Shown here: in pieces, positions 1-64,000 of the stretch
Numbering within the stretch: position 1 is the stretch's first letter
Layout of the letters: every line of letters starts with the position of its first letter
Assembly: GCA_900299005.1 (NCBI GenBank)
Contig: OMID01000025.1
Span: forward strand, 1 to 64,000
Direction: 5' to 3'
From: Oxalobacteraceae bacterium
GTDB taxonomy: Bacteria > Pseudomonadota > Gammaproteobacteria > Burkholderiales > Burkholderiaceae_D
DNA length: 64,000 bases
Position numbers and translations under genes: made by a program
Notes under the pieces: generated by a model
The model's input: the letters and a program-made list of their open reading frames with translations, nothing else
Databases searched by the model: none
What the model was told of the DNA's origin: nothing

Positions 1-2
1 AT

Positions 3-386
3 GTAAACCAGCAGGACAGCGGGCTGTACCAGACCTCCTCGGGCGCGATCGTGCTCGGCACTGCGGGTCAATTCGAGGGTGATACCGCCGGCGATACGGT
101 GACCCTGATGGCATCCAAGACCAAGGGCTGGACGATCCCGGCTGGATCCACTGTGGAAGGTATCGCTATCACCGATGGCGGCAGTCTGGAAGTGTTGACC
201 CTCAAGGGCAAGCAGTACAGTGCGCAGAAATTCGATCCGGAGACAGGCTTCATCAAAGGCAAGGCCTTCATTCTAAAAACAGCGCAGGTCGATGCGCGCG
301 AGTATTACTACGACCTTGATCTGACGGGCGATGGTGAGGTGAGCTTGGTTGGACAAGACAAAATGCCCGTCGGATGGAACGTGTGA
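3..386 (+). CDS. C-terminal part of a surface or secreted protein (5' end outside window)
   Basis: The reading frame is open from base 3 to a TGA at 384-386, giving about 127 residues. An internal GTG at 51 could start translation, but the open frame upstream suggests the gene enters from outside the window. The last part reads DLDLTGDGEVSLVGQD, an acidic EF-hand or dockerin-like loop (D-x-D-x-D-G spacing) of the kind that binds calcium. Before it lies GWTIPAGSTVEGI and a Tyr/Phe-rich stretch, as in C-terminal modules of large extracellular proteins of Gram-negative bacteria. No catalytic motif is visible. The exact family and function are unknown. It stands apart from the minus-strand housekeeping genes that follow. 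Confidence 0.6.
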   Translation, partial: VNQQDSGLYQTSSGAIVLGTAGQFEGDTAGDTVTLMASKTKGWTIPAGSTVEGIAITDGGSLEVLTLKGKQYSAQKFDPETGFIKGKAFILKTAQVDAREYYYDLDLTGDGEVSLVGQDKMPVGWNV

Positions 387-591
387 TTCGTGTGAAATAA
401 AGTAGTCTGACTACGCTGCTCAGCAACTGATAAAAAATTAGCGAACAAACATGCCACCGAGCGGCGACACACGGGCGCTTAGTCTCTGAGGGTCTTGTCG
501 GCATTATGAGCTATGGGTCAATATTGGACTGACCGAATCATGCGCCGAGACCATCCTGGGTGGGCGTTACAAACCCTGCCCTTTAACTCGA

Positions 592-626
592 AAGCCGCCG
601 ATCCCTCGGTTGCGGGACGGCGGCTT
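592..626 (-). terminator. terminator downstream of tRNA-Cys
   Basis: The inverted repeat AAGCCGCCG (592-600) / CGGCGGCTT (618-626) has a 9-bp perfect stem, and TCCC/GGGA can pair inside it. On the minus strand it follows tRNA-Cys within 6 bases. The U-run after it is short (TTTC), so it may be an imperfect intrinsic terminator. Confidence 0.6.
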
Positions 627-631
627 GAATA

Positions 632-705
632 TGGAGGCGGGGGTCGGAATCGAACCGGCGTAGACGGCTTTGCAGGCCGGTGCATAACCACTTTGCTACC
701 CCGCC
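632..705 (-). tRNA. tRNA-Cys (anticodon GCA)
   Basis: The minus strand gives a 74-nt cloverleaf. The acceptor stem GGCGGGG pairs with CCCCGCC, the T-arm contains GGTTCGATTCC, the anticodon loop is CTGCAAA with anticodon GCA, and a genomically encoded CCA ends the gene. It follows tRNA-Gly and pgsA on the same strand, a common betaproteobacterial order. Confidence 0.96.
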
Positions 706-795
706 AAGGATGCGTATTGTAACCGCCTGGACTGCGTTTTACTCGACGCTGCGCAAGGGATGTGAGGCCCTCGTCGCACATTCTTGCGAATGAAA

Positions 796-820
796 AAGGG
801 AAGCTAGTTCAGCTTCCCTT
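796..820 (-). terminator. intrinsic terminator downstream of tRNA-Gly
   Basis: There is a perfect 10-bp stem, AAGGGAAGCT / AGCTTCCCTT, with a 5-nt loop. On the minus strand it is followed by TTT and lies 8 bases after the tRNA-Gly 3' end. Some transcripts must read through or initiate inside if tRNA-Cys is co-transcribed. Confidence 0.75.
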
Positions 821-828
821 GGGTATCC

Positions 829-904
829 TGGAGCGGGAGAAGAGTCTCGAACTCTCGACCTCAACCTTGGCAAGGTTGCGCTCTACCAACTGAGCTACTC
901 CCGC
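829..904 (-). tRNA. tRNA-Gly (anticodon GCC)
   Basis: The minus strand gives a 76-nt cloverleaf. GCGGGAG pairs with CTCCCGC, the D-arm is TAGCTCAGTTGGTAGAGC, the anticodon loop centres on GCC, the T-arm is GAGTTCGAGACTC, and CCA is encoded. It lies 63 bases downstream of pgsA and is probably cut from the same transcript. Confidence 0.97.
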
Positions 905-967
905 GAAAACAGAACCGGGATTATAGAGTACTGACAGGATTTGTCAAGTGCCCGCACGCGGTGTCTG

Positions 968-1549
968 CTAGTCTGCTCCGCGCTTTTCAGAAATGAGCGG
1001 CCAAGCCTTGCGCAGATAATAAAACATGGACCACAGCGTGAGTGCGGCTGCAACCTCGAGCAATCGCTGGCCGATATACAAGGTGTCGATAACGCCCAAT
1101 AGCGGGTACGCATACAGCAGCATCGGTATTGCGACCATTTGGGCGGCCGTTTTTACCTTGCCGACTGAACTGACGGCGACCGATTTGGAAGCCCCGATCT
1201 GTGCCATCCATTCACGCAGCGCCGTGATCGCAATCTCACGCCCGATGATGATGAATGCGACGACGGCATTGGTCCGTCCGAGCTGGAGCAGAAGTAGCAA
1301 TGCACCAGCGACAATGAGCTTGTCGGCCACCGGATCGAGAAACGCACCGAACGATGTTGTCTCATCCCATCGGCGCGCAAGATAGCCATCAAACCAGTCG
1401 GTGACTGCAGCGAGGATAAAGATGGCGGTAGCTGCCAAGCCTTGCTGATAGACCGTCATCCAGTGCGGCGGCAGAAAGAAAACGCCCACCATTAGCGGTA
1501 TCACCGCCATGCGAAGCCAGGTCAGCAAGATGGGAATATTGAAGGGCAT
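968..1549 (-). CDS. pgsA: CDP-diacylglycerol--glycerol-3-phosphate 3-phosphatidyltransferase
   Basis: This inner-membrane enzyme makes phosphatidylglycerol phosphate from CDP-diacylglycerol and glycerol 3-phosphate, the committed step towards phosphatidylglycerol and cardiolipin. The 193 residues carry the CDP-alcohol phosphatidyltransferase signature (D-x2-D-G-x2-A-R-x8-G-x3-D-x3-D), visible as DWFDGYLARRWDETTS followed by FGAFLDPVADKL. Several hydrophobic helices surround it, and the length is usual for the family. It lies downstream of uvrC, with a 220-nt gap that holds a palindrome, and upstream of tRNA-Gly and tRNA-Cys. This neighbourhood is typical of Betaproteobacteria. Confidence 0.96.
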   Translation of the reverse strand: MPFNIPILLTWLRMAVIPLMVGVFFLPPHWMTVYQQGLAATAIFILAAVTDWFDGYLARRWDETTSFGAFLDPVADKLIVAGALLLLLQLGRTNAVVAFIIIGREIAITALREWMAQIGASKSVAVSSVGKVKTAAQMVAIPMLLYAYPLLGVIDTLYIGQRLLEVAAALTLWSMFYYLRKAWPLISEKRGAD

Positions 1550-1586
1550 GCTGTGTTTGTGGGTTGTCCCGGCTTCCCTGCCGGAG

Positions 1587-1605
1587 TGACGCTACTGTAG
1601 CGTCA
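1587..1605. repeat. 19-bp palindrome between uvrC and pgsA
   Basis: TGACGCTAC, a single T, then GTAGCGTCA form a perfect dyad with 9-base arms about a one-base centre, 38 bases upstream of the pgsA start codon. No U-run follows on either strand. It could be an operator or a tight RNA hairpin in the pgsA leader. The remaining sequence from 1606 to 1769 shows nothing I can name. Confidence 0.5.
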
Positions 1606-1769
1606 TTCGTCGCACCGGGAAAGTAGCTGTCACAGCAGGTGGGGGAGTCTGCTTACCCACCCGACGCGGGCGCCCAAGCGACCCTCACCCGCCGATTCGG
1701 GGACAGCTGAGACCGCGCTATCAGGCACCAAGACTGCGGCGCCACGAGGCACGAAGGCTCATCAAGGGG

Positions 1770-3656
1770 CTAATGCAGCTGCCGGTAGATATCCTCAGCC
1801 AGGGCCAGCGAAATACCCTCGACTGAGGCCAGTTCTTCCACGCTGGCGTCAGCGACGCCGCGCAAGCCACCAAAGCGCGCCAGCAGCTTTTGCCGGCGCT
1901 TGGCGCCGATGCCCTCGATCTCCTCCAACCGGGAGACCTGCCTGGACTTTGCACGCTTTGCACGCATGCCGGTGATGGCGAAACGGTGCGCCTCGTCGCG
2001 TATCTGGGCCACCAGCATCAGCGCGGCAGATTCCTTACCCAACTCGAGGGGCGTCCGACCATCGGCGAAGATCAGGGTTTCGAGGCCAACCTTGCGTCCC
2101 TCACCCTTGGCAACGCCCACGATCAGGCTAATGTCCAGTCCCACCTCGGCGAGTACCTGTCGGGCAATCTCGACCTGTCCTTTACCGCCATCGATCAGTA
2201 TCAGATCGGGCAAAATGCCTTCGCCGTTTGCGACTTTTTCGTAGCGGCGGGTCAGCACCTGGCGCATCGCCGCGTAATCATCGCCTGGCGTAATGTCAGC
2301 GATGTTATAGCGGCGGTAGTCCCCCGTCTGCATCTGGTGATGATGAAACACCACGCAGGAGGCTTGTGTCGCCTCGCCCTGGGTATGGCTGATGTCAAAG
2401 CACTCGATACGTAGCGCATCCATATCGGCCACATCCAGGGAGAGCGTATCGACCAGCGCACGAGTTCGCGCTTGTTGCGAGCCCTGCTCGGATAAACGTC
2501 TGGCAAGCGCTATCTCGGCACCTTTGCTGGCCATCTCCAGCCAGTGCCGGCGCTGCTCCTGTGGCTGGAATACCAGATGAATACGATGCCCACACTGTTC
2601 CATCAAGGCGATCATGAGCTCAGGCTCATCAAATTCGACATTGAGGATCAGTGTCGAGGGGATGAATTTGTCGACATAATGCTGCGCGAGGAAGGCCTTC
2701 AGTACCTCGGGTGCCATTGAGCCATCACCGGCGACCATCTCGACATGGGCAGGAAAATACGCCCTGTCCCCCAGATGCCGTCCGCCACGCACCATCGCAA
2801 GATTAACGCATGCGTGCCCGCCCTGTACGACAACAGCGATAATGTCGATATCTACATCACCGATGGTTTCCATACTCTGCTGATGCAGCACACGCGAGAG
2901 TGCCGTTATCTGATTGCGCACGATGGCAGCCTGTTCAAACTTGAGCTCGGCCGCATAGGCATGCATTGTGGCTTCCAGTGTTTCCATCAGCTCGGTCTGA
3001 CGACCGCGCAAGAACTGCGCCGCATTCTCCACATCGACGGCGTAATCGTCCTTCGATATCAGGTTCACGCAGGGGCCACTGCAGCGATTGATCTGGTGCA
3101 GCAGACAAGGACGAGTCCGGTTTTGAAAGACAGAATCTTCGCAAGTACGCAATAAAAAGATTTTCTGGAGGATTTGTATCGATTCCTTGACTGCCCACGC
3201 ACTGGGGAAAGGTCCAAAATACTGATTTTTTTTGTCGACTGCGCCACGGTAGTAAGACATCCTGGGAAAAGCGCCTGAGGAGAGCTTCAGATAAGGATAA
3301 GATTTGTCATCACGGAAAAGAATATTGAATCGCGGCTGTTGCGTCTTAATCAGGTTATTTTCCAGCAGCAGCGCTTCGGCCTCGCTACGGGTCACCGTGG
3401 TTTCAAGTCGCACGATACGCTCTACCATCATCGCCGTACGCGGACTGGCAAGCGTCTTTTGGAAATAACTTGAGACGCGCTTTTTCAGGTCGCGCGCCTT
3501 GCCTACATAAAGCAGTTTGTCTTGCGCATCAAAATAGCGATAAACCCCGGGTAAATTCGGAAGCTGGGCAACGTCTTCCAGCAACGCCGCGCGCTGCCGA
3601 TCTTTGTGCTTGTCTGCTTCTTCTGCAGATCGTTGGCGAGCATCCTTTCCGGTCAT
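1770..3656 (-). CDS. uvrC: UvrABC excinuclease subunit C
   Basis: UvrC makes both incisions in nucleotide excision repair after UvrA and UvrB have located the damage. The 628-residue protein has the N-terminal GIY-YIG nuclease domain ([20 protein letters not shown], about residues 34-55), then a UVR helical segment (about 210-260), the RNase H-like C-terminal nuclease core ([13 protein letters not shown]), and a terminal helix-hairpin-helix region ([20 protein letters not shown]). The length is normal for the family. The ATG at 3656 sits 29 bases after nagZ. It is probably co-transcribed from the nagZ side and followed by pgsA. Confidence 0.98.
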
Positions 3657-3685
3657 GATCGAGAGGGATATTGTTGTGGGAATCG

Positions 3686-4732
3686 CTATGAAATTAACGC
3701 CACCTGCTCTCTTGCCGACCGATAAGCCCGCTCTTGCTGAAGACGGTCCCAGTCTTTCCCGGGAGTTACCGGCACCAATGCAGCGATGCGCTCGGCCGAT
3801 CGCGCCAGGTCGATAGCATGCGATGTCTCCAGACCCGCCAGTAACTGGTCTGCTTTATCGGGTGAATTACAGATCAGCACCATGTCGCAACCAGCGGACA
3901 ATGCGGCGTGCGCACCATCGACCACGTTACCTGCAACACTGGCACCCTCCATCGATAAATCATCACTGAAGATCACACCCTCGAAACCCATTTTTTCCCG
4001 AAGGACCGATAGCCATTTTTTGGAAAATCCAGCAGGATGCGCATCGAATTCAGGATAGATCACGTGAGCCGGCATGACTCCCGACAGGCTCATGCCCAAC
4101 CAGCCATAGGGTGCCGCATCTTCGGCAATGATTTCTTTGCTCTTGCGTTCATCGACTGGGATAGCCACATGAGAATCAGCTTCGGCAAAACCGTGTCCCG
4201 GGAAATGTTTACCGCAATTGGCCATCCCCGCGAGCGCCAGTCCGTGATTCAGACTTTTGGCCAGCAGGGTGACCACGCGCGGATCGCGATGAAAAGCGCG
4301 GTCGCCAATGACCTCAGATTGACCGTAGTCGAGATCAAGCACCGGCGTGAATGACAGATCAACGCCGCAGGCACGCAACTCTGCCGCCAGCACATAGCCG
4401 ACCGCCGTCGCCACCTTGCAGGATTCAAGCACATCCTTGTCCCACAGCTCGCCTAGCTTGCGCATTGCGGGCAAGCGCGTAAATCCATCGCTGCGGAATC
4501 GCTGCACCCGACCGCCTTCGTGATCGACCGCAATCAGTACCCCGGGCCGAGCATCGTGGATCGATCGACATAGCTCAACCAGTTGCGAGCGGTTGGCATA
4601 ATTACGCGCAAACAGGATGACGCCGCCCGTCAAGGGGTGACGTATCCGACGCCGGTCATCATCATTGAGCACCGTGCCGACCACGTCGAGCATCACAGGG
4701 CCAAGCGGCCTGGCCTGGACGGGTTTGTTCAT
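3686..4732 (-). CDS. nagZ: beta-N-acetylhexosaminidase NagZ
   Basis: This cytoplasmic family 3 glycoside hydrolase removes N-acetylglucosamine from anhydro-muropeptides during peptidoglycan recycling. The 348 residues contain [11 protein letters not shown], the [14 protein letters not shown] motif that carries the flexible loop with the catalytic Asp-His pair, and [11 protein letters not shown], which holds the nucleophile aspartate. The length matches other NagZ proteins. The start overlaps the acpS stop by 4 bases (ATGA), which indicates translational coupling in the pdxJ-acpS-nagZ-uvrC cluster. Confidence 0.97.
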
Positions 4733-5121
4733 ATCTTCTCCACGATTACGAAAGCGACGGCGTATTCTGCCTCATCGGTGAGGGAGACTTGTGCCGAGAG
4801 CCCATGCTGTTGCATGAACTCGCTCAGTGCACCACTGGTCACGACGATAGGCTTGCCGCTGGGCGCATTAAGGAATTGTGCCGCGCGCCAGGTCATGGGC
4901 ATGCGCATGCCCAAGCCGATAGCCTTGGAAAATGCTTCCTTGGCTGCGAAACGTGTCGCCAGAAAGCGCACGCCACGCACCTCGACTTTCTGCTTGCGGC
5001 GCAGGTATTTTTCCATTTCCTGCGGGCCAAGAATTTTTTCGGCAAAGCGGTCGCCGTACCTTGACAGCGCAGCGGCTATCCGGTCAATGCGAATGATGTC
5101 AGTCCCTATGCCAGAAACCAT
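4729..5121 (-). CDS. acpS: holo-[acyl-carrier-protein] synthase
   Basis: AcpS moves 4'-phosphopantetheine from coenzyme A to the serine of acyl carrier protein (here acpP at 18.2 kb). The 130 residues show the two family signatures: [14 protein letters not shown] near the N-terminus, with the metal-binding aspartate, and [13 protein letters not shown] in the middle, with the Glu/Lys pair. It lies 15 bases after pdxJ and overlaps nagZ. The pdxJ-acpS pairing is widespread in Proteobacteria. Confidence 0.96.
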
Positions 5122-5136
5122 GACTTTGACCGTGCC

Positions 5137-5901
5137 CTACCCTCGGCTTGCCTGAACACGCGAACGCACCATGATGGCTTTCATCTCACGTATCGCATTG
5201 GCCCAGCCGACGAAGATCGCATGAGCCACAATCGCGTGCCCGATGTTGAGCTCGGCAATATCGGGTATCGCGGCAATGGCCTGTACATTCGTGTAATGCA
5301 AGCCATGACCGGCATTGACTTTCAGGCCCTGCTGCACGCCGGTAGCCACTGCGCGGCGAATGCGCTCGAATTCTTTTTGCTGCTCATCCCCCTCGGTGTC
5401 AGCATAGCGACCGGTATGGAGCTCGATGACAGGCGCGCCCGCCTCGGTAGAGGCTTTGATCTGCTCGTCATCGGCATCGATGAATAGCGAGACACGAATA
5501 TCGTGGCGGGTAAGCATATCGATAGCGGCGCGCACCTCGTCGAAATGCCGAATGACATCCAATCCTCCCTCGGTGGTTACTTCCTCTCGACGCTCGGGCA
5601 CCAGACAGACATCGTGCGGACGTATGCGGCAGGCGATCGCGACCATTTCCTCTGTGACTGCAGATTCCAGATTCATCCGGGTCATGATCTTCGGACGAAT
5701 TGCCTCCAGATCGGCATCGCGGATGTGGCGCCGATCTTCGCGCAGGTGCAGCGTGATGGCGTCTGCGCCTGCCTGCTCGGCCAGCACCGCGGCCTCGACC
5801 GGATCAGGGTATGCGGTACCTCTTGCATTGCGCAGCGTGGCCACATGATCGATATTGACGCCGAGATCGATGACCTGGCCGTGGGGATGAATGAAGCTCA
5901 T
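5137..5901 (-). CDS. pdxJ: pyridoxine 5'-phosphate synthase
   Basis: PdxJ condenses 1-deoxyxylulose 5-phosphate with 3-amino-2-oxopropyl phosphate to make pyridoxine 5'-phosphate, the last ring-forming step of the DXP-dependent vitamin B6 pathway. The 254-residue TIM-barrel protein begins with the conserved [16 protein letters not shown], then [19 protein letters not shown] and [11 protein letters not shown], all typical of the family. The N-terminal extension [12 protein letters not shown] is slightly longer than in E. coli. It follows recO by 34 bases and precedes acpS. Confidence 0.97.
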
Positions 5902-5935
5902 GTCGGTTATTGTTAAGAGATCGCGATCAGCGTGA

Positions 5936-6742
5936 TTACAAATGCAACAGATCGATCAGGATCTGCCTCGTGTTCAGGGGTATTCCGTTCAGATGATACG
6001 ACAACAGATAGCGCATCAGGACCTTGCTTTGCTGTTGGGTGGTGACATCGCTGTAGTCAACCGCTTGCATGTCAATCAGGGTCTTGCCATTAACAACCGG
6101 CACTGTGTCACTTGCAAAGGCCTCACGAGGCCCCTGCTCCGGATCGATTACATAGAACCGATCTGGCTTGACGGTTTCCCCTGTGGTGACCACAGTGGTC
6201 AGCGATGCAGCAACACCCGTCTCACGCAGTAAGGCAAGTTCGAACTGGCGAAGTACGATGGCGGCTGGCTCGTCATGCCCTAGCTGGTTCAGCGCGGATA
6301 CATAGTGATCAAACAGCGCCGGGTGCGGATCATCGCGGGCGAGCAGCTTCACCATCAGCTCATTGAGATAAAAACCGCACAGCAGCGCTGAGCGCTCTAG
6401 TGGCAACAAACCACCCACCCACTCGGCCGTGGTCAAGGTTCGTACCTCTGACTTACCCGCCCAACCCAGCTGCAGTGGCTGAAAAGTCTGAAGGACACCG
6501 CGCAACTGCGAGTGCGGCCGCTTCGCCCCTTTGGCAATCAGCGGTACACGCCCATGGTCGCGCGAAAAGACATCGACTATCAGGCTGGTTTCTTTGTATG
6601 GATAACTATGCAGGACAAACGCTGGCTGGCTGACGACACGATGCTCACGCTCGGCCAGACGCGCGCGCCCGACCTTAGCATCAGCGCGACGGGCCTCTTG
6701 GGCGGATTCAGTCGGGGCGGCGAAAGTGAGAGGCACGTTCAT
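5936..6742 (-). CDS. recO: DNA repair protein RecO
   Basis: RecO, with RecR, loads RecA on SSB-coated gaps and anneals complementary strands. The protein has the N-terminal OB-fold segment ([20 protein letters not shown], then [19 protein letters not shown]) and a helical C-terminal domain. The open frame extends to 6850, but that would overlap era by 89 bases. I chose the ATG at 6742, which leaves 19 bases after the era stop and gives 268 residues. Another ATG at 6796 is possible. None of these starts has a strong ribosome-binding site. It sits in the usual rnc-era-recO-pdxJ order. Confidence 0.92.
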
Positions 6743-6761
6743 GGCGGCAGCCTGGACAGCT

Positions 6762-7664
6762 TTATTCGTAGCCGTAGGCGCGCAGGCCGGCTTCATTATC
6801 TGCCCAGCCGGATTTGACTTTGACCCATATTTCGAGATAGACAGGTCCATCGAACAGTTTTTCCATGTCCAGTCGCGACTGGGTGGAAATTGCTTTCAAC
6901 CGCTCGCCCTGATGGCCGATCAACATCGCCTTGTGCGCATCGCGTCCTACGAGGATGGCAGCAAAAATACGTCGCAACCGGCCTTCCTGCTCGAATTTTT
7001 CTATGACGACCGTGCTGGTGTAGGGTAGTTCATCACCGACGAACCGAAAGACTTTTTCGCGCACGATTTCGGCGGCGAGAAAGCGTTCGCTGCGATCGGT
7101 GATGTCATCCTCGCCAAATACGGCCTCGCCGAGAGGAAGATGACTTCGTATTTCTGTCTCCAGACGGTCCAGCTGAAAACCCTGGCGCGCCGAGACCGGC
7201 ACAATCGCCGCAAAATCGCGTCGCAGCGCGATCTGTTGGGCGTAATTCATCAGCGCCGCCTTGTCTTTCAGCTTGTCCGATTTGTTGATCACGAGGATGA
7301 CGGGAAACGCTTCGGGCAGGAGGTCGAGCACCTTCGCATCGGCATCGCTCCAGATGCCCGCCTCCACCACGAACAGCACGATATCGGCAGCCGTGAGTGT
7401 GTTGCTCACTGTCCGGTTCAATGTCTTGTTGAGTGCATTGTTATGCCGGGTCTGAAAACCAGGCGTATCCACGTAGATGAACTGCGCATGCTCCCGTGTC
7501 TGTATGCCAGTGATCCGGTGACGGGTTGTTTGCGCCTTGCGCGAGGTAATGCTGACCTTGGCTCCGATCAGCTTGTTCATCAGCGTGGATTTGCCCACGT
7601 TCGGTCGACCCACGATAGCGATGTAACCGCAACGAAAATCAGTGGCTGCCGTATCGTCTGTCAT
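6762..7664 (-). CDS. era: GTPase Era
   Basis: Era binds the 3' end of 16S rRNA and acts in 30S maturation. The 300 residues contain G1 GRPNVGKS (19-26), G3 DTPG (66-69) and G4 NKSD (127-130), followed by the C-terminal KH domain with [15 protein letters not shown]-type ending. The start codon overlaps the rnc stop by 4 bases, so the RNase III that processes rRNA and this assembly GTPase are translationally coupled. Confidence 0.98.
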
Positions 7665-8587
7665 GCAGATTTGCTGTCGTCTGGCGTTGCGTCATCGGCA
7701 TCAAGCAACAACTCCTCCTGCTCACGCAAGATCGACATGCGCGCTGGTTTCCCCCGCTCCGATTTGCCCTGCTTTTCGGCTCGAGCCTCGCGGGAGTTGG
7801 CAGACTCCGGCGCATCCGGCTGGAACGTGGCAATACCCGCCAGCTTGAGCTGCGTGGTACGCTGCCGCGTTTTTCTGGGCACCGAAGGTGACTTGACCAA
7901 GGCATGCTGTACTGCCTCGAGTGCCAGCTTGGCTGCTGCCTGCTCGCCCGCGCGACGACTGCCGCCAGCCCCAAAAACCTGAATGTCGAGCTTGGGAATC
8001 AGACACTCGATCTCGAACTCCTGATTATGCGCGGCACCGTGGGTAGCCACCACGTTGTATTGCGGCAGCGGGATTTTTTTGCCCTGCAAATACTCCTGCA
8101 ACAGGGTCTTGGCATCTTTCCCCAGCGTGCGCGGATCGACAATCTCAAGGATAGGTTCGTAGAGCGTGCTGATGACGGCGTAAGCTGCATCAAAGCCGGC
8201 ATCGAGATAGATCGCCCCGAACAAGGCTTCGAGCGTATCCGCGAGAATGGACGGACGACGAAAACCACCGGATTTGAGTTCGCCCTCACCCAGCCGCAGG
8301 CACTGCGAGAGCTCGAGTCTTTGTGCGACTTCGTAGAGTGATTGCTGCTTGACGAGATTGGCGCGCAACCTTGAGAGATCACCTTCGTCAATCTTGTTAT
8401 AACGATGGAACAACAGAGAAGCGATCACGCAGTTGAGCACCGAATCGCCAAGGAATTCAAGACGCTCGTTGTGCAAACTGCTGTGACTGCGATGGGTAAG
8501 TGCCTGCTGCAGCAACGCAGTGTTGCTGAACGTGTGGCCCAGCCGGCTTTGCAATAAATTAATATCCATTGGCAGCACCGAGGTCAT
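7661..8587 (-). CDS. rnc: ribonuclease III
   Basis: This double-strand-specific endoribonuclease processes rRNA precursors. The catalytic signature [13 protein letters not shown] is at about residues 40-52. A second acidic cluster ([12 protein letters not shown]) and a double-stranded RNA-binding domain ([13 protein letters not shown] through [18 protein letters not shown]) follow. At 308 residues it is longer than the 226 of E. coli. The extra 75 or so residues after the dsRBD are charged, low in hydrophobics and probably unstructured, as in many Burkholderiales. The start overlaps the DUF4845 gene by 4 bases. Confidence 0.97.
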
Positions 8588-9000
8588 TTGGCAGGATGGT
8601 TGACAGACTCGCGCTCGCCGTCTTTGGGTCCTTGATAGGCAATGACAAGGCTGGCCGGACCACTCAGCGGTATACGCTTTTCGTAGGCAAAGCTGACTTT
8701 CATCGCGTCGCCCGTTCCCTCAATCAGCAGATCTTTGCCCTGCACTGACTCGATGTAGGCGACGGCGGCCAGCCTGTCATAAGCAGCCCGCATCTCCGAT
8801 GGCGTGGCAGACACGGCCAACGCGGCCCGGATTGCTTTCTCGATGGCCCAGTACTCGAACATGCTGGGCCCGACTCTGATCATCAGCAAGCCAACAACGC
8901 CGAATACCACCAGCGTGGACAAAAAACCGATCAGCGAAAAACCTCGCATGCTGAAGTCCGGTGGCGGGGCGGGTAAATCACTCCAGACCGCCGCGCTCAT
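8584..9000 (-). CDS. DUF4845 membrane protein
   Basis: A 138-residue protein with one N-terminal transmembrane segment ([20 protein letters not shown], about residues 22-41), followed by a small periplasmic domain with the pattern [14 protein letters not shown]. This matches the DUF4845 family that lies between lepB and rnc in Beta- and Gammaproteobacteria. The fold is pilin-like in appearance, but no function is established that I know of. It overlaps both neighbours by 4 bases, so it belongs firmly to the lepA-lepB-rnc-era operon. Confidence 0.9.
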
Positions 9001-9908
9001 TGGAAACTTCCTATGCGCTTGAGATTGCCCAGATTCATCCAGACGAAAAATGCCTTTCCGACAATATTTTCATCCGGAACAAAGCCCCAGTAGCGAGAAT
9101 CCAAACTGTTATCCCGATTATCGCCCATCATCAAATAATGTCCAGCCGGCACCGTGCACTCGAAACCTTCAAGGTTATAGCGGCATAGTTCATGCTGAGG
9201 AAAAGCATCTGGACTGGCGACGTAGCCGGGTACCCGATCATCGTTGAGGATCTCGTGCGGAACACCCGTTAAGGCTTCGCGGTAGTGGCTGAAATAGCTG
9301 AGGCGCTCTTCATCCAGATAATCAGGTAGCTTCTCGTAAGACAGCTCCTGGCCATTGACAAATAAACGTTTGTTTCTGTACATGATTTTATCTCCCGGGA
9401 TGCCAACCACTCGCTTGATGTAGTCGAGTGAAGGATCCTTCGGGAATTTAAACACCATCACATCACCACGTTTAGGATTGTTAATGGAAACGATTTTTTT
9501 ATTAACAATTGGCAGTCGGATGCCATAGGTGTACTTATTTACCAGTATCAGGTCACCGATCTGCAAGGTCGGCACCATGGAACTGGACGGAATTTTGAAC
9601 GGTTCGAACAAAAACGATCTGAAAAGAAATACTGCAGCAATGACTGGGAAGAAGCTGCCGGTGTAGGCAACCCAGGTCGGCTGGCGCTCGAGTTCGGCAA
9701 CGAGCTGCGCGCGGGCGATGGGATCGGGCTTGACACCATTCTCAGTCAGGCGGGCGCTCCGTGCATCAAACGCTTCGAGCGCCTCGAGCGCCTCGCGACG
9801 CCGTGTTGGCGCGAGATAGAACCGATCCAGTGTCCAGACAATACCGGTGCCCAGAGTCAGGAGAAAGAGGATGAGCGCGAAATTACCGAGGATGGATTGC
9901 AAAGTCAT
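8997..9908 (-). CDS. lepB: signal peptidase I
   Basis: LepB cleaves signal peptides from exported proteins on the outer face of the inner membrane. The 303 residues begin with a transmembrane helix (ILGNFALILFLLTLGTGIVW), then a basic cytoplasmic loop and a second hydrophobic segment (SFFPVIAAVFLFRSFLFEPF). The catalytic serine lies in IPSSSMVPTLQIGDLILV, the lysine region in DYIKRVVGIPGDKI, and box E in GDNRDNSLDSRYWGFV. It lies 36 bases downstream of lepA, the usual arrangement. Confidence 0.98.
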   Translation of the reverse strand: MTLQSILGNFALILFLLTLGTGIVWTLDRFYLAPTRRREALEALEAFDARSARLTENGVKPDPIARAQLVAELERQPTWVAYTGSFFPVIAAVFLFRSFLFEPFKIPSSSMVPTLQIGDLILVNKYTYGIRLPIVNKKIVSINNPKRGDVMVFKFPKDPSLDYIKRVVGIPGDKIMYRNKRLFVNGQELSYEKLPDYLDEERLSYFSHYREALTGVPHEILNDDRVPGYVASPDAFPQHELCRYNLEGFECTVPAGHYLMMGDNRDNSLDSRYWGFVPDENIVGKAFFVWMNLGNLKRIGSFQ

Positions 9909-9944
9909 GGTGGTATTGATTGAATTTATCGGAACAGGCTGCGT

Positions 9945-11738
9945 TTATTTTTCTTCGACCTGCAAAATCGCCAGGAACGCCTCCTGTGGTATCTCGACCG
10001 AGCCGACCTGCTTCATGCGTTTCTTGCCGGCCTTCTGTTTCTCAAGCAGCTTGCGTTTTCGGGTGATGTCGCCACCATAGCATTTGGCGAGTACGTTTTT
10101 GCGCAGTGCCTTGACGTTCTCGCGCGAGATGATGTTCGAGCCAATGGCGGCCTGAATAGCGACATCGAACATCTGCCGTGGGATGAGTTCTCGCATTTTT
10201 GCAGCGACTGCGCGCCCCCGGAAAGGGGCGTTCGAGCGGTGCACTATTATCGCCAGCGCATCGACTTTGTCACCGTTGATCAGCATGTCGACCTTGACCA
10301 CATCGGAGGAGCGATACTCCTTGAATTCATAATCCATCGACGCATAACCACGGGAGATGGACTTCAATCGATCAAAGAAATCGAGCACAACCTCACCCAT
10401 CGGTATTTCGTAGGTGAGCTGCACCTGCTTGCCGTGGTAAGACATGTTGACCTGTATGCCCCGCTTCTGGGTGCATAGCGTGATCACCGACCCGACATAC
10501 TCCTGAGGCATGTACAGGTTGACTGTGACGATAGGCTCGCGGATATCATCGATCTTGGAAGGCTCTGGCATCTTGGATGGATTGTCGACCATCAGAGTCT
10601 TGCCATCTCGCATCTGGACTTGGTAGATCACAGTCGGCGCGGTGGTGATCAGGTCCATACCAAATTCGCGCTCGAGTCGCTCCTGAACAATCTCCATGTG
10701 CAAGAGACCCAGAAATCCACAGCGAAAACCAAAGCCCAGTGCTTGCGACACCTCGGGTTCATACATGAGCGCGGCATCATTGAGCTTGAGCTTCTCGAGC
10801 GAGTCGCGCAGTGCATCGTACTGATTGGCTTCCACAGGAAACAGACCGGCAAATACTTGAGGCTGCACTTCCTTGAACCCGGGGAGAGGCGCAGACGCAG
10901 GTTTGGCAGCCAACGTGATGGTGTCGCCCACTTTTGCGGCTTTGAGCTCCTTGATGCCCGCAATAATGAAACCCACCTGACCGGCCGACAGCGATTCACG
11001 CGCTACCGACTTGGGCGTGAATACGCCCACGCTCTCGACCAGATGCTGGGCGCCAGTGGCCATCAACAGAATTTTTTCTTTCGGGCGCAGTGTGCCGTTC
11101 ATGACCCGCACCAGCATCACCACACCCACGTAGTTATCAAACCAGGAATCGACGATCAGTGCCTGCAAAGGAGCGTCCGGGTCACCTTTGGGCGGCGGCA
11201 CTCTGGCGATCAGCGATTCCAGAACCTCTTCTACACCGAGGCCTGTCTTTGCGGAACAGTGCACCGCGTCACTAGCTTCGATGCCGATCACGTCTTCGAT
11301 CTCGGCAATGGCATTATCAGGGTCGGCAGATGGCAGATCGATTTTGTTCAGTACCGGGACGACTTCAACGCCCAGGTCGAGCGCGGTGTAGCAGTTGGCC
11401 ACGGTCTGGGCCTCTACGCCCTGAGATGCATCGACCACCAGCAGCGCGCCTTCGCAGGCCGACAAAGACCGGCTGACCTCGTAGCTGAAATCGACATGGC
11501 CGGGGGTATCGATCAGATTGAGGTTATAGACCTGCCCATCGCGCGCCTTGTACTGAAGTGCGGCAGTCTGTGCCTTGATGGTAATGCCACGCTCGCGCTC
11601 AAGGTCCATCGAGTCGAGCACCTGAGCTTCCATCTCGCGGTCAGACAGTCCGCCGCAGAGCTGGATGATGCGATCCGCAAGCGTGGATTTGCCGTGGTCG
11701 ATATGGGCGATGATGGAGAAATTTCTGATATTTTGCAT
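9945..11738 (-). CDS. lepA: elongation factor 4 (LepA)
   Basis: LepA is a ribosome-associated translational GTPase related to EF-G. The frame is open to 11786, but the family start [19 protein letters not shown] begins at the ATG at 11738, giving 597 residues, the standard length. The G motifs are HIDHGKS, DTPGH and NKID. The specific C-terminal domain ends in [13 protein letters not shown]. It heads the lepA-lepB-rnc-era group and follows the sigma-E cluster. Confidence 0.98.
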
Positions 11739-11884
11739 TCGTGCGACGGGTACAAAAAAAGCGCTCTGAGCGGGGCGAGTCCCCAAGCGAGCGCCTTGTT
11801 TGGAAAGCTGTTCAGACCTGACATTTTACCGGATTTGGGGGGGTATTAGCCCCTGGTGCCGAAGGCCCACTGCCAGCGCAGCCC

Positions 11885-12142
11885 TCAGGGATTCGAGAGA
11901 AAGGCCCGAACCGTATTTTCATTAAGATAATAATGGCATAGCTGCTGATCGGATTGGCCCAAGCGCCGCCCGATCAACACGGGCACTAGCTCATCGTAGC
12001 GGGCCAGCAGGTCTTCGTTACCCTGGGCGTCGATATCAACGACATCGATCGCTGCCTGATCCCCGGCTAGCACCATGAGCGCCGAGTGCATGTCCTCGCA
12101 CAGATGGCAGTAGCTGCGGGAATACAGGACGAACCGGGTCAT
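11885..12142 (-). CDS. glutaredoxin family protein
   Basis: A small thioredoxin-fold protein of 85 residues from the ATG at 12142; an upstream in-frame start at 12178 looks less likely. The redox motif is CHLC in MTRFVLYSRSYCHLCEDM, followed by a conserved region VPVLIGRR with the cis-proline. This matches the glutaredoxin-like DUF836 family, which occurs between degP/mucD and lepA in Burkholderiales. Its physiological partner is not known from the sequence. The position next to a periplasmic protease gene does not imply export, since no signal peptide is present. Confidence 0.88.
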   Translation of the reverse strand: MTRFVLYSRSYCHLCEDMHSALMVLAGDQAAIDVVDIDAQGNEDLLARYDELVPVLIGRRLGQSDQQLCHYYLNENTVRAFLSNP

Positions 12143-12161
12143 CTGAGTTAAGGCAGGTCGA

Positions 12162-12191
12162 CCGCAGTTCCGAAGCAAACCGGAACTGCGG
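12162..12191 (-). repeat. perfect 11-bp hairpin between degP and the glutaredoxin-like gene
   Basis: CCGCAGTTCCG (12162-12172) and CGGAACTGCGG (12181-12191) pair perfectly across an 8-base loop. On the minus strand it lies 28 bases after the degP stop. There is no U-run behind it, so it may protect or process the mRNA rather than end transcription. Confidence 0.6.
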
Positions 12192-12219
12192 CGACGTCTG
12201 GCGACAAGCGTGAGGGGAC

Positions 12220-13698
12220 TTACTGCTGGGCTGGCCGGATCGGCACAAACTGGGATGAATCTCCGCGACGCACCAGCAGCAGCGCATTCTTCTTGGTATC
12301 GAGCTTCGACACCAAAGAATTGAACTGCTTGGCGTCTTTGATATCGGTGTTGTTGAGACGGACGATCACATCGCCCGGTTGCAAGCCAGCGCGACCGGCA
12401 GGACCGTCAGCGAGTTCAACAATCGCGCCGCCCTCGAGCTTGAGCTCGCGTTTCTGAGCGTCGCTCAGATCTGCCACTGCCAGACCCAGCGCATTGACGG
12501 TCTGCTCCTGTTTGGACTTCTTGTCTTCCTTCTTCGCGGTCTGCTCTGCCTCCATCTCGGCGACCGTCACTTGCAGGTCACGCTTGGCACCTTTGCGCAG
12601 CACTGTCAGCGTGGATTTGGAGCCCGGCTTGGTGTTGCCTACCAGTCGCGGCAGATCGCCTGATTTGTCAATCGTCGTTCCATTGAAGCTGGTGATGATG
12701 TCGCCCGCCTCCACGCCCGCCTTCTCTGCTGGACTGCCCGGTTCCACACGTGCCACTAAGGCACCCTGAGCACGCGGCAAACCGAGTGACTCAGCGACTT
12801 CCTTGGTGACTTCACCGATTTGCACACCGATGCGGCCGCGCACAACGCGTCCGATAGTTTTGAGCTGCTCGGAGACCCGAATGGCCTCGGCGATGGGTAC
12901 CGCAAATGAAATCCCCATGTAACCGCCGGAACGACTGTAGATCTGGGAATTGATGCCAACCACTTCGCCGCGCATATTGATGAGAGGGCCGCCTGAGTTG
13001 CCCGGATTGACCGCCACGTCGGTCTGAATCAGTGGCAGGTAATCGCCGGTATCGCGCGAATTCGCCGACACGATACCAGCGGTCACCGTATTCTCCAGAC
13101 CGAACGGCGAGCCGATCGCGATGACCCACTCGCCGACACGCAATTTACTCGAATCACCCATGGTCAGACGGGGCAAGTTGCTACCATCGATCTTGACCAG
13201 CGCCACGTCGGTGCGGCGATCTGATCCGATGATCTTGGCCTTGAATTCACGCTTGTCGGTCAGGGTGACAAATACTTCATCGGCGCCCTCAACCACGTGC
13301 GCATTGGTCAGCACATAGCCGTCAGCCGAAATGATGAAGCCCGATCCTACGCCGCGCGGCACTTGCGGCTGCTCGTCACCATTGCCATTCGGTGCACGGC
13401 GACCGCGCGGTGAGGGCTGGGGTCGCTGCCCGGGAGGCTGACCGAAGAAACGACGGAAAAACTCCTGCATCTCTTCATCTTCGCCTCCCTGTCCCTGTAA
13501 CATCTTGGAACGTTCCGTGGTCCGGATGTTCACCACCGACGGTCCGACCTTATCGACCAGATCCGTAAAATCCGGGAGCACGGCCGCCGCCGCGTGCGGC
13601 GTGCTCAGGCCGAGCCCCAGCGCCAGCCCGGCAGGCACAACGAGAAAAGCGGCGGCCGAGAAAAAAGCGGCGCTCAGACGGCGGGAGAATGAAAACAT
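12220..13698 (-). CDS. degP: Do-family periplasmic serine endoprotease (DegP/MucD)
   Basis: DegP degrades or refolds damaged envelope proteins. The 492 residues start with a signal peptide (cleavage probably after the AHAAA-like stretch near residue 39), then a trypsin-like domain with His134 in TNAHVV, Asp164 in DVALVKI and Ser235 in GNSGGPL. Two PDZ domains follow (about 280-370 and 400-485). The linker between residues 66 and 112 is rich in Pro, Gly and Arg. It lies 15 bases after rseB, so it is part of the rpoE-rseA-rseB-degP stress operon that responds to misfolded outer-membrane proteins. Confidence 0.96.
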   Translation of the reverse strand: MFSFSRRLSAAFFSAAAFLVVPAGLALGLGLSTPHAAAAVLPDFTDLVDKVGPSVVNIRTTERSKMLQGQGGEDEEMQEFFRRFFGQPPGQRPQPSPRGRRAPNGNGDEQPQVPRGVGSGFIISADGYVLTNAHVVEGADEVFVTLTDKREFKAKIIGSDRRTDVALVKIDGSNLPRLTMGDSSKLRVGEWVIAIGSPFGLENTVTAGIVSANSRDTGDYLPLIQTDVAVNPGNSGGPLINMRGEVVGINSQIYSRSGGYMGISFAVPIAEAIRVSEQLKTIGRVVRGRIGVQIGEVTKEVAESLGLPRAQGALVARVEPGSPAEKAGVEAGDIITSFNGTTIDKSGDLPRLVGNTKPGSKSTLTVLRKGAKRDLQVTVAEMEAEQTAKKEDKKSKQEQTVNALGLAVADLSDAQKRELKLEGGAIVELADGPAGRAGLQPGDVIVRLNNTDIKDAKQFNSLVSKLDTKKNALLLVRRGDSSQFVPIRPAQQ

Positions 13699-13713
13699 GT
13701 TATTCCTGGGCTG

Positions 13714-14811
13714 TTATTTGATTGCGGGGGCAGTAAATTCCACACTGTCGGCGACCAGACGCAACGCCGCCATTGGGGTTTCTCCAACAATAGTAAGCCA
13801 AAACCTGCCGACCCGCTTGCCGATGACATTAACCGCACCATGCTGGACTGGCCTGGCACTGCTCGCCTCTGACCAGGGCTCGATGAAAATGGATATTCCG
13901 GCCAATCCGTCAGAGCAGAGAATCTGCAGAACTTCACGAGCATCGCCTGCAGAACCGGGCGCATTACCGACCCTGCGCCGCGACGCCGAGATACGCGAAA
14001 AGCCCTCGGGCAAACGAAACGACCAGGCAAGCGGGTCTGCAGGTCCTGTGACGGCGCGCTCCGTCCTCCAACCGCGCAGATCAGGTTCGCGCCATTGAAA
14101 ACGTTTGGCTGAGGTAGGCCAGACCGCCAGTTGACTGAACCCGGTCTGCGCAACGACCTGGCCGGCTTCACTGATACTCTGGAACCTCAGCAAGAGCCCA
14201 GTGGCCGCATCGAACCAGAGACGATAGCCATAGCGAAGCCCATCGACTGGTTGAAGCTGCAGCACCTCGCTACTGCGCCCCGCGACTCTGTCATTGATAA
14301 GGCTGCGGGTTCGATAATGCGCGAGCAAGGCGCTCGCACTGCCGAAAGACAGCACTGGAAAACCCGGCGTGCCGGTTAGCTGATCGTGAATGACAACACG
14401 CTCCTGGGGCAAGTACCAGGTGACTCGTGCACCTTGGCGCACCATGTCTCGAGGTGGCCCTTCCAATGGCTGCACACGCGTGATATCGCTGTGTGCGCCC
14501 GTTGAGCCGCTTGTACCAGTTGAGCCGGTTGAGTCGGATGAACCGGGTAAGCCGATGGCATCGGCCATGTGTGTGATGCGCAAGGTCTGCGCATTCGGTC
14601 CTAGCTGTTGTAGCACGATGCCCGCATAGTCAAGGCGAAGCGCAGCATCGCGAGCACGCTCCAACTGCCGCTCGGCACGCACAGCAGTAGCTGTAATCGC
14701 AGCAGCAGCGGTGTCAGTGGCGTGGCCATGTTCGGTGAGCATCAACGGGATGAGGACCAAGAAACGCCCCCACCGCAGCGAGTTCTGCGTGACTGGCTGC
14801 GAAAAAAGCAT
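13714..14811 (-). CDS. rseB: sigma-E regulatory protein RseB/MucB
   Basis: RseB is a periplasmic protein that binds the anti-sigma factor RseA and shields it from proteolysis until lipid or LPS signals displace it. The 365 residues have a hydrophobic N-terminus (RFLVLIPLMLTEHGHA), the RseB N-domain pattern (LDYAGIVLQQ, then LEGPPRDMVRQG) and the C-domain (LPEGFSRISASRR). A low-complexity Ser/Thr/Gly stretch interrupts the N-domain at residues 91-109. It lies 3 bases after rseA and 15 before degP. Confidence 0.93.
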   Translation of the reverse strand: MLFSQPVTQNSLRWGRFLVLIPLMLTEHGHATDTAAAAITATAVRAERQLERARDAALRLDYAGIVLQQLGPNAQTLRITHMADAIGLPGSSDSTGSTGTSGSTGAHSDITRVQPLEGPPRDMVRQGARVTWYLPQERVVIHDQLTGTPGFPVLSFGSASALLAHYRTRSLINDRVAGRSSEVLQLQPVDGLRYGYRLWFDAATGLLLRFQSISEAGQVVAQTGFSQLAVWPTSAKRFQWREPDLRGWRTERAVTGPADPLAWSFRLPEGFSRISASRRRVGNAPGSAGDAREVLQILCSDGLAGISIFIEPWSEASSARPVQHGAVNVIGKRVGRFWLTIVGETPMAALRLVADSVEFTAPAIK

Positions 14812-14814
14812 GCG

Positions 14815-15387
14815 TTATTTTTCTGTGCCGCTGCTGAATGCGGCTTGTCTGACCAGTGTCGGTGGACTGTAGAGTGAAGGATTCGCGCTGTGGTGGAGCA
14901 AAACGTAGTCTACTTCCCTGCCGTGCGCGATGGCGCTGCCGGCGTCTGCGAGCGTAGCTGAGGCAAGGGATGACGGCGGGTTGTCGGCAAGTCGTGTGAA
15001 CGGCATGGGTGAGGGCGAGTTACCGGTGGGCGCGTGAAATACCGACGGCATTAGCGCAAATCCTGTGGCCGCCGCTGCCACTGCTGTCAGTACAACGCGC
15101 CACCCCTTGCGCTGACCAGGCGCTCTGTCTTGCTTTGGGATGAGCAAGGTGGGCTCAGACTGAAGGCGTTCGCTGAACTTTTTCGAGAAATCTGCGCTGA
15201 GCTCTTCCGCCAGCTGCTCGCTGCGCAAACAATCACCGATAAGGTGATAGATGTCCCAGTCATCCCTCAAGGCGTTGGGCGTCGAGGCGGTCAGTTGCAC
15301 TAGCAACCCATCCATCTGCCGTAGGTCAAGTACTCCATCGGCGAGCTCGGAGATTTGCTGGCGGACTGGCTGTTGTCTGTTCATCAT
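14815..15387 (-). CDS. rseA: anti-sigma-E factor RseA/MucA
   Basis: RseA holds sigma-E inactive at the inner membrane. The N-terminal cytoplasmic part (QQISELADGVLDLRQMDGL, then WDIYHLIGDCLRSE) matches the RseA N-domain that clamps the sigma factor. A single transmembrane helix is at about residues 94-112 (GWRVVLTAVAAAATGFALM). The periplasmic tail is short and Pro/Ser-rich. At 190 residues it is of usual length. It sits between rpoE and rseB, 64 bases downstream of rpoE. Confidence 0.92.
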   Translation of the reverse strand: MMNRQQPVRQQISELADGVLDLRQMDGLLVQLTASTPNALRDDWDIYHLIGDCLRSEQLAEELSADFSKKFSERLQSEPTLLIPKQDRAPGQRKGWRVVLTAVAAAATGFALMPSVFHAPTGNSPSPMPFTRLADNPPSSLASATLADAGSAIAHGREVDYVLLHHSANPSLYSPPTLVRQAAFSSGTEK

Positions 15388-15451
15388 GCCCTACCCTTCA
15401 CTTCTTGTTCAGTACGGTTCAAACCTGCAGGAATGACCCCTGCAGTGTGCA

Positions 15452-16054
15452 CTACCAGCGCTTGTCGATAGCCGTATCGAGCAAAGGTCTGAGCTTTTCT
15501 GCGATCGCCTCTCTCGCTCGAAAAATCCGACTCCGGACAGTGCCAATCGGGCACCCCATGGCCTCGGCAATTTCGTCATAACTCAACCCCTCGAGTTCTC
15601 TCAAGGTAATCGCCATTCTCAGCTCGTCCGGCAAGGCCTCCATCGCGACATTGACTGTTTCAGCAATCTGCTTGGTGGCGAGCATGGACTCCGGCGTGTT
15701 GATGTCTCTTAGATGCTCTCCGTCATCAAAAGTTTCTGCCTCCTCCGCATCTGCCTCCGTGGATGTTGGCGCCCGTCTCCCCTGCGTCACGAGATAGTTT
15801 TTGGCCGTGTTGATGCCGATCCGGTACAGCCACGTGTAAAACGCAGAGTCTCCGCGAAATTGTGGCAGTGCTCGATAGGCCTTGATGAAAGCCTCCTGCA
15901 CGACATCTTCTGCCTCTGCCTGATCTCGCACCAACCGCGACACCAGCCGCATGAGTTTGCGCTGGTACTTGGACACTAGGAGCTCGAACGCCTTCTTGTC
16001 ACCCAGCTGGACGCGATCAACCAGGAGTTGATCTATATCGCGTTCTGTTGTCAA
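15452..16054 (-). CDS. rpoE: RNA polymerase sigma factor RpoE (sigma-E/AlgU)
   Basis: An extracytoplasmic-function sigma factor that transcribes envelope-stress genes. The 200 residues contain region 2 (VQLGDKKAFELLVSKYQRKL, then EAEDVVQEAFIKAYRAL and FYTWLYRIGINTAKNYL) and region 4 (LRELEGLSYDEIAEAMGCP, then IGTVRSRIFRAREAI). It is the first gene of the rpoE-rseA-rseB-degP cluster. A match to a sigma-E promoter lies about 200 bases upstream, consistent with positive autoregulation as in E. coli and Pseudomonas. Confidence 0.97.
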   Translation of the reverse strand: MTTERDIDQLLVDRVQLGDKKAFELLVSKYQRKLMRLVSRLVRDQAEAEDVVQEAFIKAYRALPQFRGDSAFYTWLYRIGINTAKNYLVTQGRRAPTSTEADAEEAETFDDGEHLRDINTPESMLATKQIAETVNVAMEALPDELRMAITLRELEGLSYDEIAEAMGCPIGTVRSRIFRAREAIAEKLRPLLDTAIDKRW

Positions 16055-16254
16055 TCCCCTATTCCTCGCACGCGCACAACCCCCGGGACGTTCACTTGTG
16101 ACCGATCAATCCAATGGCACTTGCGGATAGTCGTGCAGAAGAAGCGCGTAATGCTCTTCAGAACGAAATGAATGCTGGCAATGCATTGATCGTGCATTGC
16201 CACGAATATCGACAATCAAGTGAAATTGGAATGCGGACTCAGTGCTCCCTTGTC

Positions 16255-16281
16255 GTTGACTTGATGACATTCAAAAAGTTC
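16255..16281 (-). promoter_or_regulatory. sigma-E-type promoter of rpoE
   Basis: The minus strand reads GAACTT (16281-16276), 16 bases, then TCAAC (16259-16255). The first element is the consensus sigma-E -35; the -10 begins with the conserved TC. It lies just downstream of the YgfX-like gene and about 200 bases before the rpoE start. The leader between promoter and rpoE shows no other signal I recognise. Confidence 0.6.
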
Positions 16282-16306
16282 AACCAACGGCAGGAAGATG
16301 GGGTCG

Positions 16307-16807
16307 CTATGTGTGGCTCGGAGGCGCTTGTCGAATAATCCATCGACAGGCGATGGACAAGGCACGGAATGATTCCGCACTCAGTGAATCGGGTAACACA
16401 GGTATCACGACTACCCGACCCTTTGCAGATTGAAAACGGAGCAACAACATGAATGACCACAGCGTCGAATCCCTCAGCAGTTGAACTACCTCACTGCTGT
16501 GTTGGTCATCCGAGACGGAAGCACGTTCACCAGCAGTGACCCACTCAGTGTGGTTCAAGTGGATGGCACCACTGCCAGATATATCAATGACAAAGGCTTT
16601 TGTGAGCTTCCGTGCCCCATAAAACATACGCAGCGCTGCTACGACGCAAACCATGGCCAGCAGCTGATGCATCACAAAGCGAGTTTGTTCAGCCGGTATT
16701 TGCAAGAGCTGAACAGCAGCGAGAACAAGCAGTGCCGCCATCAACAGCAGCAAACCTCGCAACAGAAGAGAGGGACGCACCACCACCGAAGTAGCGATGC
16801 CATTCAT
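16307..16807 (-). CDS. YgfX-like membrane protein
   Basis: A 166-residue protein from the ATG at 16807; a TTG at 16906 would overlap fabF and is less likely. Two hydrophobic helices lie near the N-terminus (LLLRGLLLLMAALLVLAAVQLL and FVMHQLLAMVCVVAALRMF), followed by a soluble part with LWSFMLLLRFQS and VIPVLPDSLSAESFRAL. This ending resembles the YgfX/CptA family (LPDSL followed by F-R), which lies next to rpoE or nadB in Gammaproteobacteria. It sits 58 bases after fabF. The family role, proposed toxin or division-related in E. coli, cannot be transferred with confidence. No clear ribosome-binding site is present. Confidence 0.7.
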   Translation of the reverse strand: MNGIATSVVVRPSLLLRGLLLLMAALLVLAAVQLLQIPAEQTRFVMHQLLAMVCVVAALRMFYGARKLTKAFVIDISGSGAIHLNHTEWVTAGERASVSDDQHSSEVVQLLRDSTLWSFMLLLRFQSAKGRVVVIPVLPDSLSAESFRALSIACRWIIRQAPPSHT

Positions 16808-16865
16808 GGGATCAGGAGTAAAGTGGCGCCACTCGGTCGTGCAGTGCGAATGACAGGCGGGAAAA

Positions 16866-18113
16866 TCAGACTTTAGAAAATACCAGGGTGCCGTTGGTTC
16901 CACCAAAACCGAAGGAATTCTTCACTGCGATATCGATCGTCATGTCACGCGCAGCATTGGCGCAGTAATCGAGATCACAGGAAGGGTCTTGATTGAAGAT
17001 ATTAATGGTGGGCGGCGATTTCTGATGGTGCACGGCGAGCACCGTGAATACCGACTCCAGTCCACCTGCGCCGCCCAGCAGGTGCCCGGTCATGGATTTG
17101 GTGGAGTTGACGACGATCTTCCCTGCATGATCACCGAGCGCTCGCTTGATCGCAACAGTCTCTGCCACATCGCCGAGCGGCGTTGACGTGCCGTGAGCAT
17201 TGACGTAGTCAACCTGATCGGGGTTGATACCCGCATTGCGCAACGCTGCCAGCATGCATCGGCGGGCGCCATCGCCGTTTTCCAGAGGCGCGGTCATGTG
17301 ATGCGCATCTGCGCTCATGCCAAACCCGAGCAGCTCTGCATAGATTTTTGCCCCACGGGCTTTTGCGTGCTCGTATTCTTCAAGCACCATCACGCCGGCA
17401 CCTTCGCCGAGCACGAAACCATCGCGATCCTTGTCCCAGGGGCGCGAGGCAGTCGCTGGATCGTCGTTGCGGGAGGAGAGCGCACGCGCCGCTGCAAAAC
17501 CACCTAAGCCAAGCGGAGAAATAGTGGACTCTGCACCGCCCGCAATGATGACATCAGCATCGCCGTACTCGATCATGCGGCCCGCCTCGCCTATGCAATG
17601 CAGTCCGGTCGTGCACGCGGTCACGATCGCAATGTTCGGACCTTTGAAACCATACTTGATGGAGAGGTGACCGGAGATCATGTTGATGATCGATGCCGGA
17701 ACGAAAAAAGGACTAATGCGGCGCGGGCCGCGGTGCGTGTATTCGGAGTGAGTTTCTTCGATCATGGGAAGTCCGCCGATACCCGAACCCACGATCACGC
17801 CGATGCGCTCGGCGTTATCTTCAGTGACGACCAGGCCGCTGTCGCTAATAGCCTGAATTCCAGCGGCCATGCCATAGTGAATGAATGTATCCATGTGACG
17901 CGCTTCTTTGCCGGGAATGTACTCCTCGACATTGAAGCCCTTCACCTCACCGGCAAAGCGGGTGGCAAAAGGACTGGCATCAAACCGTGTGATGGTGGCA
18001 ATACCGGACCTACCGGCAAGCAGGTTCTCCCACGCTGCCGCTGTCGTGTTGCCTACAGGTGAAACACATCCCAACCCAGTGACGACGACACGACGTTGCT
18101 TTGACCGGCTCAA
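16866..18113 (-). CDS. fabF: beta-ketoacyl-ACP synthase II
   Basis: FabF condenses malonyl-ACP with acyl-ACP in fatty-acid elongation and is the enzyme that makes cis-vaccenate. The 415 residues carry the catalytic Cys167 in [14 protein letters not shown], the first histidine in [12 protein letters not shown], and the second in [16 protein letters not shown]. The C-terminus [16 protein letters not shown] is characteristic. It follows acpP by 44 bases, the usual acpP-fabF pairing, and is the last fatty-acid gene of the cluster. Confidence 0.98.
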
Positions 18114-18157
18114 ACCTTACTCCTGAATAAAGACAGACGTGAACTGCTTATACGAGC

Positions 18158-18397
18158 TTAAGCCTTGACGTTAGCCTTCGCATAATCGATCGCTTGCTGC
18201 ACCGTAGTAATCTTCTCGGCCTGCTCGTCGGGAATTTCCATTTCAAACTCGTCTTCCAGCGCCATCACGAGCTCAACCGTATCGAGCGAATCGGCACCGA
18301 GATCATCGACGAACGACGATTCGTTCTTGATGTCGGCTTCGGCGACGCCGAGTTGCTCAGCAACGATTTTCTTCACACGGGCTTCGATGTCAGACAT
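18158..18397 (-). CDS. acpP: acyl carrier protein
   Basis: The acyl carrier of fatty-acid synthesis. It has 79 residues, is strongly acidic, and carries the phosphopantetheine site Ser37 in [13 protein letters not shown]. The minus strand has a strong Shine-Dalgarno TTGGAGG eight bases before the ATG, as expected for one of the most abundant proteins. A 207-base gap separates it from fabG. That gap contains GATAAAAT, a possible -10 element, so acpP may have its own promoter in addition to fab-operon readthrough. Confidence 0.98.
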
Positions 18398-18604
18398 CTT
18401 TTTCCTCCAAAAGGATGGGTTACCTAAAGTGCGCGCATTTTATCAGGTTTGCGCGGTGAAACTCGCTTTTCGGCTTTTGCTTTTATTAACAGTATCGTAC
18501 TGGCAAAATGCTCGAAAACCGGTTGTTCGCCTGCATGCAGGCTGCTGTGTCAAGTGGGCGCCAACGCAAGCTTAGTGTGGGCAGCCCCACGAAAGAACAG
18601 GCCG

Positions 18605-19366
18605 TCAGCCGCCGCTCATGTACATGCCGCCGTTCACATGCAGCGTGGTCCCGGTGATGTAGCCTGCCTCGGCCGATGCCAGGAACGCAACAGCAGCAGC
18701 AACGTCTTCAGGCATGCCGAAGCGACCGGCCGGTATCTGCTGCAGCAAGGCGGCAACCTGCTGTTCATTGAGTGCTTTGGTCATATCAGTGTCGATGAAT
18801 CCAGGTGCAACAGAATTGACCGTGATGTTCCGACTGCCGATCTCACGCGCCAGAGCGCGACTCATGCCCGCGACCCCTGCCTTGGCGGCGGCATAGTTCA
18901 TCTGCCCTGGATTGCCCGCAGAGCCGACGACCGAGGTAATGTTGATGATGCGTCCGTATTTCGCTTTCATCATGCCGCGCAGTACCGCGCGGGACAATCT
19001 GGCCACGGCCGTGAGATTGGTCGCGATGACGGCGTCCCACTCTTCGTCTTTCATGCGCATGGCCAGCTGATCCTGCGTGATGCCGGCGTTGTTCACCAGT
19101 ATCGAGACGCCGCCGAGTTCCTTGCCAATCGCCTCCACCAACTCACTCGAGGCAGTCGCATCGTTCACGTTCAGCACGGCACCATGCCCGGCATCGGCGC
19201 GCACCGTTTTCAGATACTCCGTAATGGCGGCAGCGCCTGCTTGAGAAGTCGCCGTACCAATGACCGTCGCGCCGCGCCTGGCTAACTCGGTCGCTATCGC
19301 GCGTCCGATGCCGCGTGATGCACCTGTGACAAGGGCTATCTGTTTTTCCATTCCCTGATTGCTCAT
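18605..19366 (-). CDS. fabG: 3-oxoacyl-ACP reductase
   Basis: FabG reduces beta-ketoacyl-ACP with NADPH. The 253 residues form a classical short-chain dehydrogenase: the TGASRGIGRAIA cofactor loop (about 14-25), the NNAG motif (92-95), the active-site serine in ITSVVGSAG, and Tyr158/Lys162 in YAAAKAG. The start overlaps the fabD stop by 4 bases. The chosen ATG gives MSNQGMEKQIALVTG; the second Met would also serve. Confidence 0.97.
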   Translation of the reverse strand: MSNQGMEKQIALVTGASRGIGRAIATELARRGATVIGTATSQAGAAAITEYLKTVRADAGHGAVLNVNDATASSELVEAIGKELGGVSILVNNAGITQDQLAMRMKDEEWDAVIATNLTAVARLSRAVLRGMMKAKYGRIINITSVVGSAGNPGQMNYAAAKAGVAGMSRALAREIGSRNITVNSVAPGFIDTDMTKALNEQQVAALLQQIPAGRFGMPEDVAAAVAFLASAEAGYITGTTLHVNGGMYMSGG

Positions 19367-20307
19367 GAGTTCAATGTCTCCAGAATCGAATCCAGCGATG
19401 CCTGATCGGTGATGCCATCAGCCGTCAGTTCTGCGTTAATGCGCTTGACCAATCCGGTCAGCACTTTGCCGGGACCGCATTCGATCACGCGACTGATACC
19501 ATCAGCATGCATTTTCTGAACCGTTTCTACCCAGCGGACGGGACTAGCCGCCTGACGGACCAAGGCATCTTTGATTGCCGCAGTGTCGTGAATCACTGCG
19601 ACATCCACATTATTGATCAGGGGGATGGAGGGCGAATTGAACGTGACATCTTCCAGATACTCTCGCAATCGATCTGATGCCGGCTTGAGAAGAGAGGAAT
19701 GAAAAGGCGCAGACACCGGCAGTGGCAAAGCTCGCTTTGCGCCTTTCGCTTTCGCTGCCTCGCAAGCACGTTCGACCGCAGCCTTGTGCCCGGCGATGAC
19801 CACCTGCGCAGGGGCGTTGAAATTTACGGGTTCAACCACTTCACCTTGAGCAGCTTCGTGGCAGGCGGCTCGCACATCATCATCGGACAAACCCAGCAAG
19901 GCGGCCATGCCTCCTTCACCCACCGGCACAGCTTCTTGCATCGCTTGCGCACGAAAACGTACCAGGGGTACGGCATCAGCAAAATCAATGACGCCAGCGG
20001 CCACCAGCGCCGAGTATTCACCCAGGCTATGACCCGCCACCACAGCAGGCGCAGGCCCACCCGCTGCCAGCCAAGCGCGGTAGAACGCTACTGCCGATGC
20101 CAACATCACAGGCTGCGTGTTGGTTGTCAGGTCGAGGGCTTCCTTGGGGCCTTCAGCGATCATTTTGCCAAGGTCAATCTTCAGCACATCGGATGCTTGT
20201 GACATCGTATCGATAACCACTCGGTTATCGGCAAAGCCATTGAGCATGCCGACTGCCTGAGAGCCTTGTCCGGGAAAGACGAATGCAATCTTGTTCATGG
20301 TTGACAA
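19363..20307 (-). CDS. fabD: malonyl-CoA--ACP transacylase
   Basis: FabD transfers malonyl from CoA to ACP to supply extender units. The 314 residues begin with IAFVFPGQGSQAVGM and carry the nucleophile Ser94 in AGHSLGEYSALVAAG. The catalytic histidine region is PVSAPFHSSLLKPA. The length is normal. It sits 49 bases after fabH and overlaps fabG by 4 bases. Confidence 0.97.
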   Translation of the reverse strand: MSTMNKIAFVFPGQGSQAVGMLNGFADNRVVIDTMSQASDVLKIDLGKMIAEGPKEALDLTTNTQPVMLASAVAFYRAWLAAGGPAPAVVAGHSLGEYSALVAAGVIDFADAVPLVRFRAQAMQEAVPVGEGGMAALLGLSDDDVRAACHEAAQGEVVEPVNFNAPAQVVIAGHKAAVERACEAAKAKGAKRALPLPVSAPFHSSLLKPASDRLREYLEDVTFNSPSIPLINNVDVAVIHDTAAIKDALVRQAASPVRWVETVQKMHADGISRVIECGPGKVLTGLVKRINAELTADGITDQASLDSILETLNS

Positions 20308-20356
20308 AATAGCGGGAGATTAATGAGAGAGAAGTGCGAATCAGCGGTGCGACTCG

Positions 20357-21343
20357 CTAGAACCGCACCAGCGCAGCACCCCAGGTGAACCCACCACCCA
20401 CGCCTTCGAGCATCAAGTGCTGGCCACGCTGTATGCGACCATCGCGAACTGCTGCATCAAGCGCCAGGGGTATGGAAGCAGCGGAGGTATTGCCGTGCTG
20501 ATCAACAGTGACAACCATTTTTTCGAGCGGCAAACCGAGTTTCTTCGCGGTGCCCTGCATGATGCGTATGTTGGCCTGATGGGGTATCAGCCAGTCGATA
20601 CTAGAAGCCGGCATGCCAGCAGCATCAAGCACTTCATGCGCTACCTCTTCTAGCACTGAGACTGCAAGCTTGAATACGGCCTGACCATCCATGTGCAAGA
20701 AGGCACTGCCGGCCAAAGCACCCGAATTCACGACGCCGGGGACGCAGAGTATATCGGCATGGCGTCCGTCGGCATGTAGACGCGTTGCCAGAACGCCGGG
20801 CTCTTGCGATGCCTCCAGGACGACGGCACCTGCGCCATCGCCAAACAGTACGCAGGTGGTGCGATCGTTGAAATCCAGGATGCGCGAAAAAACTTCAGCG
20901 CCAATCACCAACACACGCTTGTGCATGCCACTGCGTATGAAACTGTCGGCCACGGATACCGCGTACACGAAACCACTGCAGACCGCCTGCACATCCAGCG
21001 CCGCGCAGTGATTGGTAATGCCCAGCTTGCTCTGCACGACACAGGCTGTGCTGGGGAACCCTCCTAGAAAATCAGGCGTAGAGGTTGCAAGGATGATCAG
21101 GTCGATATCGTCCGGCTGCAGCCCGGCCATGGCCAGTGCTCGCTGCGCGGCCATGCATCCGAGGTCACTGGCCATCACGCCGTCATCCGCGAAATGGCGC
21201 GCAGAGATGCCACTGCGCGAGACTATCCACTCGTCGGACGTCTCCAGGCCCTGTCCCGCCAGCGTCTTGGCCAACTCATCGTTGCTCACTCGCCTCGGGG
21301 GCAGGTAACTGCCGGTGCCGGCGATTCTTGTAAAAATGCTCAT
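20357..21343 (-). CDS. fabH: beta-ketoacyl-ACP synthase III
   Basis: FabH starts fatty-acid synthesis by condensing acetyl-CoA with malonyl-ACP. The 328 residues carry Cys122 in [13 protein letters not shown], the histidine in [11 protein letters not shown] and the asparagine in [13 protein letters not shown], the three catalytic residues of the family. It lies 4 bases after plsX, in the plsX-fabH-fabD-fabG-acpP-fabF order common to Proteobacteria. Confidence 0.97.
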
Positions 21344-21347
21344 GCGT

Positions 21348-22403
21348 TTATTTCTCAGTGACGCCGGCTTGCGCTTCTGCGGTCGGCATCAGTTCGGCGA
21401 TCGACGTCTCGATCCGCGACAGTACATCATGACGCGCCGCCTCGAAAGCACGGCGTATCGCCCACTGGAAACCGTAGGCGTTTTCGCCACCATGGCTTTT
21501 GAACACCAGGCCGCGTAAGCCCAGAAGGCTCGCGCCATTGTAACGAGAGGGGTTCAGGCGCTGCGAAATCCGCTTGAGTGCGTGTTTGGCCAGCAGTGCG
21601 CCCAGCCTGTTGAGCCACCCGCTTTTGAGTTCGCTGACCAGCACGCCTTTGATCAGGCGACCCAGTCCCTCGGCAGCTTTCAAGGTGACATTCCCGACAA
21701 AACCATCGCACACCACGATGTCAGTGGTGCCCTCGAAAATGTCATTGCCCTCGACATTACCGTGGAAATTGATCAGACCTTTTTCATGATCGGCCCGCAG
21801 CAGTTCGGCGGTCTGCTTGACCAGTTCATTTCCCTTGATGTCTTCTTCTCCGACATTGAGCAATCCCACCGTGGGCCGCGCATGCCCTTCGATCGCAGAG
21901 ACCAGCGCCGAGCCCATCAGGGCAAACTGGTGGAGATGATGCGGCTCGCAATCGACATTGGCACCCAGGTCAAGCACATACGTCGGACCATCTTTTTGGT
22001 TGGGCAGGATGGTGCAGATTGCAGGTCGGTCAACGCCGGCGATCGTCTTGAGCAGGTAGCGCGACACTGCCATGAGCGCACCCGTGTTGCCTGCCGAGAC
22101 GCACGCCTCGGCAAGCCCCTCCTTGACCTGGGTAATCGCGACCCGCATGGAAGAATCTTTCTTGCGACGCAGGGCAGTTTCGAGAGGGTCATCCATCTCG
22201 ACGACCTCGGTGGCGTTCACCACGAAAATGCGCGGATGACCACTCGCACCCAGCTTGTCGAGCTCGGCGCGAATCTCACCCTCGCGGCCGACCAAAAGCA
22301 GCTCGGCAGAGGGTTCACTGTCTAGGAAGGCTACGGACGCGGGGACGGTCACCGATGGACCGTAATCCCCGCCCATGCAATCGATGGAAAGTTTGACTGT
22401 CAT
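21348..22403 (-). CDS. plsX: phosphate acyltransferase PlsX
   Basis: PlsX makes acyl-phosphate from acyl-ACP, which feeds PlsY and phospholipid synthesis. The frame is open to 22460, but the family start [20 protein letters not shown] begins at the ATG at 22403 and gives 351 residues, the usual size. Other conserved parts are [27 protein letters not shown] and [13 protein letters not shown]. It lies between rpmF and fabH. Neither start has a clear Shine-Dalgarno sequence, so the start remains a choice by family alignment. Confidence 0.95.
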
Positions 22404-22551
22404 GGTCGAGGCAGCGTGTGCCGCGCCGTCGCGCGAATCGCGATCAGCGGCATGGCTCATTCATGCGAAGGCATGACGACGGGGATGACGTGGATAGAAA
22501 AGCAGCGCCGAACAGTCCGCGACTGATCACGCCGTAATGCAAACCAACAGC

Positions 22552-22734
22552 TTATGCGTCGTTCTTGGTCTGAACGACCTTGCGCCCACGATAAAAGCCA
22601 TTCGGGCTGATGTGGTGACGCAGGTGCACTTCGCCCGTGGTCGATTCGACAGCCAGCGGGGGCTTTTTCAGGGCATTGTGCGAACGATGCATACCGCGCT
22701 TGGACGGGGTTTTCTTGTTCTGCTGAACAGCCAT
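22552..22734 (-). CDS. rpmF: 50S ribosomal protein L32
   Basis: L32 is a small protein of the large ribosomal subunit. Its 60 residues begin [20 protein letters not shown], the standard L32 N-terminus. No zinc-binding cysteines are visible, as in other proteobacterial forms. A good Shine-Dalgarno (TTTAGGAG) precedes the ATG. It lies between yceD and plsX, as in many Proteobacteria. Confidence 0.97.
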
Positions 22735-22782
22735 GACTTACTCCTAAACCAGTAATAAACCAGTAACTCTGGTCAATCCAAA

Positions 22783-22788
22783 ATTATA
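22783..22788 (-). promoter_or_regulatory. perfect -10 element before rpmF
   Basis: The minus strand reads TATAAT here, 49 bases before the rpmF ATG, in an AT-rich patch within an otherwise GC-rich spacer. No good -35 is visible at the right distance. Together with the unusually long (237-base) gap after yceD, this suggests an internal promoter for rpmF-plsX-fab. Confidence 0.5.
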
Positions 22789-22971
22789 ACATAGGGTGCC
22801 TAACTGCCGCACCCCGCGCAAATCGGGCAGGGTGCCTGCCATCGCGATGCCCTGCTCTGACCACATGTCCCTTGCGGTGTTGGGGCCTCTTGCCGTGCGG
22901 CCGCACGGTCTCCGACTCCTGCGCCTGGCCAGCCAGCGCGCCGCCTCGGGATCCTTATTTTTCAGACCAGT

Positions 22972-23463
22972 CTACGTTTTGAGGCGCTTGAGCACTGCGA
23001 ACGGGGACTCGGCCTTGTCTTCTCTCGTCTCCGGCACCGAACCAGGACAAATATCATGCCGTGGCGACTGCGGTAGCGACAACAGCGCCTCGTCCTCCAC
23101 CAGCAACATGAAATCCATGGTGCTGGAGCCAACAATCACATCAACGCTGTCATCATCCAGACGCTGCTCCAATGCCTCTGCCTGCGCCTCATCGGCGGCA
23201 AGCACGAGTAACGAATGGCTTTGCAGCGGGTAATCAAAAGCGACCATGCAACGCTGGCACACCAGCTTGACCTCGCCAGCCACGTCCATTTCCAGTTGCG
23301 GATGGCCGTCCACATGTTGCCCGCCCAGAAATGACCAATGAAGCTCACCCAGCGAATCGGCCAGATCGGCGGATAGTCGGTCAAAGTCGGCCACCGGCGT
23401 TGTGCCCGAGGCCCGCCCGGCGGATCGGCAAAATTCAAAGCTGTCGACGACTAACGCGCTCAT
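22972..23463 (-). CDS. yceD: YceD family protein (DUF177)
   Basis: YceD proteins accompany rpmF; in plants and some bacteria the family is linked to 23S rRNA accumulation. The region GEVKLVCQRCMVAFDYPLQS, with a CxxC pair, and the acidic stretch ending in VEDEALLSLPQSPRHD are typical. The frame is open to 23523. I chose the ATG at 23463 (MSALVVDSFEFCRSAG, 163 residues) by family resemblance; ATGs at 23514 and 23523 are alternatives. It diverges from maf, and the promoter region lies between the two. Confidence 0.88.
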   Translation of the reverse strand: MSALVVDSFEFCRSAGRASGTTPVADFDRLSADLADSLGELHWSFLGGQHVDGHPQLEMDVAGEVKLVCQRCMVAFDYPLQSHSLLVLAADEAQAEALEQRLDDDSVDVIVGSSTMDFMLLVEDEALLSLPQSPRHDICPGSVPETREDKAESPFAVLKRLKT

Positions 23464-23600
23464 GGATGCCGGGTGTCGCAGAAAACCAGCTATGATAGCA
23501 GGGTTTATCGTCATTCCCCACATCTATCAGACAGTTGGCGAGGCAGCTTGCTTCTTTTCCGCCTGAAACGCCCCTGGCTGGCGATCTTCAATTTCATTTA

Positions 23601-24221
23601 ATGCAACAAAGTCCTCAGCCCCGCCTGATCCTTGCCTCGGGTTCGGCATATCGGAGAGCACTACTCTCTCGATTGGGTTTGCCCTTCGATGTTTTTTCGC
23701 CTGATATTGACGAGTCGCCCTTGCCCACCGAAACACCGGCGCAGACCGCACTGAGACTCGCCAAGAAAAAAGCGGAAGCCATTGCTGCTCGTTTCCCCGA
23801 GACGCTGGTGATCGGCTCCGATCAGGTGGCGACTTTGGATGGCGAGCAAATCGGGAAACCCGGCGATCATGATCGGGCGCTCTCGCAGCTTCAAAAGATG
23901 CGCGGTCGCGAGGTCGTCTTCCATACGGCACTGTGTCTGCTGGATGGCCGGGCTGGGTGTCCGATACGCCTGCAAACGCAGAGCGTGCAGACGCTGGTGC
24001 GATTTCGCAGTCTGTCAGATACCGAGCTGGACGCGTACCTTCGCATTGAACAGCCCTATGACTGCGCGGGCAGCGCAAAAAATGAGGGGCTGGGTATTGC
24101 GCTGCTCGAGCGGGTCCGCAGCGATGACCCGAGCGCACTCACGGGCCTGCCGCTGATTGCGCTGAGCAGCATGCTACGTGCTGCAGGCGTCCGATTCTTC
24201 CTCCACCACGAGAGACCATGA
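23601..24221 (+). CDS. maf: Maf family nucleotide pyrophosphatase
   Basis: Maf/YceF-type proteins hydrolyse nucleoside triphosphates, often modified ones, to monophosphates. From the ATG at 23601 the 206 residues begin with PRLILASGSAYRRALLSRLG, the family signature, then IDESPLPTETP and VIGSDQVATLDGEQIGKPGD with the catalytic aspartate. The upstream in-frame start at 23535 would add 22 unconserved residues. It diverges from yceD-rpmF, the usual YceF location, and overlaps the next gene by 4 bases. Confidence 0.94.
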   Translation: MQQSPQPRLILASGSAYRRALLSRLGLPFDVFSPDIDESPLPTETPAQTALRLAKKKAEAIAARFPETLVIGSDQVATLDGEQIGKPGDHDRALSQLQKMRGREVVFHTALCLLDGRAGCPIRLQTQSVQTLVRFRSLSDTELDAYLRIEQPYDCAGSAKNEGLGIALLERVRSDDPSALTGLPLIALSSMLRAAGVRFFLHHERP

Positions 24222-24949
24222 AGGGTACGCTCTACCTGATTCCCAATTCTCTCGGCGCCGGCGCGCTTGACCCCGTGATTCCGTCGCCAGTGCGCGAACT
24301 GACTGCCAGCCTCGATTATTTTGTCGCCGAGAACGCGAAGACCGCGAGGGGTTTTCTTAAACTCGTCAGCGAAACGCACGCCTTGTGCAGGGCCATACAG
24401 GAGATCGAGATACGCGAGCTAAATGTCCATACAACCGCTGCAGATGTGCCGGCCCTTCTCGCGCCACTACAGTCAGGACGGCATGCGGGTCTGCTCTCAG
24501 AGGCCGGCGTGCCTGCAGTGGCCGATCCAGGCGCCGATCTGGTTCGCCTGGCGCATCAGCAGCAAATTACCGTCAAACCGCTGGTGGGACCCTCATCGCT
24601 GCTGCTGGCACTGATGGCCAGTGGACTCAATGGACAAAGCTTTGCGTTTCATGGGTATCTGCCCACCGAGGCTGCTCAACGTGCGCAACGTCTAAAACAA
24701 CTTGAGCAACGCTCGCGTCAGGAGAAACAGACGCAAATTTTCATCGAAACCCCGTATCGTAATGAGGCCTTGCTGGAGGCAATGGCGATGCAGTGCGCCG
24801 CCAGTACGCTGATCTGCATCGCCACAGATTTGACCTTGCCAAGCGAATTCGTGCGAACACAACCGGCCTCTGTCTGGAAACGCGCTTTGGCCTCGGGTCA
24901 GGCACCGGATTTCCGCAAAAAGCCCACCGTGTTCCTGATGCTGGCGTGA
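24218..24949 (+). CDS. SAM-dependent methyltransferase, tetrapyrrole-methylase (RsmI-like) fold
   Basis: The 243 residues show the SAM-binding fold shared by RsmI and tetrapyrrole methylases: TLYLIPNSLGAGALD at the N-terminus, SEAGVPAVADPGADLVRLAHQ in the middle (RsmI has a similar SDAGTPLISDPG), and QIFIETPYRNEALLEAM. It is related to, but shorter than, RsmI, which methylates C1402 of 16S rRNA. Proteins of this type commonly follow maf in Burkholderiales. The substrate is not known from sequence. It overlaps maf by 4 bases, so the two are probably co-translated. Confidence 0.88.
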   Translation: MKGTLYLIPNSLGAGALDPVIPSPVRELTASLDYFVAENAKTARGFLKLVSETHALCRAIQEIEIRELNVHTTAADVPALLAPLQSGRHAGLLSEAGVPAVADPGADLVRLAHQQQITVKPLVGPSSLLLALMASGLNGQSFAFHGYLPTEAAQRAQRLKQLEQRSRQEKQTQIFIETPYRNEALLEAMAMQCAASTLICIATDLTLPSEFVRTQPASVWKRALASGQAPDFRKKPTVFLMLA

Positions 24950-25092
24950 TCGTGTTCCAACTGGTCCTCACCGAATGAGTGCCGCGAAGCGGAGATTGAT
25001 GAAACAGCCAGGACATCGCAAGTAGCACAGATGAACGGCAAGACGCTCGCACTACTGCCAGCAATATTTCGCAAGAACTTCTGTCTCACGAC

Positions 25093-26187
25093 TTAGCGCG
25101 GTCTCATCCATTCATTGCCCACGGCACGTACCGCCCCCTCGCCAACGGCAGCGCCAAATTTTTTCAGGACTCGATCAGACAGACCTTCCCGGACGGTGTA
25201 ATCGATCACATCCTCAGCTTTGAGTACGTCACGCGCAACGGAATCGACCGTACCCAGCGCATCGGCCAAGCCCAGCGAGATCGCTGTGTTCCCAGTCCAG
25301 AACAACCCGGAGAAAATCTCGGGTGATTCTTTGAGCCGCTTGCCACGACCGTTACGGACGGCAGTGATAAATTGCTCATGGATTTCTTTGAGCATCGTCT
25401 GGGTGAACTCTTTCTGGCGCGAACTGGTGGGAGAGAAAGGATCCATCAACGCCTTATTCTCGCCTGCTGTCATGAGGCGACGCTCGATACCCAGTTTGTC
25501 CATCAAGCCGGTAAAACCGAAGCTGCTCATCAGCACACCGATGGAACCGACGATACTGCCCTGGCTGACATAAATTTTGTCAGCAGCGGCTGCGATGTAG
25601 TAGCAGCCAGACGCGCACATGTCCTCGACCACCACGTAGATCGGCTTGTTCGGATGCAGCTTGCGCAAGCGCGTAATTTCGTCGTTCACAATCGCCGACT
25701 GCACCGGACTGCCACCAGGGCTGTTCATCCTCAGAATGACGCCCACCGACCCTGTATCGCTGAATGCATCATTGAGCGCGGGAAGAATGGAATTAACGGA
25801 CGCCGTGCTACTGTCGCTATCGATCTCGCCTTCGATTTCTACCAATGCCGTATGGCGAGCACTTGCTGGCTTTGACGAACCTTTCAGATCAAAGGCGGCC
25901 CAGATCGCAAAGAGTGCAACGAGCAATGTCGCAAAGCGGAAAAAAACGCGCCAGCGGCGGTTGGCCCGCTGCTCTTCAAGCAAGGCCCTACCCAATTGCT
26001 CCAGCATCGCGTACGGGAGCGACGTGGGGTTCGGTGCCGCGGTTGGGGCATTGTCAGCAGGCGAGTCTGTCCTTGACTCAGGCCTGCTATCCGACGCCGA
26101 CCCGGTCGATGCCGAAGACGACGCAGACATTGCTTCCGTTGGTTTCTCTGGCTGCTTGCCAGCAGCGCCTGTCGTATCGTCGTTCAT
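25093..26187 (-). CDS. sppA: S49 family signal-peptide peptidase (SppA-like)
   Basis: A membrane-bound serine protease of the SppA 36K type, which degrades cleaved signal peptides. The 364 residues start with about 70 Ser/Pro/Ala-rich residues, then a transmembrane helix (RWRVFFRFATLLVALFAIWA, about 78-97). The protease domain holds RMNSPGGSPVQSA, the likely nucleophile Ser193 in DMCASGCYYIAAAAD and the likely general base Lys245 in AGENKALMDPF. It lies 30 bases after the Rieske gene. The gene converges with the methyltransferase gene at 24.95 kb; the 143-base gap has no clear terminator. Confidence 0.93.
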   Translation of the reverse strand: MNDDTTGAAGKQPEKPTEAMSASSSASTGSASDSRPESRTDSPADNAPTAAPNPTSLPYAMLEQLGRALLEEQRANRRWRVFFRFATLLVALFAIWAAFDLKGSSKPASARHTALVEIEGEIDSDSSTASVNSILPALNDAFSDTGSVGVILRMNSPGGSPVQSAIVNDEITRLRKLHPNKPIYVVVEDMCASGCYYIAAAADKIYVSQGSIVGSIGVLMSSFGFTGLMDKLGIERRLMTAGENKALMDPFSPTSSRQKEFTQTMLKEIHEQFITAVRNGRGKRLKESPEIFSGLFWTGNTAISLGLADALGTVDSVARDVLKAEDVIDYTVREGLSDRVLKKFGAAVGEGAVRAVGNEWMRPR

Positions 26188-26217
26188 GTCAGATCCTTGT
26201 GAATTCGAGGTAATTTT

Positions 26218-26586
26218 TTAGGCTCTTGCCGGCCGAATGATCTCATCGGCCGTCCAGTAAATTTTCTCATCGTGCTCCAGAACGCTCACCGGAAGCAGGC
26301 CACCTCCGCGACAAGGCCCGCCTGCGCATCGTCCGGTATCGGGCTCATACAACGCGCCATGCGTTGCGCACATCAAATACAGTCCGCTGGATTCAAAGAA
26401 TTCGCCCTCATTCCAGTCGAGCTCCATGGGTACATGGGCGCACCGGTTCAGGTAAGCATGGACTTTGCCGCCATAGCGCACCACGAATGCAGAGCAATCC
26501 TCGCCACTAGCGGTCACGGGAAAGCGTATGCCTCTGCCGCCCTCGACCAGTAATGAAGAATCGCAGATGTAGATTGGTTCAGTCAT
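26218..26586 (-). CDS. Rieske [2Fe-2S] protein
   Basis: A soluble 122-residue ferredoxin-like protein. The two cluster-binding boxes are CAHVPME (C-x-H) and CATHGALYEP (C-x2-H), about 18 residues apart, which bind a Rieske [2Fe-2S] centre through two Cys and two His. No oxygenase or cytochrome domain is attached. Its electron partner is unknown. It overlaps the region just downstream of the HAD phosphatase gene (19-base gap) and precedes sppA, an order seen in several Burkholderiales. Confidence 0.9.
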   Translation of the reverse strand: MTEPIYICDSSLLVEGGRGIRFPVTASGEDCSAFVVRYGGKVHAYLNRCAHVPMELDWNEGEFFESSGLYLMCATHGALYEPDTGRCAGGPCRGGGLLPVSVLEHDEKIYWTADEIIRPARA

Positions 26587-26604
26587 GGATGGCTCGCCCG
26601 AAGA

Positions 26605-27264
26605 TCACGCATATTCATTGAGCCAGGCGTGCAGCTCGGCGATGGATTCTGCACCAAACACCGGTGACATCGCCACCAGTTCCTCACGCGGATGCGCGCC
26701 GAAGTGCACGCTGATGGCAGAAGTGCCTGCATTACCGGCCATTTGCAGATCGTGCGTGGTATCTCCAATCATGACGGTGCGACTCAAGTCCTGACCGAGC
26801 TCTCGCGTAATTTCATGCAGCATGGCCGGATGGGGCTTGGAAAAAGTCTCGTCTGCGCAGCGGGTGGCATCGAATACCGACATCAGCCCCGCGGTGCTGA
26901 GTGCACGGTTGAGCCCCACCCGGCTCTTGCCTGTGGCCACAGCCAGAAAATACCCTTGCCCGGCCAAATCCGTGAGCATCTCGCGCACACCATCAAACAA
27001 AGTCAGGCTGTGGTCTTGGGACAAATAGTGATAACGATATCGCTCAACCATCCGAGGATAAAACTTTGGTTCAAGATCGGGCATTGCTCTCTGCATTGCG
27101 TCTTGCAGACCAAGGCCGATCACGTGAGAAGCCTCGCGTACGCCCGGCACCGGCAAGCCAAGGTCGCGCGCGGCTGCCTGCATGCTTGACACGATGGTCG
27201 CCGTGCTATCGAGCAGTGTGCCATCCCAGTCGAAGACGATCAGGTCGAATTGTTTTCTGGGCAT
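26605..27264 (-). CDS. HAD hydrolase, phosphoglycolate phosphatase-like
   Basis: The 219 residues from the ATG at 27264 start with FDLIVFDWDGTLLDSTATI, the HAD motif I with its nucleophile aspartate. Motif II is in VATGKSRVGLNRAL and motif III/IV in MIGDTTHDLQMAGNAGTSAI. The closest known relatives are Gph-like phosphatases, so a phosphate monoester is the likely substrate. A purine-rich stretch GAGAAGGAAAGAGACAGG precedes the start and favours it over the ATG at 27315. It lies after rluC, the usual rluC-gph order of Betaproteobacteria. Confidence 0.9.
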   Translation of the reverse strand: MPRKQFDLIVFDWDGTLLDSTATIVSSMQAAARDLGLPVPGVREASHVIGLGLQDAMQRAMPDLEPKFYPRMVERYRYHYLSQDHSLTLFDGVREMLTDLAGQGYFLAVATGKSRVGLNRALSTAGLMSVFDATRCADETFSKPHPAMLHEITRELGQDLSRTVMIGDTTHDLQMAGNAGTSAISVHFGAHPREELVAMSPVFGAESIAELHAWLNEYA

Positions 27265-27333
27265 TGGCCTGTCTCTTTCCTTCTCGAACCTGAATCGGCA
27301 AAGCTGAGTCGACATGGGTTTACGCTGCAGCGC

Positions 27334-28347
27334 TCAGTCGAATTCATGCGGCGTCTGAAGACTTTCCAGAAAGCGCTCACATGCAGAGGGCAATGGCGAC
27401 TCCAGGCTCACCTCGCAGTGAGTGGCGGGGTGCTCGAAGCGCAGCCTCCACGCGTGCAGGAACATGCGTTTAAGCACACCATGTCCAGCCCCGCTCCTCT
27501 GACACTGCCGGTTGAACGCAAAGTCACCATACTTCTCATCGCCTACGATAGGAAAACCCGAAGCTGCGAGATGCACCCGAATCTGGTGTGTCCTGCCCGT
27601 TTTGAGCTCGGCCTCGAGCAAGGCGAAATCGCTATATTTTCGCAATAAATTGAATATCGTGTGAGCAGGCTGTCCGTCGGATTGCACCCGGACTCTGCGC
27701 TCTCCGTCCGGCGTGGTGTATTTGAACAAAGGCAGCTTCACATGCTGCCGGCGGTGCGTCCATGGGCCATGCACCAGCGCAAGGTAACGCTTGTCCACTC
27801 GGCCATGTCGGATCTGTTCATGCATCGCGACGAGTGCGGCACGTTTTTTCGCTAGTAGCAGAATGCCTGAGGTCTCCCTGTCAAGGCGGTGTACCAGCTC
27901 CAGAAACTTTGCCTGCGGGCGCGCGGCCCGTACTTGCTCTATCACGCCATGGCTGACACCGGAACCGCCGTGTACCGCGACACCAGATGGTTTGTTGATG
28001 ATGAGCAGATGTTCGTCTTCAAACAGGCTATCGAATTCCACTGCCGGCGCAGGGGAAGTGACACGTTCGGCAACCCGGATCGGAGGCACCCGAACCGTAT
28101 CACCCTCCACCAGGCGGTAGGACTGGGCGATCCGCCCTTTGTTGACCCGAACCTGTCCGGAGCGAAGCACCTGATAAATATGGCTTTTCGGGACGCCTTT
28201 GCAGATTTTTATTAAAAAGTTATCGATGCGCTGACCGGCTTCGTCCGGCCCGATGGTCATCCAGCGCACCTCCGGAGGTCCGGCCGGCCCCGGAGGATCG
28301 CCGCGAGATCTCTCACCAGATTCAGAAAGTCTCGCTAAGTCCTTCAT
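27334..28347 (-). CDS. rluC: 23S rRNA pseudouridine synthase RluC
   Basis: RluC isomerises uridines 955, 2504 and 2580 of 23S rRNA (E. coli numbering). The 337 residues have an N-terminal S4 RNA-binding domain (AGQRIDNFLIKICKGVPKSH, then RSGQVRVNKGR) and a RluA-type catalytic domain with the aspartate in LVHRLDRETSGILLLAKK and the downstream motif LKTGRTHQIRVHLA. The gene diverges from rne, as in E. coli. Its own -10-like TATATA lies only a few bases before the ATG, so the leader must be very short. Confidence 0.95.
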   Translation of the reverse strand: MKDLARLSESGERSRGDPPGPAGPPEVRWMTIGPDEAGQRIDNFLIKICKGVPKSHIYQVLRSGQVRVNKGRIAQSYRLVEGDTVRVPPIRVAERVTSPAPAVEFDSLFEDEHLLIINKPSGVAVHGGSGVSHGVIEQVRAARPQAKFLELVHRLDRETSGILLLAKKRAALVAMHEQIRHGRVDKRYLALVHGPWTHRRQHVKLPLFKYTTPDGERRVRVQSDGQPAHTIFNLLRKYSDFALLEAELKTGRTHQIRVHLAASGFPIVGDEKYGDFAFNRQCQRSGAGHGVLKRMFLHAWRLRFEHPATHCEVSLESPLPSACERFLESLQTPHEFD

Positions 28348-29015
28348 TTTGAATATATAATCTCGTTAGCGGAGAACTTCCGCGTAATGTGTCAGAACAA
28401 AAAACGGATTCTACACAGGGGCTTCTCCATTGGCCCCGCCTTTTTGAAAACTTGCGCGAGATCGGCACAGCGATCGCTGCCCCATGCGACCCAAGAAGTC
28501 AGCACCCAAGGCGAGCGAAATCCCACGGAAGTTTTCTGGCATTTTCAATGGTAAAGCTGTGCATGCAGGCAGTCCTTCGCGGTCAGGGTCGCACCGAAGT
28601 TGCGACCGGACATGCGCTGGAATGCCGGAAGCGAAAGCCAGGAACAGTAAGGATTAGTCTGGCAAGCCGTTCTCAAACGAAGGCTTGTTGGCAGATGTAA
28701 CTGAGATTGCTTGCGATATTTGCGAACCCCAGGAAGCCGAGCGACCATGGTCGACCCACGTTACCGCCCGAGTACCGAGCAGCCGCCAGCGGCTGGCGGG
28801 GTACCCGTGCGCGCGTGATCCTGCTACGCAAATAGCGAGGCCCCGCAGTTCCATCCGCGCCCAGTGCGGCGAGCGCAATGCGCTCAGTGCCCACGCCACG
28901 GCAATACTCTCCTCTCGGCTCCGCTCTCCCGCATGCATCCCATGACTTTGCCGCATCGCTGGCTTGCGCCCATGCGGCAGACATTGGCCCTCTCTGGGCC
29001 CCGGAGCACTACAAC
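28348..29015 (+). promoter_or_regulatory. rne promoter and long structured 5' leader
   Basis: Between the divergent rluC and rne start codons lie 668 bases without a convincing gene. A perfect TATAAT is at 28356-28361 with a weak -35. Perfect hairpins follow: GCGGA/TCCGC just after the promoter, CAAGCC/GGCTTG (28663-28687), a nested one with GTACC/GGTAC outside and CCGCCAG/CTGGCGG inside (28772-28804), and GAGCGC/GCGCTC (28871-28885). In E. coli the rne leader of about 360 nt senses RNase E activity through such hairpins. A similar feedback role is inferred here. Open frames in this stretch have no ribosome-binding sites or family resemblance. Confidence 0.6.
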
Positions 29016-31916
29016 ATGAAACGCATGCTGTTCAATGCCACGCAACAGGAAGAACTGCGCGTGGCCATCGTTGATGGGCAAAAACTCATCGACATCGATA
29101 TCGAGACCGCCGGTCGCGAGCAAAGAAAATCCAACATCTACAAAGGGGTCATCACCCGCATCGAGCCCTCGCTCGAGGCCTGCTTTGTCAATTACGGTGA
29201 GGAGCGTCATGGCTTCCTGCCCTTCAAGGAGGTCGCCCGCAGCTATTTTCGGGAGGGCGTTGATGTCCGCAATGCCAGCATCCGCGAAGCGCTGCGCGAG
29301 GGCCAGGAGATCATGGTCCAGGTCGAAAAAGAAGAGCGCGGTAACAAGGGCGCCGCACTGACCTCATTCATCTCGCTGGCTGGCCGCTATCTGGTACTGA
29401 TGCCCAACAATCCGCGTGGTGGTGGCGTCTCTCGACGGGTCGAGGGCGAAGATCGCCAGGAGCTCCGCGAGACCATGGACAAGCTCGACCTGCCGCATGG
29501 CATGTCCGTAATTGCCCGGACCGCCGGTATTGGTCGCAATGTTGATGAGCTGCAGTGGGACCTCAATTATCTGATGCAGCTGTGGACAGCGATCGACGGG
29601 GCCGGCAAAGCCGCGCCCGGGGCCTTCCTGATCTATCAGGAATCCTCGCTTGTCATCCGAGCGATCCGCGACTACTTCCAGCCTGATATCGGCGAGATCT
29701 TGATCGATACCGACGACATCTTCGAACAGGCTCAGCAATTCATGAGCCATGTGATGCCAGATATGGTCCACAGGGTCAAGCGCTACCGGGACGATGTACC
29801 TCTGTTCTCGCGCTTCCAGATCGAACATCAGATCGAGAGCGCATATTCCCGTACCGTTCCCCTGCCCTCGGGCGGCGCGATCGTGATTGACCACACTGAA
29901 GCGCTGGTATCCGTTGACGTCAATTCTGCGCGCGCCACCCGTGGCAGCGACATTGAGACCACTGCATTCAACACCAACCTTGAAGCGGCCGATGAAGTCG
30001 CGCGCCAGTTGCGCCTGCGCGATCTGGGTGGACTGATCGTGATCGACTTCATCGACATGGAGCACTCGAAGAACCAACGCGAGATCGAGAACCGTCTCAA
30101 AGATGCCCTGCATTACGATCGTGCCCGCGTCCAGATGGGCAAGATCTCCCGCTTCGGTCTGATGGAGCTCTCGCGCCAGCGGCTTCGTCCCTCGCTCTCG
30201 GAGGGTAGCCATGTGACTTGCCCGCGGTGCAACGGTACTGGCCATATCCGCGATACCGAATCCTCTGGTTTGCAGGTGCTGCGCATCATTCAGGAAGAGG
30301 CGATGAAAGAGAATTCGGCTGCTATCCATGCGCAGGCGCCGGTCGACGTAGCAGCCTTCCTGCTCAATGAGAAGCGGGGTGAGATCCTGAAGATCGAAAG
30401 CCGCCATCGCGTCTCCGTCATCCTGATCCCGAACAAGCACCTAGAGACACCGCACTACAAGCTCGAGCGCATCAAGCATGATGATCCTCGTCTCGATGAC
30501 CTGCAGGCCAGCTACAAGATGGCCGAGGAAGTCGATACCGACGTCGGCTACAGCAAGCGCAAAGAAGAGGAGCGCAAGCCGCGTCAGGAGGCCGTGGTCA
30601 AGTCAATTACACCGGATCAACCAGCACCGGTCGTCGAACGACGTCCGGCAACAATCAGCGCTGCCAGCGATCAGGCAGCCGAGGGTTTCCTGTCACGCCT
30701 GTTCGGCCTGTTCCGCAAGAAGCCTGCTGCAGCCGTACCAGCAGCGGCCGCTGGCAGCAAGCCAAAAGAGCGCGAGCGCACCGATCGTGGCGGACGCCGT
30801 AGCCGTGGTGGCCGTAACCGAGGCCGCGACAAAGAAGACCGTGCCGAGTCGCGTGAGCTCAAAGAGGCCAAGGAGCTTAAAGAGCTCAAGCAGGCCAAAG
30901 ATGTGCGTGAACCAAAAGAAGCTCGTCAACCCAAGCCTCCGCGTGAGCAACGCGAGGCACGTGAAACTCGCGAGCCTCGTGAAGGACGCGATGGTCGCGA
31001 GGGCGCTGATTCACGAGAGCCGCGCCGCGAACGTAATCGCCAGGCCCGCAATGACAAGCAGCCCCAGCAGACGGAAGAGAAACTCCTGCCAGAGGTGCCT
31101 GCAGCATCGGCAGCGCCAGTCAACCTCACTCCGGCCGCCGAAGCGCCCGAACAGCCGGATCTGCTGACAACCACGGAGGATGCCGCTGCGGAGGTCGGTG
31201 GGGATCAGCCTCGACGCCGCCGTCGGCGTGGCGGCCGCAACCGTAACCGTCGCGACCGCGATCAGGCAGAGACCGCTGGCGCAGAGGAAGTCGCAGACGC
31301 CGAGTTCGTGAATCACCCTCATGCCATTAACGATAACGATGCTACTGAAGTCGTGCACCAGTTCGTCGAACATGACCACGATAGGGAAACCGCGCATCCG
31401 CCTGCAGGCGTTTCCCCGGCAGTGCCGGTAGTGGTGGCAACACCACTGGCAGTTGCGGGGACAAAAACCCATGCGGCGCCCTCCCATGACATTGCGCATG
31501 TCGAGCAGGAAGTGGCTCCCGAGGCCCTGGCGACTCAACAGCCTAACGCTATGACATCGCCCATGCCACTCACCGAAGTCGCTGAGGTTGAAGCGCTGGC
31601 CACCGGTATCGTGCCTGCACAAGCGCACGCATCCCCTGATGTCTCGCCCCCGGAAACTACTGTCGTGAGCAATGAGAAGATCAAAGCTTCGGCGGCAGAC
31701 CATGGCGCTGCTTTCCGCACCGCTGCTCAAAGCGCTCCACTGGAAGAGGCACTCGCTGCTGCTGGCCTGACGATGGCCACGACGGATCCGGAAAAGCTGC
31801 GGAAGGTACAAGAGGCAGCTGCAAGCGTTACGGCAGTAGCCCGTGCTCCACGTGAGCGCAAGCCGGCACCCTCTGTAGCAAGCGAGCCCTTGGTGCAAGT
31901 GGAAACACGGTCCTGA
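29016..31916 (+). CDS. rne: ribonuclease E
   Basis: RNase E is the main endonuclease of mRNA decay and rRNA/tRNA processing and the scaffold of the degradosome. From ATG 29016 (MKRMLFNATQQEELRVAIVD) it has 966 residues. It has an S1 domain (about 35-120), catalytic Asp301 in SVDVNSARATRGSD and Asp344 in VIDFIDM, and the zinc-link Cys402/Cys405 in TCPRCNGTG. The C-terminal half (about 560-966) is disordered: an Arg/Lys/Glu-rich part with repeated RE, RG and LKE units, a second Arg-rich patch (PRRRRRRGGRNRNRRDRD), then an Ala/Pro/Glu-rich tail. Such segments bind RNA and degradosome partners. The long antisense frames opposite it are shadows of its codon usage. Confidence 0.97.
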   Translation: MKRMLFNATQQEELRVAIVDGQKLIDIDIETAGREQRKSNIYKGVITRIEPSLEACFVNYGEERHGFLPFKEVARSYFREGVDVRNASIREALREGQEIMVQVEKEERGNKGAALTSFISLAGRYLVLMPNNPRGGGVSRRVEGEDRQELRETMDKLDLPHGMSVIARTAGIGRNVDELQWDLNYLMQLWTAIDGAGKAAPGAFLIYQESSLVIRAIRDYFQPDIGEILIDTDDIFEQAQQFMSHVMPDMVHRVKRYRDDVPLFSRFQIEHQIESAYSRTVPLPSGGAIVIDHTEALVSVDVNSARATRGSDIETTAFNTNLEAADEVARQLRLRDLGGLIVIDFIDMEHSKNQREIENRLKDALHYDRARVQMGKISRFGLMELSRQRLRPSLSEGSHVTCPRCNGTGHIRDTESSGLQVLRIIQEEAMKENSAAIHAQAPVDVAAFLLNEKRGEILKIESRHRVSVILIPNKHLETPHYKLERIKHDDPRLDDLQASYKMAEEVDTDVGYSKRKEEERKPRQEAVVKSITPDQPAPVVERRPATISAASDQAAEGFLSRLFGLFRKKPAAAVPAAAAGSKPKERERTDRGGRRSRGGRNRGRDKEDRAESRELKEAKELKELKQAKDVREPKEARQPKPPREQREARETREPREGRDGREGADSREPRRERNRQARNDKQPQQTEEKLLPEVPAASAAPVNLTPAAEAPEQPDLLTTTEDAAAEVGGDQPRRRRRRGGRNRNRRDRDQAETAGAEEVADAEFVNHPHAINDNDATEVVHQFVEHDHDRETAHPPAGVSPAVPVVVATPLAVAGTKTHAAPSHDIAHVEQEVAPEALATQQPNAMTSPMPLTEVAEVEALATGIVPAQAHASPDVSPPETTVVSNEKIKASAADHGAAFRTAAQSAPLEEALAAAGLTMATTDPEKLRKVQEAAASVTAVARAPRERKPAPSVASEPLVQVETRS

Positions 31917-31939
31917 TCAAAAGAGCACTCTCAACAAAA

Positions 31940-31976
31940 ATCCCGCCGCAGATTCCTGCTGGCGGGATCTTTTTTT
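31940..31976. terminator. bidirectional terminator between rne and nudF
   Basis: ATCCCGCC (31940-31947) pairs with GGCGGGAT (31961-31968). On the plus strand a run of seven T follows, and on the minus strand five T follow. It ends rne from the left and the nuo-DUF2818-nudF operon from the right. Confidence 0.9.
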
Positions 31977-31991
31977 GGCGCTGGCGAGCGC

Positions 31992-32555
31992 TCAGCGCAC
32001 AAGCGGGATCCACTCGCCTCGCCTGATTTTGTCCAGCCAAAACGCACCAATGATGGTCTTTACATCAGTCACTCTGCCTTGCTGTATCCATTCAAGCAGT
32101 TGGTCAAACGGTAGCGTAAACACATCGAGAAACTCTCCCGCATCGAGTTCACGTTCACCCTCAATTAGTCCTTGCGCAAGATAGATCTGCAGATGCTCAT
32201 CCGAGTAAGCAATCGCATTATGTATGGTGCACAGGAATTGCCATGCGTTAGCGGTGTACCCCGTTTCTTCGCGCAGCTCGCGCTGGGCACAAACCAAGGG
32301 GTCTTCGCCCGGCTCCAGCTTCCCGGCTGGGAATTCGATGAAAACCTGCTGGTTTGGATAACGGAACTGCCGCTCCAGCAGGACGCTACCGTCCTTGAAC
32401 AGAGGTACGATCACGACAGCACCGGGATGACGAAAATACTCGCGCGTGGTTTCACTACCATCTGGCAGCTGAACCCGGTCGTTGCGCAGCTTGATGAACG
32501 TGCCCTCATAAACAAGCTCAGAGCTTATCTTGGTTTCGGTGAGGTGCTTATCCAT
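31992..32555 (-). CDS. NUDIX hydrolase (ADP-ribose pyrophosphatase type)
   Basis: The 187 residues carry the complete NUDIX box GKLEPGEDPLVCAQRELREETGY (G-x5-E-x7-R-E-x2-E-E-x-G). The N-terminal part (LPDGSETTREYFRHPGAVVIVP, then VLLERQFRYPNQQVFIEFPAG) matches the ADP-sugar pyrophosphatase subgroup represented by NudF. Likely substrates are ADP-ribose and related dinucleotides, which fits a place at the end of an NADH dehydrogenase operon. It stops 16 bases from the shared terminator. Confidence 0.92.
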   Translation of the reverse strand: MDKHLTETKISSELVYEGTFIKLRNDRVQLPDGSETTREYFRHPGAVVIVPLFKDGSVLLERQFRYPNQQVFIEFPAGKLEPGEDPLVCAQRELREETGYTANAWQFLCTIHNAIAYSDEHLQIYLAQGLIEGERELDAGEFLDVFTLPFDQLLEWIQQGRVTDVKTIIGAFWLDKIRRGEWIPLVR

Positions 32556-32615
32556 GCTAGGCAGGGCAGGAAAAGAAGGAACGCGACTCGGTGTGCAAAG
32601 ACCACGGTTCGCTGG

Positions 32616-32927
32616 TCATTCGCCAACAGACCGGCGGCGAAGATGTCTCCAAACAAACCCAGGGAATGCCAGCACCAGCATCAGACAGAGTGTGACGGTA
32701 TAAAACTGCCATCCCTGAGGAAATGCGTTACCAGCCATGGTCTCAAGCAAGTGCGCGATAACGATCAACAGCAAGTACAGGACTAGCAGTTCAATTAATC
32801 TGACTGCAAACGGCTTGTCCGCCGACTTCAGACGGAATATCCCGAACAGCGACTCCGTAAAAAACGGAAAATTCGCTGCCAGCGCCATCAGAAAGATGAT
32901 TAGCCAGGCTGCCGTTGAGGTATTCAT
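32616..32927 (-). CDS. DUF2818 family membrane protein
   Basis: A 103-residue protein with three hydrophobic segments: AAWLIIFLMALAANFPFF, RLIELLVLYLLLIVIAHLLE and FYTVTLCLMLVLAFPGFVW. The pattern matches DUF2818, found in Betaproteobacteria directly after nuoN. It is 13 bases from nuoN, so it is probably translated as part of the complex I operon. Whether it is a subunit or an assembly factor is not established. Confidence 0.88.
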   Translation of the reverse strand: MNTSTAAWLIIFLMALAANFPFFTESLFGIFRLKSADKPFAVRLIELLVLYLLLIVIAHLLETMAGNAFPQGWQFYTVTLCLMLVLAFPGFVWRHLRRRSVGE

Positions 32928-32940
32928 CTGATTGACATCC

Positions 32941-34428
32941 TCAGGAAGCCAAGGCCTGGGAAATCGAATACACGCAGGCCGTCATCAGGGGACCCGGCAA
33001 GATGCCCAATAATAAGATCGCAGCACCATTGATTGACAAGGTAAGACGCATCCCAACGGGCGCTGAAATTGGCGACGGATCTGCTGCCTCATCAAAATAC
33101 ATCAGCTTGATCACCCGCAGGTAGTAAAAAGCTCCAATTAGTGAAGCCATCACCGCAAAGAGCACCAGCCACAGGTAATCTGCCGCCAGTGCCGCTTGCA
33201 GCACTGCGAATTTCGCATTGAACCCCACCAGTGGTGGCACACCAGCTAAGGACAGCATCAGCACCATCATGACAGCGGCGAACCAGGGGCTGCGCTGATT
33301 GAGTCCCTTGAAGTCATCGAGCTCTTCGGCCTCGAAACCGCTGCGCGAGAGCAGCAGAATCACAGCGAAGCTGCCCAATGTGGTCAGCACATACACAATG
33401 CCACAGAACATGGCGGCACTGTAGGCACTCACGGCCGATTCCATGGTACTGCCGGCAAATACGCCCGACTGCAGACCCACCAGCATGAAACCCATGTGCG
33501 AGATAGTCGAGTAGGCCAGCATACGTTTGATATTCGTCTGCGCGATGGCCACGATGTTGCCAATAGCCAGAGACAGCACCGCCATCACCAGCATCATCTG
33601 CTGCCAGTCGGCAGAGAGCGAACCCATCGCTTCAACCAAAAGCCGCATCGCAATCGCAGAGGCCGCCAGTTTGGGGGCAGCACCAATCAACAAGGTGACC
33701 GAGGTTGGCGCACCGTGATAAACGTCAGGCACCCACATATGGAAGGGCGCTGCCGAAAATTTGAAAGCCAGACCAGCCACCATAAAGACAAGGCCGAGTG
33801 CCATCGCCATATGATGCGTGGAATTGGCAGAGATTACCTGCGATATTTTGCCAAGCTCGAGAGAGCCGGTAGCGCCATAGATCATCGACATGCCATACAG
33901 CATGAAGCCTGAGGATAGCGCGCCCAGCACAAAGTATTTCATTGCCGCCTCAGTCGAGATTGCATGATCGCGGCGCATTGCGACCAAGGCATACAGCGAG
34001 AGCGACATCAGCTCGAGCCCTAAATAAATCACCAAAAAGTTGTTACCCGAGATCATGACCATTTGACCAAGCAGGGATAACAGTGCGAGCACATAAAACT
34101 CGCCCGACAAATTCCCACCCAGCATGCCACGCTCATTCGAGTACTGACGCGAGTACACCAAGGTAGCCAACGTGACCAAAGCGGCAAAAAACTTCAGCAG
34201 GCTGGCCATTGGATCCAGAACATAGCTGTTGTTGAGAGCGTACACCGTACCGGGAACCGCATAGTCACCGATTGCGATGAGGGCAGTTATAGCGACAACA
34301 ATCAACGACAGCCGGTGACTAAGTGGATTTTTTTCTTCGTCAGCAAACAGGCCTGCCACCATCACCACCATGGTTGCAATCGCCAAAAAGATCTCGGCAC
34401 TCGCTGCGGCATAGTTCAGTTCAGTCAT
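32941..34428 (-). CDS. nuoN: NADH-quinone oxidoreductase subunit N
   Basis: One of three antiporter-like proton-pumping subunits of respiratory complex I. The 495 residues are almost entirely transmembrane helices. Characteristic parts are LGLELMSLSLYALVA, with the conserved glutamate in helix 5, and the discontinuous-helix region AYSTISHMGFMLVGLQ. It is the last nuo gene, 15 bases after nuoM and 13 before the DUF2818 gene. Confidence 0.97.
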   Translation of the reverse strand: MTELNYAAASAEIFLAIATMVVMVAGLFADEEKNPLSHRLSLIVVAITALIAIGDYAVPGTVYALNNSYVLDPMASLLKFFAALVTLATLVYSRQYSNERGMLGGNLSGEFYVLALLSLLGQMVMISGNNFLVIYLGLELMSLSLYALVAMRRDHAISTEAAMKYFVLGALSSGFMLYGMSMIYGATGSLELGKISQVISANSTHHMAMALGLVFMVAGLAFKFSAAPFHMWVPDVYHGAPTSVTLLIGAAPKLAASAIAMRLLVEAMGSLSADWQQMMLVMAVLSLAIGNIVAIAQTNIKRMLAYSTISHMGFMLVGLQSGVFAGSTMESAVSAYSAAMFCGIVYVLTTLGSFAVILLLSRSGFEAEELDDFKGLNQRSPWFAAVMMVLMLSLAGVPPLVGFNAKFAVLQAALAADYLWLVLFAVMASLIGAFYYLRVIKLMYFDEAADPSPISAPVGMRLTLSINGAAILLLGILPGPLMTACVYSISQALAS

Positions 34429-34443
34429 GGTCAGTTTCCTGCT

Positions 34444-35931
34444 TTATTGCGGGATCTTGCTGAGAGCCACGTGGCGCAGCAGGTCAAGTACCGAAGTCTG
34501 GGTCAACTCTGTCAATGGCGCCGGATAGACGCCCATCCACACTGTCGCAATTGCCAATGCGCCCAATAATAAAAACTCACGCGTGCTGAGGTCTGAGAGT
34601 CCGGCAATCTGCTCGCTACCGACTTCACCGAAAACGACGCGCTTGACAAGCCACAGTGAATACGCGGCACCCAAAACAAGCGCCGTCGCCGCCAGCACGC
34701 CGATCCAGAAATTAAATTTCACCGCGCCGAGAATCACCATGAATTCGCCAATAAAGCCTGAGGTACCCGGCAGACCCGCATTCGCCAGTGAGAACAACAC
34801 AAATAGCGCAGCAAAGCGCGGCATGGTATTGACCACGCCGCCATAGTCGGCAATCTCTCGAGAATGCAAGCGATCATAGAGAACGCCTATGCACAGGAAC
34901 ATCGCACCCGAGACAAAGCCATGCGAAATCATCTGCATCAGGCCGCCCTGTATCGCCATCTCGCCAAACATGAAGAGGCCAAGAGTTACGAATCCCATAT
35001 GCGCGATGGACGAATAGGCGACTAATTTTTTCATGTCGGCCTGCACGAGCGCCACCAGGCCAATATAAATCACAGCAATCAGTGACAATGCGATCATCAT
35101 CCCGGCAAGCGCATGACTCGCATCGGGCGTGATCGGCAGGGACAACCGCAGAAAACCATAGCCCCCGAGTTTCAGCATGATCGCCGCCAGCACAACCGAG
35201 CCACCCGTTGGTGCTTCGACGTGCGCATCCGGTAACCAGGTGTGCACCGGCCACATCGGTACCTTGACCCCGAAAGCGATCAGGAAAGCGAGGAATATCG
35301 GTATCTGGGCTTCCAGTGGCAACGGGAGCTTGTGCCAATCCAGAATATCGAAACTCCCTGATTCCACGTGCAGCCAGATCAACGCCACTAGCATGAGCAA
35401 GGATCCGAGGAAGGTATAAAGGAAGAATTTGATCGCCGCATAGACACGGCGTGGACCACCCCAAACGCCCACGATGATGAACATCGGTATAAGCGTTGCC
35501 TCAAAAAAAACGTAGAAGAGCAAGGCATCAATAGCGCAGAACACGCCAATCATGATACCTGAGAGGATAAGGAAAGCGGCCATGTATTGCGCGACCCGCT
35601 TTTCAATCACCTCCCAGCCTGCGATGACGACGAGAACCGTAATGAAGGCGGTCAGTGGAACAAACCACAGCGATAGCCCGTCGATACCGAGGTAGTAATA
35701 CACATTAAATCGTGCTATCCACAATTCTTTTTCAACGAACTGCAGTCCGTGCATGGAGGGGTCGAACCCAGCAACCAGTGGCAGCGTGATCAGAAAGCTG
35801 ACAACAGACCCCATCAGAGACAGCACCCGGGTACGCGAAGCCCTGCTGTCGCTGCCCGTGGCCAGCACCAGCACGCCGAACGCGATCGGAAGCCAAATCG
35901 CGAGACTGAGAAGAGGAGTAGTTGACGGCAT
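34444..35931 (-). CDS. nuoM: NADH-quinone oxidoreductase subunit M
   Basis: An antiporter-like membrane subunit of complex I. The frame is open to 36093, but the first 54 residues overlap the end of nuoL and are hydrophilic. The ATG at 35931 (MPSTTPLLSLAIWLPIAFG) gives 495 residues, the family size. The conserved helix-5 glutamate lies in FYVFFEATLIPMFII, and lysine-bearing helices in VAYSSIAHMGFVTLG. It lies 50 bases after nuoL. Confidence 0.97.
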   Translation of the reverse strand: MPSTTPLLSLAIWLPIAFGVLVLATGSDSRASRTRVLSLMGSVVSFLITLPLVAGFDPSMHGLQFVEKELWIARFNVYYYLGIDGLSLWFVPLTAFITVLVVIAGWEVIEKRVAQYMAAFLILSGIMIGVFCAIDALLFYVFFEATLIPMFIIVGVWGGPRRVYAAIKFFLYTFLGSLLMLVALIWLHVESGSFDILDWHKLPLPLEAQIPIFLAFLIAFGVKVPMWPVHTWLPDAHVEAPTGGSVVLAAIMLKLGGYGFLRLSLPITPDASHALAGMMIALSLIAVIYIGLVALVQADMKKLVAYSSIAHMGFVTLGLFMFGEMAIQGGLMQMISHGFVSGAMFLCIGVLYDRLHSREIADYGGVVNTMPRFAALFVLFSLANAGLPGTSGFIGEFMVILGAVKFNFWIGVLAATALVLGAAYSLWLVKRVVFGEVGSEQIAGLSDLSTREFLLLGALAIATVWMGVYPAPLTELTQTSVLDLLRHVALSKIPQ

Positions 35932-35981
35932 AGTGTTCGTTGTTGTCAGGCAGGAGCTCTGTCGTTGATTTCGTTGACGGA

Positions 35982-38000
35982 TCAGGACATCAGCAGCAGA
36001 TAGCCCAGATAAACGGCGATGGCCAGAATCATCGTGAATGCGTAGTGATAGATGTAGCCCGTCTGGATACCACGCGAGAGCAGCGCAAACCAACCAATCA
36101 TACGTGCCGAGCCATTCACCACCAGACCGTCGATCAGGGCGCGATCACCTACGGCAGACAAGCCACTGCCCAGACCGCGAGCGCCTGCGGCAAAGACGAT
36201 ATCGTTGATTTTGTCCATGTAGTATTTGTTGTCCAGCAGCCGGTGCACGCCGCTGAAACTGCCATAGAACCAAGCAGGTACTCGGGGATTGATCATGTAG
36301 CAGTAATAGGCGCTACCGACGCCGGCGGCTGCCAGCCAGAACGGCAAGCTGGTCAGTGCGTGCACGCCCATCGCCGCTGCACCATGAAATTGTGCCGCCA
36401 AGCCAGCCATCGCCGGGTGATTGTCGGCAACGACAATCACGCCTGTGAAGAAGTCTCCGAACAACATCGGGCCCATGGCGATATAACCAACGAGCACAGA
36501 GGGTATCGCCAGCAGAACGAGTGGCAGGGTCACGACCCACGGAGCCTCGTGAGGCTTCTCGCCCGGCGCCAATCCGTGATGCTCTTCGCCGTGATGGTCC
36601 TCATGACCGTGGCTCACATGGCCGAAACGCTCCTCGCCATGAAAGACCAGGAAGTACATGCGGAAAGAATAGAACGCCGTGACGAATACGCCTGCCAGCA
36701 CTGCAAACTGCGCAAAGCCAGCGCCGGCGATGTGCGTCTCGGCCACGGCTTCGATGATTGAATCTTTTGAGTAGAACCCCGAAAAAAATGGCGTCCCAAT
36801 GAGTGCGAGAGAACCCAGCAGGCTGGTGACCCAGGTAATCGGCATGTACTTCCGCAGACCACCCATGTGGCGAATATCCTGATCATGGTGCATCCCCATG
36901 ATGACGGCACCGGCACCCAGGAACAACAGCGCCTTGAAGAAGGCATGCGTCATCAGATGAAAAACCGCAACAGAATACGCGGAGGCCCCGAGTGCTACCG
37001 TCATGTAGCCCAGCTGGGAGAGCGTGGAATAAGCGACCACACGCTTGATGTCATTCTGGATGATGCCAAGGAAGCCCATGAACAACGCCGTGATGGCACC
37101 GATCACCAGCACGAAGGACAGCGCGGTATCGGAGAGCTCAAACAGGGGCGACATGCGGCTTACCATGAAGATGCCAGCCGTGACCATGGTCGCTGCATGA
37201 ATCAGCGCAGAGATCGGTGTCGGACCCTCCATGGAATCAGGAAGCCACACATGCAGCGGAAACTGGGCCGACTTGCCCATGGCGCCAATGAACAGGCAGA
37301 TGCACGCCACGGTGATCAGCAACCAGTCGGTGCCCGGCAGTGTCAGCACTGCCAACTCCTCGCGGCGGGCGAATACCTCGGCGTAATTCATGGATCCTGC
37401 GTAGGCGAGCAGCAGACCAATGCCAAGAATGAAGCCAAAATCACCAACCCGATTAACCAGGAAAGCTTTCATGTTGGCGAAGATAGCAGTCGGTCGCTTG
37501 AACCAGAAACCGATCAGCAGATAAGACACAAGGCCAACCGCCTCCCAGCCAAAAAAGAGCTGCAGGAAGTTGTTACTCATGACAAGCATGAGCATCGAGA
37601 ATGTAAATAGCGAGATGTACGAAAAAAAGCGGTTGTAGCCTTCATCATCTTGCATGTAACCAATCGTATAGACATGCACCATGAGCGATACGAAGGTCAC
37701 CACGCACATCATCATTGCGGTGAGACTATCAATGAGAAAACCAATCTCTAGTTTTACCTCGCCCAGTGTCATCCAGGTGTACATAGTCCCGCTATAGGTC
37801 GCGCCATTCATCACTTGCATGAGGGTTTGAGCGGAGATCAGGAAGGCAATCAGCACGCCAAGGATGGTCACACTGTGCGAGGCTTTACGGCCGATCAGAT
37901 TGCCAAAAAAACGTGTGCCGAACAGGCCGGCAATCGCGGAGCCAGCCAGCGGCGCCAGCGGCACGGCCAGCAGGAGATCAGGATTGAGTTGCACTGCCAT
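35982..38000 (-). CDS. nuoL: NADH-quinone oxidoreductase subunit L
   Basis: The distal proton-pumping subunit of complex I, with the long lateral helix at its C-terminus. The 672 residues include LFFGWEAVGLVSYLLIGFW (helix-5 glutamate), MGKSAQFPLHVWLPDSMEG and the discontinuous-helix region VAYSTLSQLGYMTVALG. A His-rich loop, HVSHGHEDHHGEEHHG (about residues 480-495), lies between late helices and could bind metal, though loops of this kind are common in NuoL and not known to matter. It is 24 bases after nuoK. Confidence 0.97.
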   Translation of the reverse strand: MAVQLNPDLLLAVPLAPLAGSAIAGLFGTRFFGNLIGRKASHSVTILGVLIAFLISAQTLMQVMNGATYSGTMYTWMTLGEVKLEIGFLIDSLTAMMMCVVTFVSLMVHVYTIGYMQDDEGYNRFFSYISLFTFSMLMLVMSNNFLQLFFGWEAVGLVSYLLIGFWFKRPTAIFANMKAFLVNRVGDFGFILGIGLLLAYAGSMNYAEVFARREELAVLTLPGTDWLLITVACICLFIGAMGKSAQFPLHVWLPDSMEGPTPISALIHAATMVTAGIFMVSRMSPLFELSDTALSFVLVIGAITALFMGFLGIIQNDIKRVVAYSTLSQLGYMTVALGASAYSVAVFHLMTHAFFKALLFLGAGAVIMGMHHDQDIRHMGGLRKYMPITWVTSLLGSLALIGTPFFSGFYSKDSIIEAVAETHIAGAGFAQFAVLAGVFVTAFYSFRMYFLVFHGEERFGHVSHGHEDHHGEEHHGLAPGEKPHEAPWVVTLPLVLLAIPSVLVGYIAMGPMLFGDFFTGVIVVADNHPAMAGLAAQFHGAAAMGVHALTSLPFWLAAAGVGSAYYCYMINPRVPAWFYGSFSGVHRLLDNKYYMDKINDIVFAAGARGLGSGLSAVGDRALIDGLVVNGSARMIGWFALLSRGIQTGYIYHYAFTMILAIAVYLGYLLLMS

Positions 38001-38024
38001 GGGAACCTTGCATTATTTTTCGGG

Positions 38025-38333
38025 TCAGCCTTTGAGACGATCAAGGTCTTCTACGTTGATCGTATTAAGGTTACGGAATAACACCACTAGAATCGCCAGA
38101 CCAATGGCAGACTCTGCGGCCGCAACAGTCAGGATGAAAAAAACAAAGATCTGTCCCGCCGCATCGCCCAGGTAATGAGAAAACGCGACGAAATTTGTGT
38201 TGACCGCCAGTAGCATCAGCTCGATCGACATCAGGATGATGATCACGTTCTTGCGGTTAAGGAAAATACCCACCACTGCAATCGCAAACAGAATGGCGCC
38301 GAGCGTCAGGTAATGGGCGAGTGTGATTTCCAT
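38025..38333 (-). CDS. nuoK: NADH-quinone oxidoreductase subunit K
   Basis: A small membrane subunit of complex I with three transmembrane helices in 102 residues. The conserved glutamates for proton translocation are in [20 protein letters not shown] and in [16 protein letters not shown]. It starts 8 bases after nuoJ. Confidence 0.98.
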
Positions 38334-38341
38334 GGCAAGCC

Positions 38342-38962
38342 TCAGGAATTATCGGTGGCCGACTGGCCTCCGGCACGAGTACTCTCCGGCGCCATGCTGA
38401 CGATGCGAACCCGATCCTCGCGACGGGTTTTGACCGCGAGCCCCGGATCGAAGTACTTGGTGTCCTTGCGCCGGCGCAGCGTGAGCGCAACGGCAGCCAC
38501 CAGTGCCGCCAGCAGGATCAGCGCGGCCACCTCAAACGCGTAGAGATAATGTGTGTAAATGAGTTTGCCCAGCTCTTTGGTGTCACCGATATTACCAGCG
38601 GCGAGTTGAGGCTGATTGACAAAACTATTGACGAGAACGGCGACCATCTCTGCGGCGATCACCACACCGATGGTCACTGCAAACGGCAAATAGCCCCAGA
38701 TCCCGGCGCGCAGCTTGGCCATATCGATATCCAGCATCATGACCACGAACAGGAAAAGTACCATCACGGCGCCGACGTACACCAGCACCAGCACAATGGC
38801 CAAAAACTCGGCCTTGAGCAGCATCCAGATCGCAGAGGCTGAAAAGAAGGACAGGATCAGATACAGCGCCGCATGCACCGGATTGCGGTCGGTGACCACG
38901 CGCAGCGCGGCCAGCACCAGCAAGGCCGAAAACACGTAAAAGAGAATGGCGGTGAAATCCAT
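38342..38962 (-). CDS. nuoJ: NADH-quinone oxidoreductase subunit J
   Basis: Membrane subunit of complex I, 206 residues with five hydrophobic helices; the typical segment is [22 protein letters not shown]. The C-terminal tail after [19 protein letters not shown] is longer and more polar than in E. coli (184 residues) and ends in a Ser/Thr-rich stretch. It lies 8 bases after nuoI. Confidence 0.96.
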
Positions 38963-38970
38963 GTCTTGCC

Positions 38971-39459
38971 TTAGCGATAGCGCGCATCGGTGGCGCGGTT
39001 GGCGGCAATCTCGGCTTCGTATTTGTCACCGATAGCCAGCAGCATGTCCTTCGTGTAGTACAGATCGCCGCGCTTTTCGCCGTGGTATTCCAGGATGTGC
39101 GTCTCGACGATGGAATCCACCGGACAGGATTCTTCGCAGAAGCCGCAGAAGATGCATTTGGTCAAATCGATATCGTAGCGAGTGGTACGACGTGACCCAT
39201 CATCGCGCTGCTCGGATTCGATGCTGATTGCCATGGCAGGGCAAACGGCCTCACATAGCTTGCAAGCGATGCAGCGCTCTTCTCCATTAGGGTAGCGACG
39301 CAGCGCATGCAAACCTCGGAAGCGCGGTGACATCGGCGTTTTCTCTTCAGGGAACTGCACCGTGATCTTACGAGCAAACAAGTAGCGACCAGTCAGCGCA
39401 AGCCCCTTGAAGAGTTCGCGCAGCATCAAGCTGCCAAGAAAATCTTTGATGGCTTCCAT
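38971..39459 (-). CDS. nuoI: NADH-quinone oxidoreductase subunit I
   Basis: Peripheral-arm subunit that carries clusters N6a and N6b. The 162 residues contain two C-x2-C-x2-C-x3-C-P ferredoxin motifs: Cys63, 66, 69, 73 in [12 protein letters not shown] and Cys102, 105, 108, 112 in [12 protein letters not shown]. It starts 17 bases after nuoH and ends 8 before nuoJ. Confidence 0.98.
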
Positions 39460-39476
39460 AATCGTTCAGCCCCGTC

Positions 39477-40544
39477 TCATTTCCAGATATTCCAGGAGGT
39501 CTGCATCCAGACCGCAACGATCACAAGATAAACCACCGTCAGCGGAATGAAGACCTTCCACCCCAGACGCATGATCTGGTCGTAGCGATAGCGCGGGAAA
39601 GATGCGCGCACCCAGATGAAAATCGAGACCACCAGGAAGGTCTTGATACCTAACCAGATCCATCCCGGGATGAAGCCTAGTACCGCCAGAGGCGCGCTCC
39701 AACCGCCGAGAAACATCAACGTGGCCATCATCGAGATCAGAATCATGTTCGCGTATTCGGCGAGGAAGAACATCGCGAAAGACATCCCGGAATACTCAAC
39801 CATATGACCTGCCACGATTTCGGACTCACCCTCGACGACGTCGAAGGGATGCCGGGCTGTCTCGGCAATACCGGAGATGATATAGACGCCAAACATCGGC
39901 AGCAGGGGTAGCCAGTTCCAGGACAGAAAATTCAGCCCCATTTCAGCAAATACGCCTTTGGTTTGGCCAGCAACGATCGCCGACAGATTCAGGCTGCCCG
40001 ATACCATCAGCACGATCACCAGCACAAAGCCCATCGCGATTTCATAAGACACCATTTGGGCCGATGCGCGCATCGCACCAAGGAAAGCATATTTGGAGTT
40101 CGATGCCCAGCCCGCCACGATGACGCCGTACACTTCAAGTGACGTAATGGCCATCACGAACAGCAGGCCAGCATTGACATTGGCCAGTGCTTTTTCGGGA
40201 CCAAAGGGCACGACCGACCAAGCGGCGAGCGCGGGCATGATGGTCATGACCGGTGCAATCACGAACAAGGCTTTGTTCGCCTTCGCCGGGACCACGATTT
40301 CCTTGAGCAGCAGCTTGAGCGCATCCGCAATGGGCTGCAAAAGCCCTGCAGGACCCACGCGATTCGGGCCGAGACGCACATGCATCCAGCCAATCATCTT
40401 TCGCTCCCACAGCGTCAGATAAGCAACGCAGCCCATCAGGGGCAAGGTGACCGCAACAATCTTCATGAGTATCCAGGCGATGGGCCATGCAGGACCCAGC
40501 AGATCGCTGCCCGTGGTGGTAAGCAGATTCAGTACGGGGTCCAT
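39477..40544 (-). CDS. nuoH: NADH-quinone oxidoreductase subunit H
   Basis: The membrane subunit that forms the quinone chamber with NuoB and NuoD. The 355 residues include [20 protein letters not shown] near the quinone site, the acidic loop [20 protein letters not shown], and [15 protein letters not shown]-type C-terminal residues (here [16 protein letters not shown]). The length is normal. Its start overlaps the nuoG stop by one base. Confidence 0.98.
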
Positions 40545-42883
40545 CAGGCTTTCTCCACCGAGATCGGGCCGAACATGTCGCCTAACGCTAGGGTCGAAGA
40601 GTGCGCAGCAGCCACTCGGACGACGTTGGCGGGCAGGCTGCCATCAATGGCGCAAATGAGCATGACGGATGCGGTGCCCTGGGTGACCCGCACGGTCGCA
40701 CCCTCACCGACACCGAGTCGTTCTGCCAGCGCGGCCGACAGCACTGCTCTCGGCGTGCGCGCATCAGCGGTCTCTTGCAGCGCGTGCGCGCGACGAACGA
40801 TCGCGTCTGAGAAATAGACCGGGACATCCGCCACGCGCTGCAATCCATTCAATCCTTCTTGAACCTGCGGAGATTCCAGCGTGATAGTGGCGCGATTGTT
40901 CAGGCGAGAGGAGAGAGCCAGACCTTCAAGCTTCCTGGTTCCCAGCACTTCGCTACGGATATCCTCTGAGCTCTCGTAATTGAAGCCATCGAGTGTCAAT
41001 AAGTTACCCAGCACGCGCAGCACTTTCCAGCCTGGGCGAGCTTCTCCGAGCGGTTTCACGGCACCGTTAAAGCCCTGGGCGCGTCCCTCGGCGTTAACAA
41101 AAGTGCCGGAAGTTTCGGAGAAAGGCGCAATAGGCAACAGCACATCAGCGAATTCGAGGCCGTGTGCAAAGGGCGACATCGCCACCACCATGTCGGCTTC
41201 GTCCAGCGCGGCACGAGCGATCTGGGGGTTGGCGCAATCGTATTCAGGTTCAACATTCAGCAGCAGGTAGGCCTTGCGCGGTTGCTCGAAAAAATACTTG
41301 GCATGGGCGCCGTTCGAAGGAAGCGCGTTGGCCAGATAAGCGCCTACGGTGTTTGCGGCCTCGGTGAGATAGCCAAACGACGCCGACGTGTGCTCCGCGA
41401 TCCACTGCGCTATGGCATGCAGCTGCGATGCCTTGGGATGCTGCGCAGCGGCGTTGCCCAACAAGACAGCGCGAGGCTCACTGGACATCAGACTGGTGGC
41501 AATCTGCTTTGCGGTCGCCGAGGGCTGCAGAGAAGATAATCCGGCCGGTGCTGAGATGTTTTTGCTCTGCGCGACGGCTACCGCAACCTCGGCTAACAGT
41601 GACGTCCATTCGGCTGGTGCCGCAACAAGCTTGTTCGCCAACGGCATCAATAGATCGTCATCGGTCGCATGAAGTATCGATACCTGGGCGCCACGACGCA
41701 CAGCCTGGCGCAGCTTCGCCGCGAGTAGCGGATGATCCTTGCGCAGGAAAGAGCCGACGATGAATACGCGCTTTAGCTGACTGAAGGTCTCAATGCTCAT
41801 ACCCAGCCAGGGAAGCATTGCCCGGTCTGTCACGACATCAGACTGTCGCAGACGGAAGTCAACGTTCTCAGAGCCCATGCCACGCATGATCTTCTGCAGT
41901 AGCGAAAGCTCTTCCAGGGTTGAATAGGGGGTCGCCAGTGCGGCTAGTGAATCAGGGCCGTGCTCATGACGAATGTTGCGCAGTCCGTGCGCCACGTATT
42001 CAAGCGCTGTTTGCCAGTCAGTGGTCTGCCACTGGCCACCCTGCTTGATCATGGGCGAGGCGAGGCGATCTTTGCTGCTCAGGCCTTCATAGGAAAAACG
42101 GTCACGATCTGATAGCCAGCATTCATTGATCGCCTCATTCTCCAACGGCAGCACCCGCATCACTTTGCCACCCTTGACTTGGAGGATCAGATTGGAACCC
42201 AGGCTGTCATGCGGACTGACTGACCGGCGACGTGAGAGCTCCCACGTACGGGCACTGTAGCGGAAGGGCTTGGATGTCAGCGCGCCAACCGGGCACAAAT
42301 CGATCATGTTCCCGGATACTTCCGAGTCGACCGTCTTGTTGACAAACGTTGTTATCTCGGAGTGCTCGCCACGATTGAGCATCCCGAATTCCATCTGGCC
42401 GGCGATCTCCTGACCAAACCGTACACACCGCGTGCAGTGAATGCAGCGACTCATCTCTTTCATGGAGATCAGAGGCCCAGCCTCTTTGGGATGAACCACC
42501 CGCTTTTCTTCGTGATAGCGCGAGGCCGAGGGGCCATAACCCACCGCGAGATCCTGCAGCTGGCACTCACCGCCCTGATCGCAAATCGGGCAATCCAGCG
42601 GATGATTAATCAGCAAAAATTGCATCACGTCTTTTTGAGCCTTCACCGCCTTGTCGCTGTGCGTGCGTACGATCATGCCCGGTGTAACCGGTGTCGCACA
42701 GGCAGGCAGTGGTTTGGGCGCTTTCTCCACCTCGACCAGACACATGCGACAGTTGGCCGCGATCGACAGCTTCTTGTGGTAACAGAAGTGCGGAATGTAG
42801 GTGCCGAGGCGATTCGCGGCTTCCATCACCATGGAGCCTTCCTGCACCTCGACTTTTTTACCGTCTATCTCGATCTCAACCAT
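40544..42883 (-). CDS. nuoG: NADH-quinone oxidoreductase subunit G
   Basis: The largest peripheral subunit, which holds several iron-sulfur clusters. The 779 residues have an N-terminal [2Fe-2S] domain ([22 protein letters not shown], then LPACATPV), a His-Cys3 cluster region ([19 protein letters not shown]), a ferredoxin-like motif ([16 protein letters not shown]) and a molybdopterin-oxidoreductase-like domain without molybdenum. It lies 11 bases after nuoF and touches nuoH. Confidence 0.97.
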
Positions 42884-42894
42884 GATTGTTCCGG

Positions 42895-44190
42895 TCAGAT
42901 ATACGTCGGCACCAGGCAGCGCTTGTGCTCGATGTGATACGCAAATTCGTCGGCGAAATTTTTGATCATCGCGCGCACCGGCATTGCCGCCGCGTCACCC
43001 AGCGCGCAGATCGTTCGCCCTTGGATGCCGTCGCAAATGGAATGGAGGACATCCAAATCATCTACCCTGCCCTCGCCATGCTCGATACGATGCACCATGC
43101 GGTACAGCCAGCCTGTACCCTCACGGCACGGCGTGCACTGTCCGCATGACTCCTCATAATAAAAATAAGACAGGCGCAGAAGTGACTTCACCATGCAGCG
43201 GGTCTCGTTCATGACAATCACCGCTCCGGAACCGAGCATGGATCCGGCCTTCGCGATGGCGTCATAGTCCATATCGGTTTCCATCATCACGTCACCGCGC
43301 AACACGGGCATGGAGGAGCCGCCGGGAATAACCGCCTTTATCTTCTTACCGTCTCGCATGCCGCCCGCGAGATCCAGCAAGGCCGCAAACGGCGTACCCA
43401 GCGGGACTTCGTAATTGCCTGGGCGAGCGACGTCTCCGGATACCGAGAAAATTTTGGTGCCACCATTGTTCGGCTTACCCAGCGCGGCATACGCCTCACC
43501 ACCGAGAGTCATCGCGAAAGGCACGGCAGCGAAGGTTTCGGTGTTATTGATCGTAGTCGGCTTGCCATACAGACCAAAGCTTGCCGGGAACGGCGGCTTG
43601 AAGCGTGGCTGGCCTTTCTTGCCTTCGAGCGATTCGAGCAACGCGGTCTCTTCCCCGCAGATATAGGCCCCGTAGCCATGAAACGCATGCAACTGGAAAG
43701 AGAACTCCGATCCCAATATGCGGTCACCCAGAAAACCCGCTGCACAGGCCTCGTCCAGTGCTTCTTCGAAGCGCTCGTAGACTTCCCAGATCTCGCCGTG
43801 AATGTAGTTGTAACCGACAGTAATGCCCATCGCATATGCGCCTATGGCCATGCCTTCGATGACCGTGTGCGGGTTGTAGCGCAAAATGTCGCGGTCCTTG
43901 AAGGTGCCCGGCTCACCCTCGTCCGAATTACACACCAGGTATTTCTGCCCCGGGAACTGGCGCGGCATGAAGCTCCACTTCAGACCAGTCGGAAAACCTG
44001 CGCCACCACGGCCGCGCAGCGATGACGCCTTCAATTCGGCGATCACTTGTTCAGGCGTGATTTTTTCTGTCAGGATGCGGCGCAAGGCTGCATAGCCACC
44101 TCGTTTGACGTAGTCCTGCAGTCGCCAGTTGCTACCGTCGAGCCCGGCGAGAATCAGTGGATTGATATGGCGAGCATGAAGGCTGGTCAT
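42895..44190 (-). CDS. nuoF: NADH-quinone oxidoreductase subunit F
   Basis: The NADH-oxidising subunit that binds FMN and cluster N3. From the ATG at 44190 the 431 residues contain [11 protein letters not shown] (59-69, FMN/NADH site), [20 protein letters not shown], and the cluster motif [15 protein letters not shown]. The start overlaps the nuoE stop (ATGA). An in-frame start at 44244 would run deep into nuoE and is rejected. Confidence 0.97.
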
Positions 44191-44666
44191 TTCTTCAGTT
44201 CCGTCAGCAAGGCATCGATTTTTTCGTTGGTCATGTGGCTGCACATGCGCTTGTTATTCACGAGCAGCACCGGCGCATCGCCACAGGCGCCCATGCACTC
44301 ACCTTCAATCAACGTGAATTCGCCATCCGACGTTGTCTCGCGATAAGCAATATCCAGCTTGGACCTCAGGTAATGCGCCGCACGCTCACCACCGGACAAC
44401 GCGCACGGGAGATTGGTACACACGGTGATCTTGTGCCTGCCGACTGGCTTGAGGTCGTACATGTTGTAGAACGTCGCCACCTCCTGCACAGCGATAGCGG
44501 GCATGCCTAGGTAATTGGCGATATCCTGCATGACCTCCGACGACACCCAACCTTTTTCATCCTGCGCAATCGCAAGCGCCGCCATCACCGCCGACTGACG
44601 CTGGTCCGCCGGGAACTTCGCGAGTTCACGATCGATTTTTTTATACGCTTGCTCTGATAACAGCAT
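44187..44666 (-). CDS. nuoE: NADH-quinone oxidoreductase subunit E
   Basis: Carries the [2Fe-2S] cluster N1a in a thioredoxin-like fold. The ATG at 44666 gives 159 residues beginning [19 protein letters not shown]. The ligands are in [12 protein letters not shown] and [12 protein letters not shown] (C-x4-C and C-x3-C). The frame is open to 44714, but that start would overlap nuoD. It lies 28 bases after nuoD. Confidence 0.96.
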
Positions 44667-44694
44667 CGTTCCGCCTTTGTGGAGATATCCGAGA

Positions 44695-45948
44695 TCAGCG
44701 ATCAATCTCGCCAAATACGATGTCCTGTGTACCGATAATGGTCACCGCATCAGCGATCATGTGACCCTTAGCCATTTCATTCAATCCTTCGAGGTGAGCG
44801 AAACCGGGGGCACGAATTTTGAGCCGATAAGGTTTGTTCGCACCATCAGACACGAGGTAGATGCCAAACTCACCTTTGGGATGCTCAACCGCGGCATATG
44901 CCTCACCCTCGGGCACATGGAAGCCCTCCGTGAAGAGCTTGAAATGGTGGATCAGTTCTTCCATGTTGGACTTCATGTCCACCCGTGAGGGTGGCGCGAC
45001 CTTGTGGTTGTCGGTAATGACCGGGCCCGGATGATTACGAAGCCATTCGACGCATTGCTTGATGATGCGGTTGGACTGGCGCATCTCTTCGACGCGGACG
45101 AGATAGCGATCGTAACAATCGCCATTGACGCCAATGGGAATGTCAAATTCCAGCAGATCATAGACTTCGTAGGGTTGCTTCTTGCGCAGGTCCCAGGCAA
45201 TACCGGAACCCCGCAGCATTGCGCCGGTGAAGCCCATCTGCAGCGCGCGCTCCGGAGACACCACACCAATACCCACCAAGCGCTGCTTCCATATACGGTT
45301 ATCGGTCAGCAGCGTCTCGTATTCATCAACGTAGGTGGGAAAACGGCGAGTGAAATCTTCAATGAAATCGAGCAATGAACCCTGGCGGTTTTCGTTCAAC
45401 CGCCTGATTGCCTTCTCATTACGAATCAACGAGGCCTTGTATTGCGGCATGCTGTCCGGCAGATCGCGATAGACACCTCCCGGACGGAAGTAGGCCGCAT
45501 GCAGACGAGCTCCGGACACTGCTTCATAGCAGTCCATCAGGTCTTCTCGCTCGCGGAAAGCGTAGAGAAAAACCCCCATCGCACCAACGTCGAGTGCATG
45601 CGCGCCTAGCCACAGCAAGTGGTTGAGCAGCCGGGTGATCTCGTCGAACATCACGCGGATGTATTGTGCTCGCAGCGGCACTTCGATGCCGAGGAGTTTT
45701 TCGATCGCCATCACGTAGGCATGTTCGTTACACATCATCGACACATAGTCGAGCCGGTCCATGTAAGGCACGGACTGGAGATAGGTGCGAGTTTCAGCGA
45801 GCTTTTCGGTCGCTCGGTGCAGTAGACCGATGTGCGGATCGGCACGCTGGATGACTTCGCCATCCAGTTCCAGCACCAGACGCAGTACACCATGGGCGGC
45901 CGGATGCTGAGGGCCAAAGTTGAGCGTGTAATTCTTGATTTCAGCCAC
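44695..45948 (-). CDS. nuoD: NADH-quinone oxidoreductase subunit D
   Basis: The 49-kDa subunit of complex I, next to the quinone site. The standard family start (M)[19 protein letters not shown] lies at a GTG at 45946-45948, preceded by the strong Shine-Dalgarno GGGGGAAG. This gives 417 residues. The ATG at 46035 would add 29 unconserved residues. Other motifs are [18 protein letters not shown] and the C-terminus [13 protein letters not shown] 147-base spacer separates it from nuoC, unlike the tight spacing elsewhere in the operon. Confidence 0.96.
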
Positions 45949-46095
45949 GGCACTTCCCCCACCGTGATGCGCGTTTGCAGAGAGTACAGCCTTGCTGATT
46001 GACGGTGAAGGCCGACTTCGCAGCGGTGACTTCAAGCGCCCGATGTGCGCGTCTCGAGCTCATTTTGAGCAAGTTGCTCTGGGTATCAAGCATGA

Positions 46096-46692
46096 TCATG
46101 CAGCCCCGTAATTCTCTTCTCGGATCACGCGCGGCACGTTTTCACGCGGCTCTATCGTGACCGGCTGATAGATCACGCGCTTCTGCTCAGGGTCGTAGCG
46201 CATCTCGACATACCCGCTGACCGGAAAATCCTTGCGGAAGGGGTGACCAATGAAGCCATAATCGGTAAGAATGCGGCGCAGGTCATTGTGGCCTTCGAAG
46301 AGGATGCCAAACAGATCGAAAGCTTCGCGCTCGTACCAATTGGCGGCCGACCAGAGGGTTGAAACGGAAGCCACAATGGGCATCGCATCATCCGGTGCAA
46401 AGGTGCGGATGCGCACACGCCAATTGTGCGTCACTGAAAGCAGGTGCGAGACGACTGCAAAGCGCTGCCCTTCCCAAGTACCGTCCGCATACTGCGAGTA
46501 GTCGACACCGCACAAGTCAATCAGCTGCTCGAAACGGGTGGCATCATGGTCGCGCAGCGCCTGCATGGCCATCGGATAGTCGGTGGAGTCAAGCGCGACA
46601 GTGACTTCGCCCAGATCAGTGCCGAGGCTCTTGATCCGCTCGCCCAACACCTGCTGCAAGGCGTTCACAAGGTTTTCTAGTTTGGTGCTCAT
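46096..46692 (-). CDS. nuoC: NADH-quinone oxidoreductase subunit C
   Basis: The 30-kDa peripheral subunit, separate from NuoD here rather than fused as in E. coli. The 198 residues include the family signature in [22 protein letters not shown] and [27 protein letters not shown]. It starts 17 bases after nuoB. A perfect 12-bp palindrome (GCATGATCATGC, 46090-46101) spans its stop codon. Confidence 0.97.
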
Positions 46693-46709
46693 GTCGGGCT
46701 TTACTCAGT

Positions 46710-47186
46710 TCAGCGGGCGATGGTGTTTGTCCGCCGTATCTTGTTCTGTAGCTGCATGATGCCGTAGAGAAGCGCTTCCGCAGTCGGCGGGCATCCGGGC
46801 ACATAGATATCCACTGGAACGATGCGATCGCAACCACGCACGACCGAGTAGGAGTAGTGGTAATAGCCGCCGCCATTAGCACAGGAGCCCATGGAAATCA
46901 CCCAGCGCGGTTCGGCCATCTGGTCATAGACTTTGCGTAGCGCCGGTGCCATCTTGTTGCACAAGGTCCCAGCGACAATCATCACATCCGATTGACGCGG
47001 CGACGGACGGAACACCACGCCGAATCGATCAAGATCATAGCGGGAAGCTCCTGCGTGCATCATTTCGACTGCGCAGCAAGCCAGACCAAAGGTCATGGGC
47101 CACATCGAGCCGGTGCGAGTCCAATTAATCAGCTTGTCAGCGGTCGTGGTGACAAAACCTTCGTTCATCAGTCCTTCAATAGCCAT
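46710..47186 (-). CDS. nuoB: NADH-quinone oxidoreductase subunit B
   Basis: Holds cluster N2, the last iron-sulfur centre before quinone. The 158 residues have the four ligands Cys37 and Cys38 ([10 protein letters not shown]), Cys102 (GSCANGGG) and Cys132 (VPGCPPTAE). It starts 3 bases after nuoA. Confidence 0.98.
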
Positions 47187-47189
47187 TGC

Positions 47190-47549
47190 TTATTCCCAGT
47201 CCAGAGCGCCTTTTTTCCATTCGAAAATCAAGCCGATCACGAGCACGCCGAGGAATATCATCATTGCCCAGAAACCGAGTCGGCCCACATCGCTCATCGC
47301 AACGGCCCATGGCACAAGAAACGCAACCTCAAGATCGAAAAGAATGAAGAGAATGGCGACCAGGTAATAGCGCACATCGAATTTCATGCGAGCGTCTTCG
47401 AAGGCTTCAAACCCGCATTCGTAAGCGGAGGTCTTTTCCGCATCCGGTTTGTGCGGACCAAGCAAGCGCCCCAGCAGCTGGGGCGCAACACCCACAGCGA
47501 TACCAACGCAGATGAACAGCAGTATCGGCAGGTAGTTTTCGAGGTTCAC
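47190..47549 (-). CDS. nuoA: NADH-quinone oxidoreductase subunit A
   Basis: Small membrane subunit, first gene of the nuo operon. The 119 residues have three transmembrane helices and the conserved loop [31 protein letters not shown]-like segment (here [20 protein letters not shown]). It lies about 125 bases after tRNA-Leu on the same strand, so transcripts from the tpiA-secG side probably continue into it. Confidence 0.97.
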
Positions 47550-47674
47550 GGTATTCGCAGTTCAAAACTCTGGTTATAAAAACCAGACATGAAGCCAAAA
47601 AGACAAGTCTGTGGTTACGGCGCAAAGCCAGCACGAGGCAAACTTTTGCTGACCTGCTCGAATTACACTTTGAC

Positions 47675-47759
47675 TGGTGCCGACGGCGAGACTCGAACTC
47701 GCACAGCTTGCGCCACTACCCCCTCAAGATAGCGTGTCTACCAATTTCACCACGTCGGC
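47675..47759 (-). tRNA. tRNA-Leu (anticodon GAG)
   Basis: The minus strand gives an 85-nt class II tRNA. GCCGACG pairs with CGTCGGC, the D-arm is TGGTGAAATTGGTAGACA, the anticodon loop CTTGAGG has GAG, a long variable arm follows, the T-arm is GAGTTCGAGTCTC, and CCA is encoded. It sits between secG and nuoA, a placement common in Proteobacteria. Confidence 0.96.
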
Positions 47760-47830
47760 AAAAGCAGGCTATTTTAACCCGCTTTGAGACCCCAATTCAA
47801 TGAAGGTTTTGCGGGGAAAAGAAGAAAATC

Positions 47831-48205
47831 TTATTTGGGAATCTCGCCTGACTGACCCTGCACCGGGGTCGACGGTTGTGACTGGCTAGTCGGATTTTGT
47901 GGCTGCGCGGGAGCAACCGGCGTCGCGGGTATCTGGTCCATCACACCGGCACCACCGCCCGTGACCGGACGACTGCTGATGAAGCTCAACGCTAGTGTCG
48001 CGACGAAGAACACCGAAGCAGCAATCCCTGTAAAACGCGAAAGGAAATTTGACGAGCCGCTGGCGCCAAACAGGCTGCCTGACGCCCCTGAACCGAAGGC
48101 AGCTCCCATGTCGGCACCTTTCCCATGCTGAAGCAGCACGAGGCCAATGATAATCAGAGCGCTCACCACCTGAATAACGATTACGATGGCTAATAAAGTA
48201 GTCAT
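47831..48205 (-). CDS. secG: protein translocase subunit SecG
   Basis: Auxiliary membrane subunit of the SecYEG channel. The 124 residues have two transmembrane helices (LLAIVIVIQVVSALIIIGLVLLQ and FTGIAASVFFVATLALSFI) around the conserved HGKGADMGAAFGSGASGSLFG loop. The C-terminal tail is Pro/Gln/Ser-rich. It lies downstream of tpiA, the usual tpiA-secG-tRNA-Leu order. Confidence 0.96.
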   Translation of the reverse strand: MTTLLAIVIVIQVVSALIIIGLVLLQHGKGADMGAAFGSGASGSLFGASGSSNFLSRFTGIAASVFFVATLALSFISSRPVTGGGAGVMDQIPATPVAPAQPQNPTSQSQPSTPVQGQSGEIPK

Positions 48206-48362
48206 AGAATGGTCCGAAATTCTGTCAATACGTTATGAAAAATTTTTTTAAAAACGATACGGATTAACACGATCAATCCAAGCCTGCATTGGTTTGATAA
48301 AAACCTGCTGTTTTTGCCAGGAGAAGATCACCGCAAAGCCTCGATTTTATGAGCAGCCGCAT

Positions 48363-48390
48363 CGCATAGCGGTGCTGGCCCAGCAGTCAA
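48363..48390 (-). promoter_or_regulatory. candidate promoter in the tpiA-secG gap
   Basis: The minus strand reads TTGACT (48390-48385), 16 bases, then TATGCG (48368-48363), about 160 bases before secG. A second possible pair, TTGGAT and TATCGT, lies closer to the gene. The 228-base gap suggests that secG, tRNA-Leu and nuo need not depend on the tpiA promoter alone. Confidence 0.35.
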
Positions 48391-48433
48391 CTCTGTTTGT
48401 TCAGCATCTCCCTGACTGGATCAATTCACGGAT

Positions 48434-49183
48434 TCAAGCTGCATGAACCGCGGAGGCAATTGCCAGAAAATCTGCCGATTTGAGGGATGCACCTCCGATC
48501 AGGCCACCGTCGATATCCGACATTGCCAGCAGATCTTTTGCGTTGTCCGGCTTCATGCTTCCACCATACAAGATTTGCACTACGTCTGCCGCATCCACAC
48601 TGGTTTTGGCCAGTGTGGTGCGTATCAGGTTGTGGACCTGCTGCGCCATCTCGGGCGTCGCAGTTTTTCCGGTGCCGATGGCCCACACGGGTTCATAGGC
48701 GATCACGACATCAGCCAGCTGTTTCCCGACAGCCGAGATGACAGGTGCAAGCTGACTCACTACCACCGCATCGGTAAGACCAGCCTCGCGCTCCTGCAGC
48801 GTCTCGCCTACACAAATGATGGGCAGCAATCCTGTTGTCAGGGCTCGCAGGGCCTTGCGTGCGACCAGCTCGCTGCTCTCTCCATGGTAGCTGCGCCGCT
48901 CGGAGTGACCCACGATGACATAGGTACAACCAAACTCCTTGAGCATGCTTGCCGACACCTCGCCCGTGTACGCTCCGCTCTCGTGCTCGGAGACATCTTG
49001 CGCACCCCAAAGCACCGCTGAAGCGCAGAGCGCGGCCTGTGCTTGCGACAGATAGGGGGCCGGGACACAAACGGCCAGATCACAATCTGTCGGCGCGGCC
49101 GCGCTGATGCCCTCGAGCAGGACCGAGTTCGCCGCGAGACTGCCGTTCATTTTCCAGTTACCGGCGATCAGTGTGCGTCGCAT
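48434..49183 (-). CDS. tpiA: triosephosphate isomerase
   Basis: Interconverts dihydroxyacetone phosphate and glyceraldehyde 3-phosphate in glycolysis. The 249 residues form a TIM barrel with the catalytic Lys in GNWKMNG, the electrophilic His in [14 protein letters not shown], and the base Glu in [17 protein letters not shown]. The phosphate-binding end [14 protein letters not shown] and [14 protein letters not shown] are present. It lies 33 bases after the quinone oxidoreductase gene. Confidence 0.97.
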
Positions 49184-49216
49184 GGTGTTGTCCGTAAAGA
49201 AGCCCGCGATTCTATA

Positions 49217-50197
49217 TCAAAGCACCTGAAGCATGATCTTGCCGACATGCGTACTACTTTCCATCAGCGTGTGCGCATCAGCCGCCTGCTCCAGAGGAAA
49301 GGTCTTGAAAATCACGGGTTTGATTTTTCCGGATTCGAGCAAAGGCCAGATCCGCTGGCGCAGCTTTTGTGCAATGTCCTGCTTGAATGCCACGGGACGT
49401 GGGCGCAAGGTGGAGCCGGTAATCGTCAGTCGGCGGCGCATGATGTCGCCAAAATTAAGCTCCCCGTGAGATCCACCGAGCAGAGCAATGACGACAATCC
49501 GGCCATCGTCGGCGAGGCAGTTGATCTCGCGGCTTACGTAATCGCCGGCCACCATGTCGATGATCACATTCGCCCCTTTGCCACCGGTGAGCGATTTCAC
49601 TACCTCGACAAAGTCTTCCGAACGGTAGTTGATGCCCCGTTCCGCACCCAGACTCTCGCACGCACGACACTTGTCATCAGTACCTGCCGTGGCAAACACA
49701 CGATGACCCAGCGCTGTGGCCATTTGTATGGCCGTAACGCCGATGCCGGAACTGCCGCCTTGTACCAGCAAAATCTCTCCCTCGGCCAGACGCGCGCGAT
49801 CGAAGATATTGCTGTACACAGTAAAAAAAGTCTCCGGCAGCGAAGCCGCCTCCAATGCTGACCATCCTTTGGGAACCGGCAAACATTGCGCAACGGGCGC
49901 AGCGCAGTATTCTGCGTAGCCGCCCCCTTGAACGAGTGCGCACACCAAGTCACCTTTGGCGAAACCACTGCCGCCAAGATCACCATCGATGATCTCACCC
50001 GCAACCTCAAGCCCCGGAATGTCTGATGCCCCCGGCGGGACAGGATAGTTACCTGTACGCTGAAGAACATCAGGACGATTCACACCTGCCGAATGGACTT
50101 TGATCAATACCTCGCCAGCTTTGATGGCAGGCACAGGGCGCTCGCATGGCGTGAGTACCTCCGGTGCGCCCGGCTTGATGATTTCAATTGCACGCAT
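49217..50197 (-). CDS. NAD(P)H quinone oxidoreductase, PIG3-like zinc-independent MDR family
   Basis: A medium-chain dehydrogenase/reductase of 326 residues. It starts with MRAIEIIKPGAPEVL, has the GroES-like part (GVNRPDVLQRTGNYPVPPGA) and the Rossmann nucleotide site in VQGGSSGIGVTAIQMATALG. No zinc-binding cysteines are present, which places it with quinone oxidoreductases of the TP53I3/QorA type. It lies after pnp (214-base gap) and before tpiA, a Burkholderiales arrangement. The true substrate is unknown. Confidence 0.9.
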   Translation of the reverse strand: MRAIEIIKPGAPEVLTPCERPVPAIKAGEVLIKVHSAGVNRPDVLQRTGNYPVPPGASDIPGLEVAGEIIDGDLGGSGFAKGDLVCALVQGGGYAEYCAAPVAQCLPVPKGWSALEAASLPETFFTVYSNIFDRARLAEGEILLVQGGSSGIGVTAIQMATALGHRVFATAGTDDKCRACESLGAERGINYRSEDFVEVVKSLTGGKGANVIIDMVAGDYVSREINCLADDGRIVVIALLGGSHGELNFGDIMRRRLTITGSTLRPRPVAFKQDIAQKLRQRIWPLLESGKIKPVIFKTFPLEQAADAHTLMESSTHVGKIMLQVL

Positions 50198-50411
50198 TCG
50201 CTGTCTCCCGGTGGAATTTTTCTTCGAGGATGGTGTGCCAGGTTGGGTGACGGTTACTTTACAAAGATCAGTTTACGCTTGGCCAACACGCCGACCCGGG
50301 ATACGTGCCGGGGCGGCGCCTGTCGTGGGCATGAAGGTTGAGCCATCAAGCTGATGACATAGGTCCTGTCAAAGCCCTGCGAACAGACTCAAGCGGACTG
50401 ATCCGCGCTGC

Positions 50412-52544
50412 TCACTGCTGCTGAGCAGCGGCCTCGCCGGATTCCTCCGCCGCCGCAGCCTTCATGGACAACTTCAGTCGTCCACGATCATCGGTTTCGA
50501 GCACTTTCACGCGAATCTGCTGACCTTCCTTCAGGTAGTCCGCTACCGCGTTGACGCGCTCGTTGGCAATCTGGCTGATGTGCAGCAAACCGTCTTTGCC
50601 CGGCATAACCTGAACGATCGCGCCGAAGTCCAGCAGCTTGAGCACCGTCCCTTCGTAGATTTTGCCAACCTCGACCGAGGCAGTCAGTTCTTCGATGCGG
50701 CGCTTGGCCTCCTGACCCGCCGCAGCATCTACCGATGCAATGGTGACGACACCGTCATCGGTAATATCGATCTGGGTGCCTGTTTCCTCGGTCAGCGCGC
50801 GAATTACCGCACCACCCTTGCCAATCACATCGCGGATTTTCTCGGGGTTGATGCGGATCGTGATCAGTCGCGGCGCAAAGTTGGATAGCTCGGTGCGGCC
50901 CTGGGGCATCGCCTCCTGCATCTTGCCCAGAATGTGCATGCGCCCTTCCTTGGCCTGCGCCAGCGCAGCCTGCATGATCTCTTTGGTGATGCCCTGGATT
51001 TTGATGTCCATCTGTAATGCCGTGATGCCGGCGGCGGTACCCGCCACCTTGAAATCCATATCGCCGAGATGATCTTCGTCACCAAGGATGTCGGACAACA
51101 CCGCAAATTTGTTGCCTTCCTTGATGAGACCCATCGCGATACCGGCCACATGCGCCTTCATGGGCACGCCAGCATCCATCAAGGCCAGGCTGCCGCCGCA
51201 AACCGAGGCCATTGATGAGGAACCATTCGATTCCGTGATTTCGGATACCAGCCGCAGCGAATAGCTGAATTCTTCAGCGGCCGGTAGCGCCGCGACCAGG
51301 GCACGCTTGGCAAGCCGTCCATGACCGATCTCTCGGCGCTTCGGTGAACCGACACGGCCCGTCTCTCCCGTTGCGAACGGAGGCATGTTGTAGTGAAGCA
51401 TGAAGCGGTCGCTGTATTCACCTGTCAGCGCATCGATCTTTTGCTCGTCACGCGCAGTGCCCAGTGTGGCTACGACCAGCGCCTGGGTCTCACCCCGAGT
51501 AAACAGCGCTGAACCATGGGTGCGAGGCAGTACGCTGCTGCGGATCGTGATTGGACGCACGGTCCGCGTATCGCGGCCATCGATGCGAGGTTCGCCATCC
51601 AAAATTTGTGACCGTACAATCTTCGACTCAAGGTTGAACAGAATGTCACTCAGTTCGGCAGAATCGGGAGCGGACGTGCCGGCAGCAGCCGCTTCAGATT
51701 CTATTGTCGCAGCAACCTCCGACGATACGGCACGCAGCTTGTCTGTGCGTGCCTGCTTTTCCTTCGTGGCAAACGCTTCGCGCAACTTGGTTTCGGCCAG
51801 CTGGGTAACTCGAGCGATCAGTGCTTCATTCTTGACAGGAGGTGCCCACTGAATCTCGGGCTTGCCGCCATCGCGCACCAGATCATGAATGGCGTCGATG
51901 ACGACTTTCATCTGCTCGTGGCCATACACCACAGCACCCAGCATCACCTCTTCCGGAAGTTCCAGCGCCTCGGATTCCACCATCAGCACAGCCGCCTCTG
52001 TACCGGCAACGACAAGATCCATGGCTGAATCCTTCATCTGCGAGACGTTCGGATTCAACACATACTGGCCATGGATGTAACCTACGCGGGCCGCGCCGAT
52101 CGGACCGTTGAAGGGGATGCCTGCTATGCACAGTGCCGCTGATGCGCCGATCATCGAGGGAATGTCGGGATCGATTTCCGGATTGACCGACAGCACGTGA
52201 ATGATCACCTGTACCTCGTTCAGATACCCATCCGGAAATAGTGGGCGAATGGGACGATCGATCAGTCGGGAAGTGAGCGTTTCTTTTTCGGAGGGGCGGC
52301 CCTCGCGCTTGAAAAAGCCACCGGGAATTCGACCAGCGGCATAGGTTTTTTCGACATAATCCACGGTCAGGGGGAAAAAATCCTGGCCAGGTTTGGCCTC
52401 CTTGCGGGCGACCACCGTGGCGAGAATCACGGTATCCTCAACAGAGACGACAACCGCGCCAGAGGCCTGACGCGCGATCTCTCCGGTTTCCAGTGTGACC
52501 GTGTGCTGGCCATACTGGAAGGTCTTGGTGACTTTATTGAACAT
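50412..52544 (-). CDS. pnp: polyribonucleotide nucleotidyltransferase
   Basis: PNPase degrades RNA phosphorolytically from the 3' end and works with RNase E. The 710 residues have two RNase PH domains (the second with [22 protein letters not shown] and the catalytic [19 protein letters not shown]), then a KH domain ([24 protein letters not shown]) and an S1 domain ([20 protein letters not shown]). It follows rpsO by 225 bases with a terminator-like hairpin between, as in E. coli. Confidence 0.98.
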
Positions 52545-52713
52545 TGGGTAATTCCTTTCTAATTTTGCCGACAGAGTTTCAGGCGCTGTCGTTCACCTCA
52601 CCACGGGCAGACCAGCAAAGCCACCTTCTCTTTTTTGAGGCCCCAAGTCCTGGCCCTCAACACTCAACACTGCGACTGCATTCGACGTAGTCGTACTGCT
52701 TCAAAAAGACGAA

Positions 52714-52743
52714 ATGCCCGCATCAGGCTTCTGATACAGGCAT
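52714..52743 (-). terminator. terminator between rpsO and pnp
   Basis: On the minus strand ATGCC, then ATCAG, pair with CTGAT and GGGCAT in an interrupted stem just after rpsO. It is followed by TTCGTCTTTTTG. The position matches the rpsO-pnp intergenic terminator known in E. coli, which only partly stops transcription. Confidence 0.7.
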
Positions 52744-52769
52744 CCGAGTTAAAAACTGGCTGGCAAGTG

Positions 52770-53039
52770 TTATTTGCGCAGGCCCAGTTTTTCGATCAGT
52801 GCACGATAACGGTCAGCGTCCTTGCGCTTGAGATACGCCAGAAGACTCTTGCGACGGTTGACCATCATGATCAGTCCTCGGCGGGAATGATGATCCTTGG
52901 CGTGCGCCTTGAAATGACCGTTGAGTTCGTTGATACGCGCCGTGAGGAGGGCCACCTGAACCTCAGGGGAGCCGGTGTCGTTCTGACCACGTGCGTTTGC
53001 CGCAATGACTGCGGCCTTGTTTTCTTTGGTGACTGCCAT
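52770..53039 (-). CDS. rpsO: 30S ribosomal protein S15
   Basis: Binds 16S rRNA and is a primary assembly protein of the small subunit. The 89 residues include [20 protein letters not shown] and [20 protein letters not shown], the S15 signature. In E. coli S15 represses its own translation through its leader. The leader here is about 85 nt and begins with a hairpin. A strong promoter lies upstream. Confidence 0.98.
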
Positions 53040-53105
53040 GATTGCTTACCTTTCACAGGCGGCAGGCGGAGTCGCAACCCCGGATGCCGTGACGACAATT
53101 AAAAA

Positions 53106-53125
53106 ATTGGCCACAAAAGGCCAAT
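53106..53125 (-). promoter_or_regulatory. terminator-like hairpin at the 5' end of the rpsO transcript
   Basis: On the minus strand ATTGGCC (53125-53119), the loop TTTTGT and GGCCAAT (53112-53106) are followed by TTTTT. The predicted start of transcription falls at the first base of the stem. It resembles an intrinsic terminator, but its position at +1 makes a 5'-protecting stem equally possible. Confidence 0.55.
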
Positions 53126-53130
53126 ACGCG

Positions 53131-53159
53131 ATTATAGCGGAAACCGCCCGTCCGCCCAA
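53131..53159 (-). promoter_or_regulatory. sigma-70 promoter of rpsO-pnp
   Basis: The minus strand reads TTGGGC (53159-53154), 17 bases, then a perfect TATAAT (53136-53131). It lies about 95 bases before the rpsO start codon. The rest of the 314-base rpsO-hsp20 gap holds the hairpin and the sigma-32 promoter described separately; no gene is visible in it. Confidence 0.8.
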
Positions 53160-53269
53160 GCCTGAGCAGGAACAGGCGGGCCTCGGCCGGCGCCCACCGA
53201 ATCGCTCGGGCTTATCAGGCGTTGTATTAAATATAACGATCGTATTGCCTCCCACGAGATCGCCGAGGC

Positions 53270-53297
53270 CTTGAAATCCGCGCCGACCACCCTATGT
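53270..53297 (+). promoter_or_regulatory. sigma-32 heat-shock promoter of hsp20
   Basis: CTTGAAA (53270-53276), 13 bases, then CCCTATGT (53290-53297). The consensus is CTTGAAA and CCCCATNT, so only one position differs. It lies 56 bases before the hsp20 ATG, which has the strong Shine-Dalgarno AAGGAGG. Confidence 0.85.
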
Positions 53298-53353
53298 GAG
53301 GCGCATCGGGCCGCGAGGCATGTCGGCCCACTCAATTACTCAAGGAGGACATC

Positions 53354-53815
53354 ATGAATCTGATTATTCGCAATCGCGCCGCTTATCCCCTGCCCGGCAG
53401 CCTCAGAACCACTGTGTTTGGCAACCTGCTTGACAGCGTGCTGGACGATTTTCTGGCACCGGCGAATGGAAACACTCGGGATAGTGCGGTGTACAGCCCT
53501 CGGATCGACCTGAGCGAGAATGACAAGGCCTTCATCATTGAGGCTGATCTGCCGGGCGTATCGAAAAGCGACTTGAAAGTGAGCGTCGTTGGACAGCGCG
53601 TCACGATCGAGGCGGAAATCAGGCGCGAGACCGCAAGCAAAGAGGGTGACGTGGTCGTTCATGCCGAACGGGTAGTGCGCAAATACGCACGCAGCATGGA
53701 CTTGCCCGGCGAGGTCGATGATGGAAACGCTACCGCCAAACTGGAGAATGGCGTGCTGAGTCTGGTGCTGCCTAAAAAACAGGTTGCACAGAGCCGACTG
53801 CTGACAATTCAGTAA
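53354..53815 (+). CDS. Hsp20/alpha-crystallin family small heat-shock protein
   Basis: An ATP-independent chaperone that holds unfolding proteins. The 153 residues have an N-terminal arm, then the alpha-crystallin domain (about 50-145) with RIDLSENDKAFIIEADLPGV, LKVSVVGQRVTIEAE and the family G-x-L pattern in AKLENGVLSLVLPKK. The C-terminal IxI-type anchor appears as RLLTIQ, weaker than usual. It is a single-gene unit driven by the sigma-32 promoter at 53270 and convergent with leuA. Confidence 0.93.
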   Translation: MNLIIRNRAAYPLPGSLRTTVFGNLLDSVLDDFLAPANGNTRDSAVYSPRIDLSENDKAFIIEADLPGVSKSDLKVSVVGQRVTIEAEIRRETASKEGDVVVHAERVVRKYARSMDLPGEVDDGNATAKLENGVLSLVLPKKQVAQSRLLTIQ

Positions 53816-53852
53816 AACGAGGCCAGCGCCAACCCTGGCCAATCAGCAAGAT

Positions 53853-53881
53853 GCCGGATCCCGGTGTTCCTCGGGTCCGGC
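53853..53881 (+). terminator. hairpin between hsp20 and leuA
   Basis: GCCGGA-T-CCCG pairs with CGGG-TCCGGC across an 8-base loop, with one bulged T. A weak T-rich stretch (CTTCATTT) follows on the plus strand. A smaller stem, GGCCAG/CTGGCC (53821-53840), precedes it. The pair probably ends hsp20 and perhaps leuA from the other side. Confidence 0.5.
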
Positions 53882-53912
53882 CGCTTCATTTGCTCACCGC
53901 GGCGCAGATCGC

Positions 53913-55457
53913 TCAGAGCTGCGGATTGAGCTTCTCTGTCTTGGAATACAGCTTGTTGAGCGCGGAGAGATAGGCCTTTGCAGATGCCACCACGATATCC
54001 AGATCAGCCCCAACCCCGTTGACGATACGTCCATTGCGCGACAAGCGCATCGTGACCTCGCCCTGTGACTGAGTGCCCGTGGTAATCGCATTGACCGAGA
54101 ATAGCAATAGCTCCGCGCCGCTCTTGACGTCGGTCTCTATCGCGTTGACGATCGCATCCACCGGACCATTCCCCTGCCCTTCGCCCGTGACTTCTTTTCC
54201 CTCGACAGCAAAAGTGATTTTTGCTGCGGGTTTTTCACCCGTCTCGGAGTGCTGCGACAGCGATACAAACTGATAGTGTTCTCGCTCGTGCGACTGCTGC
54301 TCGTCCGACACCAGCGCCATGATGTCTTCATCGAAGATGTCTGACTTGCGGTCTGCGAGTTCCTTGAAACGCGCGAACGCGGCGTTGATTTCGGTTTCGG
54401 AGTCGAGCGCAATACCCAGCTCTTCAAGACGCTGCTTGAACGCGTTTCGTCCGGAGAGCTTGCCAAGAACGATCTTGTTCGCAGTCCAGCCCACATCTTC
54501 AGCGCGCATGATTTCGTAAGTGTCACGCGCCTTCAGGATGCCATCCTGATGGATGCCCGATGCATGAGCAAAGGCGTTTGCGCCCACCACGGCTTTGTTT
54601 GGCTGCACCGCAAACCCGGTGATCTGGGAGACCAGTTTCGAGGTTGGCACGATTTGCGCTGTGTCGATGCCTACCTCGAGCTTGAAATGGTCCTTGCGTG
54701 TGCGCACTGCCATGACAATCTCTTCGAGCGCGGTGTTACCGGCGCGCTCACCCAGACCATTGATCGTGCATTCGACCTGACGCGCACCGCCGATCATCAC
54801 ACCGGCCAGCGAGTTGGCAACCGCCATTCCCAGGTCGTTGTGACAGTGGACCGACCAGACGGCCTTGTCCGAGTTGGGGATGCGCTCGCGCAGTGTCCTG
54901 AGCAGATTGCCATAGAGTTCGGGCACGCCATAGCCAACGGTGTCGGCAAGATTAATCGTGGTAGCACCTTCCTTGATCACCGCTTCCAGCACTCGGCACA
55001 GGAAATCCACATCCGACCGGCTGCCGTCTTCAGGACTGAACTCCACATCATCAGTGAACTGGCGGGCGAAGCGCACCGCCAGCTTGGCTTGCTCAAACAC
55101 CTGATCAGGCGACATCCGCAGCTTCTTTTCCATGTGCAAAGGCGATGTCGCAATGAAGGTGTGAATACGCTTGCGCGGAGCCGCAGCCAGCGCCTCGGCG
55201 GCTCGGGAGATGTCCTTGTCGTTGGCTCGAGAGAGTGAGCAAACGACCGAATCCCTCACAATGCCGGCAATAGCCTTGATCGCCTCGAAGTCACCCGGGG
55301 ATGAGGCTGCAAAGCCGGCCTCGATGACATCCACCTTGAGTCGCTCCAGCTGGCGTGCGATGCGGATTTTTTCATCCTTGGTCATCGATGCTCCCGGCGA
55401 CTGCTCGCCATCGCGTAACGTGGTGTCGAAAATTATCAGCTTGTTCGAGTCGGCCAT
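53913..55457 (-). CDS. leuA: 2-isopropylmalate synthase
   Basis: LeuA condenses acetyl-CoA with 2-oxoisovalerate, the first committed step of leucine synthesis, and is feedback-inhibited by leucine. The 514 residues have the HMGL-like TIM barrel ([18 protein letters not shown] at the N-terminus with metal and catalytic residues, [17 protein letters not shown], and [12 protein letters not shown]) and the C-terminal LeuA regulatory domain (about 390-505). It is preceded by a leucine-rich leader peptide 110 bases upstream. The ilvBHC genes that make its substrate lie 6 kb away on the same strand. Confidence 0.97.
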
Positions 55458-55566
55458 CTGGGGCTCCTGAGGTTAATGCCGGATGAAGATATATTTTCAC
55501 CCGCCCGGGCTATCCTTGCCTGAGCTTGGAAAAACACGAATTGTGGGGAATGAGGTGTCTGCGCGG
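55458..55566 (-). promoter_or_regulatory. leuA 5' leader between leader peptide and leuA
   Basis: This RNA stretch follows the leader peptide. A stem CTGCGC/GCGCAG (55559-55575) overlaps the end of the peptide gene. A weak ACAC/GTGT pairing followed by TTTTT lies near 55525-55545. No strong intrinsic terminator is visible, so the control mechanism, if attenuation, is not the textbook type or needs folding software to see. Confidence 0.4.
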
Positions 55567-55644
55567 TCAGCGCAGTAGGTACAGCAGCAGACCGAAAGGG
55601 CTGCTGGCGCGGAGGTAGGCGGTGCTGAAGAATGCGCTTGACAT
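55567..55644 (-). CDS. leuL: leuA leader peptide (leucine-rich, 25 residues)
   Basis: An ATG at 55644 opens a 25-codon frame that ends in TGA at 55567, 109 bases before leuA. The peptide begins MSSAFFSTAYLRASS and ends FGLLLYLLR, with leucine codons CTG CTG CTG, TAC, CTA, CTG close to the stop. A stem CAGCAG/CTGCTG (55585-55606) covers these codons. Ribosome stalling at scarce leucyl-tRNA would change folding downstream, as in classical amino-acid attenuation. No Shine-Dalgarno is present, but the predicted transcript begins at the ATG itself, which fits leaderless translation. The gene symbol is assigned by function and position, not by homology. Confidence 0.7.
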   Translation of the reverse strand: MSSAFFSTAYLRASSPFGLLLYLLR

Positions 55645-55651
55645 GAGGCAA

Positions 55652-55680
55652 AGAATAAGGGGATTTCGCGAAAAGCGCAA
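55652..55680 (-). promoter_or_regulatory. leuA promoter
   Basis: The minus strand reads TTGCGC (55680-55675), 17 bases, then TATTCT (55657-55652). The leader-peptide ATG starts 7 bases beyond the -10 element, so transcription and translation appear to begin together. The remaining 80 bases to pssA show a GC hairpin (CTATCG/CGATAG around 55692-55709) and nothing else. Confidence 0.65.
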
Positions 55681-55759
55681 CTCGGGGGGGCTATCGTGCC
55701 GATAGCGTCGGGCCGGTTGCTCTCGGCCGGCGGTCTTCGGTGTCACCCGCCTTGCGCAG

Positions 55760-56629
55760 CTACTTGTCCACTGGCTCGTCACTCGTCTGGACAATGGACA
55801 CCGGCCGGCCCTTGAACCACTGCCAGAAAAACACACCGTAGCCTGACAGTCCATAGATCACGAACAGCCCAAACAAGACTTTGGGAGGATCGCTGGACAC
55901 CGCCACAAAGATGAGCACAATCAGGAAGATGGCGATGAAAGGTACCGACTTCTTGAAGTTAACATCCTTGAAGCTGTAGAAAGGCACGTTGGTGACCATG
56001 GTCAGACCCGCGTAGACGGTAATACTCCATGACAGCCAGTTGAAATCCGCGCCAGCGATGCGCAGATCATCCACCAGCCAGATAAAACCTGCCACCAGCG
56101 CCGCCGCCGCAGGGCTGGGGAGCCCCTGGAAAAAGCGTTTATCTACGACAGCGATGTTGGTATTAAAACGCGCCAGCCGAAGCGCCGCGCCGGCGCAATA
56201 GACAAACGCTGCCAGCCAGCCGAGCTTGCCCATTCCGCGCAAGGACCACTCATAGACAATTAGCGCCGGTGCGGCACCGAACGACACCATGTCCGACAAG
56301 CTGTCATATTGAGCGCCGAACTCGCTTTGCGTGTTGGTCAGCCGCGCAACGCGACCATCAGTCGCATCAAGCACCATCGCTGCAAAGATCGCCACCGCCG
56401 CATTCGAGAACTGGCCATTCATGGCCATGACAATCGCGTAGAAGCCGCAGAAAAGCGCGGCTGTGGTGAACGCATTGGGCAGCAGATAGATGCCGCGACT
56501 GCGCGGCGCTCCTTGCGCAGACGGGTCCGAATCTGGATCTAAGGAGCGTTTCAGCACGAATTTATGCGAACGAAACGACTTGGCCTGCGCGGACTTGGCC
56601 TTGTTTTTACGGTGGTTAAAGAGTGCCAT
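55760..56629 (-). CDS. pssA: CDP-diacylglycerol--serine O-phosphatidyltransferase
   Basis: Makes phosphatidylserine from CDP-diacylglycerol and serine in the inner membrane. The 289 residues have the CDP-alcohol transferase motif (VLDATDGRVARLTNTQSEFG, then AQYDSLSDMVSFGAAP), which marks the integral-membrane type II enzyme, and about eight hydrophobic helices. The first 45 residues are basic and polar. It lies 47 bases after psd, which decarboxylates its product. Confidence 0.96.
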   Translation of the reverse strand: MALFNHRKNKAKSAQAKSFRSHKFVLKRSLDPDSDPSAQGAPRSRGIYLLPNAFTTAALFCGFYAIVMAMNGQFSNAAVAIFAAMVLDATDGRVARLTNTQSEFGAQYDSLSDMVSFGAAPALIVYEWSLRGMGKLGWLAAFVYCAGAALRLARFNTNIAVVDKRFFQGLPSPAAAALVAGFIWLVDDLRIAGADFNWLSWSITVYAGLTMVTNVPFYSFKDVNFKKSVPFIAIFLIVLIFVAVSSDPPKVLFGLFVIYGLSGYGVFFWQWFKGRPVSIVQTSDEPVDK

Positions 56630-56676
56630 GATGCCTATGTTACCCGAGCTGACCTGCGACCAGCTTTAGAGCTGGC

Positions 56677-57330
56677 TTAAAGCTCCGCAAGAATCGTCTC
56701 AGTGGCAGACACTTTCTCGCCCACCGTCACCAGCGGCCGGGCTGACAGCGGCAAGTACACGTCGACCCGCGAACCAAAGCGGATAAAGCCGTAGCGCTGT
56801 CCGCGGGTGAGCGCATCACCAGCTTTCACGTAACACAGTATCCTGCGGGCGATCAGCCCCGCCACCTGCACAAATGTAATGGTCTGACCATTCGCTGCTG
56901 TCATCACGACTGCGTTGCGCTCATTCTCGGTAGACGCCTTGTCAAGATCCGCATTCACAAATTTGCCTGGGAAGTATTCGATCTTGTCAATCCTGCCATC
57001 CACCGGGGATCGGTTCGAATGCACATTGAACACGTTCATGAACACGCTGATCTTCAGCGCCTCACGATTCGCATAGGGGTCGTGTGCCTTCTCGACGACA
57101 ACAATGCGCCCGTCGGCAGGCGAGAGTACGGCTTTGGCGTCCTGAGGAATCACGCGCGCCGGGTCGCGGAAAAATTGCAGAACAAACAGCGCGATGACCC
57201 AGAAGGGGAAGGACCACGCACCGATCAGTTGCGTAGCCGCCAGAGCAGCCAAAACAGCAATGCCGAGGAAAAGCCAACCCTCGCGGGCAATAAGGGGATG
57301 AGGATAGGTGTTCAACTGAGCTGACTCCAA
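56677..57330 (-). CDS. psd: phosphatidylserine decarboxylase proenzyme (short type)
   Basis: Converts phosphatidylserine to phosphatidylethanolamine. The 217 residues match the short form: two hydrophobic helices near the N-terminus ([20 protein letters not shown] and [15 protein letters not shown]), a conserved [15 protein letters not shown] and [13 protein letters not shown], and the self-cleavage region [11 protein letters not shown], where the Gly-Ser bond yields the pyruvoyl group. The psd-pssA-leuA order next to ilvBHC is seen across Burkholderiales. Confidence 0.95.
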
Positions 57331-57674
57331 AGCGAGTTGCCAGAATTTCCCAAGGGAAATCCATGCGAAGCGAACATTTTAGCGCTATCGCCAGCTCGGG
57401 TGGGCCGCTGACGACTGCGTGCTTGTGCTTGTGATCTGAAGAGACGCTAAAAAAAACACCACTTTATGGCGAGCCAGCACCGCTGTGCGGTGGGGGAGGC
57501 TGTCAAATCAAAGGCTTGCAGCCATTTCCCAAAGGAGAACCCTTGCGGTGTTTCATTCATCAGCACTGCTCTGGGACATTCGTCCAACCGTCGAGAACAA
57601 TTGTTTGGATATCGACACAAATTGCTCTGAATTGCTCTGCAAAACTAAGAAAGTCCAGTGAGGATAACCAAACC
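57331..57674. other. intergenic region upstream of psd
   Basis: This 344-base stretch has no convincing gene. It holds a small hairpin CACCGC/GCGGTG (57478-57492), an A8 run near 57450, and a tandem 10-base repeat ATTGCTCTGA / ATTGCTCTGC (57621-57640). Composition shifts towards AT from about 57580, approaching the orphan gene. The psd promoter should lie near its left end, but I see no good match. Confidence 0.5.
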
Positions 57675-57881
57675 ATGGCCACGGAGGCACGCCAAGGGAT
57701 ACCGCGAACCGGCCAAAGCCTAGAACCTGCACTGCCAGTGGAACGCCCCCAGAGCAGAGCAACGGCCGTGGTCCGCAAGACCACCACTGAACTGGAGTAC
57801 CCAAAGCTGATTGCAAAAAATGGCGTGCGTTTCCATCAGCATCACGGTTCGCATCAGAGCGCCTACAAGGTCAGCCATTGA
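57675..57881 (+). CDS. possible small hypothetical protein
   Basis: An ATG at 57675, with a possible Shine-Dalgarno (TGAGGAT) 10 bases before it, opens 68 codons. The peptide is polar and basic, with a His-rich C-terminal end (FHQHHGSHQSAYK). The frame extends upstream to 57516 without a better start. I recognise no family. It lies directly before the AT-rich orphan gene on the same strand. It may be noise. Confidence 0.3.
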   Translation: MATEARQGIPRTGQSLEPALPVERPQSRATAVVRKTTTELEYPKLIAKNGVRFHQHHGSHQSAYKVSH

Positions 57882-58016
57882 ATTGTCCGGAATACCTGGC
57901 ACCGCCCCGTAGTTGATTGAATACAGTGAGAAAAAATGATCCCGACAATGCCAAAAGCAACCTTAGCCAAGCTGGCACCGGGTGTTGACTGGAATTGATC
58001 AACTATCTCTTTTTAA

Positions 58017-59810
58017 ATGATGCCTTTTGTGCGGCCAATTTATTATCAAACATCGTTTCAAGCCATCGAGGTCTATAAAAAATCCTGCAATGATCCTGCT
58101 ACGGATTTGACTATTACTTCATCGGGCAATGTTCGTCTGGCGACCCTGTTTGAGCGAGCCGCTCACTCGATCTACGATTTTTTGGGGACTTGCTCCCCAG
58201 AGCAGCGTAGAGAGAAGGCAAAACAAGTAATCAAAGAAAAATTTGCCTCTGAAATAGATACCCTCACAAAAAAATCAATGAAAAATATAGCCGCAACCAT
58301 GGATACAGTGGTTGATGATCTCATCTCCAGCAAAAACCTGAATCAACTCAGCTCAACGATTAACAAATCAGAAGTTGCATCAAGCTTGGCATATCTTAAA
58401 GAACTGCATTCCAAAAAATATTCTGAGGAGCACACTCGTATCGCTTGGCGGGCTACCCAAGAACTTTTCGCCAGCAGAAGGGATGTCACCGATGAAAACC
58501 AAACGCAAGAAGCAGCCTTGGCAATGCGGGTTGCAGATCTCTACCTCGCCTGGAAAACCGAGCCTCATCTTGGAGAAAGAGCCGCTTACCGACTAGCCTT
58601 TAACGCTGCAGTACTCATGGATAAATACGATCTGAACGATTCAGCAGCAAGACAAGTTTTAGCACTTTCAGGCCGACTTCAATCTCGTCTTGGCATTGAC
58701 AAAGATTTGTCACTACAAATGGCACTTGCTTTTCAGGAACAACCCGACCAACTTAATTTCGATGCTGAAAAATTATTTAAAACATGTGTAAAAACTACTT
58801 TTGCCGTGAATGAAAATACGGCTGATCAGATCATGCAAAAAGCAAGTCTTTTAAAAAAGAATGATCAGCTAAACTTTTTATCCACCACACAGCTCCTCGA
58901 AATTTCAAAGCTGATTGTAGCTAAAAACAAACCTCAAAATGAGGCTGTTCTCATTTCTCTTGAGGCAGGTATCCTGAAGCGTGATGCTCTGGTTAATCGA
59001 GACGAGCTACTCGCCGAAAAAGGGCGGCTACTTGACCAAAAAATCAAACAAGATTTCGAGAGTTTGTTACCCGCTGACTGGCCAGATGCATGGGAACTGC
59101 TACCCAACGGCTCACGGCGATTGAAAGAAAGTGAATTTTTCCAAAATGAATATATTGAATTTGTTACCGACAGCTTCGAAAAGACAACAATTAACGAAGC
59201 CGAAGGACTCGCCAAGGAATTTTTGGCGGACGCAGGAGGATCAAAGTTTAAATTCGGTGAAGGAAAAAATGGCGTCAAAGTGGATACGGATGATATCCAA
59301 GTCAAAAACCAGCTTCGCTCTCTTGTGCCAGATCCTGAAGCACGAAAAAATCTCAGCCGCGCATTATTTCAGGCTGGAGGTAATGGTTTTGTTGCAGCGA
59401 TGACATTGGGCTTATCACAAAGTGAAACGAAACGCTTTTTGCCGCTCAGTTTGAACCTCAGAGGCAGCTCAATGAACGCAGCTACAGAACAATGGATTTC
59501 CGTACAGCGTACAGATAATAATAAAATCCGAGTGGGTTATACAGTTTTCATGAAACACTTCTCGTTATCCAATATAACCGATGGCAGCCAAATCCCGATC
59601 AATCCAAACCATGATCCCAGCGCTCCATCTAGCGCCGATGACCACACTGCGAAAGCAACTAGCTTGATTGAGTTTGACCTCGAACAACTCAACAAGGGCA
59701 TTACTGATCCTCAGTGGGTACGTAAGCCGGAATTAACTCTTTTGATTGAATTGGACCGCACAAGTCACATCAACAACCTGTTAGCAACGAAATTAGAGGA
59801 TTTGCCGTAA
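58017..59810 (+). CDS. AT-rich orphan protein of unknown function (597 residues)
   Basis: A long uninterrupted frame whose codons are far more AT-rich than its neighbours; for example 23 of 60 bases are G or C in 58861-58920. The protein is soluble, with no signal peptide or membrane segment. Residues 40-410 look mostly alpha-helical, with many Lys, Glu, Gln and Leu and possible coiled-coil stretches. From about 445 it appears beta-rich (GNGFVAAMTLGLSQ, FLPLSLNLRGSSMN, KIRVGYTVFMKHFS). No motif I know is visible. The start ATGATG has no ribosome-binding site and follows an imperfect inverted repeat (GTTGA/TCAAC, about 57990-58009). A foreign origin is inferred. An effector-like role is one guess among several. 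Confidence 0.75.
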   Translation: MMPFVRPIYYQTSFQAIEVYKKSCNDPATDLTITSSGNVRLATLFERAAHSIYDFLGTCSPEQRREKAKQVIKEKFASEIDTLTKKSMKNIAATMDTVVDDLISSKNLNQLSSTINKSEVASSLAYLKELHSKKYSEEHTRIAWRATQELFASRRDVTDENQTQEAALAMRVADLYLAWKTEPHLGERAAYRLAFNAAVLMDKYDLNDSAARQVLALSGRLQSRLGIDKDLSLQMALAFQEQPDQLNFDAEKLFKTCVKTTFAVNENTADQIMQKASLLKKNDQLNFLSTTQLLEISKLIVAKNKPQNEAVLISLEAGILKRDALVNRDELLAEKGRLLDQKIKQDFESLLPADWPDAWELLPNGSRRLKESEFFQNEYIEFVTDSFEKTTINEAEGLAKEFLADAGGSKFKFGEGKNGVKVDTDDIQVKNQLRSLVPDPEARKNLSRALFQAGGNGFVAAMTLGLSQSETKRFLPLSLNLRGSSMNAATEQWISVQRTDNNKIRVGYTVFMKHFSLSNITDGSQIPINPNHDPSAPSSADDHTAKATSLIEFDLEQLNKGITDPQWVRKPELTLLIELDRTSHINNLLATKLEDLP

Positions 59811-59842
59811 AAATTCATGTCGTTGATATCACGTCACCTCTA

Positions 59843-59959
59843 ATGGCTATTCTGTTTATCGAAATTAAAAACCTATCTCGCTGGGATGATGGTAAGGCGA
59901 CAATGCCGCAGGCAGTACAGGCGTACGACAAGGTATTGGCAACGCCACCAGCGACCTGA
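59843..59959 (+). pseudogene. possible gene remnant, 38 codons
   Basis: An ATG at 59843 opens a frame of 38 codons beginning MAILFIEIKNLSRWDDG and ending at TGA 59959. It has no ribosome-binding site. The amino-acid mix looks protein-like, and GC content rises back towards that of the core genome along its length. It could be the scar of a gene broken when the upstream orphan gene arrived, or chance. Confidence 0.2.
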
Positions 59960-59992
59960 CGAGAGAGGTTCCAAGCCAAGCTCAGTCATAAA

Positions 59993-60018
59993 AAAAGCTG
60001 CACCTGCGTGCAGCTTTT
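59993..60018. terminator. bidirectional terminator between orphan gene and ilvC
   Basis: AAAAGCTGCAC and GTGCAGCTTTT form an 11-bp perfect stem around a CTGC loop. T-runs follow on both strands (TTTT on plus, TTTTTT on minus). It can end both the orphan transcript and the ilvBHC operon. Confidence 0.9.
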
Positions 60019-60048
60019 GGCGCTTCGATGCCAGGCTTGAGAGCCAGC

Positions 60049-61092
<1,044 letters not shown>

Positions 61093-61113
61093 TTATTGTT
61101 GGGGTTGTGACTA

Positions 61114-61605
61114 TCAGACCTTGAGGATGCGCTCACCCCGCCCGATCCCGGAACCACCTGTGCGGACAGTCTCGAGGATTGCAGTGCGGTCGATGGCGTC
61201 AATGAACGCATCCAGTTTGGACTTGTTGCCAGTGAGCTCGATGGTGTAGGTTTTCTCGGTGACGTCGATGATACGGCCGCGGAAAATATCTGTCGTCCGT
61301 TTCATTTCTTCACGCTCCTTGCCGACTGCACGGACCTTGATGAGCATGAGCTCACGCTCTATATGCGCACCCTCGGTCAGGTCTACCACTTTGACAACTT
61401 CGATCAGCCGGTTGAGGTGTTTGGTGATCTGCTCAATCACATCGTCCGAACCGGTAGTAACAATCGTCATTCGGGACAAGGTGGGGTCTTCGGTGGGCGC
61501 TACTGTCAGCGTCTCAATGTTGTACCCACGGGCCGAAAACAACCCTACCACGCGAGACAAGGCACCTGCTTCGTTTTCCAGCAATGCAGAGATAATGTGG
61601 CGCAT
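61114..61605 (-). CDS. ilvH: acetolactate synthase small (regulatory) subunit
   Basis: The regulatory subunit that confers valine inhibition on acetolactate synthase. The 163 residues begin MRHIISALLENEAGALSRVV, an ACT domain, with GLFSARGYNIETLTVAPTED behind it; a C-terminal domain follows. The ATG at 61605 shares one base with the ilvB stop (TGATG), so the two subunits are translationally coupled. The frame upstream to 61668 lies inside ilvB. Confidence 0.97.
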   Translation of the reverse strand: MRHIISALLENEAGALSRVVGLFSARGYNIETLTVAPTEDPTLSRMTIVTTGSDDVIEQITKHLNRLIEVVKVVDLTEGAHIERELMLIKVRAVGKEREEMKRTTDIFRGRIIDVTEKTYTIELTGNKSKLDAFIDAIDRTAILETVRTGGSGIGRGERILKV

Positions 61606-63320
61606 CACAGATCCTCCGAGCCGAGAAGCATTTCGGTCAGACCCTTGCCTGCCTTGACCATCGGCCACACGTTTTCATCTCGATCGGTGATGAAATTCAT
61701 GAACACCAGCTTGTCTTTCATTGCAAACGCATCGCGCATGGACCCGTCTACATCGCCCGGTTTGGTAATCGTCATGCCAACATGTCCGAAGGATTCGACC
61801 AGCTTGTCGAAATCCGGGAGCGAATCCATGTACGACTCAGAGTAACGAGAACCATAGTCGATTTGCTGCCATTGCCGCACCATACCAAGATAACGGTTGT
61901 TAAGCAGAATGATCTTCGGTGTGAGGTGATACTGCTTACAAGTTGCCAATTCCTGAATGCACATCTGGATGGAAGCTTCGCCCGTGATGCAAGCGACTTC
62001 AGCACCCGGATTGGCCATCTGAACACCCATCGCGTAAGGCAGACCGACGCCCATGGTGCCCAGTCCACCAGAGTTGATCCAACGGCGCGGTTTGTCAAAG
62101 CCGTAGTATTGGGCAGCCCACATCTGGTGCTGACCAACATCGGAGGTGACGAACGCATCGCCCCGGGTGACCTCCCACAACTTCTCGACCACGGCCTGGG
62201 GTTTAATGACGTCGTTGGAAGCCGGATACTTCAGGCATTCACGGCCACGCCATTCAGCAATCTGCTTCCACCAGGCGTCGATGGCTTTAGCATTTGGCTT
62301 GATCTCGGAGGCCTCTATCTGGGACAGTACCTCTGTGAGCACGTCTCTGACGTTGCCAACAATGGGAATGTCCACCTTCACGCGCTTGGAGATCGACGAT
62401 GGGTCGATATCGATGTGAATGATCTTGCGAGGGACAGTGCCAAAGTGCTTGGGGTTGCCGATCACGCGATCATCAAAGCGGGCGCCAATCGCAATGAGTA
62501 CATCACAATGCTGCATGGCCATGTTTGCTTCATACGTGCCATGCATGCCCAGCATCCCAACGAATTTGTCGCTGGAGGCACGGTAACCGCCTAGGCCCAT
62601 CAGCGTGTTCGTGCATGGGTAGCCGAGCTTGTCGACCAGCGCATTCACCTCAGGCGCGGCATCGGCAAGGATGACGCCGCCGCCAGTGTAGATCATTGGA
62701 CGTTCAGCCGAGAGCAGCAGCTGCACTGCCTTGCGGATTTGGCCAGCGTGGCCTTTCTCTGCGGGCTTGTATGATCGCATCTCGACTTCTTTGGGATAGT
62801 CGTATGTCGTTTTGGCGACCGTGATGTCCTTGGGAATATCGACCAGCACCGGACCGGGCCGGCCCGTTTGGGCGATATAAAAAGCTTTCTTCATGATCGA
62901 GGCCAGCTCTTTGACGTCCTTGACCAAAAAGTTGTGCTTCACGCAGGGCCGGGTGATGCCGACGGTATCGCACTCCTGGAAGGCATCCTGACCAATCGCA
63001 TGGGTTGGGACCTGTCCGGTGATGACCACCATCGGGATGGAATCCATGTGCGCCGTGGCTAGACCAGTGACCGCATTGGTCACGCCGGGCCCGGACGTCA
63101 CAAGTGCCACACCGACTTTGTTGGAGCTACGAGAATAGGCATCTGCCGCATGGATCGCCGCCTGTTCATGACGAACCAGGACATGCTGGAATTTGTCCTG
63201 CTTGAAGATCGCATCGTAGATGTAGAGGACGGCGCCGCCGGGATAGCCGAACACGTGCTCGACGCCCTCTTCGGCAAGACAGCGCACGACGATATCGGCG
63301 CCGGTGATTTCGGAACTCAT
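61605..63320 (-). CDS. ilvB: acetolactate synthase large (catalytic) subunit
   Basis: A thiamine-diphosphate enzyme that joins two pyruvates, or pyruvate and 2-oxobutyrate, in the first common step of branched-chain amino-acid synthesis. The 571 residues have the catalytic glutamate in VRHEQAAIHAADAY, a FAD-binding middle domain, and the ThDP motif in CITGEASIQMCIQEL ending in LLNNRYLGMVRQW. The motif reads GEAS where most enzymes have GDGS, a conservative Glu-for-Asp change plus Ala for Gly. It heads the ilvBHC operon. The start ATG 63320 has the ribosome-binding site AAAGGAAG. Confidence 0.97.
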   Translation of the reverse strand: MSSEITGADIVVRCLAEEGVEHVFGYPGGAVLYIYDAIFKQDKFQHVLVRHEQAAIHAADAYSRSSNKVGVALVTSGPGVTNAVTGLATAHMDSIPMVVITGQVPTHAIGQDAFQECDTVGITRPCVKHNFLVKDVKELASIMKKAFYIAQTGRPGPVLVDIPKDITVAKTTYDYPKEVEMRSYKPAEKGHAGQIRKAVQLLLSAERPMIYTGGGVILADAAPEVNALVDKLGYPCTNTLMGLGGYRASSDKFVGMLGMHGTYEANMAMQHCDVLIAIGARFDDRVIGNPKHFGTVPRKIIHIDIDPSSISKRVKVDIPIVGNVRDVLTEVLSQIEASEIKPNAKAIDAWWKQIAEWRGRECLKYPASNDVIKPQAVVEKLWEVTRGDAFVTSDVGQHQMWAAQYYGFDKPRRWINSGGLGTMGVGLPYAMGVQMANPGAEVACITGEASIQMCIQELATCKQYHLTPKIILLNNRYLGMVRQWQQIDYGSRYSESYMDSLPDFDKLVESFGHVGMTITKPGDVDGSMRDAFAMKDKLVFMNFITDRDENVWPMVKAGKGLTEMLLGSEDL

Positions 63321-63606
63321 TGCTACTTCCTTTCAAGGTCCATTGGAAATTGAACGGATGCTCTCTCCTGGCGGCAGTGAACGCGGCAACACGCGACAGG
63401 CATTCCTTTTTTGTGCGGTCACGCCGATCCGTCCTGCGCACTACAGCGCATTTCAGAACGACGCTCAACGCGACTCGTTCAGCCTGAGTTCGTGCTTGTG
63501 CGATCGATGCCTCACGCTTGTGGCATGGGTTAGAGCAAACTGCTTTCACATCGAAAGAACGTGGAGGCCGAAGGCATGATGTACGTCCGACCCACGCTAA
63601 AAAATA
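63321..63606 (-). promoter_or_regulatory. ilvB 5' leader
   Basis: About 286 bases of leader separate the 5' hairpin from ilvB. I found no peptide rich in Ile, Val and Leu codons in it. A 26-codon frame (63403-63323, MPVACCRVHC at its start) ends in TAG inside the ilvB ribosome-binding site and could couple to ilvB translation. Betaproteobacterial ilv leaders are known to contain conserved RNA motifs, but I cannot match one by eye. Confidence 0.35.
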
Positions 63607-63626
63607 CCCCTCGCTGTGGCGAGGGG
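63607..63626 (-). promoter_or_regulatory. terminator-like hairpin at the 5' end of the ilvB transcript
   Basis: On the minus strand CCCCTCGC (63626-63619), loop CACA, and GCGAGGGG (63614-63607) are followed by TA and six T. No other minus-strand gene lies upstream, so it belongs to the ilvB leader. If transcription starts further upstream it is an attenuator; from the promoter at 63633 it would form the very 5' end. Confidence 0.65.
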
Positions 63627-63632
63627 AATCGT

Positions 63633-63661
63633 ACGTTACTGCGTCGCAGCACTCAGGTCAA
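63633..63661 (-). promoter_or_regulatory. candidate promoter of ilvBHC
   Basis: The minus strand reads TTGACC (63661-63656), 17 bases, then TAACGT (63638-63633). The first base of the hairpin lies 7 bases beyond the -10. A second, weaker AT-rich candidate (GATAATCT around 63720-63730) lies further upstream. The remainder up to 63812 shows nothing else. Confidence 0.5.
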
Positions 63662-63812
63662 GGAAAATCTTGGAAAAAGCCTTTGAAATCAAGCGTTTTG
63701 CCAGGCCTTCAGCAGTCAATAGATTATCAAAAAAATATCCTCGCCAACCTGGTCCAGGAACACGGCTGACCTCACAGTACAATGCCGCCGCGCCCTTGTT
63801 TCGCTGCCCCTG

Positions 63813-64000
63813 ATGGAACCTGCCGTGACTGAGATAAGCCTCGAACCCCTTCCACGCGCTCCGCTTAAAAACCGCCTGCTGTGCATCGTCTATGAGGCCA
63901 TGTTGCTGTTCGGCGTGCTGTTCATCGCCACTTGGCTGTTCTCTACCTTGCTGCAGCAGCGCCATGCGCTCTACCTGAGAGATGCGCTGCAGGACTGGCT
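63813..64000 (+). CDS. RDD family membrane protein (3' end outside window)
   Basis: The frame opens at ATG 63813 and runs off the window after 62 codons. The N-terminal stretch APLKNRLLCIVYEAMLLFGV, then a first transmembrane helix (LLFGVLFIATWLFSTLL) and QQRHALYLRDALQDWL, match RDD-family proteins of Burkholderiales. The family has three helices and conserved Arg-Asp-Asp residues; these are not all in view. Divergent placement next to ilvB is common in this group. Function unknown. Confidence 0.75.
   Translation, partial: MEPAVTEISLEPLPRAPLKNRLLCIVYEAMLLFGVLFIATWLFSTLLQQRHALYLRDALQDW

Follow-up and report, generated by a model that had tools for sequence, protein, structure and literature searches.

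The interval between pssA and leuA is predicted to encode a leucine leader peptide that is leaderless and adjusts leuA to the supply of leucine, a reading to which we assign a probability of roughly 0.78. The DNA analysed, called the window here, is 64,000 nucleotides long, and all features of the locus lie on its minus strand. The putative controlled gene, leuA (53913-55457), is predicted to encode 2-isopropylmalate synthase based on two NCBIfam models, NF002087 and TIGR00973, that both match above cut-off. An AGGAG Shine-Dalgarno sequence can be read in front of it at 55464-55468. Directly upstream and in the same direction is pssA (56629-55760), identified with NCBIfam. Between the two genes there is a promoter with the -35 element TTGCGC (55675-55680), a spacer of 17 nt and the -10 element TATTCT (55652-55657), the end of which is 7 nt from the ATG (55644) of an apparently leaderless open reading frame, MSSAFFSTAYLRASSPFGLLLYLLR (55567-55644). 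This frame has 25 codons and a TGA (55569-55567) and is followed by 109 nt up to the leuA ATG at 55457. The original prediction had described the frame and its distance from leuA, with leucine at five of the last seven sense codons (CTG CTG CTG TAC CTA CTG CGC) and the promoter ahead of it. On re-reading, all coordinates of the frame were correct, the codons were confirmed in the sequence and the promoter was found at its place with the 7-nt gap. The frame had also been said to lack a Shine-Dalgarno sequence, and there is indeed no AGGA, GGAG or GAGG motif of this kind ahead of the leader ATG.

Alignment of loci from the same genus was based on 15 upstream stretches from 21 genomes; in the other six genomes leuA was missing or broken, or no stretch was taken. 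The predicted regulatory stretch, CTG CTG CTG TAC CTA CTG (55573-55590), contains five leucine codons, and the codons at positions -8, -7, -6, -4 and -3 from the stop encode leucine in all 15 loci. At positions -8 to -6 the codons CTG, CTA, TTG, CTC and CTT replace one another synonymously. The codon at -4, a position outside the stem H2 described below, is CTA in 15/15 loci; CTA is rare, making up 9 of the 251 leucine codons across eight genes of the window. The N-terminal half of the leader is variable even within the genus, the in-frame gaps being multiples of three, and the peptide of the window ends in ...SPFGLLLYLLR. This pattern is the signature of a leader peptide in which, judged from conservation, the end of the peptide matters and not the whole. 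Loss of the frame and of its leucine codons in close relatives had been named beforehand as evidence that would count against the prediction; both are retained in 15/15 same-genus loci, together with the promoter and a gap of 6-7 nt. The same pattern bears on the idea that the peptide acts in trans and that its leucine-rich tail is not a sensor. There is a precedent in S. meliloti, where peTrpL is also encoded by a leaderless frame and works in trans according to the available part of PMC7298713, but in the genus examined here it is the terminal leucine codons that are conserved and not the N-terminal half, and we consider action in trans very improbable.

The promoter geometry suggests where the transcript would begin. 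Because the gap between the -10 element and the ATG is 7 nt, we infer that +1 falls on the A of the ATG or one base upstream. The -35 element reads TTGC(G/A)C in 17/17 near relatives. A generic promoter scan omits this promoter, since the threshold of the scan is 9/12 matches and the leader promoter has 7. The combined pattern TTGC-N18..20-TATNNT-N6..7-ATG occurs once in the window, with 0.09 occurrences expected, and eight times genome-wide; of the seven other genome matches, 600 bases of one locus (L243) were read and held nothing informative.

Leaderless initiation was assessed across relatives with frames defined by leucine content alone, the most upstream ATG and the best promoter within 60 nt, which yielded 94 of 234 loci. 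The -10 element sits 6-8 nt ahead of the leader ATG in 59 of these 94 loci, a spacing seen at 6.5% of control ATGs (n = 629) and 4.7% of leuA ATGs (n = 234). A Shine-Dalgarno-like motif was found ahead of 0/94 leader ATGs and ahead of 85% of leuA ATGs. The best promoter falls outside 5-9 nt in 29 of the 94 leucine-rich frames. Some of these 29 are artefacts of the most-upstream-ATG rule (for example L007, L028 and L037), and three other loci, L063, L129 and L150, have a promoter gap of 20-29 nt and may have a real short 5' UTR. As far as promoter spacing can tell, leaderlessness is prevalent, and it is neither obligatory nor universal.

Upstream of the leader promoter is an inverted repeat, CTATCGTGCCGATAG (CTATC-N5-GATAG; 55691-55705), centred at -54 from the ATG. 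The form CTATC-N5-RATAG is present, centred at -54/-55, in 13/15 same-genus loci (it is missing in L004 and L010) and in 0/2 near relatives outside the genus. Its fixed place independently fixes the position of the promoter, and it is probably an operator. A regulon search with the repeat in its own genome returned one further site with one mismatch and nothing else. The repeat can also be read as T-N11-A.

These data can be set against the possibility that the leader peptide is real and the main mRNA is not leaderless, being produced by read-through from pssA or from another upstream promoter. The position and direction of pssA would allow this, and the promoters of L063, L129 and L150 seemingly lie well ahead of the ATG. 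Against it stand the near tenfold enrichment of the 6-8 nt spacing over control ATGs and the fixed position of the inverted repeat; moreover, no Shine-Dalgarno-like motif precedes the leader ATGs, and behind a long 5' UTR the frame would therefore lack a ribosome-binding site. We regard an upstream origin of the main mRNA as decidedly unlikely and favor a start at or next to the leader ATG.

We examined how widely this arrangement occurs by searching for LeuA in 56 relative genomes, 200 genomes of the order, 140 of the class and the named GTDB genomes (best 80 of 591 loci). Upstream stretches came from 115 loci of the relatives and the order, 40 of the class and 80 of the named genomes (best 80 of 591), with L053 excluded for too little upstream sequence. 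The fixed criterion applied to the resulting 234 loci called for an ATG frame of 12-60 codons with at least four leucines in the last 12, and for a TAnnnT -10 element ending 5-10 nt before the ATG, with the -10 and -35 elements together scoring at least 7/12. It was passed by 16/17 near relatives, 46/97 other loci of the order, 19/40 loci of the class outside the order and 18/80 named-genome loci (best 80 of 591). The exception among the near relatives is L002, in which frame and promoter are present but the -10 element reads TACTCT. The total is 99/234 real loci, 80 of the 234 being the best 80 of 591 named loci; control sets gave 3/2340 dinucleotide shuffles and 0/234 reverse complements. 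The loci are phylogenetically related, and these counts are not independent.

These controls also address the possibility that promoter, frame and stems coincide by chance. Leucine-rich frames arise easily in GC-rich DNA, and the fold of the whole leader is only modestly better than that of shuffles (z -1.1, with 26/200 shuffles equally stable), but real loci pass the criterion far more often than shuffled or reverse-complemented ones, and the probability of a coincidence is negligible.

The criterion was failed by 51/97 other loci of the order and 62/80 named loci (best 80 of 591), including those of Collimonas, Massilia, Janthinobacterium, Variovorax and Comamonas. The LeuA closest to that of the window is from Collimonas (88%, among the best 80 of 591 named-genome loci), and the Collimonas leuA locus itself fails. 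Roughly half of the sampled order is without the leader, in part because of the criterion and in part genuinely. In L017-L021, leuA appears by eye to lie directly behind a pssA-like gene. The original prediction had called the design unusual. The layout is not peculiar to this genome, being common in the order and the class.

Two further sets of leaders were preselected. One contains 69 'good' leaders from L001-L115, chosen with a score that included the promoter, with L051 removed and L063 added by hand. The other contains 28 Gammaproteobacteria chosen by score, among which L211 shows the LLLRGAR ending of betaproteobacteria. Counts backed by controls come from the fixed criterion (234 loci) and from the promoter test based on leucine content only (94 loci).

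The leader RNA is predicted to form hairpins over the leucine codons, at the stop codon and between the stop codon and leuA. The first two, H1 (55582-55606), which covers the first leucine codons, and H2 (55559-55575; CUGCGC-UGACC-GCGCAG), which has the stop codon in its loop, had been proposed in the original prediction, and both are in the minimum free energy fold. Only the inner three pairs of H1 are retained in the consensus of 17 sequences, which also contains H2. In the 17 near relatives, 97.1% of the cells of H2 are paired, and because 5/6 of its pairs are invariant this helix is without covariation. The third hairpin, H3 (55503-55525; GCUC-A-GGC...GCC-C-GGGC), has 98.3% of its cells paired in the same relatives, with changes on both sides in 5/7 pairs. 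The covariation score of H2 and H3 was reached by 0/500 shuffles, which do not keep relatedness, and the count of further pair types in the two helices was not above that of shuffles (157/500). A helix at the stop codon at or above the 95th percentile of shuffles was found in 15/17 near relatives, 16/28 Gammaproteobacteria and 17/50 other beta leaders. Thus, H2 around the stop codon is not universal. The mean z for stability of the region after the stop was -1.38 in the 17 near relatives and -0.87 in 49 other beta loci; for an upstream control stretch it was -0.66 and -0.34, respectively.

H3 is followed by GGGTGAAAATAT and has no U tract behind it. A terminator scan of the window found no intrinsic terminator with a U tract between the leader ORF and leuA, in agreement with the original statement that no strong one exists. 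The 17-sequence alignment fold contained no conserved pairing in the genus that would compete with H3. A 4-bp CUGA:UCAG antiterminator for H3, seen by eye in some members of the genus, was discarded, being lost in L005 and L006, and sequestration of the leuA Shine-Dalgarno sequence by H3 (GCUC:GAGC) was likewise set aside, as these 4 bp were seen by eye in some members only. The motif CAATTCG is present in 16/67 beta leaders and was rejected as a universal motif on that count. It occurs within 45 nt after the leader stop in L024, L025, L032, L046, L052, L067, L076, L085, L093 and members of the genus of the window, and is unpaired in the genus fold.

The missing U-tract terminator in this clade would also fit control of leuA translation by the leader, with stalling exposing or masking the ribosome-binding site of leuA, a model discussed for the actinobacterial LEU element. 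On average across 66 beta loci, accessibility of the Shine-Dalgarno region is lower in the free leader (0.40) than in the stalled state (0.45; p 0.016 uncorrected), an effect that is small and from statistics that ignore kinship. However, the stalled and at-stop states did not differ (p 0.67, in a test in which the positive controls for termination failed), and there is no conserved pairing between the leucine codons and the Shine-Dalgarno sequence in the genus alignment, where no pair between the leucine run and the leuA Shine-Dalgarno sequence exceeds 0.15 in the 17-sequence fold. We consider translation control unlikely. Simulated ribosome positions had no clear effect on H3 (p 0.28); as the U-tract positive controls failed too, this simulation was given no weight.

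In other relatives the leader is accompanied by a terminator. By eye we selected 17 loci with a U tract, mostly from Comamonadaceae, the family to which we take the loci of Limnohabitans, Polaromonas, Rhodoferax and Acidovorax to belong. A script finds a GC-rich hairpin with a U tract in 16/17 of these loci, and in the 17th, L168, it was found by eye. TAnnnT lies 6-8 nt ahead of the ATG in 16/17 loci, and TG occupies the extended -10 position in 14/17. Only L162, L168, L170, L175, L042 and L043 pass the fixed criterion, the rest having a weak -35 element. For all 16 scripted terminators, the end of the ORF contains a stretch of at least 5 nt that is able to pair with the 5' arm; in 10 of the 16 the stretch, ACGGGC or a near match to it, stops exactly 11 nt short of the end of the stop codon, as would be expected of a classical antiterminator. 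Compared with shuffled ORF ends, the match was above the mean in 17/17 loci, with p<0.05 in 0/17 and p<0.2 in 10. An antiterminator strand within the ORF is probable in these relatives on the basis of these matches: the strand would be covered by a ribosome at the stop codon, whereas with the ribosome at the leucine codons it would be exposed and could block the terminator. The loci of Variovorax, Comamonas, Ottowia and Pseudacidovorax fail the fixed criterion, showing that the U-tract leader is not in all Comamonadaceae. A U-tract terminator was likewise found in L042 and L043 (genomes of 1.7-1.9 Mb), whose ORFs contain a GGGGC strand. In L035 a short TTTT comes after a hairpin of very high stability, but the frame is leucine-poor and fails the fixed criterion.

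The leader of the window could act as follows. An internal promoter between pssA and leuA would start the RNA at the AUG or within 1-2 bases of it. Ribosomes would bind at the 5' end, unaided by a Shine-Dalgarno sequence, and reach CUG CUG CUG UAC CUA CUG just ahead of the stop codon. When charged tRNA-Leu is scarce, the ribosome would stall at this leucine run; when it is plentiful, the ribosome would arrive at the stop codon inside H2 and leave. The position of the ribosome would alter the downstream RNA and in this way set the output of leuA. On the sequence comparisons it is very likely that ribosome stalling at the leucine codons controls leuA, and we infer the whole course of transcript start at the AUG, leaderless translation and stalling.

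The output step may be premature termination of transcription with the help of a factor, for which Rho, binding in the interval between H2 and H3, is the most likely candidate. We favor factor-dependent termination in the clade of the window because there is no U-tract terminator here and the similar leaders of sister lineages have a transcription terminator at this place. The interval (55526-55558, with ACAATTCG) is C-rich and G-poor by base composition, both in the window and in loci of the genus, where the 40 nt after the stop have on average 41% C and 14% G (15 same-genus loci). The leader ORF is also C-rich in the genus (37% C, 21% G), and an excess of C over G downstream of the stop is likewise seen in 94% of the 18 loci of the U-tract group and in 71% of 28 Gammaproteobacteria. 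As an argument for Rho, base composition is suggestive, not discriminating.

The layout in Gammaproteobacteria is typically TTGGCA-17-TATAGT, a gap of 6-8 nt, the ATG, a peptide ending in ...LLSLRLLP and a CUGCC..GGCAG helix whose loop contains the stop codon. In many of them this helix is followed by CCUGGCGAGG-N-AAACGC. GCGAG occurs within 75 nt of the stop codon in 13/28 Gammaproteobacteria, 7/17 near relatives and 1/49 other beta loci. A longer sequence, CCTGGCGAGG, is found after the leader stop in L117, L118, L121, L124, L126, L130, L138, L144, L151 and L204 and is mostly followed by N-AAACGC or similar. This element has a 3-bp stem with a constant UGGCGA loop, could form a GCG:CGC pseudoknot and is without an Rfam match. 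We tentatively suggest, at less than even odds, that a leaderless leucine leader is ancestral to Beta- and Gammaproteobacteria, in many of which it would still control leuA with no intrinsic terminator involved (H2 holding the stop codon, then the conserved H3 or, in many Gammaproteobacteria, CCUGGCGAGG-N-AAACGC) and use a different output of leader-peptide sensing, through Rho or an unknown factor, and that the U-tract attenuators arose secondarily in lineages such as Comamonadaceae.

Other parts of the window contain further features. A tRNA-Leu with the anticodon GAG is located at 47675-47759 (minus strand), about 6 kb downstream of leuA. A terminator-like hairpin, CCCCTCGCCACAGCGAGGGG-TATTTTTT (63607-63626, minus strand), lies about 290 nt ahead of the gene at 63320, read as ilvB from the sequence. 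It could mark where an upstream unit ends or serve as an attenuator; by eye, no leader frame with isoleucine, valine or leucine codons was seen near it. On the opposite strand, a frame of 597 aa (58017-59810, plus strand) is situated between psd and the gene at 61065..60049, read as ilvC. It has no NCBIfam match and matches Pfam only below threshold (E 0.16), and is perhaps an insertion into the cluster.

Leader-peptide attenuation is usually taught with a frame led by a Shine-Dalgarno sequence and with a U-tract terminator. If leaderless leucine sensing at leuA is common in Beta- and Gammaproteobacteria, leaderless initiation would feed a basic metabolic switch, and leucine sensing would be tied to conditions that favor leaderless translation. 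It would also offer a natural and widely replicated system for studying the coupling between RNA polymerase and a ribosome that sits on a 5' AUG. Because no U-tract terminator is present, the output step can be tested directly. A likely meaning is thereby given to a stretch that has no Rfam entry: no Rfam family, Leu_leader included, matches the leader region, the Rfam searches gave only sub-threshold hits or tRNAs, and none of the Rfam leader families was found in 30 related loci.

The classical counterpart is the attenuator of the enterobacterial leu operon (leuL), which has a short ORF with a run of leucine codons before leuA, CUA codons, and stems near the leucine codons and the stop. The ORF of the window similarly has its leucine run directly before leuA, a CUA codon and stems near the leucine codons and the stop; unlike leuL, it is predicted to have no 5' UTR and has neither a Shine-Dalgarno sequence nor a U-tract terminator. 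Among the relatives with U-tract terminators, L163-L166, L168-L171, L173, L178, L181 and L233 share with it a leucine-rich frame and, except for L173 in the scripted search, TAnnnT 6-8 nt before the ATG. They differ in having terminators of the GCCCGU...CGGGC-UUUU type, with an antiterminator strand that their ORFs probably contain, and in most cases an extended -10 element in place of a good -35 element, whereas the clade of the window is without the terminator.

Among leucine leaders described in the literature, LeuL of Campylobacter jejuni is 28 aa long, has five rare C-terminal leucine codons, precedes leuABCD and was detected by ribosome profiling (PMC3847290, PMC11955535). In the available parts of these papers it was found through a small-ORF search that required a ribosome-binding site, its RNA ends shortly after the stop codon, and it is not reported as leaderless. 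The actinobacterial LEU element consists of a uORF with leucine codons before leuA and, in the part of PMC1262725 available, has no intrinsic terminator. Its leucine run pairs with the leuA Shine-Dalgarno sequence, and a pseudoknot has been proposed (PMC1262725); the clade of the window has no such conserved pairing.

For the leaderless start, the closest counterpart is trpL of S. meliloti (rnTrpL/peTrpL), whose leader RNA has its 5' end at the ATG of the leader ORF according to the available part of PMC7298713. In both leaders the last part of the ORF encodes the amino acid that is the end product, and the start predicted for the window is likewise at the AUG. The S. meliloti leader is alphaproteobacterial, uses tryptophan instead of leucine codons and is drawn with a transcription terminator in that part of the paper, whereas the clade of the window has no intrinsic one. 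The original prediction had called a leader without a 5' UTR and without an obvious strong intrinsic terminator an unusual design. Sequence geometry and conservation support a leaderless start here, and the S. meliloti example shows that leaderless leader peptides were already known. Studies of transcription start sites in Burkholderia cenocepacia and Cupriavidus metallidurans report leaderless genes (PMC4603805; PMC7563307), and the terms 'leuA' and 'attenuat' do not occur in the main texts of these two papers. Neither a premature-terminator survey (PMC2965389) nor an RNA-seq study of gonococci (PMC3032703) mentions, in the available parts, a leader of this kind. Among the matches listed for papers outside subscription, none described a leaderless leucine leader of Beta- or Gammaproteobacteria. 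Leaderless leader peptides and leucine leader peptides are each known separately, and their combination in Beta- and Gammaproteobacteria is apparently new.
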